From positions 186,001 through 250,000 of the forward strand of contig NZ_JAIFAG010000001.1 of the NCBI RefSeq assembly GCF_020012125.1: a stretch of DNA of 64,000 nt, read 5' to 3'. This document shows positions 1 to 64,000 of the stretch, in pieces; within the stretch, counting starts at the first letter, position 1; every line of letters begins with the position of its first letter. Position numbers and translations under genes: made by a program. Source of the DNA: Hymenobacter psoromatis. Lineage in GTDB: Bacteria; Bacteroidota; Bacteroidia; Cytophagales; Hymenobacteraceae. A model generated the notes under the pieces. That model was given only the letters and a program-made list of their open reading frames with translations, did no database searches and was not told the origin of the DNA.

Positions 1-58
1 GCAAGTAGTTGATTAATGTGATGTTGTTTACCGCAAGCTAAAGTTTACCGCACATTTA

Positions 59-769
59 CTACCCCACGCACTCCTTAGCCACCATAATGGGGTCTTCCAG
101 CGGCAGCAGGTGGCCCGCGCCGGGCATCACCACCAGCGGCGAGCCGGGGGGTAGCAGCGGTAGCGTCTGGCGGCGCTGGGCCGCCAGCGGAATGGCGTGG
201 TCGTGCTCGCCCACCAGCAGGCGGCAGGGCACCTGCACCTGGGGCATCAGGGCCGAAATATCCTCGCGCGAGCCGTGTTCCAGCCAGGCATCCCAGGCGG
301 CCTGGCTGGTGCGCAGGTTGTCGTCCACCACGTGCTCGCGCCAGCCGGGGGGTAGGGGCAGGCCCGTGATTTTATCAACTGTTTTCTCAGCTTCGGCGGG
401 CTGGCCGTAGGCCGCCAGGCTGGCCGCCCGGTCGGCATCACTGATGGGCTCCGGGCTCGGGGGCGAGGGCGAAAGTAGCACCAGCCCGCGCAGCCCCGCC
501 GGCCGCCGCGCCGCCAACGCCAGCGCAAACTTACCGCTCATGCTATGACCAATAATCTGATAGTCAGCGAGCTGATTCTCCGCAATGTAGTGCGCCAGCC
601 AGTCGGTGTAGGCGCGCACCGAGTAGTCGAAGCCCGCCGGCGCGGCCTGCGCCCCAAAGCCGGGCAGGTCGGGGGCCAGCAGGCGGCTACCCGGCGGCAG
701 CAGCGGGGCCAGCAGGTCAAACTCGCGGCCGGCTCCGGCCCAGTAGTGCAAAGCGAGGTAGGTAGGCAT
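59..769 (-). CDS. alpha/beta-fold hydrolase
   Basis: A 236-residue single-domain alpha/beta hydrolase without signal peptide, so probably cytoplasmic. The nucleophile elbow GHSMSG places the catalytic serine at residue 76. The acid is probably Asp190 in GEHDHAIP and the base His220 in GAGHLLPLEDP. The N-terminal LHYWAGAG stretch occupies the oxyanion-hole position where many relatives have HG. The family covers esterases, lactonases and C-C bond hydrolases, and the substrate cannot be read from the sequence. The gene stands alone on the minus strand. A palindromic repeat lies just upstream of its start, so it is probably not co-transcribed with the lipoprotein gene behind it. The fold assignment is firm, the substrate unknown. 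Confidence 0.85.
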   Translation of the reverse strand: MPTYLALHYWAGAGREFDLLAPLLPPGSRLLAPDLPGFGAQAAPAGFDYSVRAYTDWLAHYIAENQLADYQIIGHSMSGKFALALAARRPAGLRGLVLLSPSPPSPEPISDADRAASLAAYGQPAEAEKTVDKITGLPLPPGWREHVVDDNLRTSQAAWDAWLEHGSREDISALMPQVQVPCRLLVGEHDHAIPLAAQRRQTLPLLPPGSPLVVMPGAGHLLPLEDPIMVAKECVG

Positions 770-811
770 AGGAGGGTAGAAATTAATGATTAGTGATTAA
801 TGATTAACGTC

Positions 812-931
812 TGTCATTGCGAGCGCAGCGCGGCAATCGCTTCAGAACGACACGCGCGCCGCTTGCTCGGCCATTATGCGCAGGTGCGATTGCCACGACC
901 TTGCTTGATGCGCAAAATGTTCGTAATGACA
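812..931. repeat. palindromic intergenic repeat, family 2 (TGTCATTGCGAGCGCAGCGC type)
   Basis: The left arm (812-840) reads TGTCATTGCGAGCGCAGCGC followed by GGCAATCGC. The right arm (886-931) is its imperfect reverse complement and ends GTAATGACA. The outer tips pair well and the middle has diverged. The same core recurs at 3757, 12514, 14412, 20960 and 38766. The element lies between two minus-strand genes and could fold into a long hairpin in RNA. Confidence 0.75.
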
Positions 932-957
932 GCTAGCTTTATCAGGAAATAAATTCT

Positions 958-1836
958 TTACTCCTTAGTACCTTTAATATGAATCGTAGTGGCGATTTTC
1001 ATGGCGGGCGTGCCCGTCAGCGTTTGCTTGAGCTGGCTGTCGGCAAGTAGGCCGGTGGCCACGTCCACGTCCATTGTGCCAGTCTGGGTGCCGGCTAGGC
1101 TCACCGCGCCCTGCCCGTCGAGCTTGCTGCTGACGCCAATGTGGGCCACACCGTCGCTGATGCTGTTGAGCTTATAGGTGCTGGTGGCACTCATGGTCAT
1201 GGGGCCCATTGTCACGGAAGTTACCTTAGTCCAGGTGTCGCCGGGTTGCACGGCGTGGTTGGGATAGATGTTAAACGACTGCTCCATCATGCTCTTGATA
1301 GCCTTATCGTTAAGCGTCTGGCTCAGTTGGGTGCGCATGGCTACGGCGTTGGGGTTGGCGGGGTCCACCAGGCTGTTCACCAACTCGCTCACGCCCTGTA
1401 CGCTGGTTACCCGGCCGGCCTCGGTCACGCCCACCGTGAAGTGCTTGCCCACCAGGCCACCCATCAGGGCGAGCGGGCTGCCCTTGGTGCTGGGGTCGCG
1501 GCTATCGTAGGTCATTTGCTGGCTGCCCGCGTCCATCTTCATCGCGACCCGGTCGTAGCTCACGTCCAGCTTTGTGGCGCTGTCGGCGGCCGACTTCACC
1601 GCGAACGAGCTGACCATCGTAATGTCCTGCTTGATATTCTGGCCCCCGGCCTCAATAGCCTGCACGCTCTGTGCGTCGTAAGAAAATTTACTGCCGGGCT
1701 TGAGATTGAATCTCAGCCGCACGTTATCGCTCGGGTTGTCACTCGTGGGTGTGCTTTTTTCGGAATGCTTGCCGCAGCTGCTGAGCACGGCCGCCAGCCC
1801 CAGGGCCAGCGCGGGAAGAGAAGAAATTAGACGCAT
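958..1836 (-). CDS. DUF6263-like lipoprotein
   Basis: A 292-residue predicted lipoprotein. The signal peptide has a hydrophobic core and lipobox LSSC, so Cys21 would be lipidated. It is followed by a polar linker rich in Ser, Thr and Asp. The mature part is a repetitive beta-rich protein (LRFNLKPGSKFSYDAQ near residue 41; threonine-rich strands to the end). This resembles the DUF6263 family common in Bacteroidota. That name is from memory of the family pattern, not from a search. No catalytic motif is visible and the role is unknown. It is monocistronic on the minus strand, with 260 bp to the divergent sigma factor gene. Confidence 0.7.
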   Translation of the reverse strand: MRLISSLPALALGLAAVLSSCGKHSEKSTPTSDNPSDNVRLRFNLKPGSKFSYDAQSVQAIEAGGQNIKQDITMVSSFAVKSAADSATKLDVSYDRVAMKMDAGSQQMTYDSRDPSTKGSPLALMGGLVGKHFTVGVTEAGRVTSVQGVSELVNSLVDPANPNAVAMRTQLSQTLNDKAIKSMMEQSFNIYPNHAVQPGDTWTKVTSVTMGPMTMSATSTYKLNSISDGVAHIGVSSKLDGQGAVSLAGTQTGTMDVDVATGLLADSQLKQTLTGTPAMKIATTIHIKGTKE

Positions 1837-1983
1837 AACTTAAGGAGCCGGCGGGGGAAATAACCGCCGCTTCTACAACGATAAGCTGCTGCTTAGGTTA
1901 GCGCAGCGGGGTAGGCTACGGGCAATACCAACTTTTTTTTAAGTAGCCTTCCGCTCCGGGTGGATAATCCCGCAGCTGCCTGC

Positions 1984-1991
1984 TACATTTG
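1984..1991 (+). promoter_or_regulatory. candidate Bacteroidota -7 element (TACATTTG)
   Basis: TACATTTG matches the Bacteroidota -7 consensus TAnnTTTG and lies 105 bp upstream of the sigma factor start. No convincing -33 TTTG box was found at the usual 19-21 bp spacing, so this is only a candidate. Confidence 0.3.
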
Positions 1992-2096
1992 GCTTGATTA
2001 TGGCGGGCCTTCTTTTTAACCCGCGTTCCTTTTTTTAACTTCTTACTGCATACTATCGACCCAAAGCTCTACGTTACCCTTTACCCGTAGTTCTTT

Positions 2097-2732
2097 ATGG
2101 AACCCATGCAGCCGAGCGATTCCGCGCTCATCGACCTCTACCTGGCGGGCCGCGAAGCGGCGTTTGCCCAACTGCTCCAGCGCCACCAGGCGCGGGTCTA
2201 CACTACCATTCACCTCGTAGTGCGCGATGAGGACATGGCCGACGACCTGACCCAGGATACGTTTATCAAAGCCATTCACACCCTGAAGAGCGGGCGTTAC
2301 CAGGACGAGGGCAAATTTGGCTCCTGGCTGTGCCGCATCGCGCACAACCTGGCCATCGACGCCTTCCGCCGCGCAAAAAGAGCGCCCCAAACCAGCCTCG
2401 ATGACAACATGGGGCTTGCTAATTCGTTACACCTGTCGGAAGAGTCGGCCGACGACGCGCTGGGGCGCGAAGAAAGCCACGCGCACCTGCGCCAGCTCAT
2501 TCAAGAACTACCCGCTGCCCAGAAAGAAGTGCTGCTTATGCGCCACTACGGCGATATGAGCTTTCAGGAGATTGCCGACGCGACCGGCGTCAGCATCAAC
2601 ACGGCGCTGGGCCGCATGCGTTATGCTCTCATCAACCTGCGGAAAAAAATGGCCGCGCATTCGCTCCTGTATGATTCAAACCTTACCCCACCCGACGTTG
2701 CTTCGCTACGTGTACAACGAATTGCCAGCTGA
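2097..2732 (+). CDS. ECF-type RNA polymerase sigma factor
   Basis: A 211-residue sigma-70 family protein of the extracytoplasmic-function type. Region 2 spans about residues 10-85 and carries DDLTQDTFIKA (core-polymerase binding) and the aromatic-rich FGSWLCRIAHNLAIDAFRR (-10 recognition). Region 4 spans about 130-185, with the helix-turn-helix FQEIADATGVSINTALGRMRYA. Region 3 is absent, as is usual for ECF factors. A second Met at residue 4 (2106) could also be the start. The last 62 nt overlap the next gene in another frame, which suggests translational coupling. No FecR or RsiW-type membrane anti-sigma is adjacent; the small downstream protein is the obvious partner. Confidence 0.93.
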   Translation: MEPMQPSDSALIDLYLAGREAAFAQLLQRHQARVYTTIHLVVRDEDMADDLTQDTFIKAIHTLKSGRYQDEGKFGSWLCRIAHNLAIDAFRRAKRAPQTSLDDNMGLANSLHLSEESADDALGREESHAHLRQLIQELPAAQKEVLLMRHYGDMSFQEIADATGVSINTALGRMRYALINLRKKMAAHSLLYDSNLTPPDVASLRVQRIAS

Positions 2733-2895
2733 CGAGCAGCACGAGGTCGAGGATGCCCTGCTCCACGACCCCGCTCTGGCCGTAGCTTGCGCCGACCTGC
2801 TGCTTGCCCAGCGCACCCTCGACCACCTGGCCCGCGCTCCGCGCTCGGCTACTACGGCCACTATCTTGCAGTACGCCAGCACGTTCATGCGCTGA
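2671..2895 (+). CDS. small acidic protein overlapping the sigma factor, possible anti-sigma
   Basis: A 74-residue protein starting at the ATG at 2671, inside the sigma factor gene in the +1 frame. The same frame is open further upstream, but upstream codons only mirror the sigma gene. From 2671 the product looks like a real helical protein (TLLRYVYNELPADEQHEVED, then an alanine/leucine-rich helix). The first helix resembles the start of zinc-finger anti-sigma factors (HxxxYLxGELxxxE), but there is no CxxC and no membrane helix. If it controls the sigma factor it would do so in the cytoplasm without zinc. Function is inferred from position and this weak likeness only. Confidence 0.65.
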   Translation: MIQTLPHPTLLRYVYNELPADEQHEVEDALLHDPALAVACADLLLAQRTLDHLARAPRSATTATILQYASTFMR

Positions 2896-2940
2896 AGGGT
2901 ACAATTTATTTCATAGAGAAGGTCGTTTTTTCAAAAAGAA

Positions 2941-3061
2941 GAACGTCATGCTCATCTGGCGTCCGCTTGTCGAAGCATCTCTGCCGCGCCGCTTAGGTTA
3001 GTAAACCAACTGGCGCGGCAGAGATGCTTCGACAAGCGGACGCCAGATAAGCATGACGTTC
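2941..3061. repeat. palindromic intergenic repeat, family 1 (GTCATGCT...AAGCATCTCT type)
   Basis: Arms of about 50 bp (2941-2990 and 3012-3061) are almost perfect reverse complements around a ~21 bp loop. The core elements are GAACGTCATGCT, GTCGAAGCATCTCTGCCGC and their complements. Sisters lie at 5887-5982, 58128-58235 and, shortened, 39992-40031. It follows the sigma/anti-sigma pair and precedes nth, so it may end transcription of the former. Confidence 0.88.
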
Positions 3062-3095
3062 TCTTTTAGCGAATAGCACCACCCTACCCCCCCAA

Positions 3096-3749
3096 ATGAC
3101 CCGGCCCGAACGGTTTCGTCGCTTTCTCGACTACTTCGCCACCCACTTCCCGGAGCCTAAAACCGAGCTGGCCTACGCCAGCCCATATGAGCTTATCGTG
3201 GCCGTGGTGCTGAGCGCGCAGTGCACCGACAAGCGCGTGAACCAGGTAATGCCCGCGTTGCTGGCGCAATTCCCTACCCCCTATGAATTGGGCGAAGCCG
3301 CGGCCGAGGATATTTTCCCGTTTATCCGCAGCGTTTCCTACCCTAATAATAAGGCTAAGCACCTGGCTGGCCTGGGCCGGCTACTCACCAGCGACTTTGG
3401 CGGCGAGGTGCCGAGTACCATCGAGGAGTTGCAACGCCTGCCGGGGGTAGGGCGCAAAACGGCCAACGTCGTCGTGTCTGTGATTTATAACCAGCCCGTG
3501 ATGGCCGTCGATACGCACGTTTTTCGGGTGTCGCACCGGCTGGGGCTGGTGCCCAAAACGGCCACTACCCCCCTGGCCGTGGAGAAAGCGCTGGTCAAGT
3601 ATATTCCGCCGGCTGTCATCCCGAAGGCGCACCACTGGCTTATTCTGCACGGCCGCTACGTATGCGTGGCCCGCTCGCCGAAGTGCGAAGTTTGCGCGCT
3701 GCGTGAGTTTTGCGCGTATTACGGGAAGTTTCGGGTTTCGGCTTCGTAA
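3096..3749 (+). CDS. nth: endonuclease III (DNA glycosylase/AP lyase)
   Basis: A 217-residue base-excision repair enzyme that removes oxidised pyrimidines and cleaves at abasic sites. The helix-hairpin-helix motif LPGVGRKTAN supplies catalytic Lys121. The conserved acid is Asp139 in MAVDTHVFR. A C-terminal [4Fe-4S] cluster motif with Cys spacing C-x6-C-x2-C-x5-C is complete (CVARSPKC, CEVC, CALREFC). Length and domain order match E. coli Nth. The start at 3096 is the first ATG after the palindrome and gives the expected N-terminus. The gene appears monocistronic and converges with the esterase gene. Confidence 0.96.
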   Translation: MTRPERFRRFLDYFATHFPEPKTELAYASPYELIVAVVLSAQCTDKRVNQVMPALLAQFPTPYELGEAAAEDIFPFIRSVSYPNNKAKHLAGLGRLLTSDFGGEVPSTIEELQRLPGVGRKTANVVVSVIYNQPVMAVDTHVFRVSHRLGLVPKTATTPLAVEKALVKYIPPAVIPKAHHWLILHGRYVCVARSPKCEVCALREFCAYYGKFRVSAS

Positions 3750-3756
3750 TCGAAAA

Positions 3757-3811
3757 CGTTTGTCCTTGCCGCGTCTTTGCTTGATGCGCAAAATGCTCGC
3801 AAGGACAAACG
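3757..3811. repeat. short family 2 palindrome between convergent genes, possible terminator
   Basis: CGTTTGTCCTTGC (3757-3769) and GCAAGGACAAACG (3799-3811) are perfect inverted arms around a 29 bp loop. The loop matches the right-arm interior of the repeat at 886-931 (TTTGCTTGATGCGCAAAATG). This looks like a deletion derivative of that family. It fills the gap between the stop codons of nth and the esterase and could end transcription from both sides. Confidence 0.7.
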
Positions 3812-3812
3812 A

Positions 3813-4973
3813 TTAACAATCAACCAGCCACTCGTACCCCGCCGCAAACTCGCGCCGCCAGAACCACTCGGCATGCTGACCGTCGGGTAGGGCGTTGAAA
3901 TTCAAGTTGTCAGCTGGTACGCCGGCGGCTTGGAGGGCGTCGCGCACGGTGGCCATGAGCGGCAGCATCGTGGGGCTTTCGAGGGTGCCGCACGCGAAAT
4001 ACCAGCGGGTATCGGGGCGGGGCGGGTGCTGGGCCACGTAAGTCAGCAGGCTTGGCCCGGCAAACCAGTAGGCCGGTGAAAAGGCCCCTACCCCCCCAAA
4101 CACGGCCGGGTAGCGCAGGGCCGCGTAGGTGGCGATGAGTGCGCCCATGCTGGAGCCCGCCACGTAGGTAGCCGCCCGCTCGGGCCGGGTGCGATAGTGA
4201 TGGTCGATGAATGGCTTGAGGGTATTCACCAGAAAATCAACGTATTGCTCGCCCTCACCGCCGCGCCGGAGGCGGGCATTATGCCAGGGCGAATACTCGT
4301 CGAGGCGGTGCCGGGCGGCATTGTCCACGGCCACCACCACGCAGCCGCGCGGGTCCTGGCCGCTGGCGGCGAGCTGGTCGAGGGTTTCGTCCACGCCCCA
4401 CTCGCCGGCAAAGGAGGTGTACTGGTCGAACACGTTCTGGCCGTCTTGCAGGTAGAGCACGGGGTAGCGACGCGCCGCGTCGGCGGCGTAGCCGGGCGGC
4501 AGGTACACCCACACCCGGCGCACGCGCCGCAGCTGCGGCATGGCAAAGGCGGGACTGAGAATGTGCACATTAGGCGAAGCCGAGTGCTGGCGCGGCGGAA
4601 TAAAACCGCCCTGGTCCTCCCAGTTCAGCACCTCCAGCCGCAGCTCGGCGGGGCCCTGGCCGTAGAGGTAGCGGCGGTTGGGGATGGCGCGGTTGTCGGC
4701 GTCGGTTTCGATGGTGGGCCAGCTGCCTCGGCAAAACTTGAAGTCGAGCGTGCCGCGGCCGGGGGGTAGGGCCAGGTAGTAGCTGCCGTCGGCGGGGTCG
4801 AAGCTGAGGGCGTAGGCCGGGTCGTCGGTCGTCCAGCCATTGCCGGAGCCGGCCAGGTAGATGGTCGCGCCGGCTGGCGTGTTGGCCGGCACGCGGGTCA
4901 GGCGCACAGTGACCGGCACGCGGGCCGGGCGGCGGCCCAACCGGCGCAGCAGGTGGGAAACTATTTTTTTCAT
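3813..4973 (-). CDS. esterase with N-terminal carbohydrate-binding-like domain
   Basis: A 386-residue protein in two parts. Residues about 15-115 look like a CBM20/CBM48-type beta-sandwich (GNGWTTDDP, then DGSYYLALPPGRGTLDFKF). Residues about 135-385 are an esterase-D/Fes-like alpha/beta hydrolase with nucleophile motif GSSMGA, YPVLYLQDGQN before it, and a late DGQHAEWFW histidine. Bacteroidota relatives include enterochelin-esterase-like and carbohydrate esterase family 1 enzymes. The ATG at 4973 is preferred to an in-frame TTG two codons earlier. The N-terminus is basic with no clear signal peptide. A role in carbohydrate ester cleavage is plausible but unproven. Confidence 0.85.
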   Translation of the reverse strand: MKKIVSHLLRRLGRRPARVPVTVRLTRVPANTPAGATIYLAGSGNGWTTDDPAYALSFDPADGSYYLALPPGRGTLDFKFCRGSWPTIETDADNRAIPNRRYLYGQGPAELRLEVLNWEDQGGFIPPRQHSASPNVHILSPAFAMPQLRRVRRVWVYLPPGYAADAARRYPVLYLQDGQNVFDQYTSFAGEWGVDETLDQLAASGQDPRGCVVVAVDNAARHRLDEYSPWHNARLRRGGEGEQYVDFLVNTLKPFIDHHYRTRPERAATYVAGSSMGALIATYAALRYPAVFGGVGAFSPAYWFAGPSLLTYVAQHPPRPDTRWYFACGTLESPTMLPLMATVRDALQAAGVPADNLNFNALPDGQHAEWFWRREFAAGYEWLVDC

Positions 4974-5088
4974 GGGCAAGGCAACGACCGGCGGCTCGCA
5001 AAGGTCGGGAGGATAGGCTTTGGAATGAGGAAAGACAAACGGCTTCCTCAGTTCCTCATGCTACCCTCTCCACTTATTCCTCAGGTGC

Positions 5089-5096
5089 TACATTTG
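5089..5096 (+). promoter_or_regulatory. candidate -7 element (TACATTTG) of cassette A
   Basis: TACATTTG fits the Bacteroidota TAnnTTTG consensus and lies 17 bp upstream of the first gene of cassette A, implying a very short 5' leader. A -33 box is not obvious. Confidence 0.35.
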
Positions 5097-5113
5097 AGTT
5101 TCTGCGTGCTTAC

Positions 5114-5854
5114 ATGAATTTTTTCGCATTCTACAGTCTTTGCCTGCTCCTGGCTACGGGATTTTATCGGGTTCAGGCTCAAGAAATTGCAGCGGCTGAT
5201 AGCAGCACCGCTGCCGCCGTGCGGGCCGCCACCCAGCGCTACCACGCCGCCACCCTGGCCGACTCGCGCCTGCTCAGCGGCACCGACTACGTGAACCGCA
5301 CCAAGCCCTACGTGCAGGGTAGCCCGTTTTTTCCGGTGAGCGAGGTGCAGCTGGGCAGCGTGCGCTACGATGGCTTTGCCTACGCGGCGGTGCCCATGCG
5401 CTACGACTGCCAGCGCGACCAGCTGGTGGTGCAGCCGCCCGGCCGGGCCATCAGCTTGCAGCTGGTGCCCGAAAAAGTAGCCACGTTCACGCTGGCCGGC
5501 CACCGCTTCGTGCGCCTGGTCACCGACTCGGTGGCCAACCCGCAGGTGCGCACCGGCTTCTACGACCTGCTCGTGGATGGCCCGGCCCGGCTGCTGGCCC
5601 GGCACCACAAAAAAAGCTACGAGCGCCCTACCCCCGCCGGCATGGAAGGCCACTTTGAGCAAACCACGCGCTACGTGGTGCAGCACCACGACGCCTATTA
5701 CCCCGTCACCCGCCTCAAAGACGTGCTGGCGGCGTTCCCGGACCAGAAAGCGGCCTTGCAGAAATTCGTGCGCAAGCAGCACCTGAGCTTTGGCGAGGGC
5801 CTGCGGCAGTATTCGCTCACGGCGCTGGTGGGATATTATAATACGCTGCGGTAG
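5114..5854 (+). CDS. cassette A gene 1: secreted protein of unknown family
   Basis: A 246-residue protein with a signal peptide (hydrophobic core, cleavage likely after VQA at residues 20-22). It is homologous along its length to cassette B gene 1 at 13622. Shared stretches include a VxLGSVxYxGxxxxxVPxxYD-like core, HRFVRLVTDSV, a GFYDLLVDGPARLLARHHK segment and a C-terminal KQHLSF. The middle is predicted beta-strand-rich and the C-terminus helical. I recognise no named domain or catalytic motif. Position as first gene before a TonB receptor in both cassettes suggests an exported partner of that receptor. A family 1 palindrome separates it from the receptor gene. Confidence 0.85.
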   Translation: MNFFAFYSLCLLLATGFYRVQAQEIAAADSSTAAAVRAATQRYHAATLADSRLLSGTDYVNRTKPYVQGSPFFPVSEVQLGSVRYDGFAYAAVPMRYDCQRDQLVVQPPGRAISLQLVPEKVATFTLAGHRFVRLVTDSVANPQVRTGFYDLLVDGPARLLARHHKKSYERPTPAGMEGHFEQTTRYVVQHHDAYYPVTRLKDVLAAFPDQKAALQKFVRKQHLSFGEGLRQYSLTALVGYYNTLR

Positions 5855-5886
5855 TGGGGTAGGGGATTACTTTAAGTAGGTAAGAA

Positions 5887-5982
5887 AACGGTCATGCTGA
5901 GCTTGTCGAAGCATCTCTGCCGCATCGTTGAACAGCCCGAATTAAGCGGCAGAGATGCTTCGACAAGCTCAGCATGACCGTT
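5887..5982. repeat. palindromic repeat, family 1, inside cassette A
   Basis: Perfect 37 bp arms at 5887-5923 and 5946-5982 (core AACGGTCATGCTGAGCTTGT and complement) around a 22 bp loop. It lies between cassette A genes 1 and 2, where cassette B carries an unrelated family 2 palindrome. Confidence 0.9.
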
Positions 5983-6040
5983 CTTTTACCAGTTGAATAA
6001 CTGCTTCAGTACTTGAAAAAAACTCTCTTTACCACATTCT

Positions 6041-8797
6041 ATGCTAATAATTTACCGTCTGGGTTTCCTGCTAATCTTGCTGAGCGGCGCGCTGCGTGGC
6101 TACGGGCAGCAGGCGGGGCCGCCCATCAGCGGGCAGTTTGAGCGGGTGCGCTTCGCGGAGTTTGCGCGGCGCGTGGAAGCCGCTACGCCCTACCGCTTCT
6201 TTTACGACGCGGCCGACGTGGATAGCCTGACTATCAGCCTGAACGCGACCGGGCAGCCGCTGGCCGAGGTGCTGGGGCAGGCGCTGGCGGGCAGCAAGTT
6301 GCAGTTTGCCGTGGATGCGGCCCGCCACGTTTTCATCTCGACTGCGCCCGCCATCCAGACCGCGCTGCCGCCCGGCTACTTCACCGCGCCCGCGCCCGAC
6401 GTGGCCGCTGGCCGCCCCGAAGAGCCGGCCGCTGGCGCGGGCGCGCCCAGCCGGCCCGCGGCCACCCGGCTCTACGAGGTGGGTAGGGGGCAGGCTGCGC
6501 CGGCCGGCGGCCGGGCTACCCTCACCGGCCGCGTGCGCGATGCCCGCACCGGCGAGCCGGTGGTGGGCGCGGCGGTGTTCGTGGAAGGGCCGGTTATCGG
6601 CACCGCCACTGACCAGTTTGGGGCCTACGCCCTGACTTTGCCGGTGGGCCGCTACACGGTGAACGTGCGCGGCATTGGGCTGCGCAACGCCCGCCGCCAG
6701 GTGCAGCTGTTCGCCAGCGGCCCGCTCGACGTGGAGGTAGAGCAGGACATTACGCCCCTCAAGGAAGTGGTGGTGATTGGGGGGCAGGACCAGAACGTGA
6801 GCAGCACCCGCATGGGTGTGGAGAAGCTGGACATCAAGCAGATAAAGCAACTGCCCTCGGTGTTTGGCGAGGCCGACGTGCTGCGGGCGGTGCTGCTGCT
6901 GCCGGGCGTGAAGTCCATCGGCGAGGGTAGCACGGGCTTTAGCGTGCGGGGCGGCAACACGGACCAGAACCTGGTTTTATTTAACGACGCGACGATTTAT
7001 AACCCGGCGCACTTGTTCGGCTTTTTCTCGGCTTTTAACCCCGACGCGGTGAAGTCGGTGGAGCTGTACAAGAGCGCCATTCCGGCCAAGTATGGGGGTA
7101 GGCTGGCCTCGGTGCTGGACGTGGAAACCCGCGAGGGCAACCGCAAGAAGCTGGCCAGCTCGGCCGGCATTGGGCCGCTTACCAGCCGCCTCACCCTGGA
7201 AGGACCGCTGGTGAAGGACAAAGGCTCGTTTCTGGTGGGCGGCCGCACCTCGTATTCCGACTGGCTGCTGCACCTCGCGCCCGATGCCAGTTTGAAGAAA
7301 AGCGCAGCCTCGTTCTACGACCTGAACGCGCACCTGAGCTACGACCTCGATGCGCGCAACTCCTTGTACGCCACCGGTTACGTGAGCCGCGACCACTTCC
7401 GGCTGGCTAGCGACACCACGTTTGAGTACCGCAACACGGCCGCCAGCGTGAAGTGGCAGCACGGCTTTAGTAGCCAGCTGGCGGGGGTGCTCACGGGCAC
7501 GTACAGCCGCTACGCACTCAGCAATTCGAGCGACCAAAACCCGGTCAGCGCCTCGCGCTTTGCCTACGCCCTGAACCAGACCGGGCTGCGCGCCGACCTC
7601 ACCTATTACCGCGATGCGCGGCACACCGTCACCTTCGGGGGGAGCAGCACGCTCTACCGCATTGCGCCCGGCGAGCGCGTGCCGCTGGGCGATAACTCCT
7701 TGACCAAGACCGACGTGCTGGGCCGCGAGCAGGGCCTGGAAAGTGCCCTCTACGCCGCCGACCACTGGGACGCTACCCCCCGCCTGGCCCTCGACCTGGG
7801 CCTGCGCTACTCGCTCTATAACGCACTGGGGCCGGGACTGGTGAACAGCTACCTGCCCAATGTTTCACGCTCGGAAAGCACCATTACGGGCGTTACAAAC
7901 TACGGTAGCAACCAGATTATCCAGACCTACCAGGGGCCCGAGTACCGGCTGGCGGCGCGCTACGCGCTGACGCCTAGCTCCTCGCTCAAGGCCAGCGCGG
8001 GGCGCACGCGCCAGTACATTCACCAGCTCTCGAACACGGCCGCCATGTCGCCCACCGACACCTGGAAGCTGAGCGGCCGCTACCTGCGCCCGCAGGTCGG
8101 CGACCAGTTCGCGCTGGGCTACTACCGCAATTTCCGGCAGAACACCATTGAGGCATCGGTGGAGGGCTATTTCAAAACCACCCGCGACTTCGTGGATTAC
8201 AAGAGCGGCGCGGTGCTCATCCTCAACCACCATATCGAAACCGACGTGCTGAACGCCCGCGGCCGCGCCTACGGTGTAGAATTCCTGCTGCGTAAGTCCA
8301 CCGGCCGCCTCAATGGCTGGCTCAGCTACACTTACGCCCGCACGCTGGTGCAGGTAAACACCGCCACCGACCAGGTGAACGGCGGCCGCTACTACCCCGG
8401 CAACTACGACAAGCCTCACGAAGCCACGCTAGTGGGCAACTACCGCTTCTCGCGCCGCTTCAGCACCTCCATGAACGTGAACTACAGCACCGGCCGGCCC
8501 ATCACGCTGCCGCTGGCTAAGTACTACGTGAACAATACGTTGCGCCTGCTTTACTCCGACCGCAACGCCTACCGGGTGCCCGATTATTTCCGCGTGGATA
8601 TGTCACTCAACATCGAGGGTAATCATAAAATCCACAAGCCTTTCCACAGCTCCTGGACGGTGGGCGTGTACAACCTCACCGGCCGCCAGAATCCTTATTC
8701 CGTCTATTACAAGTCGCAAAACGGCACTATCAATGGCTATCAGCTTTCCATTTTCGGCTCGCCCATCCCGACGGTTACGTACAATGTGCGGTTCTGA
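6041..8797 (+). CDS. cassette A gene 2: TonB-dependent outer-membrane receptor with STN domain
   Basis: A 918-residue outer-membrane receptor. After the signal peptide (to about residue 22) comes an STN domain (about 28-105; FAEFARRVEAATPYRFFYD). A proline/alanine linker follows, then a carboxypeptidase-regulatory-like beta-sandwich (about 160-240; LTGRVRDARTGEPVVGAAVF), the plug (about 255-370, with GFSVRGGNTDQNLVLFND and YNPAHLFGFFSAFNPDAVKS) and a 22-strand barrel ending TYNVRF. The STN domain usually relays a signal to a FecR-type anti-sigma, but none is near. It pairs with the paralogue at 14555, and barrel motifs such as NYDKPHEATLVGNYRFSRR are nearly identical. The ligand is unknown. 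Confidence 0.92.
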   Translation: MLIIYRLGFLLILLSGALRGYGQQAGPPISGQFERVRFAEFARRVEAATPYRFFYDAADVDSLTISLNATGQPLAEVLGQALAGSKLQFAVDAARHVFISTAPAIQTALPPGYFTAPAPDVAAGRPEEPAAGAGAPSRPAATRLYEVGRGQAAPAGGRATLTGRVRDARTGEPVVGAAVFVEGPVIGTATDQFGAYALTLPVGRYTVNVRGIGLRNARRQVQLFASGPLDVEVEQDITPLKEVVVIGGQDQNVSSTRMGVEKLDIKQIKQLPSVFGEADVLRAVLLLPGVKSIGEGSTGFSVRGGNTDQNLVLFNDATIYNPAHLFGFFSAFNPDAVKSVELYKSAIPAKYGGRLASVLDVETREGNRKKLASSAGIGPLTSRLTLEGPLVKDKGSFLVGGRTSYSDWLLHLAPDASLKKSAASFYDLNAHLSYDLDARNSLYATGYVSRDHFRLASDTTFEYRNTAASVKWQHGFSSQLAGVLTGTYSRYALSNSSDQNPVSASRFAYALNQTGLRADLTYYRDARHTVTFGGSSTLYRIAPGERVPLGDNSLTKTDVLGREQGLESALYAADHWDATPRLALDLGLRYSLYNALGPGLVNSYLPNVSRSESTITGVTNYGSNQIIQTYQGPEYRLAARYALTPSSSLKASAGRTRQYIHQLSNTAAMSPTDTWKLSGRYLRPQVGDQFALGYYRNFRQNTIEASVEGYFKTTRDFVDYKSGAVLILNHHIETDVLNARGRAYGVEFLLRKSTGRLNGWLSYTYARTLVQVNTATDQVNGGRYYPGNYDKPHEATLVGNYRFSRRFSTSMNVNYSTGRPITLPLAKYYVNNTLRLLYSDRNAYRVPDYFRVDMSLNIEGNHKIHKPFHSSWTVGVYNLTGRQNPYSVYYKSQNGTINGYQLSIFGSPIPTVTYNVRF

Positions 8798-8800
8798 CGT

Positions 8801-8895
8801 TCATCCCATCCCCTCTCCTTCGGGAGAGGGGAGCCGGTCATGTGCAGTAGCAAGTCGTCAGGCTCCCCTCTCCCGAAGGAGAGGGGGTGGGATGA
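8801..8895. repeat. palindromic repeat, family 3 (CCCCTCTCCTTCGGGAGAGG type)
   Basis: Arms 8801-8835 and 8861-8895 are near-perfect inverted repeats, and each contains its own small hairpin (CTCTCC-TTCG-GGAGAG). The repeat begins 3 bp after the receptor stop and runs over the start region of the DUF4249 gene. Cassette B has no repeat here: its two genes overlap. Confidence 0.88.
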
Positions 8896-10037
8896 CGTGG
8901 GGAGGAATAATGCTGCTTCTGCAGCTGGCCAGCTGCGTGAAGCCCTATAACGCGCCCGTACCCGCCGCCGCCAAAAGCTATTTGGTAGTGGATGGCTACA
9001 TCCGCACCAACGGGCCAAGCACGTTCCGGCTCTCGCGCACGCTGGGGCTGACGGCCAGCCAGCCCCAGGCCGAAAGCCAGGCTAAGGTGCTGATTGAGGA
9101 TGATTTGGGTAACGATTACTCGCTCAGCGAGCAGCCGGCCGGCACCTACACCCTAAGCCAACCTCAGCCCCTGGACTCGACCCGGCACTACAAACTGCGA
9201 GTGACCACGGCGGGCGGCGCGGCCTACGCATCGGACTTAGTGCCGGTGCAGCTGACGCCGCCCATTGATACTGTTTCCTGGAATTACACCGGTGAGGGTG
9301 TGCAAATCGCCGTGTCGACTCACGGCGCGCCCGGCCGCCCCACTACCTTCTACCGCTGGGACTACCAGGAGACCTGGCTCTACACCTCGGCTTTCTACTC
9401 GCATTTGGTTTATAATAAAGACAGTAGCGAATTTGTGCGGCGCAACGAAGACATTTACCACTGCTGGAACACGGCGGGCTCGAACACGATTAACCTGGGT
9501 AGCACCGCCGCGCTGGCCCAGGATGTGCTGAGCCGGCAGCCGCTGGGACTTATTCTTAATAAGTCGGTGAAGCTGCGCATCCGGTACAGTATTCTGGTGC
9601 TGCAATACGGCCAGACTGCCGACGAGTATAAGTACTGGGAAACGTTGAAGAAAAACACCGAAAACATCGGCTCGCTCTACGATGCGCTGCCAACGCAGCT
9701 CACCGGCAACCTGCACAACGTGGCCGACCCCGCCGAGCCGGTACTGGGCTACGTGGGGGCGCATTCGGTGCGCAGCCGCCGCATTTTCATTGACCGCACC
9801 GAGCTGCCCTTGCCCTCCAACTGGCTGTTTGAGACGGGCTACGAAAGCTGCGGTAAAATGCCCGATGTCTACTCACCATTTGAGGCCAGGGGCTTGCTTA
9901 TTGGCGATAAGACCTTACCCATTGACCCGGCGTACAACGAAAAGGGTGCCGAGGTCGGCTACCTCGGCGCTTCGGCCGACTGCGTGGACTGCCGCGCCCG
10001 CGGCGGCAGTAACCTGCGGCCGAGCTTCTGGCGCTAG
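8892..10037 (+). CDS. cassette A gene 3: DUF4249 lipoprotein
   Basis: A DUF4249-type protein, 381 residues from the ATG at 8892. Typical features are LASCVKPYN (lipobox and Cys), KSYLVVDGYI, DDLGNDYSLSE, PPIDTVSWNY and a cysteine-containing tail SADCVDCRARGGSNL. The start is uncertain. ATG 8910 follows GGAGGA but leaves almost no signal peptide. ATG 8784 overlaps the receptor stop and reads through the palindrome, adding an Arg-rich stretch that could act as the n-region. The cassette B copy has a normal signal peptide, so this N-terminus has probably been rebuilt by repeat insertion. DUF4249 function is not known; genes of this family are often beside TonB receptors. Confidence 0.85.
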   Translation: MTWGGIMLLLQLASCVKPYNAPVPAAAKSYLVVDGYIRTNGPSTFRLSRTLGLTASQPQAESQAKVLIEDDLGNDYSLSEQPAGTYTLSQPQPLDSTRHYKLRVTTAGGAAYASDLVPVQLTPPIDTVSWNYTGEGVQIAVSTHGAPGRPTTFYRWDYQETWLYTSAFYSHLVYNKDSSEFVRRNEDIYHCWNTAGSNTINLGSTAALAQDVLSRQPLGLILNKSVKLRIRYSILVLQYGQTADEYKYWETLKKNTENIGSLYDALPTQLTGNLHNVADPAEPVLGYVGAHSVRSRRIFIDRTELPLPSNWLFETGYESCGKMPDVYSPFEARGLLIGDKTLPIDPAYNEKGAEVGYLGASADCVDCRARGGSNLRPSFWR

Positions 10038-10077
10038 GCGACTCATTTTGAATGATAAGCATCTCATCCCTAGCATA

Positions 10078-12486
10078 ATGTCTGCTATTTTTCTTCGCCG
10101 CTTTTCGCGCCTGTTACTGCTGGCGCTCCGGCTGGCGGCCCTACCCCCCGCTTTGGCCCAAGCCCAGGCCGTGCCCGACTCACTGCCGGGCCTCAGCCGG
10201 CCGTTTGCGCGCTATACCCGGCAGGCGTTGGTCGAGCAGCTGTTCGCGCACCTCGACCGGCCCACCTACGCGGCCGGCGAAACCATGTGGCTGAAAATCT
10301 ACGCCGTGGATGGCACCCGGCACCAGCCGCTAGCCCTGAGCAAAATCGCCTACGTGGAGCTGCTTAATGCTCAGCAGCAGCCCGTGCTGCAAGCCCGGCT
10401 GGCGCTGAGCCGCGCCACCGGCCACGGCTCGCTGGCCCTACCCCCCGACCTGCCCGCCGGCCCCTACGTGCTGCGCGCCTACACCAGCTGGATGCGCAAT
10501 TTCAGCCCCGAAGGCTACTTCCACTGCCCGGTCACGGTGCTCAATACTGCCCGCCCGCCCGGCCCCGCCGCTCGGCCCGCCGCGGCCGGCTACGACGTGC
10601 AGTTCTTCCCCGAAGGCGGCCAGCTGGTGCGCGGCCTGCGCAGCCGCGTGGGCCTGCGCGTGGTGAACGCGGCCGGCCAGGGCGTGGCCGCCACCGGCAT
10701 TGTGCGCGATGCGCAAGGCCAGCCCGTAGCCACATTCGAGACGCTGAAATTCGGCCTGGGCAGCTTTGATTTCACGCCCGCACTGGCCGGCGCGGGCTAC
10801 GTAGCTGCTGTTCAAATAACGGATGGACAAGATATTAGTGTGCCGCTGCCAGCCGCCACTGAAGCCGGCTACGTGCTGCGCCTGGCCGACGCCACCGCCG
10901 ACTCCGTGCGCCTGACGGTGCAGGCCCAGGGCAGCGCCCTACCCCCCGGCCCGGTGGCGGTGCTGGGGCACGCCGGCCAGCGCATCGTGGCCGCGGTTCG
11001 TGGCCCGCTGGTCGGGGGGGTAGGGGAGTTTGCGTTTGCCAAAAAAGACCTGCCCGACGGCACGATGCGCTTCACGCTGTTTGACGGCGCGGCGCGGCCC
11101 CGCGCCGAGCGGCTGTATTTTCAGCGGCCCCGGCACCCGCTGGCGTTGGTCGTGGCCGCGCCGGCCGGCTACGCCCCCCGCGCCCGCGTGGAAGTGCAGC
11201 TGCGCGCCGACGCGCCCGCCAACGCCTCGCTGGCCGTGTACCAGCTCGACTCGCTGAACGCCGCCGAGCCGGCCGACATTGATACGTTTTTGAGTTTGAC
11301 CTCGGAGCTGAAAGGCCACGTGGAAGCGCCCAACTACTACCTGCGCGATACCAGCGCTACCGCCCGCGCCGCCCTCGACAACCTGCTGCTGACCCAGGGC
11401 TGGAGCCGCTTCCGCTGGGACGATGTGCTGGCTGCCCGCCCGCCCGCGCTCCCCTACCTGCCCGAGGTGAACGGCCACTTCGTGCGCGGCCGCCTCACGG
11501 ACCGCCGCACCGGCGCGCCGGCCGCCGGCCTCACCGCCTACCTGGCCTCGCCGAGCCGGGCCATTCGGCTGTATAATGCTATTAGCCAAGTAGATGGTAT
11601 TTTACGGTTTGAGACGAACCCGTTTTACGGCCCTACCCAGCTGGTGCTACAAACCGATTATTTGCGCGATAGCACGTATCACTTGGAGCTGTTGAGTCCG
11701 TTTTCGACGCAGTTCGCGGCCGGACAGGCTCGGCCTTTCGCGCTAAGCCAGGGGCTGGCGGCGGCCCTCACCCAGCGCTCGGTGCAGGTGCAGACGCAGC
11801 GCAGGTTTTTCAGCCGCTTTGAGAATGCGTATACCCAACCCGCGCACGATACGCTGGCCTTTTATGGCCGGCCCGACGAGCAGTATTTACTGGATGACTA
11901 CACCCGCTTTCCGGTGCTGGAGGAAGTGATGCGCGAGTACGTGCCCGGCGTGCTGGTGCGCAAGCGCCGCGACGGCTTCCACTTCCTGGTGGTGGACAAG
12001 CGCAACGACGCCACGTTTCGCAACAACCCACTGGTGCTGCTCGACGGCGTGCCGGTGTTTGATGTGAATAAGATAATGGCTTTCAGCCCCTTAAAAATCC
12101 GTAAGCTCGACGTGGTAGATGGCCACTTTTTCCACGGCCCCCTCACCTACGACGGTGTGGTGAGCTACACCACCTACAAGGGCGACCTGGCCGGCTTCCC
12201 CCTACCCCCCCAGGCGCTGCTCGAAGAGTACGAGGGTTTGCAGGGCGAGCGCGAGTTTTTCGCCCCGCGCTACGAAACCGCCGCCCGGCAGCAAAGCCGC
12301 CTCCCCGACTTCCGCAACCTGCTCCACTGGCAGCCCGACATGACCCTGACGCCCGGCCAGCCCCGCACGCTCACCTTCTACACCTCCGACCAAGTGGGCC
12401 GCTACCTGGTAGTAGCCCAGGGCCTCGCCGCCGATGGCCGCGCCGGTAGCGCCCGCCTGGTGCTGGAAGTGAAGCCGGCGCTGTGA
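10078..12486 (+). CDS. cassette A gene 4: large exported protein with MG2-like start and plug-like C-terminus
   Basis: An 802-residue protein with an Arg-rich n-region and signal peptide ending near ALAQAQA. Residues about 45-150 resemble a macroglobulin MG2 domain (RPTYAAGETMWLKIYAVDG, LPAGPYVLRAYTSWM). Several beta-sandwich segments follow, including a carboxypeptidase-regulatory-like one near residue 470. Around residues 610-700 the sequence resembles a TonB-receptor plug (VLEEVMREYVPGVLVRKRRD, then LVLLDGVPVFDVNKIMAF). No beta-barrel follows; the tail is short and ends LEVKPAL. The ATG at 10078 is chosen because upstream codons in this frame overlap the DUF4249 gene. It may be a periplasmic or surface partner of the gene 2 receptor. 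Function unknown. Confidence 0.86.
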   Translation: MSAIFLRRFSRLLLLALRLAALPPALAQAQAVPDSLPGLSRPFARYTRQALVEQLFAHLDRPTYAAGETMWLKIYAVDGTRHQPLALSKIAYVELLNAQQQPVLQARLALSRATGHGSLALPPDLPAGPYVLRAYTSWMRNFSPEGYFHCPVTVLNTARPPGPAARPAAAGYDVQFFPEGGQLVRGLRSRVGLRVVNAAGQGVAATGIVRDAQGQPVATFETLKFGLGSFDFTPALAGAGYVAAVQITDGQDISVPLPAATEAGYVLRLADATADSVRLTVQAQGSALPPGPVAVLGHAGQRIVAAVRGPLVGGVGEFAFAKKDLPDGTMRFTLFDGAARPRAERLYFQRPRHPLALVVAAPAGYAPRARVEVQLRADAPANASLAVYQLDSLNAAEPADIDTFLSLTSELKGHVEAPNYYLRDTSATARAALDNLLLTQGWSRFRWDDVLAARPPALPYLPEVNGHFVRGRLTDRRTGAPAAGLTAYLASPSRAIRLYNAISQVDGILRFETNPFYGPTQLVLQTDYLRDSTYHLELLSPFSTQFAAGQARPFALSQGLAAALTQRSVQVQTQRRFFSRFENAYTQPAHDTLAFYGRPDEQYLLDDYTRFPVLEEVMREYVPGVLVRKRRDGFHFLVVDKRNDATFRNNPLVLLDGVPVFDVNKIMAFSPLKIRKLDVVDGHFFHGPLTYDGVVSYTTYKGDLAGFPLPPQALLEEYEGLQGEREFFAPRYETAARQQSRLPDFRNLLHWQPDMTLTPGQPRTLTFYTSDQVGRYLVVAQGLAADGRAGSARLVLEVKPAL

Positions 12487-12513
12487 GAAATTAGAAGCTT
12501 AAAAGACAAGAAG

Positions 12514-12616
12514 TTGTCTTTGCGAGCGCAGCGCGGCAATCGCACCCAAACGACACCCACGCTGGTCGTGCGTCCATCGTTCGGATGCGATTACTGCGCT
12601 TCGCTCGCAAGGACAG
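12514..12616. repeat. palindromic repeat, family 2, between convergent genes
   Basis: The left arm at 12514-12553 (TTGTCTTTGCGAGCGCAGCG...) pairs imperfectly with 12578-12616 (...GCTTCGCTCGCAAGGACA). It sits between the converging ends of cassette A and the SRAP gene and could terminate both. Confidence 0.82.
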
Positions 12617-12634
12617 ACTACTCCACTTGGTGCC

Positions 12635-13297
12635 TTACGCGGCGGCCAGCACGTCGGGGTCGTTGTGAGCAGGCGAGTTGACGCGGGTTGTGACGGCGTA
12701 CTCCTGCATCAAATCGGTGGGGTAGGGCACCAGCAATTTCTGATGGGCGGCGGGCGCGAGGTCGTCGGCAAGCCAGGCGCGCTCGGCGTCGGGGCCGGGC
12801 AGGATGACGGGCATCCGGTTGTGGAGCCTGGCCATCAGCTCATTAGGCTCGGTGGTGATGATGGTGAAAGTGGGGTGCACCTCGCCCGACGCTTTATCCA
12901 CCCACTCATCCCAGAGGCCGGCGAAAGCAAAGGGCTCCTCATTTTGGAGCAGAATGCGGTGCGGCACCTTGCCCCGCTCGGTGGCCTGCCACTCGTAGAA
13001 CGAATCGGCCAGGACCAGGCAGCGCCGCCGGGCCAGCAGCTGCCGGAAACTCGGCTTTTCGGCCAGCGTTTCGGCGCGGGCGTTGATGGGCTTGGGGCCG
13101 CTGGCCGGGTCGCGGCTCCAGGCGGGTACCAGGCCCCAGCGCACCAGTTGAATCTGGCCGGGCGCGGCATTGGTGATAATGGGCAACGCCTGCGAGGGCG
13201 CGGCGTTGAAGTTGGGCGCGGGGGTAGGGGCTTCCTGCGCCGCAAAGCGCCGGGCTAAGGCCGACGCGGGGGTAATAACGGTATAACGACCACACAT
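12635..13297 (-). CDS. SRAP-domain (HMCES/YedK) abasic-site DNA-protein crosslink protein
   Basis: A 220-residue SRAP protein. After removal of the initiator Met, Cys2 (MCGRY start) forms a thiazolidine crosslink with abasic sites in single-stranded DNA, shielding them from cleavage. The other conserved active-site residues are visible: Asn72 in INARAET, Glu102 in SFYEWQ and His159 in RLHNRMP. Length matches E. coli YedK (222). It is alone on the minus strand between the two copies of the envelope cassette and has no obvious link to them. It marks the boundary of the duplicated unit. Confidence 0.95.
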   Translation of the reverse strand: MCGRYTVITPASALARRFAAQEAPTPAPNFNAAPSQALPIITNAAPGQIQLVRWGLVPAWSRDPASGPKPINARAETLAEKPSFRQLLARRRCLVLADSFYEWQATERGKVPHRILLQNEEPFAFAGLWDEWVDKASGEVHPTFTIITTEPNELMARLHNRMPVILPGPDAERAWLADDLAPAAHQKLLVPYPTDLMQEYAVTTRVNSPAHNDPDVLAAA

Positions 13298-13621
13298 AGG
13301 ACCGCAGATTCAAACTGATTTAATGGATTTCGCGGATACGCCGCGGCGCGGCTGCCTACGCGAGGGTTGGGTTTTGAGCGTACTCAGGATGGAACTTAAC
13401 CAAACGCCGACGGCCGACGGTGGTGGGCGCTTCGCACCAGGTTTTGGGTAGACGCAGCGAGGCCGCTTCGTGTTGTCTGCTGCGGTCGGGGCCGGGGCGA
13501 GCGGGGGTGCTTGCGCCCGGCAGCGGGGGTAGGCGGCGGCTTGCTGATTGGTAGCGCTTACCCTATCTTGCGGCGCGTTATCCTTCCTGAAAACAAGCCT
13601 TTTCCGACCGGAATCTACCCC
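13298..13621. other. intergenic spacer between SRAP gene and cassette B
   Basis: 324 bp between divergent genes, so it should hold the promoters of both. It contains a degenerate ATTCAAACTGATTTAATGGA stretch at 13307-13326 of the kind repeated in many Bacteroidota spacers, and one GGGGGTAGG motif near 13526. An open frame running from 13511 into gene 1 of cassette B lacks a plausible N-terminus. No recognisable promoter or RNA gene was found. Confidence 0.5.
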
Positions 13622-14395
13622 ATGCGTATGCGCGTCAAATTGCCTGCCCTACCCCCCTGGTGGCGCGGGCGCGTGGCTGTTCTGCTAAGTCTACTGAGCC
13701 TGGCGCTGCGCCTGCCCGCCGCGGCGCAGGCCCCTGCCCCTGATACGGCCGCCACGGCCGCCGCCGTGGCGGCGGCAGGTCGCACCTACGCGGCAGCGCT
13801 GGGCACCGAGCAAATGCTTTACGACGGGCCCGAGTACGTGGACTATACCACGCCGGGCACGCGGGGCCACCAGTTTTGGGAGCAGCCCCAGGCCCAAACC
13901 GGCAGCGTAATGTATCGCGGCGGCACGTTTGCGGACGTGCCGCTGAATTACGATTTGCTGCGCGATGAGCTGCTGTTATTCTACCCCAGCCTGACGGCAA
14001 CCATCGTGCTGCCGGCCGCGCACGTGGCGGGCTTCACGCTGGGCAGCCGCCGCTTCGTGCGGTTGGTGGGCGATACGCTGGCCGGAGCCCTCCCCACCGG
14101 CTACTACGAGCTGCTGGCCGAAGGTCCCGTGCGCCTGCTGGCCCGCCACCGTAAGCAGGTGCACCAAACTATCATCAGTCAGGCCCTGACGCTGGAATAC
14201 CAGCAAACTGACGAGCTTTTCGTGCGCACGCCCACTATTACAACCACGGTTACGAGCCTGAAAAAGCTGCTGGCGCTGCTGCCCGCCCACCAAACCGAGC
14301 TGCAACGCTACGCCCGGCAGCAGCACCTGAGCTTTAAGCCCACCGACCGCGCTGCCTCGGCTGGGCAGCTGCTACGGTACTACTATTCGCTGTGA
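13622..14395 (+). CDS. cassette B gene 1: secreted protein of unknown family
   Basis: A 257-residue paralogue of the protein at 5114. The ATG at 13622 gives an Arg/Lys n-region, a long hydrophobic core and cleavage near PAAAQA. It shares YDxLRDELLxxYPS, the SRRFVRLVGDTL block, TGYYELLAEGPVRLLARHRK and the RQQHLSFKP tail. The two copies are clearly related but far from identical, so the duplication is not recent. No enzymatic motif is seen. A family 2 palindrome separates it from the receptor gene behind it. Confidence 0.85.
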   Translation: MRMRVKLPALPPWWRGRVAVLLSLLSLALRLPAAAQAPAPDTAATAAAVAAAGRTYAAALGTEQMLYDGPEYVDYTTPGTRGHQFWEQPQAQTGSVMYRGGTFADVPLNYDLLRDELLLFYPSLTATIVLPAAHVAGFTLGSRRFVRLVGDTLAGALPTGYYELLAEGPVRLLARHRKQVHQTIISQALTLEYQQTDELFVRTPTITTTVTSLKKLLALLPAHQTELQRYARQQHLSFKPTDRAASAGQLLRYYYSL

Positions 14396-14411
14396 GATTT
14401 ATCAAAACTCG

Positions 14412-14518
14412 TTTGTCCTTGCGAGCGCAGCGCGGCAATCTTTCCTGGTCGTTAGGGGTACTAACTTGATGAAGCGAACGACCAGGAAAGATTGCCGCGC
14501 TGCGCTCGCAAGGACAAA
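14412..14518. repeat. palindromic repeat, family 2, inside cassette B
   Basis: Almost perfect ~41 bp arms at 14412-14453 and 14478-14518 (core TTTGTCCTTGCGAGCGCAGC) around a ~24 bp loop. It holds the same place between genes 1 and 2 as the family 1 palindrome in cassette A. Confidence 0.9.
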
Positions 14519-14554
14519 GTACTCAGAAGGCTAGCAGCTCAAAAAATAACCCAT

Positions 14555-17335
14555 ATGCCCAAACGCTACCCGCTTCTACTAACGCTAAGCCTGCTGCTGG
14601 CCGGCCCGGCGGCCTGGGCGCAGCAGCCCGCGCCGGGCGGGGTCAGCGGCGACTTCCGGGGCCTGCCCTTCGCCGAGTTTGTGCGGCAGGTGGAGGCCCA
14701 AACGGCCTACCGCTTCTTCTTCGACCCGGCCGCCACCGATACCGTGGTGGTGCGGATGCAGGCTAGTGGATTGCCACTGCCGGCCCTGCTGACGCAGGTG
14801 CTGGGGCGGGCGCAATTGCACTTTGCCCTTGATGAGGCCGCCCGGCGGGTGTACGTTACGGCCAACGCACCGCTGCAAGTCCGCATTCCCGACGATGCTT
14901 TTCAGCCGGGCGCGCTGCCCGCCGTGCTGCCGCCGCCGCCTACCCCCGTCCGCCCGGCTAGTGGCGGGAGCGGCGGCGCGCTGGCCGGCTCCTCCGAGTT
15001 TAAGCTCTACGAGGTGGGTACGGCGCAGCGAGGGGGGGTAGGGACCGGCAAAGTCACGCTCACGGGCACGGTGCGGGTGGCGGGCACCCGGCAGCCGGCG
15101 CTAGGCGTGGCCGTGTACGTGGAGGCCCCGAGCGTGGGGGTAGCCACCGACCGCGAGGGCCACTACGCGCTCACGCTGCCGGTGGGCCGCTACAATGTGA
15201 ATATTCGGGGCATGGGTATTCGGAGCACGCGGCGGCAGGTGTGGCTGCGCGGCGACGGCCGCCTCGACCTGGAAGTGGCCCCCGACGCGGCCAATCTGAA
15301 CGAGGTGGTAGTGGAAGGCAAGAAGGAGCAGAACGTGCGCGGGCTGCAAATGGGCACGCAATTACTCGACCTCAAAACTATCAAGCAGGTGCCCACCGTG
15401 TTTGGCGAGGCCGATATTCTGCGGGTGGTGATGACGCTGCCGGGCGTAAAAACCGTGGGCGAGGGCAGCACCGGCCTGAGCGTGCGCGGCGGCGGCACCG
15501 ACCAGAACCTGGTACTCTATAACGACGCCACGATTTACAATCCGGCCCACTTGTTCGGGTTTTTCTCGGCGTTTAATGCGGATGTGGTGAAATCCGTGGA
15601 ATTGTATAAAAGCGCGATTCCGGCTAAGTACGGCGGGCGCTTATCGTCAGTGCTCGACATTGTGGGGCGCGAGGGGCAGCGCAACAAGCTGGGGGTGTCC
15701 GGCGGAATCGGGCCGCTGACCAGCCGGCTGGCGCTGGAAGGGCCGCTGGCCGGCAGCAAGGGCTCGTTTCTGGTGGGCGGCCGGATTTCGTATGCCGACT
15801 GGCTGCTGCACAAGGTGCCCAACGCGGCCTTGCAGCGCAGCGCGGCTTCCTTTTACGACCTGAACGCGACGCTGGTTTACGACCTGGATAAACACAATAC
15901 CTTGCAGGCCAGCGGCTACATCAGCCACGACCGCTTTCGGCTGGCCAGCGATACCGTGTATGAGTATCGGAACACGGCCGGCAGCCTCAAGTGGAAGCAC
16001 ACCTTTGGTGATAAGCTGCAAAGCACGGCCATCGGGGCTTACAGCCGCTACGGCTTCGGCCTGAACACGACGCTGAACCCAACTACGGCCTCGGCATTTG
16101 CCTACAACATTAATCAAAGCTCGCTGCAAGCCAATTTCAACTACTTGGCCAGCGCCCGGCACATCGTGGATTTTGGGGCCAGCTCCATTTTGTATAATAC
16201 CGCGCCCGGCAACCAGCAGCCGCTGGGCGATGCCTCGCTGCTGCTACCCACCACCATTCAGCACGAGCGGGCGGCGGAGAGTGCCGTGTACGCCTCGGAC
16301 CAGTTTGAGGTAAGCCCGCGCTTTTCGGTGCTGGCGGGGCTGCGCTACTCGTTTTACCAGGCGCTGGGGCCGCGTACCGTCACGCAGTACCAACCGGGCC
16401 TTTCGCGCAGCGAAAACACCGCTACCGGCACAGAAACCTACGGTTCGGGCCAGGTGCTGGCTCACTACGGCGGCCCCGAGTGGCGGCTCTCAACCCGGCT
16501 GGAGCTGACGGCACACTCGTCCATCAAAGCCAGCCTGACGCGCCAGCGCCAATACATTCACCAGCTCTCGAACACTACGGTGGTGTCGCCCACCGATAGC
16601 TGGAAGCTGAGCGACAACTATATCCGCCCGCAGGTGGGCGACCAAGTATCGCTGGGCTACTACCACAATTTCAAGCGCAACACGGTGGAATTTTCGGTGG
16701 AAGGCTACTATAAGCGCACCCAGGATTTTCTGGATTACAAGAGCGGGGCCGTGCTGCTGCTCAACCCCCACCTCGAAACCGACCTGGTGAACGGCCAGGG
16801 CCGCGCCTACGGCGTGGAGTTTCTGCTGCGCAAAACGGAGGGGAAGATAAACGGCTGGCTCAGCTATACGTACGCCCGCTCCCTGGTGCAGGTAAATACC
16901 CCTACCGACGTGGTGAACGGCGGGGCCTGGTACCCCAGCAACTACGACAAGCCCCACGACGTGACGCTGGTGGGCAACTACCGCTTCTCGCGCCGCCTGA
17001 ACGCGGGGGTGAACTTTAACTACACTACCGGCCGGCCCATCACCCTACCCCTGGCTAAGTACTACATCGACCAGGCGCTGCGCGTGTACTACTCCGACCG
17101 CAACGCCTACCGCGTGCCCGACTACATGCGCGTGGACTTGGCGGTGAACTTCGAGGGCAATCATAAAGTCAAGAAGCTGGCCCACAGCTCCTGGACGGTG
17201 GGCGTGTACAACCTGCTGGGTCGCAAAAATCCGTATTCAGTTTATTTCCAAACGGTTGATGGGCAGTTGAAAGGCTATAAGCTCTCCATCTTCGGGAGTC
17301 CCATCCCAACCCTCACGTATAATTTCCGTCTGTGA
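14555..17335 (+). CDS. cassette B gene 2: TonB-dependent outer-membrane receptor with STN domain
   Basis: A 926-residue paralogue of the receptor at 6041, with the same order: signal peptide (cleaved near AWAQQ), STN (about 30-108; FAEFVRQVEAQTAYRFFFD), linker, carboxypeptidase-regulatory-like domain (about 170-250), plug (LSVRGGGTDQNLVLYND) and barrel ending TYNFRL. The ATG at 14555 is used because the longer frame begins inside the palindrome. The stop TGA overlaps the next gene's ATG (TGATG), so translation is likely coupled. The extracellular loops differ more from cassette A than the strands do, as expected if the two receptors bind different ligands. No anti-sigma partner is nearby. Confidence 0.93.
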   Translation: MPKRYPLLLTLSLLLAGPAAWAQQPAPGGVSGDFRGLPFAEFVRQVEAQTAYRFFFDPAATDTVVVRMQASGLPLPALLTQVLGRAQLHFALDEAARRVYVTANAPLQVRIPDDAFQPGALPAVLPPPPTPVRPASGGSGGALAGSSEFKLYEVGTAQRGGVGTGKVTLTGTVRVAGTRQPALGVAVYVEAPSVGVATDREGHYALTLPVGRYNVNIRGMGIRSTRRQVWLRGDGRLDLEVAPDAANLNEVVVEGKKEQNVRGLQMGTQLLDLKTIKQVPTVFGEADILRVVMTLPGVKTVGEGSTGLSVRGGGTDQNLVLYNDATIYNPAHLFGFFSAFNADVVKSVELYKSAIPAKYGGRLSSVLDIVGREGQRNKLGVSGGIGPLTSRLALEGPLAGSKGSFLVGGRISYADWLLHKVPNAALQRSAASFYDLNATLVYDLDKHNTLQASGYISHDRFRLASDTVYEYRNTAGSLKWKHTFGDKLQSTAIGAYSRYGFGLNTTLNPTTASAFAYNINQSSLQANFNYLASARHIVDFGASSILYNTAPGNQQPLGDASLLLPTTIQHERAAESAVYASDQFEVSPRFSVLAGLRYSFYQALGPRTVTQYQPGLSRSENTATGTETYGSGQVLAHYGGPEWRLSTRLELTAHSSIKASLTRQRQYIHQLSNTTVVSPTDSWKLSDNYIRPQVGDQVSLGYYHNFKRNTVEFSVEGYYKRTQDFLDYKSGAVLLLNPHLETDLVNGQGRAYGVEFLLRKTEGKINGWLSYTYARSLVQVNTPTDVVNGGAWYPSNYDKPHDVTLVGNYRFSRRLNAGVNFNYTTGRPITLPLAKYYIDQALRVYYSDRNAYRVPDYMRVDLAVNFEGNHKVKKLAHSSWTVGVYNLLGRKNPYSVYFQTVDGQLKGYKLSIFGSPIPTLTYNFRL

Positions 17336-18516
17336 TGCGCCGATTTTCAACCTCCGAACTGCTGGCCCGCTGGGGTGCGCGGCTGACCTTGTTGGCGCTG
17401 GCGGGCTGCGTGGAGCCCTACGTGCCCGATGTCATCAACGCGCCCAACACGTTTCTGGTGGTGGATGGCTTCATCAACGGCAACGGGCGCTCTGCGTTTT
17501 TACTCTCGCGCACCACCAATGTGGCTGCTACCACCGCCCCGCCCGCCGAGCCGGGGGCCAGCGTGGCCATCACGGACGATGCCGGCGGGCGCTACCCCTT
17601 GCGCGAGACGGTGCCCGGCACCTACCAGTCTGATAGCTTGGTGCTGAATGCTGGCCGGCAATACCAGCTGCGCATTACCACCAGCGCCAACGCTGGTTAT
17701 GAGTCCGACCCGGTGCCCTTGAAAGTGACGCCGCCCATCGACAAGCTCGGCTGGCAGCTTAGCGGTGACCAATTACAGGTGCAGCTCAGCACCCACGACC
17801 CGGCCGGGCAGGCGCGCTACTACCGCTGGGGCGCGGTCGAAACCTGGCAGTTTAATGCGGGTGTACGTTCGTTTTTAGAATATTATCCCCACCCGATAGT
17901 AGGCCAGTCGACTATTGACGGGCGCACGACCCCGATTTACACCTGCTGGCGCACCGAGCAGCCTACGGCTATCAAGCAGGGCACCTCGGCCGCGCTCAGC
18001 CAAGATGCCATTGCCAACGCCATCGTGCTGAGTTTTTCCAGCCGGGCCGAGCGCCTGATTGTCCGCTACAGCGTGCTGGTGAGCCAAGCGGCCGAGACGG
18101 CCGACGAGTTTGCCTACCGCGAGCTGCTGCGCAAGAACACGGAGGCCGTGGGCACGGTGAACGACCCGCTGCCGACCCAGCTCACGGGCAACGTGCACCG
18201 GGTGGGGCAGGCCAGCGAGCCGGTGCTGGGCTTTGTGGGGGCGCACACGGTGCAGTACCAGCGCCTCTTCATCAATCGCGCCGAGTTGCCGTTTCCTAAA
18301 GACTGGCAGTTTGATAGCCCTTACCAGCAGTGCGTCGTCGGCGAATTGCGTTTTTGCGACCTCAACGGTAAGTGCGATTTTCCGGCAGTCATCGCCGTGT
18401 TGAAGCTGCCGAATTCCATACCGGTGGATAATTCACCCAATGGCTACTACGTCACCTCCGCCGACTGCGCCGACTGCCGCCTGCGCGGTACCACCGTGCA
18501 GCCCAGTTTCTGGTAG
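17335..18516 (+). CDS. cassette B gene 3: DUF4249 lipoprotein
   Basis: A 393-residue DUF4249 protein. The signal peptide ends in lipobox LAGC, giving a lipidated Cys followed by VEPYVPDV. Shared family segments are NTFLVVDGFI, ITDDAGGRYPL, PPIDKLGW and the cysteine tail SADCADCRLRGTTVQPSFW. The ATG overlaps the receptor stop; an in-frame GTG one codon earlier is also possible. This copy shows what the N-terminus of the cassette A protein (8892) probably looked like before the repeat arrived there. Likely an outer-membrane-attached partner of the receptor; function not known. Confidence 0.9.
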   Translation: MRRFSTSELLARWGARLTLLALAGCVEPYVPDVINAPNTFLVVDGFINGNGRSAFLLSRTTNVAATTAPPAEPGASVAITDDAGGRYPLRETVPGTYQSDSLVLNAGRQYQLRITTSANAGYESDPVPLKVTPPIDKLGWQLSGDQLQVQLSTHDPAGQARYYRWGAVETWQFNAGVRSFLEYYPHPIVGQSTIDGRTTPIYTCWRTEQPTAIKQGTSAALSQDAIANAIVLSFSSRAERLIVRYSVLVSQAAETADEFAYRELLRKNTEAVGTVNDPLPTQLTGNVHRVGQASEPVLGFVGAHTVQYQRLFINRAELPFPKDWQFDSPYQQCVVGELRFCDLNGKCDFPAVIAVLKLPNSIPVDNSPNGYYVTSADCADCRLRGTTVQPSFW

Positions 18517-18567
18517 GGTAGGGCTGAAGTTAGAATTTTCCGCGAACCGATTTTTCTCCGTTTTCCC

Positions 18568-20943
18568 GTGCGCCTTTTCCCACTTTCGCCGCTGCTGGCT
18601 GCCCTGAGCCTCCTGCCCCCCGGCGCGGCGTGGGCCCAGGCCCCGGCCGATTCGCTGGCCCCGCAGCTGCGCCGCTACGCCCGCCAGACGCTCACCGAGC
18701 AGCTGTTCGTGCACCCCGACCGGCCGGCCTACGCGGCGGGCGAAACCATGTGGCTGAAAGTGTACGCCGTGGATGGCACCGCTCATCGCCCGCTAGCTAT
18801 GAGCAAAGTAGCCTACGTGGAGCTGATGGACGCCAGCCAGCACCCCGTACTGCAAGCCAAGCTGGCTTTGCGCGGGGCGGTGGGCCAGGGCGCGCTGGCC
18901 CTACCCCCCGAGCTGTCCACCGGCCGCTACGTGCTGCGCGCCTACACCAACTGGATGAAAAACGCGGGCCCGGCCTTCTACTTCCAGGCCCCGATTACCA
19001 TTGTCAATACCTGGCAGCCTACCCCCCCGGCCGCCGCCGGCCCGGCCCCCACGGCGGGGGTAGGGCTCTACCCCGAAGGCGGCCAGCTGGTGGTGGGTTT
19101 GCCCGGCCGGATGGGCGTGCAGCTCACCGACGGGCAGGGTAGGGGCTTAGTCGCCACCGGCACCGTAGCTGACGAGCGCGGCACCATCGTGGCCACCTTC
19201 CAAACCCGCAAGGCGGGCCTGGGTCGCTTCGAGCTGACCCCGGCGGCGGGCGCTAAGTACGTTGCAACCGTGCGCCTGCCCGGCGGCCAGGTGCTGAGCC
19301 AGCCGCTACTGCCGGCCGCGCCCCAGGGCTACGCGCTGCAATTGCAAGAATCAGGTAATGAGCAGCTTACTTTGGAAGTGCGCGGTGCAACTGAGCCGCT
19401 GCACCTGCTTACCCACGGCGGACAGCAGGTGGCGGCCGTGGCCTCGGCGATGCCAACAAATGGCCTGGCGGTGTTTCGGGTAGATGGGCGGCAGCTGCGG
19501 CCGGGTATCACGCACTTCACGGTGTTCAGTGGGCGGCGGCCGGTGGCCGAGCGACTGTATTTCCGGCGGCCCACGCGGGCCGAAACGCTGACATTGGCCG
19601 CTACTGCCGACCAGGCGGCCTACGGCCCGCGCCAGCCGGTGGCGCTGCGCCTGGCGGCCGCCGCGCCCGCCCAGGCTTCGCTGGCGGTGTATCGGCTCGA
19701 TTCATTGGCCGCCGGCGCGCCGGCCGCGGATATTGCCAGCTACCTGCTACTGGCCGCCGACCTGCCCGGCTACGTCGAGGATGCCGGCTACTACTGCCGC
19801 GATTCCAGCGCCGCGGCCCGCCGGGCGGCCGACAACCTGATGCTGACCCAGGGCTGGCGGCGCTTCCGCTGGGACGATGTGCTGGCTTCCGGCCCGCCCC
19901 CGCCGCCCGCCTACCCCCCCGAGTTGAACGGCTACCTGCTGCAAGCCCGCGTGAGCGCGCCGGGCGGCGCGCCGCGGCCGGGCACCGTAACCTACCTGTC
20001 CTTGCCCGGCCGCGCATTCCAATTCGCTAATGCCCTGAGCCAGGCCGACGGCCGGGTGCAATTTGAACTGCCCGATTTTTACGGTCTGCGCAAGCTGGTG
20101 CTCCAAACCAATTCGGCCACTGCCGACAGCACCGCCCGCGTAGAGCTGCTGAGCCCCTTCGCGGCGGCGGGCGGCGGCTGGGCCGCGCCGGGGCTGGCCC
20201 CGCTGCCGGCGCGCTGGGCGGCCTCGCTCTCCGAGCGGCACTTGCTGGTGCAAGCGCTAACCGCCTACCCCGCGCCCGCGCCGCAGCTGCGCCCAGTGCC
20301 CGGCGACACGGTGGCGTTTTATGGCAAGCCCAGCGAGCAGTTTTTTTTGGATGACTACACCCGCTTCCCCACCGTGGAGGACGTGCTGCGCGAGTACGTG
20401 CCCGCCGTGCTGGTGCGCAAGCGTCGCGACGGCTTCCACTTCGTGGTGATAGACCGCCCCCGCCACCTCAACCTGCAGGAAAACCCGCTGACGCTGCTCG
20501 ACGGCCTGCCAATCTTTAATATCAACCAGATAATGAGTTTCGACCCGCTCAAAATCAAGCGACTCGACGTGATGGCCAGCCGCTATTTCCTGGGCTCCCA
20601 GCTCTACGAAGGCGTGGTGAGCTTCGCCACGTACCAGGGCGACCTCGGCGGCTTTCCGCTCAACCCCAAGGCGCTCATCGAAGAATACGAGGGCTTGCAG
20701 GTGCCCCGCGAGTTCTACGCCCCGCGCTACGAAACCGCCGCCCAGCAGCAAAGCCGCCTCCCAGACCTGCGCCACCTCCTCTACTGGAACCCCGACCTGC
20801 GCCTACCCCCCAATTCGCCCCAAACGCTGAATTTCTACACCAGCGACCAGCCCGGCCGCTACCTGGTCGTGGTGCAGGCCCTCAGCGCCAGCGGCCAGCC
20901 CGGCAGCACCAGCTTCACCTTCGACGTGAAGCCGACATTGTAA
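18568..20943 (+). CDS. cassette B gene 4: large exported protein with MG2-like start and plug-like C-terminus
   Basis: A 791-residue paralogue of the protein at 10078. It starts with GTG at 18568 (no in-frame ATG nearby gives a signal peptide). The signal peptide is cleaved near AWAQA. An MG2-like domain (RPAYAAGETMWLKVYAVDG) opens the mature protein, and a plug-like block (VLREYVPAVLVRKRRDGFHF, then LTLLDGLPIFNINQIMSF around residue 640) lies near the end. The final 100 residues, including EEYEGLQVPREFYAPRYETA, are strongly conserved between copies. There is no barrel. The strong conservation of plug-like block and tail suggests the working surface lies there. Confidence 0.86.
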   Translation: MRLFPLSPLLAALSLLPPGAAWAQAPADSLAPQLRRYARQTLTEQLFVHPDRPAYAAGETMWLKVYAVDGTAHRPLAMSKVAYVELMDASQHPVLQAKLALRGAVGQGALALPPELSTGRYVLRAYTNWMKNAGPAFYFQAPITIVNTWQPTPPAAAGPAPTAGVGLYPEGGQLVVGLPGRMGVQLTDGQGRGLVATGTVADERGTIVATFQTRKAGLGRFELTPAAGAKYVATVRLPGGQVLSQPLLPAAPQGYALQLQESGNEQLTLEVRGATEPLHLLTHGGQQVAAVASAMPTNGLAVFRVDGRQLRPGITHFTVFSGRRPVAERLYFRRPTRAETLTLAATADQAAYGPRQPVALRLAAAAPAQASLAVYRLDSLAAGAPAADIASYLLLAADLPGYVEDAGYYCRDSSAAARRAADNLMLTQGWRRFRWDDVLASGPPPPPAYPPELNGYLLQARVSAPGGAPRPGTVTYLSLPGRAFQFANALSQADGRVQFELPDFYGLRKLVLQTNSATADSTARVELLSPFAAAGGGWAAPGLAPLPARWAASLSERHLLVQALTAYPAPAPQLRPVPGDTVAFYGKPSEQFFLDDYTRFPTVEDVLREYVPAVLVRKRRDGFHFVVIDRPRHLNLQENPLTLLDGLPIFNINQIMSFDPLKIKRLDVMASRYFLGSQLYEGVVSFATYQGDLGGFPLNPKALIEEYEGLQVPREFYAPRYETAAQQQSRLPDLRHLLYWNPDLRLPPNSPQTLNFYTSDQPGRYLVVVQALSASGQPGSTSFTFDVKPTL

Positions 20944-20959
20944 GTACTGGCATCAGACC

Positions 20960-21055
20960 CGTTTGTCATGGCGAGCAAAGCGAAGCAATCGCATCCGAAC
21001 GACCCGTGTGGGTATCGTTCAGATGCGGTTGCTTCGCTTTGCTCGCCATGACGGG
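20960..21055. repeat. palindromic repeat, family 2 variant, between convergent genes
   Basis: Arms 20960-21002 and 21015-21055 (core TGGCGAGCAAAGCGAAGCAA) are near-perfect inverted repeats. It separates the converging ends of cassette B and the phosphorylase-like gene. Between it and 21120 is a short string of ATCCGACGAATCCG-like repeats of no known function. Confidence 0.87.
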
Positions 21056-21120
21056 TGGGTAGGGCCTAACGAGCCGTCTACAAAATCCGACGAATCCGAA
21101 AAATCTGACGAATCCGTGGT

Positions 21121-22770
21121 CTAGGCTTTATATAGCAGCTCGTAATATTCCCGCGCCATGCGGGTGCTCTCAAACTCGGGCTCCACGTCCTTCATGGCCG
21201 CTTTCACCACTTTCAAGAACTGCTTAGGTTGGTCGTAGTACATTGGTATCACCGTATTTTCGAGCACGGTGAGCAGGTTATCAGCCTCGTGGTCATCTTT
21301 TTGCGCGTCGGGTAGCGTCACGTTGGCGTGCGCGATGAGGAAGCTGTTTTCGCCGTCCTTGGCAAATTCGGGAATCCAGCCGTCGGCGATGCTCAGGCTC
21401 ACGCAGGCGTTCATGGCGGCGGTCATGCCGCTGGTACCGCTGGCCTCGCGGGGGTAGCGCGGGGTATTGAGCCAGATGTCGGAGCCCTTCTTCATCTCGG
21501 CACTTAGGGCCAGCTCGTAGCCCGTGAGCACGGCGCAGCGCTTGAGGTTCAGCGTCTTGCGAATGATGGTGTTGAAGATGTCAATCGCGCCGTAGTCCTT
21601 GGGGTAGGGCTTGCCGGCCCAAATGACCTGCACCGGCCGCGCATCATCGCTCACGAGTTTCACAAAGCGCTCAAAATCACGCAGGATGAGGTCGGCGCGC
21701 TTGTAGGCGGCGAAGCGCCGGGCCCACACGATGGTCAGCGCGTCGGGGTCGAGCAGGGTGCCGGTCTGGTCGGCCACGGTCTTGAAAAACGCCACCTTCA
21801 GCTCGCGCTTGCGGGCCAGTAGGGCCTTGTCGTCCTTGGCTTTTAGGGCGGCGGCCAGTTGCGGGTCGCGCCAGTAGGTGCCGTTCTGCGAGTTAGTAAT
21901 GGAAATAATGGGGCAGATGCCTTCATAGTGGCCCCACATCTCATTGGCCACCTCGCCGTGCACCTTGCTCACGGCGTTGGCCCGGCGGGCAAAGCGCAGG
22001 GCGGTGAGCGTGTAGTTGAGCGAGTCGCCGTCGAGGCGGGCCTCGCGGCGCACGTCTTCCTCGGGCACCCCGGCGAAGAAGCTCATGTCGCGCAGCAGCT
22101 TCATAGGGCGCTCCTCGTTGCCGGCCAGCTCGGGCGTATGGGTGGTGAAAACCAAGTGCTTTTGCACTTCGGCCAGGTCACGACCGTACTTTTCGTAGAG
22201 GAAAAACGCCAGCGGCAGGCCGTGGCCTTCGTTGAGGTGGTAGATGTCGGTTTTACGGCCTAGCACGTCGAGCAGCTTGCCACCGCCTACCCCCAGCACA
22301 ATGCTTTGGGCCACGCGGGTGGCGGCGTCCGGGTCGTAGAGGTGGTGTGAGATAGTGCGCGAGAGGTAGTCATTCTCCTCAATATCGGTGGTGAGGAAGA
22401 ACATGGGCGCGGTGCCGAACGTCTCGGGGGACAGGTACAAGGCCTTCACGTGCACCTCGGCATCGTGAATGGTGACCGGGAACACGAGGCCCGTGTCTTC
22501 CAAAAACGAGTATTGCTTATGCAGAAACTCGGCTTTCATGGTCTGGTCGGGGTTGCGCACCTGGTCGTAATACCCATATGTCCAGAGCATTCCGATGCCA
22601 ATTAGGTTCTGCTTCAGCTCGTAGGCCGAGCGCATGTGCGAGCCAGCCAGGAAGCCCAGACCGCCGGAATAAATCTTTAGGCTCTGGTCGAGGGCAAACT
22701 CCATCGAGAAGTAGGCAGCCGGGGCCTTGTATTTGGCCGCCGGAGCCGCCATTTTGAATTGAAATGCCAT
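21121..22770 (-). CDS. alpha-glucan phosphorylase-like GT35 protein lacking the usual PLP lysine
   Basis: A 549-residue member of the short alpha-glucan phosphorylase group. Recognisable blocks are AAYFSMEFALDQSLKIYSGGLGFLAG (substrate/phosphate loop region), HLNEGHG, FTTHTPELAGNE, WARRFAAYKRADL and EASGTSGM. In classic phosphorylases the last motif continues with the lysine that carries pyridoxal phosphate; here residue 450 is Thr (codon at 21421-21423). Either this subfamily places PLP differently or it is a glucosyltransferase that does not use PLP. The protein is shorter than the 700-850 residues of many relatives. Two GH13 genes and a sugar carrier lie across the divergent promoter region, which supports a role in glucan metabolism. 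Confidence 0.85.
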   Translation of the reverse strand: MAFQFKMAAPAAKYKAPAAYFSMEFALDQSLKIYSGGLGFLAGSHMRSAYELKQNLIGIGMLWTYGYYDQVRNPDQTMKAEFLHKQYSFLEDTGLVFPVTIHDAEVHVKALYLSPETFGTAPMFFLTTDIEENDYLSRTISHHLYDPDAATRVAQSIVLGVGGGKLLDVLGRKTDIYHLNEGHGLPLAFFLYEKYGRDLAEVQKHLVFTTHTPELAGNEERPMKLLRDMSFFAGVPEEDVRREARLDGDSLNYTLTALRFARRANAVSKVHGEVANEMWGHYEGICPIISITNSQNGTYWRDPQLAAALKAKDDKALLARKRELKVAFFKTVADQTGTLLDPDALTIVWARRFAAYKRADLILRDFERFVKLVSDDARPVQVIWAGKPYPKDYGAIDIFNTIIRKTLNLKRCAVLTGYELALSAEMKKGSDIWLNTPRYPREASGTSGMTAAMNACVSLSIADGWIPEFAKDGENSFLIAHANVTLPDAQKDDHEADNLLTVLENTVIPMYYDQPKQFLKVVKAAMKDVEPEFESTRMAREYYELLYKA

Positions 22771-23006
22771 GTAAAAAAAGGGGTAGCGAGTTGTTTCTAA
22801 GAGGGTTCGCGGCTACAAAGGAAGCGCCCGCGGCCCAAAGCTAGCGGCGCGGCCAAGCAAGTCGGCGTACTTTGGGGGCTAGCTGCCGGGACGCGCGCCG
22901 CAATGGTTTGCGGGCCAAAATGGCTTTTTTTTGGCAGGTCAGATTGGTTTTTCGACTCCGCAGCTTTTCGCTCTTTTTCCCACCCTACTTCTTCAGTATC
23001 TGCGCT

Positions 23007-24884
23007 ATGTCGGTTTTTCGCGCGTTGTTGGCCCCGCTGGCGGCCGTTTCGTTTTTGGCGGCCTCGCCGGTCCTGGCCGGTTCGCCGCTCCCGCTAGTCC
23101 GCCCGGCGGCCCGCCCTACCCCCCCCGTGCGGGTGGACCCCACGTATTGGTTTGTGGGTATGAAAAACCCGAAGTTGCAGCTGCTGGTGCACGCGCCGGG
23201 CATCGCCGCTAGCCAGGTAGCGCTGGCCGCCTACCCCGGCGTGACGCTCGACGGCTTTCAGAAGCTGGAAAGTGCTAACTACTTGCTGGTGAACCTAACA
23301 GTAAGCCCGCAGGCGCAGCCCGGCCAGCTTCGGCTTCAGTTTAAAGGTAACAAAAGCTTCACGCAGACCTACGAGTTGCGGCCCCGCAACCAGGAGGCGG
23401 CGCGCACGCAGGGCCTCACCCAGGCCGACTTTATTTACATGCTGATGCCGGACCGCTTCTCGAACGGCGACCCGCGGAACGACGTGGTGAAAGGCACCCG
23501 CGTGAGCCGGGTGGCCCGCGACTCGATGTACGCCCGCCACGGTGGCGACCTGCGCGGCATCCAGAACCACTTCGACTACCTGAAGCAGCTGGGCGTGACG
23601 GCTATCTGGCCTACCCCCCTGATAGAGAACGACATGCCCAAGGCCAGCTACCACGGCTACGCCGTGACGGACTGCTATAAAATCGACCCGCGCTACGGTA
23701 CCAATGCCGAGTATGGGCAGTTTGTGCGGGCCGCCCACGCCAACGGGCTGAAGGTGGTGCAGGACATTGTGCTAAACCACTGGGGCACTAATAATTACCT
23801 ATACCTGGACCAGCCGGCGGCCGACTGGTTTCACCACTTCCCGACCTTCACGCGCAGCAACTACAATGCGTATGCTTTGAATGACCCTCACGGCTCGGCC
23901 CTGGACCGGAAGCTGGAGAACGACGGCTGGTTTGACACCACAATGGCCGATGTGAACCAGAGTAACCCGTTGGTGGCGACGTATTCAACCCAGAATTTTT
24001 TGTGGTGGGTGGAAAGCACCGGCCTCGATGGCTACCGCATCGATACCTACCCCTATTCCGACCCGCAGTTCCTGATGGATTGGGGCAAAGCGCTGGCCGA
24101 CGAATACCCCAAGCTGACGCTCTACGGCGAGGCGTGGGAAGGCACGCCTTCTGAGCAGGCGTTTTTCGCGCAGAATATCTTCCCGCCCGTTAATGGCTTT
24201 AAGTCGAACCTGCCGGGCGTGCTGGACTTCATCACCACCTTCGCCATCGCCGACGCGCTGAAGGGCGGCGACTTGAACAAAATCTATCAATCGCTGCAAA
24301 GCGACTGGCTCTATACCGATGCCACGCGCAACGTGACCTTCCTGGATAACCACGACATGAGCCGGTTTTATTCGGTTATTGGCGAAGATTTTGCGAAGTA
24401 TAAGATGGGAATTGCCTGGCTGCTAACGTTGCGCGGTATCCCACAATTATACTACGGCACGGAGGTGCTAATGAAGAACTTTTCGGACCCCGACGGCAAG
24501 GTGCGGGAGGACTTTCCGGGCGGCTGGGCGGGCGATAAGCTCAACTATTTTAAGGAGCGGCCGGGGCAGGCGGGCGCGGCGTTCGACTATGTGAGCAAGC
24601 TGGCCAACTACCGGAAAGCGCACCCGGTGCTGAGCAGCGGTAAGCTCATGCAGTTCATCCCGCAGGATGGGATTTATACCTATTTTCGGTACAATGAGGC
24701 TGATTGCGTGATGGTTATCGCAAATAACACGGACCAGGCAAAAACGGTGGACGGCACGCGGTTTGCGGAGCGCACCAGCGGGTTTGCTTCCGGGGTGGAG
24801 GTAGTGAGTGGGGTAGGGGTGTCGGATTTGAAAAGCCTAACGGTGCCAGCACGCACGGTTTGGGTAGTAGAATTGCGGAAGTAA
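23007..24884 (+). CDS. GH13 cyclomaltodextrinase/neopullulanase-like enzyme, exported
   Basis: A 625-residue GH13 enzyme. The ATG at 23007 gives a signal peptide cleaved near VLAG; the longer frame from 22872 is unlikely. Residues about 40-130 form an N-terminal cyclomaltodextrinase-type domain. The (beta/alpha)8 barrel follows (IYMLMPDRFSNGDPRND calcium-loop region). The nucleophile is the Asp in DGYRIDTYPY, the acid/base Glu is in LYGEAWEGT and the third acid is in FLDNHDMSR. A small beta domain ends the protein. It resembles SusA-type neopullulanases that trim malto-oligosaccharides in the periplasm. It probably once led directly into the amylase gene at 25383; the GxxExxY unit now lies between them. 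Confidence 0.92.
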   Translation: MSVFRALLAPLAAVSFLAASPVLAGSPLPLVRPAARPTPPVRVDPTYWFVGMKNPKLQLLVHAPGIAASQVALAAYPGVTLDGFQKLESANYLLVNLTVSPQAQPGQLRLQFKGNKSFTQTYELRPRNQEAARTQGLTQADFIYMLMPDRFSNGDPRNDVVKGTRVSRVARDSMYARHGGDLRGIQNHFDYLKQLGVTAIWPTPLIENDMPKASYHGYAVTDCYKIDPRYGTNAEYGQFVRAAHANGLKVVQDIVLNHWGTNNYLYLDQPAADWFHHFPTFTRSNYNAYALNDPHGSALDRKLENDGWFDTTMADVNQSNPLVATYSTQNFLWWVESTGLDGYRIDTYPYSDPQFLMDWGKALADEYPKLTLYGEAWEGTPSEQAFFAQNIFPPVNGFKSNLPGVLDFITTFAIADALKGGDLNKIYQSLQSDWLYTDATRNVTFLDNHDMSRFYSVIGEDFAKYKMGIAWLLTLRGIPQLYYGTEVLMKNFSDPDGKVREDFPGGWAGDKLNYFKERPGQAGAAFDYVSKLANYRKAHPVLSSGKLMQFIPQDGIYTYFRYNEADCVMVIANNTDQAKTVDGTRFAERTSGFASGVEVVSGVGVSDLKSLTVPARTVWVVELRK

Positions 24885-24892
24885 TTTTTTTT

Positions 24893-25366
24893 AACCGCGG
24901 AAGACGCGGAAGTACTCGCGGAAGACGCGGAAGCTCATGCACGAAAACGATATTACGTATTTGATTAGGCAATCTGCTTATAATGTGCATACTGCACTGG
25001 GACCGGGGTTGTTGGAGTCTGCTTATGAGGCGGCATTAATGCACGAATTGCAGAAAGCTGGCCTGACGGTTAAAAGTCAGGTTGGCTTGCCGATGAACTA
25101 CGGTGAGGTCAGTTTGGATATAGGCTACCGCATAGACCTGCTGGTGGAAGGCAAAGTGATAGTTGAGCTAAAAGCTTTGGAAAATATCCTGGACGTTCAT
25201 CACATGCAGTTAGTGACTTATTTAAAGCTATCGGGATGCCGGGCGGGCTTATTGATTAATTTCAATGTGGCACGCATTAAAGAAGGTATTTTTCGGAAAG
25301 TTAACGGCATGACCGAGCCGTTGCCTCCGCGCCCTTCCGCGAATACCTCCGCGTCTTCCGCGGTAA
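24893..25366. mobile_element. inverted-repeat-bounded GxxExxY unit
   Basis: The left end (24893-24935, AACCGCGGAAGACGCGGAAG then TACTCGCGGAAGACGCGGAAG-like) and right end (25324-25366) are inverted copies of about 43 bp with a few mismatches. Each arm is itself made of repeated GCGGAAGACGCGG units. The enclosed DNA encodes only the GxxExxY protein, whose last ~22 codons lie in and beyond the right arm. No transposase is present and no target-site duplication is obvious. I infer a small mobile or mobilisable unit inserted between two GH13 genes. Confidence 0.6.
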
Positions 25367-25386
25367 AAACATCGCCTACCCCATGA
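24937..25386 (+). CDS. GxxExxY protein (PD-(D/E)XK nuclease-like)
   Basis: A 149-residue GxxExxY family protein. The signature is Gly24, Glu27 and Tyr30 in PGLLESAYEAAL. A PD-(D/E)XK-type arrangement follows: Asp67 in YRIDLLVEGK and Glu77-x-Lys79 in VELKA, then a QLVTYLKLSG helix and GLLINFN strand. Catalysis has not been shown for the family as far as I know. The gene starts directly after the left inverted repeat. Its C-terminal tail (from about residue 127, low complexity, Pro/Ser/Ala-rich) is translated repeat DNA. Its TGA overlaps the ATG of the next GH13 gene (ATGA), which may couple their translation. Confidence 0.88.
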   Translation: MHENDITYLIRQSAYNVHTALGPGLLESAYEAALMHELQKAGLTVKSQVGLPMNYGEVSLDIGYRIDLLVEGKVIVELKALENILDVHHMQLVTYLKLSGCRAGLLINFNVARIKEGIFRKVNGMTEPLPPRPSANTSASSAVKTSPTP

Positions 25387-27173
25387 AAAATCTCTTACTA
25401 GCCCTCACCTTGCTCTTGCCCCTCGTGACCCTCGCCCAAGACCCTAACACCACCGACGAGATTCCGCAGGATAACAAGCTCGTTATCTACCAGCTCCTAC
25501 CCCGCCTCTTCGGCAACAAGGTGGCGCTGAACAAACCCTACGGCACCATCACAGAAAACGGTTGCGGGAAATTTGACGATATCAATGACCTGGCCCTGAC
25601 CAAGATAAAGGAATTGGGAGCCTCGCACGTGTGGTACACCGGCGTGCTGGAGCACGCCACCATGACCAGCTACCCCCAGGCCGGCCTGCCCGCCGACGAT
25701 GCCGACGTGGTAAAAGGCCGCGCCGGCTCGCCCTACGCCGTGAAGGACTACTACGACGTGGACCCCGACCTGGCGGTGAACAAAAAGAACCGTCTGGAAG
25801 AGTTTCAGGCCCTCGTCAAGCGTACCCACGACCACGGTTTGAAAGTTATCATCGACTTCATTCCCAACCACGTAGCGCGCTCATATCACTCCGATGCCAA
25901 GCCGGCGGGTGTGGTAGACCTGGGCGCGCAAGATGACAAAGCCAAGGCGTTCGCGCCCAATAATAACTTCTACTACCTGCCCGGCCAGCACTTCGTGGTG
26001 CCGGCCGGCTACAACCCGCTGGGAGAACTGAAGGGGCCAGGCGAAGACGGCAAATACAACGAATTTCCGGCCAAGGCCACTGGCAACGACGTATTTTCGG
26101 CCGCGCCCACGGTTGATGACTGGTTTGAAACCATTAAGCTCAACTACGGTGTGGACTACCAGCATGGTCGCCAGCTGTATTTCGAGCCGATACCCGACAC
26201 CTGGCGCAAGATGCGCGACATCTTGGTGTATTGGGCTGAGAAGGACGTGGACGGCTTTCGCTGCGACGTGGCCGAGATGGTGCCCGTCGAGTTTTGGGCC
26301 TACGTTATCCCCGAAATTAAAAAGGTGAAGCCCGGCATTCTCTTCCTCGGCGAGGCCTATACTCCCAAAGAATACAATACCTACCTCACCAAGGGCCACT
26401 TCGATTTTTTGTACGATAAGGTGGGCCTCTACGACGGCCTGCGCCGGCTGATGCGCCAGGAAGGCACCACCGACGACATCACCCACGTTTGGAAAACGGA
26501 GTCGCGCGGCTTCGGCTCGCACATGCTGCGCTTCCTGGAAAACCATGACGAGCAGCGCATTGCGTCCCCGGAATTTGCCGGTGACCCGCGCCGCGCCATC
26601 CCGGCCATGACGGTATCGGCCACCCTGAGCAGCGGCCCGGTGATGCTCTACATGGGCCAGGAAGTGGGCGAGCCCGCCGCGGGCAGTGAGGGCTTTTCGG
26701 GAGCCGACGGCCGCACCACCATTTTCGATTACTGGGGCGTGCCGCAGTGGCAGAAGTGGCTGAACCAGGGCAAGATGGACGGTGGCAAGCTAAGCGAGGA
26801 CCAGCAGAAGCTGCGCGATTTTTACAAGCGCCTGCTCATGCTGGCGGGCAGCAGCGAGGCCATCCGCCGGGGCCAGTTCTACGAGCTGCAAGATGCCAAT
26901 AATCTCAGTAAAGAATACGACCAGCAGAAGGTGTACGCTTTTTTGCGCTATACCAAAGGCCAGCAGGTACTGGTGGTGGTCAACTTCAGCGATACCAAAA
27001 CGTATCGCCCTACCCTGCTCATTCCCAGCGAAGTGATGCAGCGCGTGGGCCTCGACCCGCAGCGCGTGTACACCTACCGCGACCTGCTGGGCGGCGGGGA
27101 GGCCCGGCCCGGCCTCAACCTCACCCTGGAGCCGCTGGCCGCGCTGGTGCTGGAGATAAAGCCGCGCGAATAA
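25383..27173 (+). CDS. GH13 alpha-amylase, exported
   Basis: A 596-residue GH13 alpha-amylase. It has a signal peptide (cleaved near TLAQD) and catalytic barrel: VIYQLLPRLFG, LKVIIDFIPNHVAR, nucleophile Asp in GFRCDVAEM, acid/base Glu in FLGEAYTPKE and the third acid in FLENHDEQR. A C-terminal beta domain ends LAALVLEIKPRE. An insert between strands 3 and 4 (AQDDKAKAFAPNNNF onwards) is common in Bacteroidota periplasmic amylases. Its start overlaps the stop of the GxxExxY gene. The sugar carrier gene follows 57 bp later on the same strand, so digestion and uptake are probably co-expressed. Confidence 0.93.
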   Translation: MKNLLLALTLLLPLVTLAQDPNTTDEIPQDNKLVIYQLLPRLFGNKVALNKPYGTITENGCGKFDDINDLALTKIKELGASHVWYTGVLEHATMTSYPQAGLPADDADVVKGRAGSPYAVKDYYDVDPDLAVNKKNRLEEFQALVKRTHDHGLKVIIDFIPNHVARSYHSDAKPAGVVDLGAQDDKAKAFAPNNNFYYLPGQHFVVPAGYNPLGELKGPGEDGKYNEFPAKATGNDVFSAAPTVDDWFETIKLNYGVDYQHGRQLYFEPIPDTWRKMRDILVYWAEKDVDGFRCDVAEMVPVEFWAYVIPEIKKVKPGILFLGEAYTPKEYNTYLTKGHFDFLYDKVGLYDGLRRLMRQEGTTDDITHVWKTESRGFGSHMLRFLENHDEQRIASPEFAGDPRRAIPAMTVSATLSSGPVMLYMGQEVGEPAAGSEGFSGADGRTTIFDYWGVPQWQKWLNQGKMDGGKLSEDQQKLRDFYKRLLMLAGSSEAIRRGQFYELQDANNLSKEYDQQKVYAFLRYTKGQQVLVVVNFSDTKTYRPTLLIPSEVMQRVGLDPQRVYTYRDLLGGGEARPGLNLTLEPLAALVLEIKPRE

Positions 27174-27230
27174 GCTGGCCGGGCCGGCGTATTTTTCCCT
27201 CTCTTTCCCACCCTTCGCTCCCTACCCCCT

Positions 27231-28913
27231 ATGGCCGCCTCTCCCGTGGTTGCTTCGTCCGGCGCGCTGCGCGTCAAGCCCCGCCTCAGCTTCTGGCAAA
27301 TCTGGAACATGAGCTTCGGCTTTCTGGGTATCCAGTTTGGGTTTGAATTGCAGAACTCCAACGTGAGCCGCATTTTTGAAACCCTTGGCGCCAACAAGGA
27401 TGACTTGCCGCTGCTCTGGATTGCGGCCCCGCTCACCGGACTGCTGGTGCAGCCAATTATTGGCTACTTCTCCGACCGAACCTGGCACCCTACCTGGGGG
27501 CGGCGGCGGCCGTTTTTCTTCGTGGGCGCGCTGCTGGCTACGCTGGCGCTGTTTTTCATGCCCAATTCTGGCTCGCTCCTGGTGGCAGCTAGTATGCTGT
27601 GGATTATGGATGCTAGCATCAACATCTCGATGGAGCCGTTCCGGGCTTTTGTGGGCGACCTACTGCCGGCCAACCAGCGCACCACCGGCTTTGCTACGCA
27701 GAGCTTTTTTATTGGAGTGGGGTCGGTTATCGCGGCTTGCCTGCCGTGGCTGTTCACCAATCTGTTTCACGTGGCCAACATTGCGCCGCAGGGCGTTATT
27801 CCGCCTTCCGTGAAATACGCATTTTACATGGGCGGGGCGGCGCTCTTTCTGGCTGTGATGTACACCGTGTTCACCACCCGCGAATATCCACCAGTGGATA
27901 TGGCCGAATTCGAGCGCGAGAAGCAGGAGGGCACCATGTTTGGCGGCATCAAAGCCTCGTTTATGGGTATTTTTAACATGCCCAAGGCCATGAGTCAGCT
28001 AGCTGTGGTGCAGCTGTTTACCTGGTTTGCGCTGTTTGCCATGTGGATTTACTCTACCAATGCCATTACCAGCAATATTTACAACATGAGGGTCAGCAGC
28101 GACTTATATCAGCAGGTAGCGCAGCGGGTAGCACATGCCTCGGCGGCGGTAAAAGATGTACCTAGCAAAAGCTTCTTCGACCTGAGCCAGACCACGGAAG
28201 CCGAGAAAAAAGTGAAAGAGCTAGCCGCCCTGCGCGCCGACATCGCCGATATTACTGCCCACCAGGCAAGCAGCGCCGACAAGGTTATTACGACCAACCT
28301 GGCCGGCTACGCGCTGAAAAATATGCCGCTGACGCCCTCCGCAACTACCGACCTCAAGCGGGTGCAACAGCAGTACAACGATGGGGCCGACTGGCTGGGC
28401 ATCTGCTCGTCGGTGCGCAACGGGGTAGCGGCCATCTTCGCGTTTTTGCTGCCCGTGCTGGCCCGGCGTACCAGCCGCCGCTTCACCCACATGCTGTGCC
28501 TGGTTATTGGTGGGTTTGGGCTGATTTCGCTGAGCCTAGTCAATGACCCGCGCCTGCTGCTGGGGTCAATGGCGCTAGTGGGCATTGCCTGGGCCAGCAT
28601 TTTGTCGATGCCCTACGCCATGCTGGCCGGCGCGCTACCCGCCAATAAAATGGGATACTACATGGGCGTATTCAACTTTTTCATCGTTACGCCGCAAATC
28701 ATCGCCTCGGTAGGCTTAGGCTTCCTGACCAACCACTTGTTCAACGGCAACACGCTGGGCGCGCTGGTGCTGGGTGGGGCGGGGATGATTCTGGGGGGCC
28801 TGCTCACGCTGCGCGTGCAAGACACTGACGACATTCGCCTGCCCAACAACATGACGCCGGCCGAAAACCTGTCCTATGATGCGCTAATGGGCGACATAAA
28901 TCCCAAGATTTAG
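27231..28913 (+). CDS. MFS sugar (maltose/sucrose-type) transporter
   Basis: A 560-residue inner-membrane carrier of the MFS glycoside-pentoside/SUT-like group used for maltose in Bacteroidota. Twelve hydrophobic segments can be traced. Diagnostic loops are GYFSDRTWHPTWGRRRPFFF after TM2 and MEPFRAFVGDLLP in TM4. A long polar loop (about residues 295-385, charged and coiled-coil-like) separates the two six-helix halves. It follows the alpha-amylase gene and would import the maltose it releases. The substrate is inferred from context; sucrose or trehalose cannot be excluded. Confidence 0.9.
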   Translation: MAASPVVASSGALRVKPRLSFWQIWNMSFGFLGIQFGFELQNSNVSRIFETLGANKDDLPLLWIAAPLTGLLVQPIIGYFSDRTWHPTWGRRRPFFFVGALLATLALFFMPNSGSLLVAASMLWIMDASINISMEPFRAFVGDLLPANQRTTGFATQSFFIGVGSVIAACLPWLFTNLFHVANIAPQGVIPPSVKYAFYMGGAALFLAVMYTVFTTREYPPVDMAEFEREKQEGTMFGGIKASFMGIFNMPKAMSQLAVVQLFTWFALFAMWIYSTNAITSNIYNMRVSSDLYQQVAQRVAHASAAVKDVPSKSFFDLSQTTEAEKKVKELAALRADIADITAHQASSADKVITTNLAGYALKNMPLTPSATTDLKRVQQQYNDGADWLGICSSVRNGVAAIFAFLLPVLARRTSRRFTHMLCLVIGGFGLISLSLVNDPRLLLGSMALVGIAWASILSMPYAMLAGALPANKMGYYMGVFNFFIVTPQIIASVGLGFLTNHLFNGNTLGALVLGGAGMILGGLLTLRVQDTDDIRLPNNMTPAENLSYDALMGDINPKI

Positions 28914-28988
28914 CGTCTCTCACTTTTGACGAGCAGCCCGCCCACTTCCGTTTCAGGTAGCAGTTGGGTTATTGCTTAATAGCGGAGC

Positions 28989-29966
28989 CTACTCCTCATG
29001 CCCCGGCAGGGGGGTAGGGGGCGCGGCGCTCGCCGCCTTGGCTTCCTGCGCGGCTTGCAGCTGCGCGGCGGCCGAAGGCTGCTGGTCCAGGCCTGTGAGG
29101 TCGGGCTGGCCGGCATCGACCCAGCAGGTGTACCAGAAAGCTCCGATGAGCCGGGCCGCGTAGCGAAGCTGGCGCTCCACCTGGCCGTTTAAGCGCCGGT
29201 GGTAGGCGAGGCTGAACTCGCGCGAGTAGACCCGGATGGTCTGGTTGCCGCGCTGCTCGTAGCTGAATTTGCGGTCCTCGGCCAGCTCCGCCGATACCAG
29301 CTTTTCCATGCGAAACACCGAGTCTACGGCGGCGTGGGCGCGGGCCACGGCGGCCCAGGCGGCTTCGGTGGGCTGCTCCAGGTAGGGAGCCTGGCCGGTG
29401 AGCAGGTCGTAGTCAGTAGCTTGCAGCTCGGGTAGGCGCGACTCCCAGAGCGCGTGAATGCCGCGCTGGCCGGTAAGTTGGCCGTTGTAGTTGCGGGTGG
29501 TGTGCAGTGGCACGCAGGCATCGGCTACGTAGTGCCCCAGGTCGGCGGCCAGGTACAGGATGCGGTCGGTGTCCTGAGCGCGGAAGGCGGCGGTGAGCTG
29601 GTTTTTTATGAGGGCCACCTGCCAGGGCACGATGCCGTGGCGCAGCAAGGAATCCTCGCCGCCGGCCAGGGCCACCGCATCGGCGTAGGCGCGGGGTAGG
29701 CCGTGGCGCGTAAGCGCACTATCGCCGTACACGTCCACATCCATGAAGTGGCGCGGGGCCTCGGTGGGCACCACCGTGCGCCGCGAGTCGGGCCGGGTAG
29801 CGTTGTTGGTGAGATAGTCAATATTAGCCTTGAAAAACGGCAGCATCTCGGGCGGCAACGTGTATACGGCCAGCCGATTGAGTAATCGGTGCCCGAAAAA
29901 GCCCCAGGCGCGCACCGGCGCGGGCAATACCAGCGAGAGAAGGCAGAAAAAGAAGAGATTCTTCAT
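28989..29966 (-). CDS. S1/P1-type zinc nuclease/phospholipase C family protein
   Basis: A 325-residue exported protein. Starting at ATG 29966 gives a clean signal peptide cleaved after VRA, leaving Trp as first mature residue in WGFFGHRLLNRLA. In S1/P1 nucleases that N-terminal Trp and the nearby His bind zinc. Further ligands are probably in HFMDVDVYGD, YLAADLGHYVADACVPLHTT and GIHALWESRL. This is the trinuclear zinc pattern shared by S1/P1 nucleases and bacterial phospholipase C. An upstream in-frame ATG at 30002 would add 12 residues before the signal. The substrate (nucleic acid or phospholipid) is open. The gene is monocistronic. Confidence 0.85.
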   Translation of the reverse strand: MKNLFFFCLLSLVLPAPVRAWGFFGHRLLNRLAVYTLPPEMLPFFKANIDYLTNNATRPDSRRTVVPTEAPRHFMDVDVYGDSALTRHGLPRAYADAVALAGGEDSLLRHGIVPWQVALIKNQLTAAFRAQDTDRILYLAADLGHYVADACVPLHTTRNYNGQLTGQRGIHALWESRLPELQATDYDLLTGQAPYLEQPTEAAWAAVARAHAAVDSVFRMEKLVSAELAEDRKFSYEQRGNQTIRVYSREFSLAYHRRLNGQVERQLRYAARLIGAFWYTCWVDAGQPDLTGLDQQPSAAAQLQAAQEAKAASAAPPTPLPGHEE

Positions 29967-30035
29967 AAGTAAGCGGCTGTTAGCCAGCAAACTTACATTC
30001 ATCTTGAAGAATAGCCTACTAGCTGTTTCGTCCTG

Positions 30036-30092
30036 ATATGCCAGTAAAACGCGAAAAAACTGGCATATCCCAGAGAATATGCCAGTTTTACT
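30036..30092. repeat. triple alternating palindromic repeat
   Basis: A 12-14 bp word occurs three times: ATATGCCAGTAAAA (30036), inverted AACTGGCATAT (30057-30067) and direct ATATGCCAGTTTTA (30078). Either neighbouring pair can fold into a hairpin. It lies downstream of def and upstream of the nuclease gene, so it may be a terminator for def, a switch between alternative hairpins, or an operator. Confidence 0.65.
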
Positions 30093-30114
30093 GTCATGCG
30101 GCCCTACCCCCCTG

Positions 30115-30732
30115 CTAGCGGCGCACGCTGGTCGGAAATTTCATCCGGTATTCGTGCTTCACATCGCCCTTGCTGATGCGGGCCAGCCGGCCTTTCAGCA
30201 GTTGCTTTTTGAAAGCGGAAAGCTTGTCCGTGAACAAGATGCCTTCCAGGTGGTCGTACTCGTGCTGAATAATGCGGGCGGCCATGCCGCTGAATGCCTC
30301 CTCGTGCACTTGGCGGTTTTCGTCCTCGTAGCGCAGCAAGATGCTGGGGCAGCGCTGCACCAGCTCGCGCACCCCCGGTATGCTCAGGCAGCCTTCCTCG
30401 AAGCCCCAGGGCTCGCCGGTTTCGCTCAGCATTTGGGGGTTGATGAAGGCGCGTTTGAAGGGCATTTCGGCGATTTCGTCGGGGGCAGCTACTTCCACGG
30501 GCTCATCTTCGTCGTCTTCGTCCACGGTCACCATCGGGCCCGAGTCCATTACGAACAGGCGCACGCTGCGGCCCACCTGCGGGGCGGCCAGGCCCACGCC
30601 GTGGGCCGCGTACATGGTTTCAAACATATCCTGTACCAGCTGCTGCAGGTCAGTGGCGGGCAGGTCAGCGGGCAGGTTTTTGGCGAGGGTCTTGAGAACG
30701 GGGTCGCCGATGGCAACAATCGGGAGAATCAT
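30115..30732 (-). CDS. def: peptide deformylase
   Basis: A 205-residue peptide deformylase, which removes the N-formyl group from nascent proteins. All three motifs are present: GVGLAAPQVG (I), EGCLSIPG with the metal Cys (II) and HEYDHLEG with two metal His and catalytic Glu (III). An acidic insertion (DEDDEDEPVEVAAPDE, about residues 80-95) lies between motifs I and II in a surface loop. Its ATG overlaps the stop of ruvX (ATGA), so the two form an operon with ruvX first. Confidence 0.96.
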   Translation of the reverse strand: MILPIVAIGDPVLKTLAKNLPADLPATDLQQLVQDMFETMYAAHGVGLAAPQVGRSVRLFVMDSGPMVTVDEDDEDEPVEVAAPDEIAEMPFKRAFINPQMLSETGEPWGFEEGCLSIPGVRELVQRCPSILLRYEDENRQVHEEAFSGMAARIIQHEYDHLEGILFTDKLSAFKKQLLKGRLARISKGDVKHEYRMKFPTSVRR

Positions 30733-31163
30733 GCGTGCAAAGGGGATTCTAAAAAAGACTGGAGAATAAGCGCCGCGCTCACCTTATCCACGGTGGCCTT
30801 GTTTTGGCGGGCTTTGCGGCCCAGGCCGCCGGCCAGCATGGCCTGCTTGGCCAGGCGCGAGGTGAAGCGCTCGTCCACTTCGTGAATGGGCACGGCGGGC
30901 AGCTCGCGGCGCAGGCGGCGCAACAGCCCCACCACGGCGCTGGTCGAGTCGGTGGGCTCATTCAGCAGCGTGCGCGGCATCCCAACTACCACGGCGGCCA
31001 GCGGCTCGCGCTGATGATAGTCGAGAACGAACTTTATAACATCTTGGCTATGAATAGTATCTAGCGGCGAAGCGATGAGCTGCAAAGGGTCAGTAATGGC
31101 CAGCCCCACCCGCTTGTGGCCGTAGTCGAGGGCAAGAATGCGGCCGGGCGGGGTAGGAGACAT
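30729..31163 (-). CDS. ruvX: RuvX/YqgF family pre-16S rRNA nuclease/resolvase-like protein
   Basis: A 144-residue RNase H-fold protein. The ATG at 31163 is chosen because it gives the standard start with LALDYGHKRVGLA, whose Asp13 is the first catalytic acid. VVVGMPRTL, HEVDERFTS (Glu) and TVDKVSAALIL (Asp) complete the family pattern. The family is named for Holliday-junction resolvase likeness, but E. coli YqgF acts in 16S rRNA 5'-end maturation. The gene overlaps def by 4 nt and is probably translated with it. Confidence 0.93.
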   Translation of the reverse strand: MSPTPPGRILALDYGHKRVGLAITDPLQLIASPLDTIHSQDVIKFVLDYHQREPLAAVVVGMPRTLLNEPTDSTSAVVGLLRRLRRELPAVPIHEVDERFTSRLAKQAMLAGGLGRKARQNKATVDKVSAALILQSFLESPLHA

Positions 31164-31463
31164 GAGCGTTAGCGAAAGCTGCAAAGATACGGCTCGGCCG
31201 CAGGGGTAGGGCGTGGCCAGGCGGCTATCGTGCGCGGCAGCCGCCTGACCAGCCCTACCCCCCTTTCGGCCGCCGGGCCCACCGAGGGCAGGGCCGAAAT
31301 AGCATGCCGATTGAACTTTAACAATAAAATGTAGGGGCCTAGTTCGAAAATGACCTGCTGGGTTGAGAACTCGTAACTAACCGGCGCATAATGCAATAAA
31401 TTTGCTCTGATTAAGCTATTTATCCTTGGTGAGTTAAATTTTATTTCGTTATCTATTCTTTTT
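31164..31463. other. intergenic spacer between ruvX and S41 protease gene
   Basis: 300 bp between divergent genes. The half next to the protease is AT-rich (TTAAATTTTATTTCGTTATC near 31434) and likely holds its promoter, but I found no clear TTTG/TAnnTTTG pair. The half next to ruvX has CCCTACCCCC near 31252 and GGGGTAGGG near 31204, inverted to each other; they could pair as a hairpin. No gene is seen. Confidence 0.45.
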
Positions 31464-33152
31464 ATGGCTACGCCGCTGCTGCCCGCCGGGGCTATTAATC
31501 CGGCCCGGCAACCCGCCCGCGCCGGCTGGGGGGCGCGGCGGTGGGGGCTGGCGCTGCTACCCCTGCTTACGCTCGGAATTGGCATTATTCTGGGTACCAA
31601 CCCCTTCCGGCCCCGTACCGAAAACCCCGACGCTACGGCCCGCGGCTACCTGCGCTATAAAGAAATCCTCACCTACGTGGACCGCGACTACGTGGACTCG
31701 GTGGATGCTGATGGGCTGACCAACTATGCCGTGGCCCAGCTACTGGGCAAGCTCGACCCGCACTCCGTCTACATCCGGGCCCAGGACCGGGAGCAGATTG
31801 ATGCGTTTCTGCAAAGCAGCTTTGATGGGGTAGGGCTGGAGTTCAATCTTTTTCGGGATACCGCGACCGTGGTGACCGCGCTGCCCGGCGGCCCGGCCGC
31901 CGGGGCGGGCCTGCTACCCGGCGACCAGCTGCTGCGGGTGGGCCCTACCCCCGTGGCCGGGGCGCACCTCAGCTACGGGCGGCTGGGGCAGCTGCTGCAC
32001 GGGCCGCGTGGCAGCAGCGTGAGCTTGGTGGTGGCTCGGCCGGGCCAGGTGCAGCCGTTGCGGTTTCAATTTAGCCGGGGCCGCCTGCCCAATCTATCCG
32101 TTGAGCCTGGCGTGCTGCTGGAGGATAATCAGACGGGTTATATTCGGGTTAATCGGTTTGCTAGCAGTACGTATGATGAATTTAAGGCCCAGCTGGCCGA
32201 CCTGCGGCACCAAAGCGTGAAGCGGCTCATCCTGGACCTGCGCGGCAACCCCGGCGGCTACCTCGACCGCGCCACCCGCCTGGCCGATGAGTTTATCGCC
32301 GGGTCGCGCAAAATCGTGTATACCGTGGGCAAAGACGAGCAATACGACTCCGAAACCTACGCCCACGAGGCCGGCGACTGGGAGCAGCCCCCGCTGGTGG
32401 TGCTCGTGGACGAAAATAGCGCCTCGGCCGCCGAAGTGCTGGCCGGCGCGCTGCAAGACCACGACCGCGCCCTGCTGGTGGGCCGCCGCACCTTCGGCAA
32501 GGGCCTGGTGCAGCAGCCCATTGCCTTGCAGGAGGGCGGCGAGCTGCGCCTCACGGTGGCCCGCTACTACACGCCGGTAGGCCGCTGCATTCAGAAGCCC
32601 TACGGCCCCGACAAGGAAACCTACGACCAGGAGCTGGCCGGCCGCCAGCAGCGGGGCGAGCTGGCCGCGGCCGACACCGTGCAGTTTGCCGTAGGCCCGC
32701 GCTTTCGCACCGACCACGGCCGGGTGGTGTATGGCGGCGGCGGTATCATGCCCGACGTATTTGTACCCCGCGATACCCTCGCTCAATCGGCCTATTATGG
32801 CCGCCTCCAGCGCCTGGGCGCACTCCAAGCCTACGCGCTGGCTTTCTACCGGCAACATAAGGTGGAGCTGGGCGGCCTGCGCTTTGCGCAGTACCAGGCC
32901 GTGTTTCTGGTCACCGATACCGAGCTGGATGGCTTGCTGCGCCTGGCCGCCCAGGCCGGCCTGCGCCCCGACCGGGCCGCGCTGCGCCGCTGCGCACCTG
33001 CCCTGCGCGGGGCTCTCAAGGCCGATATCGCCCGCCTGGCCTACGGCCCCGAAGCCGCCCGCGCCGTGCTGCGCGACGATGACGCCGAGCTGCGCGAGGC
33101 CCTGCGCGTGGCCCAGGACAGTACCGCCCAACTGACGCTGCGGGGTAAATAA
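31464..33152 (+). CDS. S41-family C-terminal processing protease
   Basis: A 562-residue protease of the CtpA/Prc type with an N-terminal membrane anchor (about residues 27-45). A PDZ domain spans about 120-210 (GVGLEFNLFRDTATV, AAGAGLLPGDQLLRVG). The catalytic domain carries YIRVNRFASSTYDEF, LILDLRGNPGGYLD, the serine motif VDENSASAAEVLAGAL and the general-base lysine in RRTFGKGLVQQP. The C-terminal ~150 residues are extra and mostly helical, as in Bacteroidota homologues. It would act in the periplasm, trimming or degrading envelope proteins. No operon partner is evident. Confidence 0.93.
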   Translation: MATPLLPAGAINPARQPARAGWGARRWGLALLPLLTLGIGIILGTNPFRPRTENPDATARGYLRYKEILTYVDRDYVDSVDADGLTNYAVAQLLGKLDPHSVYIRAQDREQIDAFLQSSFDGVGLEFNLFRDTATVVTALPGGPAAGAGLLPGDQLLRVGPTPVAGAHLSYGRLGQLLHGPRGSSVSLVVARPGQVQPLRFQFSRGRLPNLSVEPGVLLEDNQTGYIRVNRFASSTYDEFKAQLADLRHQSVKRLILDLRGNPGGYLDRATRLADEFIAGSRKIVYTVGKDEQYDSETYAHEAGDWEQPPLVVLVDENSASAAEVLAGALQDHDRALLVGRRTFGKGLVQQPIALQEGGELRLTVARYYTPVGRCIQKPYGPDKETYDQELAGRQQRGELAAADTVQFAVGPRFRTDHGRVVYGGGGIMPDVFVPRDTLAQSAYYGRLQRLGALQAYALAFYRQHKVELGGLRFAQYQAVFLVTDTELDGLLRLAAQAGLRPDRAALRRCAPALRGALKADIARLAYGPEAARAVLRDDDAELREALRVAQDSTAQLTLRGK

Positions 33153-33276
33153 AAAGTAAAACCTCGTTGATTAATGAAAGGCGACGGATTCCGCGAGCCT
33201 CCGTGTAGCCCTCTGCGAGAAAGCTGGTTCTGCCGTCCGCCTACCCCCATTGGCCGCGCCAACCGCGGGTAGGCCG

Positions 33277-33284
33277 TAATTTTG
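33277..33284 (+). promoter_or_regulatory. candidate -7 element (TAATTTTG) of plsC
   Basis: TAATTTTG matches TAnnTTTG and ends 5 bp before the plsC start codon. If used, the transcript would be leaderless or nearly so. TTGG at 33250 is a weak -33 candidate with a long spacer (23 bp). Confidence 0.35.
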
Positions 33285-33289
33285 CCGGC

Positions 33290-34063
33290 ATGCCGAAGCT
33301 ACTACGCTACCTGGGTCACCGCCTCTATACCACCTGGGCTACGTTCTGGTTTGTTTCGTACTTTTTCGTTACCTACCCGCTGATGCTGGTGCTGGTGCGC
33401 CGGCCCGCGTGGCAGCGGTATTTGCACGGCCTCAACCGCAACTGGGCCAAGTTTTCCTTTATATTATGGGGTGTATCGCTCGAAATTATTCGGGAAAATA
33501 CCCAGCCAATCCCGCAGCCCTGCATTTACGTGGCCAACCACGGCTCCTACATCGATATTATGGTGCTGTTTCACACCGTTCCGGGCTTTCTCAATATGAT
33601 GGGTAAGGAATCGCTGGCAAAGTTTCCATTGTGGGGGCCGTTGTTTGGCAAAACATACATTCCCGTCAATCGCCGGAGCGTGGTGAGCCGGGGCCGGGCC
33701 ATTGCCCTGGCCCGGCAGGGGCTGAAAGAGGGCCGCCCGCTGGCGATGTTCCCGGAGGGTACCATCGGCCCCAAGCCCGGCGAGGAGCTGCTACCCTTCC
33801 AAGACGGCGCGTTTCAGCTGGCCATCAGCCTGGGCGTGCCAGTGGTGCCGGTGAGTATGCCCCTGAACCACCGGTTTATGCCTTCCGTAGCGGGCCTGCG
33901 CGTGCGCCACGCCAAGCTGCGCGTCGTCTTCCACGAAGCCATCGAAACCAAGGGCCTCACCGAGGCCGACGTGCCCGCCCTCAAAGCCCAGGTAATGGCC
34001 CAGATTGCCGACGACTTCGTGCCCGAAGGCCGCGGCATCCCGGAGCCCAGCACCTGGCGGTGA
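33290..34063 (+). CDS. plsC: 1-acyl-sn-glycerol-3-phosphate acyltransferase
   Basis: A 257-residue inner-membrane acyltransferase making phosphatidic acid. Motif I is NHGSYID (HX4D), motif II GKTYIPVNRR, motif III FPEGTIG and motif IV VPVVPVSM. A hydrophobic N-terminal segment (about 15-40) anchors it. The length is typical. The start at 33290 is supported by the fit of the N-terminus to relatives. It stands 138 bp downstream of the protease and 102 bp upstream of gatC, probably with its own promoter. Confidence 0.92.
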   Translation: MPKLLRYLGHRLYTTWATFWFVSYFFVTYPLMLVLVRRPAWQRYLHGLNRNWAKFSFILWGVSLEIIRENTQPIPQPCIYVANHGSYIDIMVLFHTVPGFLNMMGKESLAKFPLWGPLFGKTYIPVNRRSVVSRGRAIALARQGLKEGRPLAMFPEGTIGPKPGEELLPFQDGAFQLAISLGVPVVPVSMPLNHRFMPSVAGLRVRHAKLRVVFHEAIETKGLTEADVPALKAQVMAQIADDFVPEGRGIPEPSTWR

Positions 34064-34165
34064 ATTAGCGATTTAGTGCGTTGTCACTGAAAACGCTTCC
34101 CACTCAACTCATCACTCCTTCCTCCTGCATTAACTCAATCAATCGCTAACTCACCGTTTCACTTT

Positions 34166-34447
34166 ATGAATACCGAAACCCTGCGCGGCCTGGCCCACCT
34201 GGCCCGCCTCGAATTTGACCCCGCCCACGAGGCGCAGATGCTCACCGACCTCAATAAAATTCTGGCCTGGGTAGACCAGCTTGCGCAAGTTGATACCGAG
34301 GGGGTAGCGCCGCTGGTGCACCTCTCGCACGAAATCAACGTGCTGCGCGACGACGAGGCCCGCAACACTGTGAGCCACCAGGAGGGCCTGCTGAATGCGC
34401 CACGCAAGGACTCAGACTACTTCCGCGTGCCGAAAGTGCTGGACTAA
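34166..34447 (+). CDS. gatC: Asp-tRNA(Asn)/Glu-tRNA(Gln) amidotransferase subunit C
   Basis: A 93-residue GatC, which stabilises the GatA subunit in the complex that amidates mischarged tRNAs. Family features are LAHLARLEFDP at the start, the LNKILAWVDQLAQVDTEGV helix and the C-terminal SDYFRVPKVLD. gatA and gatB are not in this window, so the complex genes are dispersed, as is usual in Bacteroidota. It is followed at once by a palindromic repeat. Confidence 0.94.
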   Translation: MNTETLRGLAHLARLEFDPAHEAQMLTDLNKILAWVDQLAQVDTEGVAPLVHLSHEINVLRDDEARNTVSHQEGLLNAPRKDSDYFRVPKVLD

Positions 34448-34452
34448 AGGCA

Positions 34453-34552
34453 TGTAGAGACGCGACCCTTCGCGTCTCTTTACATCGAACGGCCACCCTT
34501 ATTTGAACGGTTACCCTTACGCCGAGAGATGCTAAGGGGTGCGTCTCTACAT
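34453..34552. repeat. palindromic repeat, family 4 (TGTAGAGACGC type)
   Basis: The outer arms TGTAGAGACGCGACCCTT (34453-34470) and AAGGGGTGCGTCTCTACA (34535-34552) are inverted repeats. A second hairpin, AGAGACGCG-ACCCTT-CGCGTCTCT, is nested at the left end. It follows gatC and runs into the annotated start of the next gene, so it may be a gatC terminator that also shapes the leader of the next mRNA. Confidence 0.75.
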
Positions 34553-37324
34553 TTCAACTCATTCCTTTTGCCTGACCTGCCTTTTCTGCGCCGCCTGCCG
34601 GGGCTGCCCGCGCTGCTGGCTTTGCTGGCTGTGGCCGGCGCGGTGTATGCTTATTTTGCGGGGGCCGATGCCACGCTGCCGCTGCGGCTGGTGCCGAACC
34701 TGGCCCCGGTGCCCCTGGTGCTGGACTCGGTGGCCGTGGGCGCAGCGCGGCTGCCGCTGCCCGTGAGCGGCTATCTCACCACCCTCACCCACGACGTGGG
34801 CGGGCCCTACCCCCAGCCACTGGCGGCGGGCTTGTGGCTGGGCACGCTGGCCGTGGCCCTGGCCGGCTGGCTGGCGGTGGTGAGTATGCTGCGGCGGCCG
34901 GCTTTCCTGGCCGGCACGGTGCCGGTAGTGTTCCTGCTGCTGGCGCTCAACGCCGACGGCCTGGGTATTTTCAACCCTACCCGGCAATATTTTTTAGCTC
35001 TGAGCCTGAGCATATTGGGGGCGGCGGCGCTGGGGTTGCAGCTCTTCGGCGACCGGGTGCGGGCGGTGTGGCGGGTCGTTATCTTTGAGGGCCTGATGGC
35101 GGGTCTGGTGGCTTTAGTACTATCCCGCACCCAGCTGCCGCTGGCCGAAACGGCCCTGCACCTGGCTGCCTACGCCACGCCTGCCGGGGCCGCGCTGGTG
35201 GCCGCGCTGGTACTGTGGGTAGGGGTAGAGAATGTGCGCGCCTTGCTCTGGTTCAACACCCAGGCCGAGCGACCCGCGAGCCGGTTCGGGCGGCTGCCTT
35301 TCGTGCTGGCCAGCCTGCTCTACCTGGGCGCGCTGGGGCTTTATTGGTGGAACAACGACGAGCTGCTGCTGGCTGGCGGCTGGCACCTCGACCCGCTGCT
35401 GCTGCTGCTGCCGGCCGTGCTCACGGGCGGCCTGGGCCTGCGCTACCGCGCTCCCAGCTACGGCGGCTGGCTGCCCTACCCGGCCGCCCGGCCCCTGTAC
35501 TGGCTGCTAACGGCCGCCGCCGCCGCCGCCCTCGGCTACGCCCTGGCCACGGACAACGCGCCTTTGCTGGCGGCCATGCGTTCGTTCAGCGGGCGGGCGC
35601 TGCTGCTGCTGGGGGCGGCGTTTCTGCTTTACGTGCTCGTCAATTTTGGGGGGCTGATAAAGCAGCGGCTGCGGGTGTACCGGGTGGTGTTCGAGCCGCG
35701 CCGGCTGCCGTTTTTTACCGTCTATATTCTGGGGGTAGGGGCTTTGCTGTTGATGGAGCTGCGCAATGGCTGGCCGCTGCCCGACCTGGTGCGGGCGGGG
35801 CAGTACAACCAGCTCGGCGACCTCGCGCGCCGGCAGAGCGAGGCCCGGCCCGACGACCTGCCCCTGGCCCTGCTCGCCGAGCGCTACTACGCCGAAAGTG
35901 GCGACGTGCTCGACCGCTTCAACCAGCCGGCGCAACTGGGCCGGGCGGCGCTCTACCGCTTTCGCGACCAGCGCCAGAACGAAATCAATGCCCTGCGCCG
36001 TGCCCTGCTGCGCCAGCCCAGCGCCAAAGTCAGCCTGCACCTCAACGCCCTGCTCACCGGCCCATCCGACTTCCTCGATGCCCTCGATGTGCTGCGGCAG
36101 GCCCGCCGCGCCGCGCCGCGCGATTTTGCCCTCACCTCCGACCTGGCCCAGCTTTTCACCCGCTCGTCGCTCACCGATTCGGTGGCCGTGTACCTCGATA
36201 AAGCCGAGCAGCTGCGCCCCGGCAGCGCCGTGGGCCGCGCCAACCAGCTGGCTTTTTTAGTAAGCCAAAACCTGTTGCCCGCCGCTCAAAAGCTGGCCGC
36301 CCTACCCCCCCCTTCAACCACTGAGCCCGCCCTGCTGGCTAACTTAGCGCTGACGCGGCTGCTGGCTGGCCGGTCGGCTTCTGGCCCTACCCCCCCCGCC
36401 GCTGCCAACCTTAACCCTGACCTCGACGAGGCCACGTTTGCCCAGCTCTACCACGCGGCGCTGCTGGCCGTTCGCGCCGGGGTAGGGGCCAGCCAGCAGC
36501 TGCTACCCCGCCTAGTCGCCGCCGCCGAGCGCCCGGCCAACGCGCCTTATTACGAGCAGCTGGTGTTTCTGCAAGCTCTGCTGAAGCACGCGGCTGGCCA
36601 GGAGCTGGCCGCCCGCCAAACGCTGGCCCCGCTCACGGCCGGCTCGTCGGCCACGGCGGGGTATTTTCAGTATGTGCTGGGGCTGTGGCAATTGCAGCAG
36701 CGGCAGTACGCCACGGCGGCCGCCCAGCTGGCGCATTCTGGCCGTAGCGGCTTCCCGGAGGCCCGGCCGGCCCAGGCGTGGGCGCTCGCGCTGGCCGGGC
36801 AGCCCGATTCGGCCGCGGCCGTGGCGCGGCGGCTGGCGCTGGATTCCGCGCAGCGGCCCGTAGCCCGCAAGCTGCTGGCGGCGCTGGCGGCGGATAGCCG
36901 GCCGGCAAATTCTCCGGGTTCTGTAATCGGGGATGACCAACTGGCCGCGGCCCGTGCCGCGGCACCCGACCCTGCCCGCGCTACCCGTCTTTACCAGCAA
37001 GTGCTAGCCGAAGCGCCCTTCAACGAGCCTGCTGTGCTGGCCGCCGCCCGCTTTTTTGCCAGTCAAAAAGACTATACCAACGCCTACGATGCCCTGAACC
37101 GGGGCCTGACCGAAAACCCGGCTTCCGAACCGCTGCTGCGGGCCTACGCGCTGGCCGCCGCCGACGCGGGCTTGCTGGAGATGGGACAGTCGGCGCTGGC
37201 GGAGCTGCGCTCGCGCCTTAGCCCGGCCGAATACGCTAACTTGCTGACGCAATTCGCGGCGCACCGGGCGGCCCACGCGGCGGCCAATGCCGCCTTCGAC
37301 CAGCCTGCGGTGCCCGCGCGCTGA
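34529..37324 (+). CDS. large membrane protein with C-terminal TPR-like repeats
   Basis: A 931-residue protein I cannot name. About ten hydrophobic helices fill residues 20-420 (for example [20 protein letters not shown] and [20 protein letters not shown]). The remaining ~500 residues are alanine-rich helical pairs of the tetratricopeptide type, probably in the periplasm. The ATG at 34529 lies inside the palindromic repeat; a TTG at 34568 would give a start outside it. The ABC ATPase gene follows after 19 bp, so the two are probably co-transcribed. A role in envelope assembly or signalling is possible but only inferred. It has no transporter or enzyme signature. Confidence 0.78.
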
Positions 37325-37343
37325 TTTTTTTAGCCCTACCCCC

Positions 37344-38084
37344 ATGCTTGCCGCCAGCCCCACGCCTTTCGTTATCCAAACCCACGACATCGCCAAGGAA
37401 TACGTGATGGGCACCGAGCACATCCACGCCCTGCGCTCGGTGAGCATTGATATTAAGCGCGGGGAATACGTGGCGTTTATGGGGCCATCGGGCTCGGGCA
37501 AGAGCACGCTGATGAACATTGTGGGCTGCCTCGACACGCCCACCAAGGGCGAGTACATCCTCAACGGCCAGGACGTGAGCCGCATGAGCGACAATGAGCT
37601 GGCCGAGGTGCGCAACAAGGAAATCGGCTTCGTTTTCCAGACTTTTAACCTGCTGCCGCGCTCCACTTCGCTCGAAAACGTGGCCCTACCCCTCATCTAC
37701 GCCGGCCTGAACAAGCGCGACCGCACCGAGCGCGCCCTCGAAGCCCTGCGCTCGGTGGGCCTGGCCGACCGCGCCGGCCACCGTCCCAACGAGCTGAGCG
37801 GCGGCCAGCGCCAGCGCGTGGCCATCGCCCGCGCCCTCGTCAACGTCCCCAGCGTGCTGCTGGCCGACGAGCCCACCGGCGCGCTCGACTCCAAAACCAG
37901 CTACGAGATTATGGGTTTGTTCGAGGCGCTTTACGCCAAAGGCAACACCATTATTATGGTGACGCACGAGGAGGACATCGCTCGCTATGCCCACCGCATC
38001 GTGCGCCTGCGCGACGGCTTGGTTGAAACTGACGAGGTAAACCACGAAATCGCCCGGCCGGCGGTGGCCTCCTTTAACAACTAA
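37344..38084 (+). CDS. ABC transporter ATP-binding protein (MacB/LolD type)
   Basis: A 246-residue ATPase subunit of the MacB/LolD/FtsE-like family. It has Walker [11 protein letters not shown]-loop VFQTFNLLP, signature [15 protein letters not shown], Walker [12 protein letters not shown] and H-loop VTHEED. The ATG at 37344 is preferred over 37287, which would overlap the preceding gene. These ATPases normally pair with an FtsX-like permease, but none is encoded in this window. The preceding membrane protein is not of that type, so the partner lies elsewhere or the pairing is unusual. Confidence 0.93.
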
Positions 38085-38200
38085 CAGGTATCATTTAGCA
38101 CGCGGGCTGGTTATGAATTAGCAGCCTGTGCGTGATACTGAAAGAGGAGCGGCCATTCGCAGCGCACGTTGTTCTGCTAAATGTTAATTGATACTTGTTA
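38082..38200. repeat. MITE-like non-coding element with inverted ends
   Basis: TAACAGGTATCATTTAGCA (38082-38100) and the right end TGCTAAATG...GATACTTGTTA (38175-38200) are inverted with a small insertion in the right arm. The 74 bp between them has no ORF. The ends touch the stop of the ATPase gene and the start of the adenosyltransferase gene. It does not resemble a cobalamin riboswitch. Confidence 0.6.
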
Positions 38201-38201
38201 A

Positions 38202-38759
38202 ATGAAAATCTACACTAAAACCGGCGATAAGGGCCTGACTTCGCTCATTGGCGGCACGCGGGTACCCAAGTCGAGCCTGCGCATTGATTGCTACGGCACA
38301 GTGGATGAGCTAAACTCCTATATCGGCTTGCTGCGCGACCAGGACGTGAACGCGGCCCGCCGCGACTTGCTCAAGGAAATTCAAGACCGGCTCTTCACCA
38401 TCGGTTCGCACCTGGCCACCGACCCGGCCAAAGACCCGCGCCAGCGCTTGCCCGACCTGCACGATGCCGACGTAACCCTGCTCGAAATCGAGATGGACCG
38501 GCTGGATAAGGACCTGGAGCCGCTACGCGAGTTTGTGCTGCCCGGCGGGCACCCGTCGGTGTCGTTTGCGCACGTGGCGCGCTGCGTGTGCCGCCGCGCC
38601 GAGCGCCTGGTCATTCACCTGCGCGAAGAGTCGCCGGTGGAGGATTTAGTAATAATGTACCTCAATCGGTTATCTGACTTTCTCTTCGTGCTCAGCCGAG
38701 CGATGGCGCACGAATTGGGGGTAGCGGAAGTTACCTGGAAGCCACGGCTTGCGGGTTAA
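38202..38759 (+). CDS. cob(I)alamin adenosyltransferase, PduO type
   Basis: A 185-residue PduO-type adenosyltransferase that makes adenosylcobalamin from ATP and reduced cobalamin. Family motifs are the ATP-binding N-terminus YTKTGDKGLTSLIGG, the GTVDELNSYIG helix, the VLPGGHPSVSFAHVARCVCRRAER block and the LNRLSDFLFVLSR segment. The length is typical. No other cobalamin gene is adjacent. In Bacteroidota the enzyme often serves methylmalonyl-CoA mutase. Confidence 0.93.
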   Translation: MKIYTKTGDKGLTSLIGGTRVPKSSLRIDCYGTVDELNSYIGLLRDQDVNAARRDLLKEIQDRLFTIGSHLATDPAKDPRQRLPDLHDADVTLLEIEMDRLDKDLEPLREFVLPGGHPSVSFAHVARCVCRRAERLVIHLREESPVEDLVIMYLNRLSDFLFVLSRAMAHELGVAEVTWKPRLAG

Positions 38760-38765
38760 AAATCG

Positions 38766-38864
38766 CTTGTCCTCACGAGCCTGCGAAGCAAACTTCCCTT
38801 CACGCCTCGCGGACGTCAGCAGCCGATTAGGAAGGGTTGCTTCGCAGGCTCGCAGTGACAAACG
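38766..38864. repeat. palindromic repeat, family 2 variant
   Basis: The left arm 38766-38800 (CTTGTCCTCACGAGCCTGCG...) pairs with 38829-38864 (...CGCAGGCTCGCAGTGACAAACG) with few mismatches. It separates the adenosyltransferase from ilvE. Confidence 0.82.
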
Positions 38865-38894
38865 AGTAACAATTAACAACTAATAATCAACCCC

Positions 38895-39962
38895 ATGCTC
38901 GATACTTTCACCATTGATATTCAGCCCGCTGCCACTTCCCGCCTCGCGGAAATGGACCTGACCAAGCTCGAATTTGGCAAGCTCTTCGCCGACCACATGC
39001 TGACCGTGGAGTTTACGGGCGGCGAGTGGCAGGCCCCGCGCATCGTGCCCTACGGCCCACTGGCCGTGAGCCCCGCCAACTCGGCCCTGCACTACGGCCA
39101 GGCCATTTTTGAGGGTATGAAGGCGTATCGGCAGGCCGATGGGGGGGTAGCCCTCTTCCGGCCCCTGGATAACTGGCACCGCCTCAATACCTCGGCCGAG
39201 CGCATGGCCATGCCGCCAGTGCCCGAGGAGGTCTTCATGCAGGGCCTGTGCGAGTTGGTGAAGCTGGATACGGCCTGGGTACCGGGCGCGCCGGGCAGTT
39301 CGCTCTACATCCGGCCGTTCATGTTCGCTACTGATGGCTTTTTGGGCGTGCGGCCCTCCAACACCTACCATTTCGGTATCATTACCTGCCCGGTTGCGTC
39401 GTTTTTCAAGAAGCCGCTGCGGGTGCGTTTTGAGCAGCAGTACGTGCGCGCTGCCCCCGGTGGGGCCGGCTATGCCAAGAATGCCGGCAACTACGGTGCC
39501 GCCATGCTGCCTACCCGCCTGGCGCAGCAGCAGGGCTACGACCAGCTGCTCTGGACCGATGCCACCGAGCATCAATACATTGAGGAATCGGGCACGATGA
39601 ACGTGGCTTTTATCTTGAATAACAAGCTGGTAACGCCGGCCGTGTCCAGCTCCATTCTGGATGGCATCACGCGCCGCTCGGTGTTGCAGCTGGCCCGCGA
39701 CTGGGGCCTGACCGTGGAGGAGCGTCAGGTGTCCAGCCGCGAGGTGATGGATGCCCTGGCCGCTGGCCGGCTTCAGGAAGCGTTTGGCGTTGGCACGGCC
39801 GTGACCATTGCGCCCATCGCCACCATCGGCTACGAAGGCCAGGACCACGACCTGCCCGCCCTGACCGAAACCAGCTTTTCGCGCCGGGTAGGGGTAACCC
39901 TGGAAGACCTCCGCACCGGCCACGCCCCCGACCCGCACGGCTGGATGGTGGCGGTGAAGTGA
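38895..39962 (+). CDS. ilvE: branched-chain amino-acid aminotransferase
   Basis: A 355-residue PLP enzyme (fold type IV) catalysing the last step of Leu, Ile and Val synthesis and the first step of their breakdown. The PLP lysine is in YAKNAGNYGAAM, and WTDATEHQYIEESGTMNV and LDGITRRSVL are family motifs. Length and the FEGMKAYR block match the longer eukaryotic/Bacteroidota BCAT group rather than E. coli IlvE. It is monocistronic, bounded by palindromes on both sides. Confidence 0.95.
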   Translation: MLDTFTIDIQPAATSRLAEMDLTKLEFGKLFADHMLTVEFTGGEWQAPRIVPYGPLAVSPANSALHYGQAIFEGMKAYRQADGGVALFRPLDNWHRLNTSAERMAMPPVPEEVFMQGLCELVKLDTAWVPGAPGSSLYIRPFMFATDGFLGVRPSNTYHFGIITCPVASFFKKPLRVRFEQQYVRAAPGGAGYAKNAGNYGAAMLPTRLAQQQGYDQLLWTDATEHQYIEESGTMNVAFILNNKLVTPAVSSSILDGITRRSVLQLARDWGLTVEERQVSSREVMDALAAGRLQEAFGVGTAVTIAPIATIGYEGQDHDLPALTETSFSRRVGVTLEDLRTGHAPDPHGWMVAVK

Positions 39963-39991
39963 GGGGGGTAGGGCCCGGTGGTAAGCTGCCA

Positions 39992-40031
39992 AAAGAACGT
40001 CATGCTTCCTTACGTCAGCATGACGTTCTTT
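39992..40031. repeat. short family 1 palindrome, possible ilvE terminator
   Basis: AAAGAACGTCATGCT (39992-40006) and AGCATGACGTTCTTT (40017-40031) are perfect 15 bp inverted arms around 10 bp. These are the outer tips of the family 1 repeat with the centre removed. The T run on the right would suit termination after ilvE. Confidence 0.78.
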
Positions 40032-40059
40032 GTACCATAATCATCCATCCATTCACCAC

Positions 40060-41137
40060 ATGACCCAAGACCAGATAAAGGACTTGAGGGGCCGCGCTGA
40101 GGCCCTGAGGAGGTATCTTTGACTACGATGCCCGCAAAGAACAGGTAGCCGCCGCCGAGGCCGAAACCCTCGCCCCCGACTTCTGGGACGACTCCAAAGC
40201 CGCGGAGGTGAAGCTCAAGGAAATCAAGAGCATCAAGACCTGGACCGACGACTACGAAGCCGTGCAGCAGGCCGTGGCCGATACCGACGTGCTCTACGAC
40301 TTCTATCGGGAAGGCGAAGCCACGGAGACCGAAATCCAGACTGAATACGACGCCACCCAAGCCAAGGTAGAGGCGCTGGAATTTAAGCGGATGCTCTCCG
40401 ATGAGGAAGACCAGCTATCGGCCATTATCGACATCAACCCCGGCGCGGGCGGCACCGAAAGCCAGGACTGGGCCGAGATGCTCATGCGCATGTACATCAT
40501 GTGGGGCGAAGGCAAAGGCTTTACCGTGAAGCAGCTGAGCTACCAGCCGGGCGAAGGCGCGGGCATTAAGTCGGCTTCGCTCGAAATTGATGGGCCTTTT
40601 GCCTACGGCTACCTCAAGAGCGAAATTGGGGTGCACCGGCTGGTGCGCATGTCGCCCTTCGACAGCAGCGGGCGGCGGCACACCTCGTTCGCGTCCGTGT
40701 TTGCCTACCCCGTGGTGGATGATACAATTCACATTGAAATTAACCCCGCTGATATATCCTGGGATACCTTCCGGGCCGGCGGCGCGGGCGGCCAGAACGT
40801 GAACAAGGTCGAAACCGCCGTGCGCCTCACCCACGCGCCCAGCGGCATCATCATTGCCGTGCAGATTGAGCGCTCGCAGCTTATGAACAAGGAACACGCC
40901 CTGCGCATGCTCAAGTCGCGCCTCTACCAGGTCGAGATGGACAAGCGCAACGTGGAGCGCGATAAAGTAGAAGCCACCAAAAAGCGCATCGACTTCGGTT
41001 CCCAAATTCGCAATTACGTGCTACACCCCTATAAGCTCATCAAGGACCTGCGCACTGGCATCGAGCGCACTGACGTGCAAAACGTGCTGGACGGGGATTT
41101 GGACGAGTACATCAAAGGGTTTTTGATGCAGAATTGA
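40060..41137 (+). CDS. prfB: peptide chain release factor 2 with programmed +1 frameshift
   Basis: RF2 ends translation at UGA and UAA. The gene is read in two frames: from ATG 40060 the first 20 codons reach an in-frame TGA (40120-40122), and a +1 shift at CTT leads into the long frame ending at 41137. The full product is 358 residues. The stop-recognition tripeptide SPF ([11 protein letters not shown]) and the catalytic GGQ (40787-40795) are both present. If annotated without the shift it would look like a truncated gene starting inside at 40208. A bidirectional terminator follows. Confidence 0.96.
40108..40123 (+). promoter_or_regulatory. prfB +1 programmed frameshift site
   Basis: The site reads AGGAGG TAT CTT TGA C. 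It has an internal Shine-Dalgarno, a 3-nt spacer, the slippery CTT, the TGA stop and a following C. This matches the E. coli prfB site. When RF2 is scarce the ribosome pauses at TGA and slips to GAC, giving autoregulation. Confidence 0.95.
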
Positions 41138-41207
41138 CTGGTATATAGCCTAGGCTTTAGCCTGCGTGTAGCTGGAGAGCAGATGCTATTTCTTCGATGG
41201 GAACGTT

Positions 41208-41241
41208 AAAAAAAGGGCTGCCCAAGCGGGCAGCCCTTTTT
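41208..41241. terminator. bidirectional rho-independent terminator (prfB / SusD)
   Basis: AAAAAGGGCTGCCC and GGGCAGCCCTTTTT form a perfect 14 bp stem with loop AAGC. A-runs and T-runs on both sides let it work for prfB (+) and for the SusD gene (-). Confidence 0.92.
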
Positions 41242-41260
41242 AGTAGTAGGGGTAGGAAGG

Positions 41261-42883
41261 TTAATCCACCACATCCCAGAAGATAGGCGTAAACTGGGTA
41301 ACGCCCGCCGGAATATTAGCGCTATTCGTGTTGCTCTCGCTCAACGGATATAGCAGACGGGTTGGCAGCTTATCGGGACGGGGCGAGTTGGACTGCAGCG
41401 AAGCCGGAATTTTCGGCTGCGCGGCGCGGCGGTAGTCATCCCAACCTTCGGTACTGGCTACGGTATTTTCAGCTATGTACTTTTGGTACAGAATGATATA
41501 CTGCTTGCCCAGGTTACCAGTTGGCGAAGCCAAATCGTAATTCACTTCGGGGTTTTTAGCATTATTCGCAATGTACGCGGCATACTGCGTTGCCCCCGGC
41601 GCGGTGCTGGCGGCAGCCAGCGAAGCCGGAGCCACGGTAGCAGCCCGGAAGGTGGAGATGAAGGAGGACTTGATGCCATCGTAATAATCCGATTTGGCTG
41701 CGGCTTCACCCCCCATAAATAGGTTCCGGGTTTCGGCTTCCGCTTTGGAAAAGAGCTGCTCCGACAAAAGCATGAGTATAGTGGGCTGATTAGGGCCCCT
41801 CAAAAAGGTACCACCCTGAAGGAGGCGCGAGCCTACATCGGGGGTAGTGGGGTCAAACTGCGGAGCCAAGCGTTCGCCCAGCGTGCCGCCCAGGTAGGCG
41901 GCCACGCTATCCTTCGTCCCTACTCGGTACAGCTGCCCAATGCGGGCCGAGTCATCATTGCTGATATACTGGGCAATGATGTAATTGGTCGGAAGGATGA
42001 AGCTATATTCGGTCGTGGCGCGGGTCAGGCCCACCCCAAAGCCGTAGCGGTCGTAGAACGGGTTTTGCTGGTTGGTGTTAGTAGCATAACCCGGCTGGGC
42101 CACCACGTCCGCCGTGATAAAGCCGTTGGCATCCGCCTGCACGGCACTCAACTCCGTTGCTACGTAAGCATTCAGGGCAGCATCGTTGGTCTGCGATTCG
42201 CGCAACAAGATGCGTAGACGCAGGCTGTTGGCAAATTGTTTCCACTTCGTCATGTCACCTTTAAACACGATATCCTCGGGGCCTACGCCCCGCGCGCTCG
42301 GGTTCTTCAGGGCGGCGGCAGCATCAATGTCCGTTAGCGCGCCTTTCAACTGCACAATAAAATCTTTGTAGATATCGGCCGCTTTGTCGTAGGTAGGAGC
42401 CGTATTAGCAATGCCTTTTAAAGCATTGGTGTACGGAATATCGCCGTATTCGTCCACCAGCAGCAGGAAGTTATAGACCTTCATGATGCGGGCGATGGCC
42501 GCGTGATTAGGGTAGCCGGTAGCCATCCCGGTAGTCTGAATAATCTGATAGTCATTCAGGTTGTCATACGTGCTGCTCCACACGGTCTGGTAATACGTGT
42601 TGGAGTAATTGTACGTCCGCTCCGAGGAGTAGCCACTCACAGTACCCGACTTGCTCCAGTATCCGGCCGTAAAGCTGTTGAGGCTGTTGTAGTTATCGTT
42701 GGGTCCGGGCAACACCCCGCCGGTGTAGTTGGCGGCCGTGGTAGCCAAAGCTACCCCTAGAATAGCATCGGGGGTTTCCGAAGTCGCGTTGTTCGGGTTC
42801 GCATTAATGTCGAGAAACGACTTGCAGCCTACCGCGGCAGTAGTAAGTACCACCGCCGCCGCTGCTCTTAAAAATAGCTTCAT
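41261..42883 (-). CDS. SusD/RagB-family lipoprotein (SusD-like type 2)
   Basis: A 540-residue surface lipoprotein. The signal peptide ends in VGC (Cys20), followed by KSFLDINANPNNATSETPDAIL, characteristic of the SusD-like group 2. TPR-like helices run through the middle (MKVYNFLLLVDEYGDIPYTNAL). The C-terminal part carries STEGWDDYRRAAQPKIP. SusD proteins bind nutrients above their SusC channel. It lies 10 bp downstream of the SusC gene at 42894 in the same direction, so the two make one uptake complex. No hydrolase is linked and the ligand cannot be guessed. Confidence 0.92.
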   Translation of the reverse strand: MKLFLRAAAAVVLTTAAVGCKSFLDINANPNNATSETPDAILGVALATTAANYTGGVLPGPNDNYNSLNSFTAGYWSKSGTVSGYSSERTYNYSNTYYQTVWSSTYDNLNDYQIIQTTGMATGYPNHAAIARIMKVYNFLLLVDEYGDIPYTNALKGIANTAPTYDKAADIYKDFIVQLKGALTDIDAAAALKNPSARGVGPEDIVFKGDMTKWKQFANSLRLRILLRESQTNDAALNAYVATELSAVQADANGFITADVVAQPGYATNTNQQNPFYDRYGFGVGLTRATTEYSFILPTNYIIAQYISNDDSARIGQLYRVGTKDSVAAYLGGTLGERLAPQFDPTTPDVGSRLLQGGTFLRGPNQPTILMLLSEQLFSKAEAETRNLFMGGEAAAKSDYYDGIKSSFISTFRAATVAPASLAAASTAPGATQYAAYIANNAKNPEVNYDLASPTGNLGKQYIILYQKYIAENTVASTEGWDDYRRAAQPKIPASLQSNSPRPDKLPTRLLYPLSESNTNSANIPAGVTQFTPIFWDVVD

Positions 42884-42893
42884 GTAGATTAAA

Positions 42894-45800
42894 TTAAAGA
42901 GTTACGCTGATGGTGCCCCCGTAAAACTTGGTCGGGGGAGTTTGCAGCACGGTGTTGATACCGATGCCGTTGCTACCGGCTTGTACGCCGCTGAATTCGG
43001 GGTCGGTGTAGATGTTCTCCTTGGGCACCCAGGTATAGAGGTTACGCCCGTATACGCTAATCGTCGCCCCTTTCACAAACCCAAATTTCGAAGCTACTGC
43101 CACCGGCACAGCATAGCTCAGGGCTATCTGCCGAATCTTGAAGAAGGTGCCGCTGGTCACGTAGTTTTCGGCTACGCCCGTGTTCCAGCTCGCCGTATTG
43201 GCCCAGAACTCCGAGCCACCCGGCGTCAGGCCGGCAGTATTCGGTGCGTAGGTTTTGCCCCCGTCGTTCGAGATGGCCGAGTTGGGATACACGAAGTCTT
43301 TGCGGCCGTACTGCGTGCTGCGGATGCCGCCCCCGGTGAAGTCGAGGTTCTCGCCAATGGTATTGTATATCACGTAGCCCGTGCGTAGCTCACCCTGCCC
43401 GGCCAGCGTCAGGCCCTTGTAGGTGATGTTGGCGTTGAAGCCATACTTATACTTGGGCTGCGTGTTGCCGAAGGTTTTGAAGTTGGTATCAATCAGCGGG
43501 GCGTAGCGCACCAGGTTCGGGTCGTTGGGGTCGCTCACTTGTGTCTCTTTTACCTGGCCAGCATCGGTGCGCTGGTAGGAAGTACCCTGCAACACCGGGA
43601 AAGGCTGACCTTCGACCGCGTAAAGACCGGCGTTGGCGGTTTGGCCAACGGCTCCGCTACCCGCCGTTAGGTTCAGCGGCATGTGGTTCAGCAGCGAGAT
43701 TACTTTGTTGTTGTTATAGTTGAAGTTACCTCCTAGCGTGATAGTCAAGCCGTTATCAGTCCGCACGGGCGTGATGTTCAAATCAGCCTCAATACCTTTG
43801 TTCTGCACTTCACCCGCGTTGAGTAGCAGGCTGCTGTAGCCAGAGGTAGACGAAACGCTCGTCGTAACCGTTTGGCCGGTGCTCTTCTGCTGGTAGTAGG
43901 TAGCCCCCGCAGCTATGCGCCGCTTGAGGAAGCTTAGCTCAATGCCGGTTTCAACCGACACCGTGTTTTCCGGCAGCAGGCCCGGCTGCACCAGCCCGTT
44001 GTTGGCGGTGAAGGAGGCCAGGCCACCGAAGGGGAAGCCCGTACCGGCCGAATAAGTCGAATTCAGCGAATAAGCACCGCCGGTCTGGTATACCCCAATG
44101 CCCGTGGCGCTGGGCAGGTTCACCTGGCTTACCTTGGTGATACCGCCGCGAATCTTGCCGTAGTCCAGGAACGAAGCGTCTTTCAGGGCCGGGATAGCGT
44201 TGCTGAACACGAACGAGGCATCTACCCCAGGGTAGACGAAGCTGCGGTTGCTAGCATCCAAAATCGAGATATTATCGTTGCGGCCCGAGCCGTGCAGATA
44301 GAAGAAATCCTTGTAGCCCAGGGTCAGGTCGGCGTAGAAGGCATATACCCGGCTTTGGGCGTGCGCGTCGAAGCCATCCAGGTTACCTACCCGGTTGTTG
44401 AGGTTGAACTGGTCGGGCACGGCCAGCGCGGTCGAAGCCACGTAGCCGTAGCGGCTGTCCAGTTGCTGCACGTTATTACCCAGGATGGCTTGTATGTTAA
44501 AATTGCCAACGGTCTTATCCAGGCTAACAAACAGGTCCGAGTTGATGCGGCGCAGGTTGCTGCTCAAATCCTGCACGAAGCCGGAATAGCTGGTAATCTG
44601 CTTGGGCGAGCCATCGGCCAGCGAGAATTTGTTCTGGGTGGTCAGGCTTGCCTGCTCGATAGAGGTAGTACCCAGGCGGTATTGCAACCGCAGCCCGTTC
44701 GATATCTTATACGACAGGTCAATGTTGCCCTGGAGCGTGTTGCGCTTATCGTTCGTGCGGTTAGCGTCGAGGATAAAGTACGGGTTGTAATAGTAGGCGT
44801 TGTAGTAGCCGTAGTTAGGTTCCGAGTACTTATCATTCTTATAGTCGCTGTACTGCGTGAGCGGTGCCAGCGAAGTCGTGTTAAACACGTTCCAATACAC
44901 CGACGTATTGCGGTCCAGGTTGGAGGTGAAGTCTGAGGCTTGCAGCACGTACGAGACGTTGAAGCCCACCGTCAGCCGGCCCAGCTCGCGCGAAGCGTTG
45001 AAGCGGAAGCTGTTACGGTCATACTTATCCTTGGGCACGATGCCGTTGTTGTGCAGATTCTGGTAGGAGGCAAAAAACTTGGTTTTCTCATCCCCGCCCG
45101 AAAACGACACCCCGTTCTGCATCTGGTAGCCAGTGTTGAAAAAATCCTTCTTCGCGTCGGGATGCGGCGAATAGGTGATTTGCTGCACGCTGCCATCAGC
45201 CAGCGGCTGGCCGAAAGGCCGGAGCGAGCCGTCGTAGCGCGGGCCGTACTGCTGGTTTTCAAACCCTTGGTACTGGTAGCCATAACCCGAGTCCGGCGTG
45301 TTGTCGGGCTTGAAGAAGATGCCTGCTTTTGCATTCGGCGAGTTGTTGTACCAGTCGGGCGAGCCGGGGCCAAACTCGTTCTGAAACTTAGGCAGGAACG
45401 AGATGGACTCAAACTGCGAGGTGTGCGAGAAATTAACTACAGGGGTAGTGCCGCCCCGCTTAGTAGTAATAATAAGTGCTCCGTTGGAAGCCTGCGAGCC
45501 GTAGAGCGCAGCGGCGTTAGCCCCTTTCAGCACGGAGATAGACCCGATGTCGTCGGGGTTCAGTGCGCCGAGTACTTCATTGGTCGTAATAACCCCGTCA
45601 ATAACGATGAGGGCTTCGTTGTTACCCGTCAGCGAACGGCTGCCGCGTAGCGTCACGCGGGGGGTAGGGTTGATGCCGCTGTTCGTAGTTTGAATCTGCA
45701 AGCCCGAAACCTTGCCGGCCAGGCCGCTCACCACGTTGGTCGGGCGCGCCTGGGTAACTTCTTTGGTGTCGAGCGTAGCCGTGGCGTAGCCCACCTGCTG

Positions 45801-46157
45801 CTCCTGGCGCTGGATACCCAGCGCGCCCGTCACTACTACCTCGCCCAGTTGCTTGGCGTCGGTGGCCAGGGCCGCATTGATGTTAGCGCCATTGCCGATG
45901 GCTTGCTCTATCAACGTGTAGCCGATGAAGCTGAATACTAAGGTGGTCGCCGTAGTGGGCACGCTCAGGGTGTAAGCACCGTCGGCGTTGGTAGAGGTGC
46001 CGATAGTCGGTTGCCCTTTAACGATAACCGTTACGCCCGGTAGTCCTTGCCCGGAGGCCCGCTCCGTCACGCGGCCCGCCACTGTCCGGTTTTGGGCCGC
46101 CGCCTGCTGCCATAGGCAACTAAGCAGCAGGACCACTAACAGGGAAAAATTCTTCAT
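42894..46157 (-). CDS. SusC/RagA-family TonB-linked outer-membrane protein
   Basis: A 1087-residue SusC-type receptor: signal peptide (cleaved near AAAQN), carboxypeptidase-regulatory-like domain (about 25-105; VAGRVTERASGQGLPGVTV), plug (about 115-230 with NNEALIVIDGVITTNEVLGALNPDDIGSISVLKGANAAALYGSQASNGALIITTKRG) and barrel ending FYGGTISVTL. There is no STN domain, so it should not signal to an anti-sigma. Transcription starts in the large AT-rich spacer, divergent from the SusC at 46968. It forms a pair with the SusD gene downstream. Confidence 0.95.
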   Translation of the reverse strand: MKNFSLLVVLLLSCLWQQAAAQNRTVAGRVTERASGQGLPGVTVIVKGQPTIGTSTNADGAYTLSVPTTATTLVFSFIGYTLIEQAIGNGANINAALATDAKQLGEVVVTGALGIQRQEQQVGYATATLDTKEVTQARPTNVVSGLAGKVSGLQIQTTNSGINPTPRVTLRGSRSLTGNNEALIVIDGVITTNEVLGALNPDDIGSISVLKGANAAALYGSQASNGALIITTKRGGTTPVVNFSHTSQFESISFLPKFQNEFGPGSPDWYNNSPNAKAGIFFKPDNTPDSGYGYQYQGFENQQYGPRYDGSLRPFGQPLADGSVQQITYSPHPDAKKDFFNTGYQMQNGVSFSGGDEKTKFFASYQNLHNNGIVPKDKYDRNSFRFNASRELGRLTVGFNVSYVLQASDFTSNLDRNTSVYWNVFNTTSLAPLTQYSDYKNDKYSEPNYGYYNAYYYNPYFILDANRTNDKRNTLQGNIDLSYKISNGLRLQYRLGTTSIEQASLTTQNKFSLADGSPKQITSYSGFVQDLSSNLRRINSDLFVSLDKTVGNFNIQAILGNNVQQLDSRYGYVASTALAVPDQFNLNNRVGNLDGFDAHAQSRVYAFYADLTLGYKDFFYLHGSGRNDNISILDASNRSFVYPGVDASFVFSNAIPALKDASFLDYGKIRGGITKVSQVNLPSATGIGVYQTGGAYSLNSTYSAGTGFPFGGLASFTANNGLVQPGLLPENTVSVETGIELSFLKRRIAAGATYYQQKSTGQTVTTSVSSTSGYSSLLLNAGEVQNKGIEADLNITPVRTDNGLTITLGGNFNYNNNKVISLLNHMPLNLTAGSGAVGQTANAGLYAVEGQPFPVLQGTSYQRTDAGQVKETQVSDPNDPNLVRYAPLIDTNFKTFGNTQPKYKYGFNANITYKGLTLAGQGELRTGYVIYNTIGENLDFTGGGIRSTQYGRKDFVYPNSAISNDGGKTYAPNTAGLTPGGSEFWANTASWNTGVAENYVTSGTFFKIRQIALSYAVPVAVASKFGFVKGATISVYGRNLYTWVPKENIYTDPEFSGVQAGSNGIGINTVLQTPPTKFYGGTISVTL

Positions 46158-46967
46158 ACTTGAAGGGGTAAAAAGTGGAAAAAAAGATTAACTCACTGCC
46201 AAAAAGAGTCGAATCACAGGCCAAGTTATCACATTCTTACCGAATGTAAAAATTAGCCAAGTAGGTCAGCAAAAAAGATAACTTTCGGAAACAGGCAGCC
46301 ACCACTATATTTTTCGGATATTATTACGGCGGATTAGGGGCTATTGCGCTTATTATGAGAAGATTGTGGATGAGTATGCAGGCTATTCTGAAACCAAAAA
46401 ATCCAAATAACAGCAATTATTAGTGACAGTTGAATTGGGCGCACCCGCAGTCAATGCTGCTCTTGCATGGTGCAGATGGATAAAAAATTCAATTGCGAAG
46501 TGGTAAAAGAGTAGTTTTGAATTTTCATAATAAATTCATTTAACTTATCTATCACGCGAAGACAACTTTATGTGCGCTACCCAGCAAGCATTCAGGAGGC
46601 CGAGTGGCGGCCAGTAGCATAAGCTAGGGAGTTTGCGCTATGCCCATATGACTTTCTGAAGAGCCTGTTAGCAGGATGAATTCAAAATAAATTTTTATAT
46701 ACTCTATAGTGTATAAAAACAAAATTAGTAAGGGGTACTACTCGTGCAGATGCGCAGGAGATTTGGTAGAATAATTAAAATTTATCAAAGAATAAAATAT
46801 GCCGCATGTTAATTTTCCATTTTGAAATGAATTAAAAAATGCTGGCCCGTAGCTGATGGAAGCGGCTTCCGAGTCGCGTGTTTGACCTTATATTGCGCCA
46901 CATTTTTACCCATGCCAATTGTATTTGGTATTATTTTCTTATCTCTTTTCACCTTCCTTTTTTCTCA
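46158..46967. other. 810 bp AT-rich divergent promoter region between two SusC genes
   Basis: Markedly richer in A+T than the flanking genes, with no credible ORF. It must hold promoters for the leftward SusCD operon and the rightward SusC2/SusD2 operon. A near-perfect palindrome lies at 46692-46719. No complete TTTG/TAnnTTTG promoter pair was found by eye. The base composition and lack of coding capacity could also reflect decayed or transferred DNA. Confidence 0.6.
46692..46719. promoter_or_regulatory. AT-rich palindrome, candidate operator
   Basis: A 28 bp dyad (TTTTTATATACTCT then ATAGTGTATAAAAA) with 12 of 14 positions symmetric. It lies about 250 bp upstream of SusC2 in the divergent spacer. 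The shape suits a dimeric regulator, but no regulator gene is adjacent. Confidence 0.45.
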
Positions 46968-49900
46968 ATGAAAAAAATCTTACTCATGAGTATTGTACTC
47001 ATGCTTACCCTATTCCATGTAGCGCTAGCCCAAACGCGGACGGTATCGGGAAGGGTAACGGACCAGAAGACCGGCGAGGGCCTGCCCGGCGTAACGGTTC
47101 TCCTGAAAGGCACGACCAACGGCGTATCTACCAACTCGGACGGGGCATTTAGCCTGACTGTTCCCGCCACGGGAGGCACCTTAGTTTTCAGTTCAGTTAA
47201 TTATGTAACGCAGGAGCGTCCGCTCGGAGCCGACTCGCAACTCACTGTGGGCCTAGCGGCCGACAACAAAGTGTTGAGTGAGGTAGTCGTGACCGGCTAC
47301 GGCACCCAGGAGCGCCGCGACCTGACGGGCTCTATTGCTACGGTGCAGGGCGAGGCGGTAGCCAACTTGGCTACCCCCAGCTTCGCGCAACAGCTTGGAG
47401 GCCGCGCCGCCGGCGTGGCGGTGCAAACGCCCAGCGCTTTGCTGGGCCAGCAGCCCCGTATCCAGATTCGGGGAGCGAACTCGATTTCCTCGGGTTCCAC
47501 TCCGCTAGTGGTAGTGGATGGCCAGCCCATCTTCACGGGCCAGAACAGCGGGATTGACGAAAACGGGTCAAGCGGCCTGGCCGATATAAACCCGAACGAC
47601 ATCGAGTCTTACGAGGTGTTGAAAGACGGCTCGGCTACGGCTATCTATGGCTCCCGCGGTGCCAACGGTGTTATCCTCATCACGACCAAGCACGGCCGTA
47701 AGGGCAAGGCTACTGTTACTTACAATGCCTATATTGGCGCGGCCAAAACCCTGAAGCGCTACTCAGTGCTAGGGGCCGATGACTTCATCAAAATCAGCAA
47801 TGAGAAGCAGTTCAATGCCGACCCAACTGCTGTGCCGCTGGCTGCGGCCTACTCCGATGCCAATGGCAACCCGGTGAGCACCGACTGGCAGAGCCAGATT
47901 TTCCGCACCGGCATCCAGCAAAACCATTCGGTGGCCGTGTCGGGCTCGACGGATAAAACCAACTTCTTCTTCTCGGGCGGCTTCACCGACCAGAAGGGGG
48001 TAGTCAAGGCGAATTCGCTGCAGCGCTTCACCTTCCGTGCCAATGTGGACAGTGAAATAAAGCCCTGGCTGCGCGTCGGCTTCAACGCCGGTATAACCCG
48101 CACCCAGACGCTGGGCCTGAACACCAGCACCAACGGCCTGTCGGGCAACGTGGCCTCGGCTTTGTCGTTGTTTCCGAACGTGCCGGCCCGCAATCCCGAC
48201 GGCTCGCCCTACGCCAGCTCCGGTGGCTTCCTGGGCCGCGGCAATAACACGGCGGATATCTCTTTCGCCTACCCCAACGTCATTTTCGGCATCGAAAATA
48301 ACATCTACCGCTCCGTCAGCTACCGCATTCTGGGCAATGGCTACCTGGAAGTGGAGCCAATCAAAAACCTGCGCATTCGCTCGCAGCTCAGCACCGATAC
48401 CCAGTTGGAAGATGACCTGTTGTACTACGACCCCCGCCAGGGTGACGGCCGCGGCTCGAATGGTTACGTGCAACAGCAGTTCAGCCCCAACATTCGCTGG
48501 AACTTCCAGAACACGGCTACTTATAACAACGTCATTGCCGAAGACCACAAAATCAACGCCGTAGTGGGGGTAGAGTACCAGAAAACTAATGCGGATTACT
48601 ACTATGCATCGGGTACCAAGCTCTCGGACCGCCTATTGGGCCAAAACGGTATTATTACGCAGACGCTCGGCTCGCAAGTCGTCGGCGGCGACTTCTTGCA
48701 GCAGGGCTACCAGTCGTACTTCGGCCGCCTGAACTATTCGTTTAAAGACCGCTACCTGGTGAGCGGTACCGTGCGCTCGGATGCTCTTTCTTCGCTGGCT
48801 CCTGGTCATCAGCGTGGCTGGTTCCCCGGTGGCTCCATCGGCTGGCGCGTGTCGCAGGAAGATTTCTTTAAGAACTCTGCGCTGGGCAAGGTCTGGACGG
48901 ACCTAAAGCTGCGCGCCTCCTACGCCCGCGTAGGTAACTCCGACATTGGTTTCTACCCCTACGCTGGCATCTACAACCCCGCGCAGTACGGCAACCAGTC
49001 GGGCATTTCTTACGGACAGTTTGGCAACAGCAACCTGCGTTGGGAGAACAGCAAGAAGCAGGATTACGGGGTTGACATGGGCTTCCTCGACGGACGCATT
49101 ACGTTTACGGCTGACTACTACCGCAACTTCAATGATGGCCTGATTCTGGCCGTGCCGCTGCCGCAGTCGTTCGGGGTACCCAACAGTTCTTATAATGCCA
49201 ACGTAGGTTCGCTGTGGAACAAGGGCCTCGAGTTGTCGGTAACGACGCAGAACATCCGCAACGAAAACTTTACTTGGTCGTCGAGTGTAAATTTCTCGAC
49301 CAACGTTAACCAGATTACTTCGACGGGGCCGGGCAATAACCCCATTCCGGGTGTGTTCCAGGGCGGCACCTACACTATTACGCAGGTGGGCTCGTCCATC
49401 GGCTCGCTGTACGGCTATGATTACCGCGGGGTAGACCTCGCCAATGGTAATCCCATCTGGCGTAAGGCGGATGGCTCGCTCGTGCAGGGTAACATTGATA
49501 CGGGTACCTACGCGGTGTACGACCCAGCCAATCCGGGCAATATATCGAAGCAGTCCAGCCTCGGCACGGCTGATAAGATTATCCTGGGCCAGACGAACCC
49601 CAAGGCTTTTGGTGGCTTAGACAACACCTTTACCTATAAAGGATTCGACCTGGATATCTTCTTCCGCTACAACTTCGGCAACTCCGTGATGAACATCACG
49701 CGCCAGCAGCTGCTGCGTCAGGACTTCCTGAACAACGGCTCGGAAATCCTGGGCCGCTGGCAGTCGCCTACCAATCCGGGCGACGGCACTACCCCCCGTT
49801 TGTCGCTGGGTTCGGGCGACTTCGTCAATACGACCAACGCGTCGTCGTCGCGCTTCGTGCAGACTGCCAATTTCGTGCGCGTGCAGAATATCACACTGGG

Positions 49901-50129
49901 CTACACCCTGCCTACCCGCTACGTAGGCGCGCTGAACCTGAGCCGCGTGCGCATCTTCGGGCAGGTGCAGAATCTGTACACGTTCACCAATTACAAAGGG
50001 GTAGACCCGGAGGTGAACACGGTTAATTCGACTGCCAACGGTGGTAATCCCAATACCTTGACCGGCCTCGACTACAACAGCAACCCGCAGCAGCGGGTGT
50101 TCACGGGTGGCTTGAACGTAGCTTTCTAA
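46968..50129 (+). CDS. SusC/RagA-family TonB-linked outer-membrane protein
   Basis: A 1053-residue SusC-type receptor. The ATG at 46968 is used because it begins a standard signal peptide (MKKILLMSIVLMLTLF, cleaved near LAQT); the longer frame from 46878 has none. A carboxypeptidase-regulatory-like domain (about 25-100), plug (VVVTGYGTQERRDLTGSI, STPLVVVDGQPIF, VLKDGSATAIYGSRGANGVILITTK) and barrel ending RVFTGGLNVAF follow. No STN domain. Its first 60 residues closely resemble those of the receptor at 51995, so the two probably arose by duplication and later diverged in their loops. SusD2 follows 21 bp downstream. Confidence 0.95.
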   Translation: MKKILLMSIVLMLTLFHVALAQTRTVSGRVTDQKTGEGLPGVTVLLKGTTNGVSTNSDGAFSLTVPATGGTLVFSSVNYVTQERPLGADSQLTVGLAADNKVLSEVVVTGYGTQERRDLTGSIATVQGEAVANLATPSFAQQLGGRAAGVAVQTPSALLGQQPRIQIRGANSISSGSTPLVVVDGQPIFTGQNSGIDENGSSGLADINPNDIESYEVLKDGSATAIYGSRGANGVILITTKHGRKGKATVTYNAYIGAAKTLKRYSVLGADDFIKISNEKQFNADPTAVPLAAAYSDANGNPVSTDWQSQIFRTGIQQNHSVAVSGSTDKTNFFFSGGFTDQKGVVKANSLQRFTFRANVDSEIKPWLRVGFNAGITRTQTLGLNTSTNGLSGNVASALSLFPNVPARNPDGSPYASSGGFLGRGNNTADISFAYPNVIFGIENNIYRSVSYRILGNGYLEVEPIKNLRIRSQLSTDTQLEDDLLYYDPRQGDGRGSNGYVQQQFSPNIRWNFQNTATYNNVIAEDHKINAVVGVEYQKTNADYYYASGTKLSDRLLGQNGIITQTLGSQVVGGDFLQQGYQSYFGRLNYSFKDRYLVSGTVRSDALSSLAPGHQRGWFPGGSIGWRVSQEDFFKNSALGKVWTDLKLRASYARVGNSDIGFYPYAGIYNPAQYGNQSGISYGQFGNSNLRWENSKKQDYGVDMGFLDGRITFTADYYRNFNDGLILAVPLPQSFGVPNSSYNANVGSLWNKGLELSVTTQNIRNENFTWSSSVNFSTNVNQITSTGPGNNPIPGVFQGGTYTITQVGSSIGSLYGYDYRGVDLANGNPIWRKADGSLVQGNIDTGTYAVYDPANPGNISKQSSLGTADKIILGQTNPKAFGGLDNTFTYKGFDLDIFFRYNFGNSVMNITRQQLLRQDFLNNGSEILGRWQSPTNPGDGTTPRLSLGSGDFVNTTNASSSRFVQTANFVRVQNITLGYTLPTRYVGALNLSRVRIFGQVQNLYTFTNYKGVDPEVNTVNSTANGGNPNTLTGLDYNSNPQQRVFTGGLNVAF

Positions 50130-50150
50130 CTCTTGCTTTACTTCTTATCA

Positions 50151-51791
50151 ATGAAAAATTTTATGTCTTTAGGAGGAGCTACCCGGCGCAAGGCTTTTAC
50201 GGCCACGCTGGGCCTGGGCTTGCTGCTAGGAGCCTGCAACGTAACCAACGTGGTGCCGCAGGATGCGCTGTCGGAAACGGCCGTATATACCGACCCGGCC
50301 CGGATTGCCCTGGCTGTAACGGGCGTGTACAACGCGGCCCAGGTGGGTTTTTATAACGGCACCTCGGGTGGCGGGCGGGGCTACCCGTTTGGCGCGGCCT
50401 CTACGGACCTGGGCGATGCCCGCGGGGAGGACGTGACTGATATGGCCGGTTTCTTCGGTATTGTATTCAGGAACAATATCACGGCCAATAGCCCCAATAT
50501 CGTGTATATGTGGGCCAACTGCTACGCGCTGATTAACCAAGCTAACGTAACCATTGAAGGAATTCAGCAGGCGGCGACAGCGGGGGTTATCCCGGCCGCT
50601 ACCGAGGCGGGGTACGAAGGCGAAATGCGCTTTTTGCGGGCGCTGGCGCACATGGAACTGGTTATCAACTTCTCCAAACCCTACACCGATGGCAACGGCA
50701 ATAACGCCGGCGTACCCTACCGCGATACGCCCATCAACACGCCAGAGGCCCTGGGAGCTGCCGGGCTGGTAGGCCGGGGTCTGGTATCCGACGTGTACAC
50801 CAAGATGCTGGCCGACCTGGACTTTGCCGAGGCTAATCTGTCGAGTGATGCCGGAGCGCTGAAGACCCATGCCACTAAGGCGGCGGCCATTGCCTTGAAG
50901 CAGCGCCTGCATATCTACCAGGGCGACTGGGCCGGGGCTATCACGGAGGGTAACAAGCTCATCAGCGGTACTTCTACGTTCACCAGCCCTATCAACGGTC
51001 TGGTACTAATGCCAACGCAACGGTCTGCCTTCGTGGGAGCAGGTACTACGAACGAGAGTATCTTCTCGATTGAAAACAGCAACATCAGCAATCCCGGCGT
51101 AAACGGAGCCATACCCAACGTTTTTGGTTCAGCCTCTACCCCGACAGATTCCATTCCTGGTATCAACGGTCGCTCGCTGCTTGGGGTGAGCCCCATTCTG
51201 TACAATGCACCATTCTTTACCTGCAATGACCTGCGCCGCACCGAGATGATGCAGCAAGATGGCGTGCGTCCGTGCTACGTTATCCGGAAGTACCTAGACG
51301 CGGCTACCTCGACGGACTACAACCCCATTATGCGCTACGCCGAAGTGCTGCTGAACCAGGCCGAGGCTCAGGCCCGCAGCGGTAATGATGCCCAAGGGCT
51401 GGCCCTGCTTAACGCCGTGCGTAACCGCTCGGTGGCCGCCACCGACCAGTACGCGGCTGGGTCTCTCACAGGTACCAAGCTAGTACAGGCCATCCTGAAC
51501 GAGCGCCGCATTGAGTTCGTAGGCGAGGGCTTGCGCTGGGGCGATATCTCCCGCCTGGCTACCGACCCCGTGTATGCGCCCATTCCAGGCGGTGGTATTC
51601 CTGGCAAGCTGAACGGCCAGGCCAGTCAGTTTACGATTGCTAGCTACATCTGCGGAGCCGGGGCTACCCCCAAGTTGGCAGCCGTGCCCTACAAGGGAGC
51701 GGCTAATAGCACGTTGTTTCTGTGGCCCATCCCTAGCACCGAAACGCAGATTAACCCTACCCTAGCTGGCCAGCAGAACCCCGGCTACTAG
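50151..51791 (+). CDS. SusD/RagB-family nutrient-binding lipoprotein
   Basis: A 546-residue SusD-type lipoprotein. The ATG at 50151 is preferred to a TTG at 50133. The signal peptide ends in LGAC, followed by NVTNVVPQDALSETAVYTDP. Family features are the FLRALAHMELVINFSKPYTD helix pair, MRYAEVLLNQAEAQARSG and the C-terminal LNERRIEFVGEGLRWGDISR. It is the partner of the SusC protein upstream. A strong terminator follows, ending this two-gene operon. Confidence 0.95.
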   Translation: MKNFMSLGGATRRKAFTATLGLGLLLGACNVTNVVPQDALSETAVYTDPARIALAVTGVYNAAQVGFYNGTSGGGRGYPFGAASTDLGDARGEDVTDMAGFFGIVFRNNITANSPNIVYMWANCYALINQANVTIEGIQQAATAGVIPAATEAGYEGEMRFLRALAHMELVINFSKPYTDGNGNNAGVPYRDTPINTPEALGAAGLVGRGLVSDVYTKMLADLDFAEANLSSDAGALKTHATKAAAIALKQRLHIYQGDWAGAITEGNKLISGTSTFTSPINGLVLMPTQRSAFVGAGTTNESIFSIENSNISNPGVNGAIPNVFGSASTPTDSIPGINGRSLLGVSPILYNAPFFTCNDLRRTEMMQQDGVRPCYVIRKYLDAATSTDYNPIMRYAEVLLNQAEAQARSGNDAQGLALLNAVRNRSVAATDQYAAGSLTGTKLVQAILNERRIEFVGEGLRWGDISRLATDPVYAPIPGGGIPGKLNGQASQFTIASYICGAGATPKLAAVPYKGAANSTLFLWPIPSTETQINPTLAGQQNPGY

Positions 51792-51834
51792 GCATAATTT
51801 TTTAAGGGGAGTAGCCCTGTTTACTGCCCAGCTT

Positions 51835-51879
51835 AAGAGCCCCTGGCCTTCGTGGCCGGGGGCTCTTTTATTTTTTTTA
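51835..51879 (+). terminator. rho-independent terminator after SusD2
   Basis: The stem AAGAGCCCCTGGCC / GGCCGGGGGCTCTT with a small TTCG-containing loop is followed by a long T-rich run. The next SusC operon starts 116 bp later, so the two SusCD pairs are separate transcription units. Confidence 0.92.
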
Positions 51880-51994
51880 GGTAAATAATAAGCAGTAAGC
51901 CCCTTTTTGTGCATGTTATTCAAGTTTGCGCCATACTTTAGTGGCTTCACAGTGAACACATTTTTTAATCACACTTTCTTAACAAGCATTCCGC

Positions 51995-54900
51995 ATGAAG
52001 AAAAAGCTACTTATGAGCATAGTGCTCATGCTTACCCTGTTCCAGGCGGTGCTGGCCCAAACCCGCACGGTAACTGGACGGATAACGGACCAGAAAACCG
52101 GCGAGGGCCTGCCGGGTACTACGGTGCTTTTGAAAGGCACCACTACGGGGGTATCAACCAGTGCCGACGGGCGCTTTAGCCTGAGCGTGCCCGGAATAGG
52201 AGGTACTCTGGTGATTAGCTCAGTGGGCATGACCACCCAGGAAGTACTGCTAGGCGACCGCAACAACCTGGATATCGCGTTGGGGCCGGACAGCAAACAG
52301 CTGAGCGAAGTAGTTGTGCTCGGCTATGGGGAGCAGGTAAGCCGCCGCGAGCTAACGGGGTCGGTTGCTACCGTCAACTCCAACCAGTACAAGGACCAGC
52401 CCGTTACCGGTGTAGACCAGGCCCTGCAAGGCCGGGCGGCTGGGGTGCAGGTATCGCAAAATTCGGGGGCACCGGGCGGGGGCATTTCGGTGCGCGTGCG
52501 GGGGGCGGCCTCCATTCTGGCCAGCAGCGAGCCGCTGTACGTGGTGGATGGCCTGCCGATTAATACGGGCAACACGTCGCAGCTGGGTACGGGCAACCAG
52601 ACCACCAACGGCCTGAGCGACCTGAACCCCAACGACATTGCCACGATTGAAGTGCTAAAAGATGCTGCCGCGGCGGCCGTTTATGGTTCGCGGGGTTCCA
52701 ATGGGGTAGTGCTCATTACCACCAAGCGCGGCCAAGCCGGTAAAACGCAGGTAAACCTGGAGTACTACACGGGACGTTCGACGGTGTGGAAGCGCCCCAA
52801 GGTGATAGATGGCCCGCAGCAAACGCAGGTGTTTCTGGATGAAATCAGCAACTATTACCCGGCGAATGCTGATGGAACTATCAATGCGCTTGGAGTTCAA
52901 TTTCGCAGTCTCGCTGACCTAACCGCCTACTATTTCGGGCCTGGGGGCATAACGAAAGTCGGCAGTATATACCAGTATGCGCAGCCCGCTAATAATTTCT
53001 ACCGGCCGCTAAGCCAGTTTCAGGACCCCTCCACGGCTCCTACCACCGACTGGGTAAGCCCCGTGCTACGCTCGGCTCCCATCAGTAACTACGCCGTAAC
53101 CTTTTCGGGCGGCACGGATAAGTCGCGCTACCGCTTGTCGGTGAATGACTTCAACCAGCAGGGTACCCTGGTGGGCTCGGGCTATAACCGGGCCAGTGCC
53201 CGCCTGTCGCTGGATAACAACCTGTCGGATAAAATCCGAATGGGGTTATCAATTGGCTTAAGCTCGGCCGCGAATAATCGAGTTAACAACGACAACAGTA
53301 TTTACGGGGTGCTCACCACGGCTCGCTTATACGCTTCCGACCTGCCCGTATTTAATCCTAATGGGACCTACTACAAAAATGGCTCGCTCGAAAATCCCAT
53401 TGTAGCAGCCAACGTTCCGCTTATCAAGTCGGTAGATAACCGCCTGCTGGCCACGCAGTATACAGAGTTTGAGTTTATCAAAGACCTGCGCTACCGGGCC
53501 ACGTTCAGCCTCGACTACCTGTACGAGCGCGACGACCGCTTCTACCCGACTATCACCAACGCCGGGGCGTCGGTTAATGGTGATGCCTCGGCTGGCTCCG
53601 TGGAGCAGCCCCGCTTCAACCACATCAGCTCCGTTAATTATTCGCATATCTTCGCTACTGACCATTCGTTGACCGCCCTGGGCGTAGTAGAATATCAGCG
53701 CACCAGCTACAGCAGCATTTTTGCCGAGGCCACTGGTTTCCCTAGCAACTCTATTCAATTGCTGTCGGCGGGAGCGAACAAAACGGCCGCGACGTCTTTT
53801 GCGACCAACAGCACGCTGTTCAGCCAGTTGCTCAAGCTTAATTATGCCTACAAAGGCAAATACCTGCTGGGCGGCTCGGTGCGGCGCGATAACTCTTCGA
53901 ACTTCGGTATAAACAACCGGGTAGGCTATTTTGCGGCGGTGTCGGCGGGCTGGCGCGTGATTGACGAGGCATTTCTGAAGGGCCAGACGGCCCTGTCGGA
54001 ATTAAAGCTGCGCGCCAGCTTCGGCCAGACCGGTAACAACAACTTCGGCACCATTGCCAACGCTGACTTCCCGGCGGTGGGCCTCATCGGTGGGGGCTAC
54101 AACTACCAGGGCCAGGGTGGCCTGGCACCTAGCCAGCTGGCCAACCCGGCGCTCAAGTGGGAGAGCACGAAAAACTACAACATCGGCCTGGATATCGCAA
54201 CCCTGCAAAACCGTATTTACCTGTCGGCGGATATCTATAAGCGTATTACCAGCAACCTGCTGCTGGCTGCCCCACTACCCCTCGATACGGGCTACCTGAG
54301 CTACAATGCCAACATCGGCAGCCTGGAAAATAAGGGCCTGGAGCTAGCCCTGACGACGATAAACCTGGCCGGCGATGGAAACAGCTTCGGCTGGACTACC
54401 AATTTCAATATCTCGTTCAATCGCAATAAAGTAACGGCCTTATCGGACCCTAGCCCCACGGGTATAGCGCAGGGCTTTGCCAGCCGCCTAAAAGTGGGCG
54501 AGCCGCTCGGAGCCTTTTATGGCTACCGCGTAGACCACATCTTCCAGACGCAGGATGAGATTAATACCCTGAACTCAAAGTCGCCCACGGGAGCGTACCA
54601 GACGGCGGCTACCCGCCCCGGCGATATCAAGTTTAAGGACCTGAACGGCGACGGCGTTGTTACGGCCGCTGACCAGGAAATCATCGGTAATGCCCAGCCT
54701 AAGTACTTCGGCGGCATCACGAACACCTTCCGCTACAAGGGGGTGGACTTGAACGTGTTCTTCCAGTTCAACGTGGGTAACCAGATTTACAACAACCCGC
54801 GGGCCTACAACCAGGGCATGAGTTCGGTATACGGCCAGGATGTGGCCGTGCTGAACCGCTGGACGCCAACTAACACCAATACCGACGTGCCGCGCGCCGT

Positions 54901-55198
54901 GTATGGCGACCCGAATGGCAATACCCGCACGTCGGACCGCTTCCTGGAAAACGGCTCTTATGGTCGTTTCAAGACGGTAACACTGGGCTACAACCTGCCG
55001 ACGGACCTGATTTCACACGTGCACGTGCGCACGCTGCGCTTCTACGTGCAGGCCCAAAACCTGGTCACGTTCACCAAGTACACGGGCCTCGACCCGGAGC
55101 TGAATACCGTGGCCGGGTCTAATACGGCGCTGGGCACGGACTTCTTCACCTACCCGCAGGCCCGGACCATCACGGGTGGAGTAAACCTCGGCTTTTAA
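51995..55198 (+). CDS. SusC/RagA-family TonB-linked outer-membrane protein
   Basis: A 1067-residue SusC-type receptor. It has a signal peptide (KKKLLMSIVLMLTLFQAVLA), carboxypeptidase-regulatory-like domain (about 25-100; TGRITDQKTGEGLPGTTVLL), plug (VVVLGYGEQVSRRELTGSV, SEPLYVVDGLPINTG, LKDAAAAAVYGSRGSNGVVLITTKRG) and barrel ending ARTITGGVNLGF. No STN domain. The N-terminal region is close to that of the receptor at 46968, while the plug and barrel are less alike. SusD3 follows 21 bp downstream. The substrate is unknown. Confidence 0.95.
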   Translation: MKKKLLMSIVLMLTLFQAVLAQTRTVTGRITDQKTGEGLPGTTVLLKGTTTGVSTSADGRFSLSVPGIGGTLVISSVGMTTQEVLLGDRNNLDIALGPDSKQLSEVVVLGYGEQVSRRELTGSVATVNSNQYKDQPVTGVDQALQGRAAGVQVSQNSGAPGGGISVRVRGAASILASSEPLYVVDGLPINTGNTSQLGTGNQTTNGLSDLNPNDIATIEVLKDAAAAAVYGSRGSNGVVLITTKRGQAGKTQVNLEYYTGRSTVWKRPKVIDGPQQTQVFLDEISNYYPANADGTINALGVQFRSLADLTAYYFGPGGITKVGSIYQYAQPANNFYRPLSQFQDPSTAPTTDWVSPVLRSAPISNYAVTFSGGTDKSRYRLSVNDFNQQGTLVGSGYNRASARLSLDNNLSDKIRMGLSIGLSSAANNRVNNDNSIYGVLTTARLYASDLPVFNPNGTYYKNGSLENPIVAANVPLIKSVDNRLLATQYTEFEFIKDLRYRATFSLDYLYERDDRFYPTITNAGASVNGDASAGSVEQPRFNHISSVNYSHIFATDHSLTALGVVEYQRTSYSSIFAEATGFPSNSIQLLSAGANKTAATSFATNSTLFSQLLKLNYAYKGKYLLGGSVRRDNSSNFGINNRVGYFAAVSAGWRVIDEAFLKGQTALSELKLRASFGQTGNNNFGTIANADFPAVGLIGGGYNYQGQGGLAPSQLANPALKWESTKNYNIGLDIATLQNRIYLSADIYKRITSNLLLAAPLPLDTGYLSYNANIGSLENKGLELALTTINLAGDGNSFGWTTNFNISFNRNKVTALSDPSPTGIAQGFASRLKVGEPLGAFYGYRVDHIFQTQDEINTLNSKSPTGAYQTAATRPGDIKFKDLNGDGVVTAADQEIIGNAQPKYFGGITNTFRYKGVDLNVFFQFNVGNQIYNNPRAYNQGMSSVYGQDVAVLNRWTPTNTNTDVPRAVYGDPNGNTRTSDRFLENGSYGRFKTVTLGYNLPTDLISHVHVRTLRFYVQAQNLVTFTKYTGLDPELNTVAGSNTALGTDFFTYPQARTITGGVNLGF

Positions 55199-55219
55199 TT
55201 TTATTCGTCAGTTCGTACT

Positions 55220-56581
55220 ATGAAACTTAATTCTTTTCACTGGCTACTGGCCAGTGCTGCTTTCACCCTGACGCTGGGGCTGGGCGGCTGCAACAAAGCG
55301 CTGGACGTGCAGCCCCAGGCGGCTATCAATTCCTCCATTGGCTACACCACCAAGGAGGACGCCGCCGCCGGCTTAGTTGGCTGCTACGACGCAGTGCAGG
55401 CGGCCGACTACCAGGGGGTAGGATACTCTTCTATGGGGGAGCTGATTTCGGGTAATATTCTGGAAGTAGGAACCTACAATACTACTTTCGGCTACATAGG
55501 ACAAAACCTGCTCGCGGGCGATAACGTGCAGATACAAAATACGTGGCAGGTCATTTACGACGGTATCAACCGCGTTAATTACCTGCTGCAGCAGAGCGAC
55601 AATATCACCGACCCGGCCTTTCCGAAGCTGACTACCCAGGCCGAAGCCCGCTGCCTGCGCGCTTACAACTACATGAACCTGCTGGGCTATTGGGGCGGTA
55701 CGACGCAGGGCTTTGGCTACCCCAGTGGGGTAGGGGTGCCTCTGCGCCTGCTACCTGTGCCCAGTACCACGGAGGCTACCCCCATCGCCCGCGCTTCGGA
55801 GGCCGATGTGGTGACGGCCATCCGGGCCGACTTGGATTTTGCCATCGCCAACCTGCCCGTGGCCGCGAGCGGCGGGTCGGTGCGCTGCACCAAAAACGCG
55901 GCGCTGGCACTGCGGGCCCGGCTGGAGCTGTGGCTGCGTAACTATGCCGACGCGCTGAAATATGCCCAGCAGGTGCCGGCCGTAGCAGGCTTTGCCTCGC
56001 TGTCGCTGGCTTCCACCACTATTCCCGATGCCATCTGGCAGCTGTCTTTCTCCAACACCGACCAGAACTTATATGCCTTCTACTGGTATCCTTCGCCCGG
56101 TGGCCGCAACGAGTTTGACCCCGGCCCGGCCCTGATTGCCGCCCACCCGGCCGGCGATAAGCGCCTACCTATCAATAACAACCTCACACCCGCTGGTACC
56201 ACGCTGAAGTACACCCACACGGCCACCCGTGACGATTACTTCAGCTGCGTGCGCTATGCCGAGGTGGTGTTGACGACTGCCGAAGCCGCCGCGCAGACCG
56301 GCGACCTGATAACGGCTACTGCCCAGCTCAACATCATCCGCAGCCGGGCCGGCCTGGCTCCCAGCACCGCTACGACCGCGGCCGACCTGGTGACCGATAT
56401 TCTGCTTCAGCGCCGCCTGGAGCTGGCCTACGAAGGGCAGTACTGGATGGACTTGCGCCGCACAAATACCGTGCAAACGACGCTGCCAACCTACACCCAA
56501 ACTTTCCGTAACCTGTTCCCCCTCCCCACGCGGGAGGTGAACATTACGGGTGGTATCATCGTGCAGAACACGGGTTTCTAA
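55220..56581 (+). CDS. SusD/RagB-family nutrient-binding lipoprotein
   Basis: A 453-residue SusD-type lipoprotein with lipobox LGGC and mature start NKALDVQPQAAINSS. The family helices EARCLRAYNYMNLLGYWGG and RYAEVVLTTAEAAAQTGD, and the tail LQRRLELAYEGQYWMDLRRTN, are all present. It is shorter than SusD2 by about 90 residues, mostly in the loops that shape the ligand site. Partner of the SusC protein at 51995. A hairpin terminator follows 15 bp after the stop. Confidence 0.95.
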   Translation: MKLNSFHWLLASAAFTLTLGLGGCNKALDVQPQAAINSSIGYTTKEDAAAGLVGCYDAVQAADYQGVGYSSMGELISGNILEVGTYNTTFGYIGQNLLAGDNVQIQNTWQVIYDGINRVNYLLQQSDNITDPAFPKLTTQAEARCLRAYNYMNLLGYWGGTTQGFGYPSGVGVPLRLLPVPSTTEATPIARASEADVVTAIRADLDFAIANLPVAASGGSVRCTKNAALALRARLELWLRNYADALKYAQQVPAVAGFASLSLASTTIPDAIWQLSFSNTDQNLYAFYWYPSPGGRNEFDPGPALIAAHPAGDKRLPINNNLTPAGTTLKYTHTATRDDYFSCVRYAEVVLTTAEAAAQTGDLITATAQLNIIRSRAGLAPSTATTAADLVTDILLQRRLELAYEGQYWMDLRRTNTVQTTLPTYTQTFRNLFPLPTREVNITGGIIVQNTGF

Positions 56582-56596
56582 ACCCGCTGTTTATTG

Positions 56597-56635
56597 AAAA
56601 AAAGCCCCCGGCCAACTTTTGGCCGGGGGCTTTTT
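56597..56635. terminator. bidirectional rho-independent terminator (SusD3 / hslU)
   Basis: AAAAAAAGCCCCCGGCC and GGCCGGGGGCTTTTT form a long GC stem around an AACTTTT loop, with A and T runs outside. It serves SusD3 on the plus strand and hslU on the minus strand. Confidence 0.92.
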
Positions 56636-56660
56636 AATGCGTTATAAACGCCCTCGTTTA

Positions 56661-58091
56661 TCACAGAATGTACTGGCTCATGTCACGGTTTTTCACCATG
56701 TCGCGCAGGCGCTCTTCCACCAGCTGCGGGGTGATGGTGAGCGCTGCGCCGGCCGCGATTTTATCCGGTACGTCGTAAAGCAGGTCGTTGAGCAGGCGGC
56801 TCATCACGGTGTGCAGGCGGCGGGCCCCGATGTTTTCGACTTCGGAATTGACCTCGGCCGCGATGTCGGCCACTTTGAGCAGGGCCTCGTCCTCAAAAAT
56901 CAACTGCACGTCTTCGGAAGCCAGCAGGGCTTGGTACTGCTTGGTGAGGGCGTTTTTGGGGTCTTTGAGAATGCGGTAAAAGTCGTCTTTGGTCAGGCTT
57001 TGCAGCTCTACCCGGATGGGGAAGCGGCCTTGCAGCTCGGGAATGAGGTCCGAGGGCTTGCTGACGTGGAAGGCCCCAGCGGCGATAAACAGGATGTGGT
57101 CGGTGTTCACGATGCCGTACTTGGTGTTCACGGCCGAACCCTCCACGATGGGTAGCAAATCGCGTTGCACACCCTGGCGGCTCACGTCGGGGCCGCCGTT
57201 CTTGCCGCCGCCAGCGGTAGCTACCTTGTCAATCTCATCAATGAAGATGATGCCCGAATTCTCGGTCTGGCGGATGGCCTCCTCTTTGATTTCATCCATA
57301 TCCACGAGCTTGGCGGCCTCCTCGTCGAGCAGAATTTTGCGGGCTTCGGCCACGGTCACCTTGCGCTTGCGCTGCTTTTTGGGCATCATCGAGCCCAGCA
57401 TATCCTGCAAACCCGACATCGTGGCTTCATCCATCATGCCCGGCGCGCCCATGATGCCCACGCTTGGGCCGCCCTGCGCCACGCTGATTTCGATGCGGCG
57501 GTCTTCCAGCTCACCATTGCGAATTTTCTGGCGGAAGCGCTCGCGGGTGCGCTCGTTTAGCTCCTGGTCCGAGTTGGGCACGGCATCGCCGGCAATGCTC
57601 TCGGCGCTGATGCCGATGCCGAAACCCAGGCTGGAGCTACTACCCCCCTCTTTAGCCGGAGCCTTGAGGGGCGGGATGAGCGCATCGAGGATAATGTCTT
57701 CCACGGCCTGGGCAGCCTGGGCTTTCACCTCCTCCTGGCGGCGCTGGCGCAGGCGGCTCACAGCCTGCTCGGCCAGGTCGCGCACCATGCTTTCCACGTC
57801 GCGCCCCACGTAGCCAACTTCGGTAAACTTGCTGGCCTCGACCTTCACAAACGGCGCATCGGCCAGGATGGCGAGGCGGCGGGCAATCTCGGTTTTGCCC
57901 ACGCCCGTGGCCCCAATCATCAGAATATTGTTCGGCACAATCTCCTTTTGCATGTCGGCCGGAGCGTGCAGCCGCCGCCAGCGGTTGCGCAGCGCAATGG
58001 CCACGTGGCGCTTGGCCTCATGCTGGCCGATGATATACTTATCGAGTTCGGCCACAATCTGGGCCGGGGTAAGAAAGGTGGTAGCTAGCAT
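56661..58091 (-). CDS. hslU: ATP-dependent protease ATPase subunit HslU
   Basis: A 476-residue AAA+ unfoldase that feeds substrates to the HslV peptidase. It has Walker A GATGVGKTE, Walker B GIIFIDEIDK, pore loop GYVGRD and C-terminal DMSQYIL, the tail that docks into HslV. The I-domain (about 110-260) contains a glycine/methionine-rich stretch (GIMGAPGMMDE) seen in Bacteroidota relatives. hslV is not adjacent, in contrast to the hslVU operons of proteobacteria. A palindromic repeat sits just upstream. Confidence 0.96.
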   Translation of the reverse strand: MLATTFLTPAQIVAELDKYIIGQHEAKRHVAIALRNRWRRLHAPADMQKEIVPNNILMIGATGVGKTEIARRLAILADAPFVKVEASKFTEVGYVGRDVESMVRDLAEQAVSRLRQRRQEEVKAQAAQAVEDIILDALIPPLKAPAKEGGSSSSLGFGIGISAESIAGDAVPNSDQELNERTRERFRQKIRNGELEDRRIEISVAQGGPSVGIMGAPGMMDEATMSGLQDMLGSMMPKKQRKRKVTVAEARKILLDEEAAKLVDMDEIKEEAIRQTENSGIIFIDEIDKVATAGGGKNGGPDVSRQGVQRDLLPIVEGSAVNTKYGIVNTDHILFIAAGAFHVSKPSDLIPELQGRFPIRVELQSLTKDDFYRILKDPKNALTKQYQALLASEDVQLIFEDEALLKVADIAAEVNSEVENIGARRLHTVMSRLLNDLLYDVPDKIAAGAALTITPQLVEERLRDMVKNRDMSQYIL

Positions 58092-58127
58092 TCGGGAAAA
58101 TAGAGGGGGTAGGAAAGGGCAATGAGT

Positions 58128-58235
58128 AAAGAACGGTCATGCTGACGAAGGAAGCATCTCTACTGCGTAACTAATTCCAATCGTCAGAATTACTATGCGG
58201 TAGAGATGCTTCCTTCGTCAGCATGACCGTTCTTT
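58128..58235. repeat. palindromic intergenic repeat, family 1 variant
   Basis: The left arm 58128-58170 (AAAGAACGGTCATGCTGACG...) pairs with 58194-58235 with few mismatches. The tips and the AAGCATCTCTAC core match the other family 1 copies, but the middle differs (ACGAAGG in place of GCTTGTCG). It sits between hslU and porQ. Confidence 0.87.
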
Positions 58236-58262
58236 AGTTAACAAAGCAGTTAGCGTTTCTTC

Positions 58263-59285
58263 TCAAGGAGTAGCCGCCCCAAAACGATGGCTGAGGGTAA
58301 TATAGTTGCTACTGCCCGCGGCTTGCAGGGTCGCATACGTGTAATCGAGCTGAAACTGCGAAATCCGCACCATTGCCCCGAAGCTGAAGCCGGCCCCGCC
58401 GCCCACGTTATCGAGGCGCAGCTCGCGGGCTTGCAAATGGTTGTAGCCCGCGCGCAGGCTCAGGCCCTTGCCTAGCAGCAGCTCGGCCCCCACGGTGAGG
58501 TGCCGGGCCAGGTTGTCGGCGAAGTTTTTACTGGCCCGCACTGTGTCGCCGGCCGGGTTGGTCGAGGTCGCGTTGGGGTCCAGATATTGAATATTCCACT
58601 GCTGCAAGTGGTGGGCCGTAAAGGTGAAGCGCAATGGCATGTGCTCGGGCTTGATGGTAGTGCCCAGCTGCACATCGAGGGGTAGGGGCTCACGGGCGCG
58701 GGCAATGTAGGGCACCAGCATTCCGCCCGCGTTCTTCACCACCAGGCCCACCGTAAAATCCTGGTCCGCCCGTGGCTTGTAGAGCACGCCTGCATCGCCG
58801 GCCAGCGCTAGTGCCCGCACGCCCGCAATGCTCGACACGGCCAGCTTGGCCGTGAGGCCGAAGGTAAACTTGCCCTTCGTATACGAGTCGGCCGCTGCCA
58901 GCACGTATTCATTCACCGCAAACGTACTCAGCAGGTTGCCCGCCGCGTCGTAGCTATCAAAGCTCCCGTAATTGAAATACGACAATCCTAATCCGAAGCG
59001 CCCACGCTTCTCGGTATTGAAGGCGTAGGCTAGCGTGCTCTGCTTAATATCCGCCACGTAGGCCACGTAGCTCGCGGCTGCGGCGTTGTCATTAGCGTTG
59101 TACAGCAGCGCCGGGCTGGCAAAAAATTGCGTCGGGTCGGCACTGCGGGCCGAGGCCGTCATGCCGCCCAGCCCGGCCAGCTGCGCCGAGGGGGGTAGGG
59201 ACAGACTCTGAAACGCCGCCCGCCCGCCAATCTGAGCCTGGGCGGCGAAGGACAGCAGCAGAAAAAACGGTAGCAGTTGTTTCAT
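58263..59285 (-). CDS. porQ: type IX secretion system protein PorQ
   Basis: A 340-residue outer-membrane beta-barrel of the PorV/PorQ/FadL-like group. It has a signal peptide (cleaved near AAQAQ), then GGRAAFQSLSLPPSAQLAGLGG, FASPALLYN and SYFNYGSFDSYDAAGN, which fit PorQ better than the longer PorV. Barrel strands end in YITLSHRFG. In Porphyromonas, PorQ works with PorU, PorV and PorZ in attaching secreted cargo to the surface. None of those partners is in this window. A PorE-like gene lies 3 kb away. Confidence 0.86.
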   Translation of the reverse strand: MKQLLPFFLLLSFAAQAQIGGRAAFQSLSLPPSAQLAGLGGMTASARSADPTQFFASPALLYNANDNAAAASYVAYVADIKQSTLAYAFNTEKRGRFGLGLSYFNYGSFDSYDAAGNLLSTFAVNEYVLAAADSYTKGKFTFGLTAKLAVSSIAGVRALALAGDAGVLYKPRADQDFTVGLVVKNAGGMLVPYIARAREPLPLDVQLGTTIKPEHMPLRFTFTAHHLQQWNIQYLDPNATSTNPAGDTVRASKNFADNLARHLTVGAELLLGKGLSLRAGYNHLQARELRLDNVGGGAGFSFGAMVRISQFQLDYTYATLQAAGSSNYITLSHRFGAATP

Positions 59286-59310
59286 ATAACTAACAGGGTG
59301 GCGGGCGTGT

Positions 59311-59402
59311 AGTCAGCTTTGGCTTGCTGGGCCAACGAACATAGGGGGCACTTTAGCTTGCCGGAAGCCAGAAAAATTACCGTTGGCAAACTAAAGCTGA
59401 CT
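59311..59402. repeat. inverted repeat between lon and porQ
   Basis: AGTCAGCTTTGGCTTGC...CCAACG (59311-59337) pairs imperfectly with CGTTGGCAAACTAAAGCTGACT (59381-59402). An internal CTTTAGCTTGCC near 59351 repeats part of the word, and GCTAAAG words also occur near 59418 and near 35-41 at the start of the window. It lies upstream of porQ and downstream of lon. Confidence 0.6.
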
Positions 59403-59440
59403 CTACATTTTTCCGGTGAGCTAAAGCTAATCGCGCTACC

Positions 59441-61948
59441 TCATTGCACCTCCACGCTCGGCCCTACGGGGGCGGGGGCCTCGTCGCGCACGGGTAGCTT
59501 CTGGGGGCGAGCCACCAGCTCGGGCAGCAGGGCCACGGCCAGCACGTCGTCCACGCGCTCGGCGTAGTGAATGCGCACGCCCTTGAGGTACTCGGCCGGG
59601 ATTTCCTCCACGTCCTTGCGGTTTTTAGGCGAAAGAATAATCATATCAATGCCCGCCCGGCGCGCGGCCAGCAGCTTTTCCTTGATGCCGCCCACCGGAA
59701 GCACCCGCCCGCGCAGCGTGATTTCGCCGGTCATGGCCATCTTTGGCCGAATCTTGCGCTGGGTATAAGCCGAGGCGATGCTCGTAAAAATGGCGATGCC
59801 CGCGCTCGGCCCGTCCTTCGGAATGCCGCCCTCGGGAAAGTGAATGTGCAGGTCGTACTGCTCAAACAAGCGGTGGTCGATGCCCAACTCGTCGCCCCGC
59901 GAGCGCAGGTACGAGAGCGCCGTAATCGCCGATTCCTTCATCACGTCGCCGAGCTGTCCGCTGAGCGTAAGCTTACCCCGGCCCCGACTCAAGAGGCTCT
60001 CCACGAACAAGATATCGCCGCCCACGCTGGTCCAGGCCAGGCCCGTGACTACGCCAGCCGTGTCGTGGTCCTGGTCCTTGTCGCGCTCGAAGCGCGGCGC
60101 GCCCAGAATGCGCAGCACGTCGCTTGGGTCCAGCTGGGGGGGTAGGGCTTCCTTGCTGGCCTTGCGGCGGGCCAGGTGGCGGGTAAGGGCCGCGAGCTGG
60201 CGCTCCAGGCTGCGCACGCCACTTTCGCGGGTGTAGTCGTCGGCCACGCGGTGCAGGGCCTGGTCGGTGATTTTTACTTCCGTTTCACCCAGGCCGTGTT
60301 CGCGCAGCTGCTTGGGCCAGAGATGCTTGCGGGCAATCTGTACTTTCTCCTCCTGGGTGTAGCCGGTGAGGTCGATAATCTCCATCCGGTCGCGCAGGGC
60401 GGGCTGAATGGTTTCCAAAGAGTTGGCCGTGGCGATAAACAGCACGCGGCTCAAATCGTACTCCACTTCCAGGTAGTTATCCGTGAACGTCGAGTTTTGC
60501 TCCGGGTCCAGCACTTCCAGCAGCGCCGACGACGGGTCGCCCCGGAAGTCGCTGCTCACCTTGTCAATCTCATCCAGAATAATGACCGGGTTGCTCACGC
60601 CGGCCTTCTTTATCTGCGAGATAATGCGGCCCGGCATGGCTCCCACGTAGGTTTTGCGGTGCCCCCGAATCTCAGCCTCGTCGCGCACGCCGCCCAGGCT
60701 CAAGCGCACGTACTTGCGGCCCAGTGCCTGCGCAATGCTGCGCCCCAGCGAGGTTTTGCCCACGCCAGGCGGCCCGTAGAGACATAAAATCGGCGCTTTT
60801 AAATCCTGTTTCAACTTCAGCACGGCCAGGTATTCGAGGATGCGCTCCTTTACTTTCTCCAGCCCAAAGTGGTCGGCATCCAGGATTTTCTTGGCCGTTT
60901 TGAGGTTGAACTTATCCTTGGTCGTCGCGCCCCAGGGCAAATCCAGCAAAAACTCCACGTAGTTGAGCGTCACCGGGTAGTCGGGCGACATCTGGTTGAG
61001 CCGCCCCAGCTTGCTCAGCTCCTTCTCAAAGTGCTTAGCCGTGGCCTCGGGCCACTTTTTGGTGAGGGCGCGGGCACGCAGCGCGTCCACGTCGCCCTCG
61101 GGGCTGCCTTCGCCCTGGCCCAGCTCGTCCTGCAAGGTTTTGAGCTGCTTGCGCAGAAAATACTCCCGCTGCTCAGCATCAATGCCGGTGTGGACTTTGG
61201 TCCGAATATCGTTCTTAATCTCCAGCAGCTCAATCTGCCGCAGCAGCGCTTCGAGCAGCTGGCGGGCCTGGGCCTCGGGCTCGGCCAGCTCGAGCAGGCG
61301 CTGCTTGGCCGGCAGCTCCAGCTGCACATTAGAGGAGAGAAAGTGAATCAGAAAGGCCGGCGACTGAATGCCATCCAGCATATTGCGCGCCTCCGTCGGA
61401 ATTTCGGGCGTCAATTCCAGCACTTTACTGGCGGCTTCGCGCAGGCTCTGCAGCAGCACCAACTCGCCGTCCTTGTCGGCATCCAGGGCTTTCTCCTCAA
61501 AGTACGTGGCCCGCACCGTGAGTTGCGGCGAGTGCGTCAACTCCTCGCCCACCACGAAGCGCGCCTGCCCCTGAATGATGATGGTCACCGTATCATCGGG
61601 CTGGTCGATGAGCTTTAGAATGCGGGCCAGAGTGCCCACCGGGTACAGGTCTTCGGTGCCGGGCTCGTCGGCGTCGGGGTGGCGCTGGGCCACTACACCG
61701 AGCAGCTTTTCGTTTTTGGCGGCCAGCTTGCGCACCAGCCGAATGCTTTTTTTGCGCGTCACCGTCACCGGCAGCACTACCCCCGGAAAAAGCACCGTAT
61801 TGCGCACCGGCAAGATGGCCAGCACGGCGGGCGCGTCAACAACTGGTAGCAGGTGGTCGGGGTCGGCAGCCATAATGGCGATAGCGTCGGCGGGCGAATC
61901 GGGACCGCCGGCCAGCGCGTGGCCGGGGCGGGACAAATCAAAAGGCAT
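59441..61948 (-). CDS. lon: ATP-dependent Lon protease
   Basis: An 835-residue Lon, which degrades misfolded and regulatory proteins in the cytoplasm. The LON substrate-binding domain spans about residues 42-240 ([19 protein letters not shown]). The AAA+ domain carries Walker [10 protein letters not shown] and Walker [10 protein letters not shown]. The protease domain has the Ser-Lys dyad: Ser715 in KDGPSAG and Lys758 in [10 protein letters not shown]. The length is normal for the family. It is monocistronic on the minus strand; no heat-shock element was recognised upstream. Confidence 0.97.
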
Positions 61949-62234
61949 AGAGAAGGCAATTAGCTACCCGCCAACGGCTGGTAGCTCACTAAAAATAGAC
62001 CGCGCGGAACGCGCGCTAGCGGCTGTCAACCTGGCAGCTAGCAACCATCGGGCTAATATACGGCCGGGGTAGGGGGTAGAAGACAAGGGCCGTGCCAGCC
62101 CTCAGCGGCGGCCAATCCGGCGTATTGTTTGCGGGTTGGCAGGCGACTATTAACAAAAAGGATTTTTTGGAGAGAACTTGCGGTGTGATTTCCTTTAGTA
62201 ATAAGTGTCCTATTCTATTCGCTTGCTTCAATTT
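61949..62234. other. divergent spacer between lon and PorE-like gene
   Basis: 286 bp holding both promoters. It includes a GGCCGGGGTAGGGGGTAG stretch near 62062-62079 and an AT-rich half next to the PorE-like gene. No clear consensus promoter pair or RNA gene was found. Confidence 0.4.
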
Positions 62235-64000
62235 ATGTTTCGTTCGTTATTAGCTGGCCTACTGGCTTTCGTGCTGGCCGTGAGCGGCCTGGCCGCGCGG
62301 GCACAGCAGGCACCCCGCCCGGCTAAGGCACCGCCCCAGGCGGCTAGCCGCCCTACCCCCCCGCCTACGGCTCGCCCAGCTTACCAGCAGCGGGCCCTGC
62401 GGGGGCGCATTGCGCGCCGCCTGCGCGTGCGGCCCGATGGCACGCCGGACTTTCCCAATGTGAATAAAGTTGCGTTTTTTGAGGATAAAAAAGCCCTCAA
62501 AGCCATTCAGCGGGCTGAGCGCCACCACCACTACGCCGAGGCGCGCACCCTGCTGACGCAGTACGTGGGCCAGTTTGGCATCGAGAATTTTTACCGTAAT
62601 ACCGAGCTGCTCTGGCACCTGGGCCAGCTCTTGCAGCGCGACAGTGCCAGCGCCCGGTCGCAGGAGCTGGCCAAGACTTATTTCCGGCTGGCCCTGAAGC
62701 ACCACCGCACCGACGTGCGCCGCGTGCAGCTTTATTATGACTCCTTAGAAGAGAAAACGGCCGACCTCTACGTGCCCCTCAAGGTATATTACGAGGTGGT
62801 GGAATACCGCAAGAGCCTCAACACCTTCCACCCGCCCAAAAACGTGTACACCAACATGGGCGACGCCATCAACTCCAAATTTCCGGACTACGGCCCGGCG
62901 CTGGGGGCCGGCGACTCGCTGCTGCTCTTCAGCTCGAAGCGCCAAATGGGCAAGGGCGTGCGCGCCAAAGTAGACGAGAACCTGTATGTCTCGCACCGCG
63001 ACGGGCCCACGTACTGGTCTGATGCCCAGCCGCTACCTAAGCCCATCAACTCGCCCTACAACGAGGGCTCGGCCTGCTTTTCGCACGATGGGCGCACTAT
63101 TTTCTTCGCCCGATGCGAGTGCCCTACCTGCCACGGCAACTGCGACCTTTTCACCGCCACGCTCAGCGCGGATGGCCAGTGGAGCAATCCTCAAAGCCTC
63201 GGCCCGCTCGTGAACTCGCCCGCCTGGGACTCGCAGCCGACCCTCTCGCCTAAGGAGGATACGCTGTATTTCGCCTCCGACCGGCTGGGCGGCTTCGGCC
63301 TCAGCGACATTTATTACACCGTGAAGGCCAAGAATGGTCAGTGGGGTAAGGCCCTGAATCTGGGTCCCACCGTGAACACCCGCGAGAGCGAGGTAAGCCC
63401 GTTTTTTCACCCGCTCTACCAGGTGTTGTATTTCAGCTCGCGGGGGCAGCTGCTCAATTTCGGCGATTTCGACATCTACAAAACCTACCGGGTAGGCGGC
63501 CGCTGGCAGGAGCCGCGCAACATTGGGCCGCTCGTAAATGGCAAAGGGTCAGAATATTACTTTACTATCGATAGCCAGAGCAAAAACCTCTACTACGCCC
63601 GCTCTGAGGCCCAGGACATGGAAAACCTGGACCTCTACTCCTTCCCGCTGCCAATGGAGGCCCAGCCGCTGGCGACCACCCAGGTAGCCGGCACGCTCAC
63701 GGACTCGGTGAGCCGCCGCCCGCTGAAGGGCATCATCAGCATCATCGACCTGGATAATGGGATTGAGGTAGCCAGCAAGTACTTGCGGCCCGATGGCTCC
63801 TTCGATTTTGAGCTGATGGACGGTTCGCACTACGCCATGCTCATCCAGAGTCCCGATGCCTTCACGGTGGAGAAAAAGTTTGCCTTGCAGGGCGATACCG
63901 TGATGAGCCTGCTCACCAACAGCATCGATTACAAGCTGCCGCTTATTTTTAAAAACATTGAGTTTGAAGCCGGTAAGTCGGGGATTTTGCCCGGCATGCA
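62235..64000 (+). CDS. PorE-like OmpA-family protein, truncated by the window end
   Basis: 588 complete codons from ATG 62235 without a stop; the gene runs past the window. The signal peptide is cleaved near ARAQQ. A basic Pro-rich stretch and TPR-like helices follow (AERHHHYAEARTLLTQYVG). Then come WD40-like/PD40 beta-propeller repeats (about 210-450; FSHDGRTIFFAR, LSPKEEDTLYFASDRLGGFGLSDIYY), a carboxypeptidase-regulatory-like domain (about 475-560; VAGTLTDSVSRRPLKGIIS), and the beginning of an OmpA-like domain (IEFEAGKSGILPGM). This order equals that of PorE, which anchors the type IX secretion machine to peptidoglycan. PorQ nearby supports that reading, but other OmpA/PD40 proteins share the layout. 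Confidence 0.85.
   Translation, partial: MFRSLLAGLLAFVLAVSGLAARAQQAPRPAKAPPQAASRPTPPPTARPAYQQRALRGRIARRLRVRPDGTPDFPNVNKVAFFEDKKALKAIQRAERHHHYAEARTLLTQYVGQFGIENFYRNTELLWHLGQLLQRDSASARSQELAKTYFRLALKHHRTDVRRVQLYYDSLEEKTADLYVPLKVYYEVVEYRKSLNTFHPPKNVYTNMGDAINSKFPDYGPALGAGDSLLLFSSKRQMGKGVRAKVDENLYVSHRDGPTYWSDAQPLPKPINSPYNEGSACFSHDGRTIFFARCECPTCHGNCDLFTATLSADGQWSNPQSLGPLVNSPAWDSQPTLSPKEDTLYFASDRLGGFGLSDIYYTVKAKNGQWGKALNLGPTVNTRESEVSPFFHPLYQVLYFSSRGQLLNFGDFDIYKTYRVGGRWQEPRNIGPLVNGKGSEYYFTIDSQSKNLYYARSEAQDMENLDLYSFPLPMEAQPLATTQVAGTLTDSVSRRPLKGIISIIDLDNGIEVASKYLRPDGSFDFELMDGSHYAMLIQSPDAFTVEKKFALQGDTVMSLLTNSIDYKLPLIFKNIEFEAGKSGILPGM

Follow-up and report, generated by a model that had tools for sequence, protein, structure and literature searches.

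The stretch of Hymenobacter psoromatis DNA analysed here, 64,000 nucleotides long and hereafter called the window, encodes on its minus strand (21121..22770) a protein of 549 residues which its open reading frame, profile matches and structure model identify as a GT35/TIGR02094-like alpha-glucan glucosyltransferase without the PLP lysine. We refer to this protein and its relatives lacking the lysine as T-type, and to those that keep it as Lys-type. The T-type protein of the window reads REASGTSGMTAAMNA, with Thr as residue 450: plus-strand bases 21421-21423 read ggt, hence the codon ACC on the minus strand, and Thr450 stands in REASGTSGMTAAMN. In the alignment, Thr450 falls on Lys646 of Escherichia coli MalP (sequence from the MG1655 record), the Lys of the GTGNMK motif at MalP residues 641-646. 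An excerpt of PMC11046441 names K646 as the PLP-bearing Lys of MalP. The residues around the position are intact by alignment, and all of the following lie on the minus strand: EASGTSGM (residues 442-449; 21424..21447), with the catalytic Glu and the phosphate loop; the phosphate-site basic residues Arg352 to Lys357 (RFAAYK; 21700..21717); and the invariant active-site residues Asn293 (21892..21894) and His211 (22138..22140). The first-pass annotation had read residue 450 as Thr in an otherwise intact motif and concluded that the usual Schiff base cannot form there; codon and alignment bear out both statements.

Divergent to this gene lies a plus-strand gene for a cyclomaltodextrinase-type GH13 enzyme (22872..24884; PF00128, PF09087 and PF10438 in Pfam), a type also found near the T-type gene in two other loci (L053 and L054). 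Neighbour annotation places beyond it, on the same strand, a second GH13 amylase-family enzyme (25383..27173) and an MFS transporter (27231..28913). A small gene of PDDEXK_3 (GxxExxY) type sits between the two GH13 genes (window 24937-25386, plus). Of 71 loci from outside Campylobacterota, 5 (the window among them) have the second GH13 near the T-type gene, and the 71 show little recurrent company overall (GH13 in 5, a match to the GlgE seed in 4, cyclomaltodextrinase in 3); no recognised recurrent neighbours were found at the two Halopseudomonas loci.

The protein passes the TIGR02094 "alpha-glucan family phosphorylase" cut-off (421.7 bits, cut-off 191.7), as it does that of PF00343, the Pfam Phosphorylase model (49 bits, cut-off 27). 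It stays below the cut-offs of the GlgA model TIGR02095 (42.4 bits, cut-off 328.45) and of PF08323 (20.2 bits, cut-off 22.7), and has no match at E 0.001 to PF05693, the GT3 synthase model, whose sole match in the genome is a separate gene (contig C1:2713916-2715724). The AlphaFold model (pLDDT 90.8, pTM 0.89) has a GT-B fold and is closest to 9l6i, the glycogen phosphorylase of Segatella copri (Z 34.7 and 2.1 A across 534 residues), followed by starch synthase IV (Z 31.2), E. coli glycogen synthase (2qzs; Z 31.1) and MalP (Z 31.0), which are tied. The structure matches shown for the model contain no GT4 or trehalose phosphorylase structures, which excludes nothing. A model of a short Lys-type relative, L033 (pLDDT 83.4), gives the same picture, with Z 34.1 for its best match, 31.3 for E. 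coli glycogen synthase and 30.9 for MalP, so that the fold does not separate phosphorylase from synthase chemistry and was set aside as a discriminator. The GlgA-profile score was equally uninformative, the window protein reaching 42.4 bits and L033 41.

We then asked how widely the substitution is spread. With the long enzyme of the window's own genome set aside, 31 locus matches remain and all of them have Thr at this position, two of these loci being the window gene itself. Over all fetched loci, an alignment of 135 distinct T-type sequences (146 minus identical rows) gave Thr in 111, Ser in 23 and Ala in one. A sequencing or frame error is ruled out by this agreement, and Thr450 is genuine, neither an error nor a single-species oddity. 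Close full-length T-type relatives (>600 bits) were found in 42 of 395 sampled genomes of the phylum, all 42 of them in the window's own class. The other matches in this sample are long phosphorylases, or more distant short proteins (G231, G356, G131, G148), with Lys, the residue having been read in part of the long phosphorylases. T-type hosts among the matches listed include Hymenobacter, Pedobacter, Chryseobacterium, Chitinophagaceae, Algoriphagus and Zobellia, and also Sulfurovum, Sulfuricurvum, Halopseudomonas and Verrucomicrobiota MAGs; among 200 sampled Campylobacterota, the gene is present in 25. Proteins of this kind are common: one genome collection holds at least 590 encoding stretches, some of which may be Lys-type relatives, and the 80 loci taken from it are the best 80. 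The first-pass annotation had suggested that the enzyme may belong to a Bacteroidota branch: a conserved branch it is, but one that other phyla share and in which Ser or Ala may replace the Thr. T-type genes were also seen in MAGs labelled Sphingomonadales or Beijerinckiaceae (L086, L103, L105). One of them (L105) branches inside Chitinophagaceae, suggesting misbinned contigs, and these host names, perhaps with some Campylobacterales ones, may be binning errors. No relative was found among viral contigs by tblastn, nor any account of the T-type clade in the open-access literature searched.

The T-type and Lys-type sets are split by the residue at position 450 itself, and the independent evidence is the tree. 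In a tree of 65 rows, for which the tree tool warned of long-branch joining, a single branch with 100/100 support separates all Lys-bearing sequences from the rest. When MalP and GlgP serve to root the tree, the clade with Thr, Ser or Ala falls within the Lys-type sequences of TIGR02094, on a long branch of 1.27 changes per column, and its sister is L033 (support 99/97). Given this nesting, loss of the lysine looks derived and appears to have happened once.

Residues that make up the catalytic site have been retained across this branch. His211, Asn293, Arg352, Lys357, Arg358, Glu442 and the GTSG loop are invariant in a 30-row alignment, Tyr418 and Trp300 are constant across the rows compared, and Arg351 is also kept in the T-type. 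About a dozen other positions have changed together, as judged from majority residues of the T-type clade against a Lys-type set of 15 sequences. From Lys-type to T-type these are Pro32 to Lys; Asp44 to Ser; Gly294 to Ala/Ser and Val295 to Gln, directly after Asn293; Thr299 to Tyr/Phe; Gly348 to Val; Phe349 to Trp; Ala388-His389 to Pro-Tyr; Lys396 to Ile/Val; Asp/Asn417 to Gly; a variable residue 419 to an invariant Glu; Ala/Gly423 to Ser; Val427 to an invariant Lys; and Trp466 to Ile/Val/His. Gly417 (21520..21522, minus strand), which precedes the conserved Tyr418, is Asp or Asn in 15/15 Lys-type sequences, and its equivalent is Asp in MalP and Gly in E. coli GlgA. Lys427 (21490..21492, minus strand) is invariant in 135/135 T-type sequences and replaced by Val, Ile or Thr in 15/15 of the Lys-type. 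Since the PLP-lysine position accepts Thr, Ser or Ala, it has the look of a site left empty, not of one that has gained a catalytic group; pocket geometry was judged from the sequence alignment only.

To see which enzymes accompany the T-type, we compared the 42 carriers with the 25 non-carriers of the class that are listed by name (113 further non-matching genomes, class not known, were left out) and with 8 carriers of other phyla. The T-type is the sole GT35 protein in 41/42 class carriers. In the remaining carrier, the genome of the window itself, a long Lys-type GT35 lies at C1:2802737-2803789; this protein (L001, an 863-residue frame) is absent from the three other members of the genus that were sampled and is a possible acquisition. 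One of the 8 carriers from other phyla (G395) has a further GT35 match on a short contig frame. Five of the 25 non-carriers have a GT35 of Lys-type length, and 20 have no GT35. Of the 42 class carriers, 28 have a full-length GT5 synthase and a further 10 have a GT3 synthase, 38/42 together, and all 25 Campylobacterota carriers have a dedicated glycogen synthase. In genome G118, glgC lies beside a glycosyltransferase frame of 412 residues. Three T-type carriers of one genus in the window's own order (G076, G111, G194) have neither a full-length GT5 nor a GT3, and neither GlgC nor GlgB reaches its cut-off in them. The idea that the T-type is the missing glycogen synthase of its genome is disfavoured by the presence of GT5 or GT3, although these three genomes lack both. 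GlgB is over cut-off in 35/42 carriers, against 13/20 genomes without GT35. An N-terminal-only GT5 synthase fragment was observed in the window's own genome (C1:4205090-4205752), and most of the genomes sampled from the class have similar frames of 260-320 residues; these are conserved and present with or without glycogen genes. Such a fragment is mentioned in an excerpt of PMC11046441.

GH77 glucanotransferases, partners of phosphorylases, tend to accompany GT35: they are found in 27/42 carriers and 4/5 Lys-type-only genomes against 1/20 genomes without GT35 (Fisher p 6.6e-6), and, among synthase-holding genomes, in 27/38 carriers against 1/12 without GT35 (p 1.7e-4). The link partly follows family lines, carriers of one family (f7) having no GH77, like the non-carriers of that family. 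A tie to the GlgE pathway, an idea that came from two loci (L085 and L111), is not general, the GlgE N-domain being found in only 15 of 75 genomes.

In Campylobacterota the T-type gene keeps more recognisable company. Within 6 kb at 22 loci, which include near-identical strains, we found GH57 (13 loci), PGM (12), an NTP-transferase-PGM fusion (12), PGI (10), PFK, GlgA, GlgB and a glucokinase-like protein (6 each) and PYK (4). These labels rest on similarity to seeds that we presumed, from their sequences, to be the proteins named; those of PGI and of the NTP-transferase fusion were confirmed by Pfam. At one locus (L151) the T-type gene ends at base 10929, where PFK begins. The fusion, of about 840 residues and with NTP-transferase, hexapeptide and phosphoglucomutase parts, was seen in glycogen clusters L143-L146 and L151-L156 and may supply NDP-glucose; no GlgC was found at cut-off in the four Campylobacterota carrier genomes searched. 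In Lys-only clusters (L155, L156) the Lys-type gene lies among the same genes that surround the T-type gene in clusters with the Thr-type only (L150, L151, L153, L154). Clusters L143-L146 hold both types together with PGI, PGM, the NTP-transferase fusion and two GH57 genes, and a long Lys-type GT35 is present in 9/25 Campylobacterota carriers, so the two enzymes need not share a job. E. coli GlgP and MalP differ in substrate, and the two types in L143-L146 may likewise differ in substrate, or in reaction.

The retained catalytic residues, the deep conservation and the fact that glycogen-making genomes with the T-type usually have no other GT35 speak for an active alpha-glucan enzyme; the dedicated synthase that almost every carrier has, GH77 as a partner and the gene neighbours speak for breakdown. 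The explanation that we favour, with the reserve due to one that falls somewhat short of even odds, is that the T-type is a competent PLP-lysine-free GT35 enzyme in the phosphorylase place of alpha-glucan breakdown. It would carry out a retaining GT-B alpha-1,4-glucan glucosyl transfer, true to its GT35 lineage, without lysine-bound PLP, and would take the place of glycogen or maltodextrin phosphorylase. Inorganic phosphate would bind at the site formed by the conserved Arg352, Lys357 and Gly loop; the other phosphate site, at the GTSG loop, would be filled by a free oxyanion or a cofactor other than covalent PLP, or be rebuilt from side chains; and the glucose 1-phosphate released would pass to phosphoglucomutase. 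Activity, phosphate as acceptor and the absence of PLP are what we infer here. According to an excerpt of PMC8950772, front-side displacement asks little of the protein and takes its proton from the phosphate, which makes phosphorolysis without lysine-bound PLP conceivable. An excerpt of PMC6411801 holds that the PLP phosphate, not the aldehyde, acts in phosphorylase chemistry, so that loss of the Schiff base alone does not exclude phosphorolysis. At the date of the review excerpted (PMC8950772), every GT35 member that had been characterised was an alpha-1,4-glucan phosphorylase. Against this reading, the active site is rebuilt well beyond the PLP lysine, 9/25 Campylobacterota carriers have a Lys-type GT35 as well, the three carriers without glycogen synthase genes or a GlgB over cut-off are hard to square with a phosphorylase of stored glycogen, family membership partly confounds the GH77 association, and PGI and PGM serve synthesis too. 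The fuller version, a PLP-independent alpha-glucan phosphorylase that arose once in GT35, rebuilt its pocket, spread over several phyla and replaced the B6 enzyme as sole GT35 in many glycogen-storing Bacteroidota, is put forward more cautiously, with perhaps one chance in a few of being right.

The first-pass annotation had suggested that the enzyme may transfer glucose without phosphorolysis, and the corresponding alternative is a return to nucleotide-sugar chemistry, in which ADP-, UDP- or GDP-glucose would occupy the pocket and the T-type would extend alpha-1,4-glucans. The small residue in place of the PLP lysine is consistent with this, as is Gly417-Tyr418, which resembles Gly354-Tyr355 of E. 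coli GlgA, residues that we take to lie at the nucleotide, where PLP enzymes have Asp/Asn-Tyr. The nearly equal closeness of the model to ADP-bound starch and glycogen synthases and to MalP might be read in the same way, but the Lys-type model is just as near GlgA, with no fold shift in the T-type, the GlgA subfamily model scores both types alike, and three other T-type proteins have no GlgA subfamily match, reaching 14.8-22.8 bits against GlgA equivalogs. The NTP-transferase-PGM fusion may provide a donor at just over half of the Campylobacterota loci, but the same NTP-transferase also accompanies Lys-type genes alone. Against the proposal stand the dedicated NDP-glucose synthase that 38/42 class carriers and every Campylobacterota carrier already hold, and gene company (GH77, PGM, PGI, PFK and maltodextrin genes) that points to alpha-glucan breakdown. 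We consider it rather unlikely, though the vacated pocket, together with Gly417-Tyr418 and the three carriers that lack a known synthase, keeps it alive.

Less probable again is that the T-type works as an ordinary phosphorylase, with PLP (or PMP) bound non-covalently or anchored on a different lysine, for example the clade-specific Lys427. The catalytic role ascribed to the 5'-phosphate rather than the aldehyde (excerpt of PMC6411801), the retention of Tyr418, Trp300, Arg351 and the GTSG loop, and the invariance of Lys427 would suit it. However, Asp/Asn417 and Lys396, which all or almost all Lys-type sequences have, are gone, the bulkier Val348, Trp349, Gln295 and Tyr/Phe299 are present, Lys427 lies nine residues past Tyr418, near a helix end in the model and not obviously by the pocket, and we see no evident reason to drop the anchor yet keep the cofactor. 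Finally, a non-catalytic glucan-binding or regulatory homologue, suggested by loss of the defining catalytic-cofactor residue and by coexistence with a Lys-type enzyme in some genomes, is improbable given a catalytic Glu, His, Asn, Arg and Lys invariant across several phyla and 41/42 class carriers with no other GT35 to regulate.

The T-type forms a large conserved branch of GT35 in several bacterial groups, whose members probably handle storage sugar by a route so far unmeasured, and it matters for the interpretation of glycogen mobilisation in Bacteroidota and Campylobacterota. Because it passes the curated family cut-off, it would be named an alpha-glucan phosphorylase despite the absent defining residue. 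If it is a PLP-free phosphorylase, it would show how GT-B enzymes do phosphorolysis without a cofactor, and that the one PLP family in which the cofactor works through its phosphate and not its aldehyde can do without PLP; if it uses NDP-glucose, evolution within GT35 would have led from phosphorylase back to synthase chemistry.

Among known systems, Segatella copri glycogen phosphorylase (9l6i, 20yr; TIGR02094) is like the T-type in HMM family, fold (30% identity) and catalytic residues. The T-type differs in its Thr/Ser/Ala for the PLP Lys, in the coordinated active-site changes and in lacking about 100 N-terminal residues and a C-terminal part of this long enzyme (aligned over 102-712 of 852). 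E. coli MalP and GlgP have in common with it the GT-B core and the His/Asn/Arg/Lys/Glu active-site set, but identity is about 20%, scores are far under the equivalog cut-offs, and the equivalents of MalP Lys646 (the PLP Lys), Asp613 and Lys583 are lost. E. coli GlgA (GT5) resembles it in fold, in the Gly-Tyr at the pocket and in having no PLP Lys, whereas identity is 16% and the GlgA profile score is far below cut-off. The retaining trehalose phosphorylases of GT4, which are PLP-free, are a case of GT-B retaining phosphorolysis outside GT35. They are thought to use front-side displacement (excerpt of PMC8950772). The T-type belongs to another family and would act on another substrate, and the likeness is one of possible working, not of descent.
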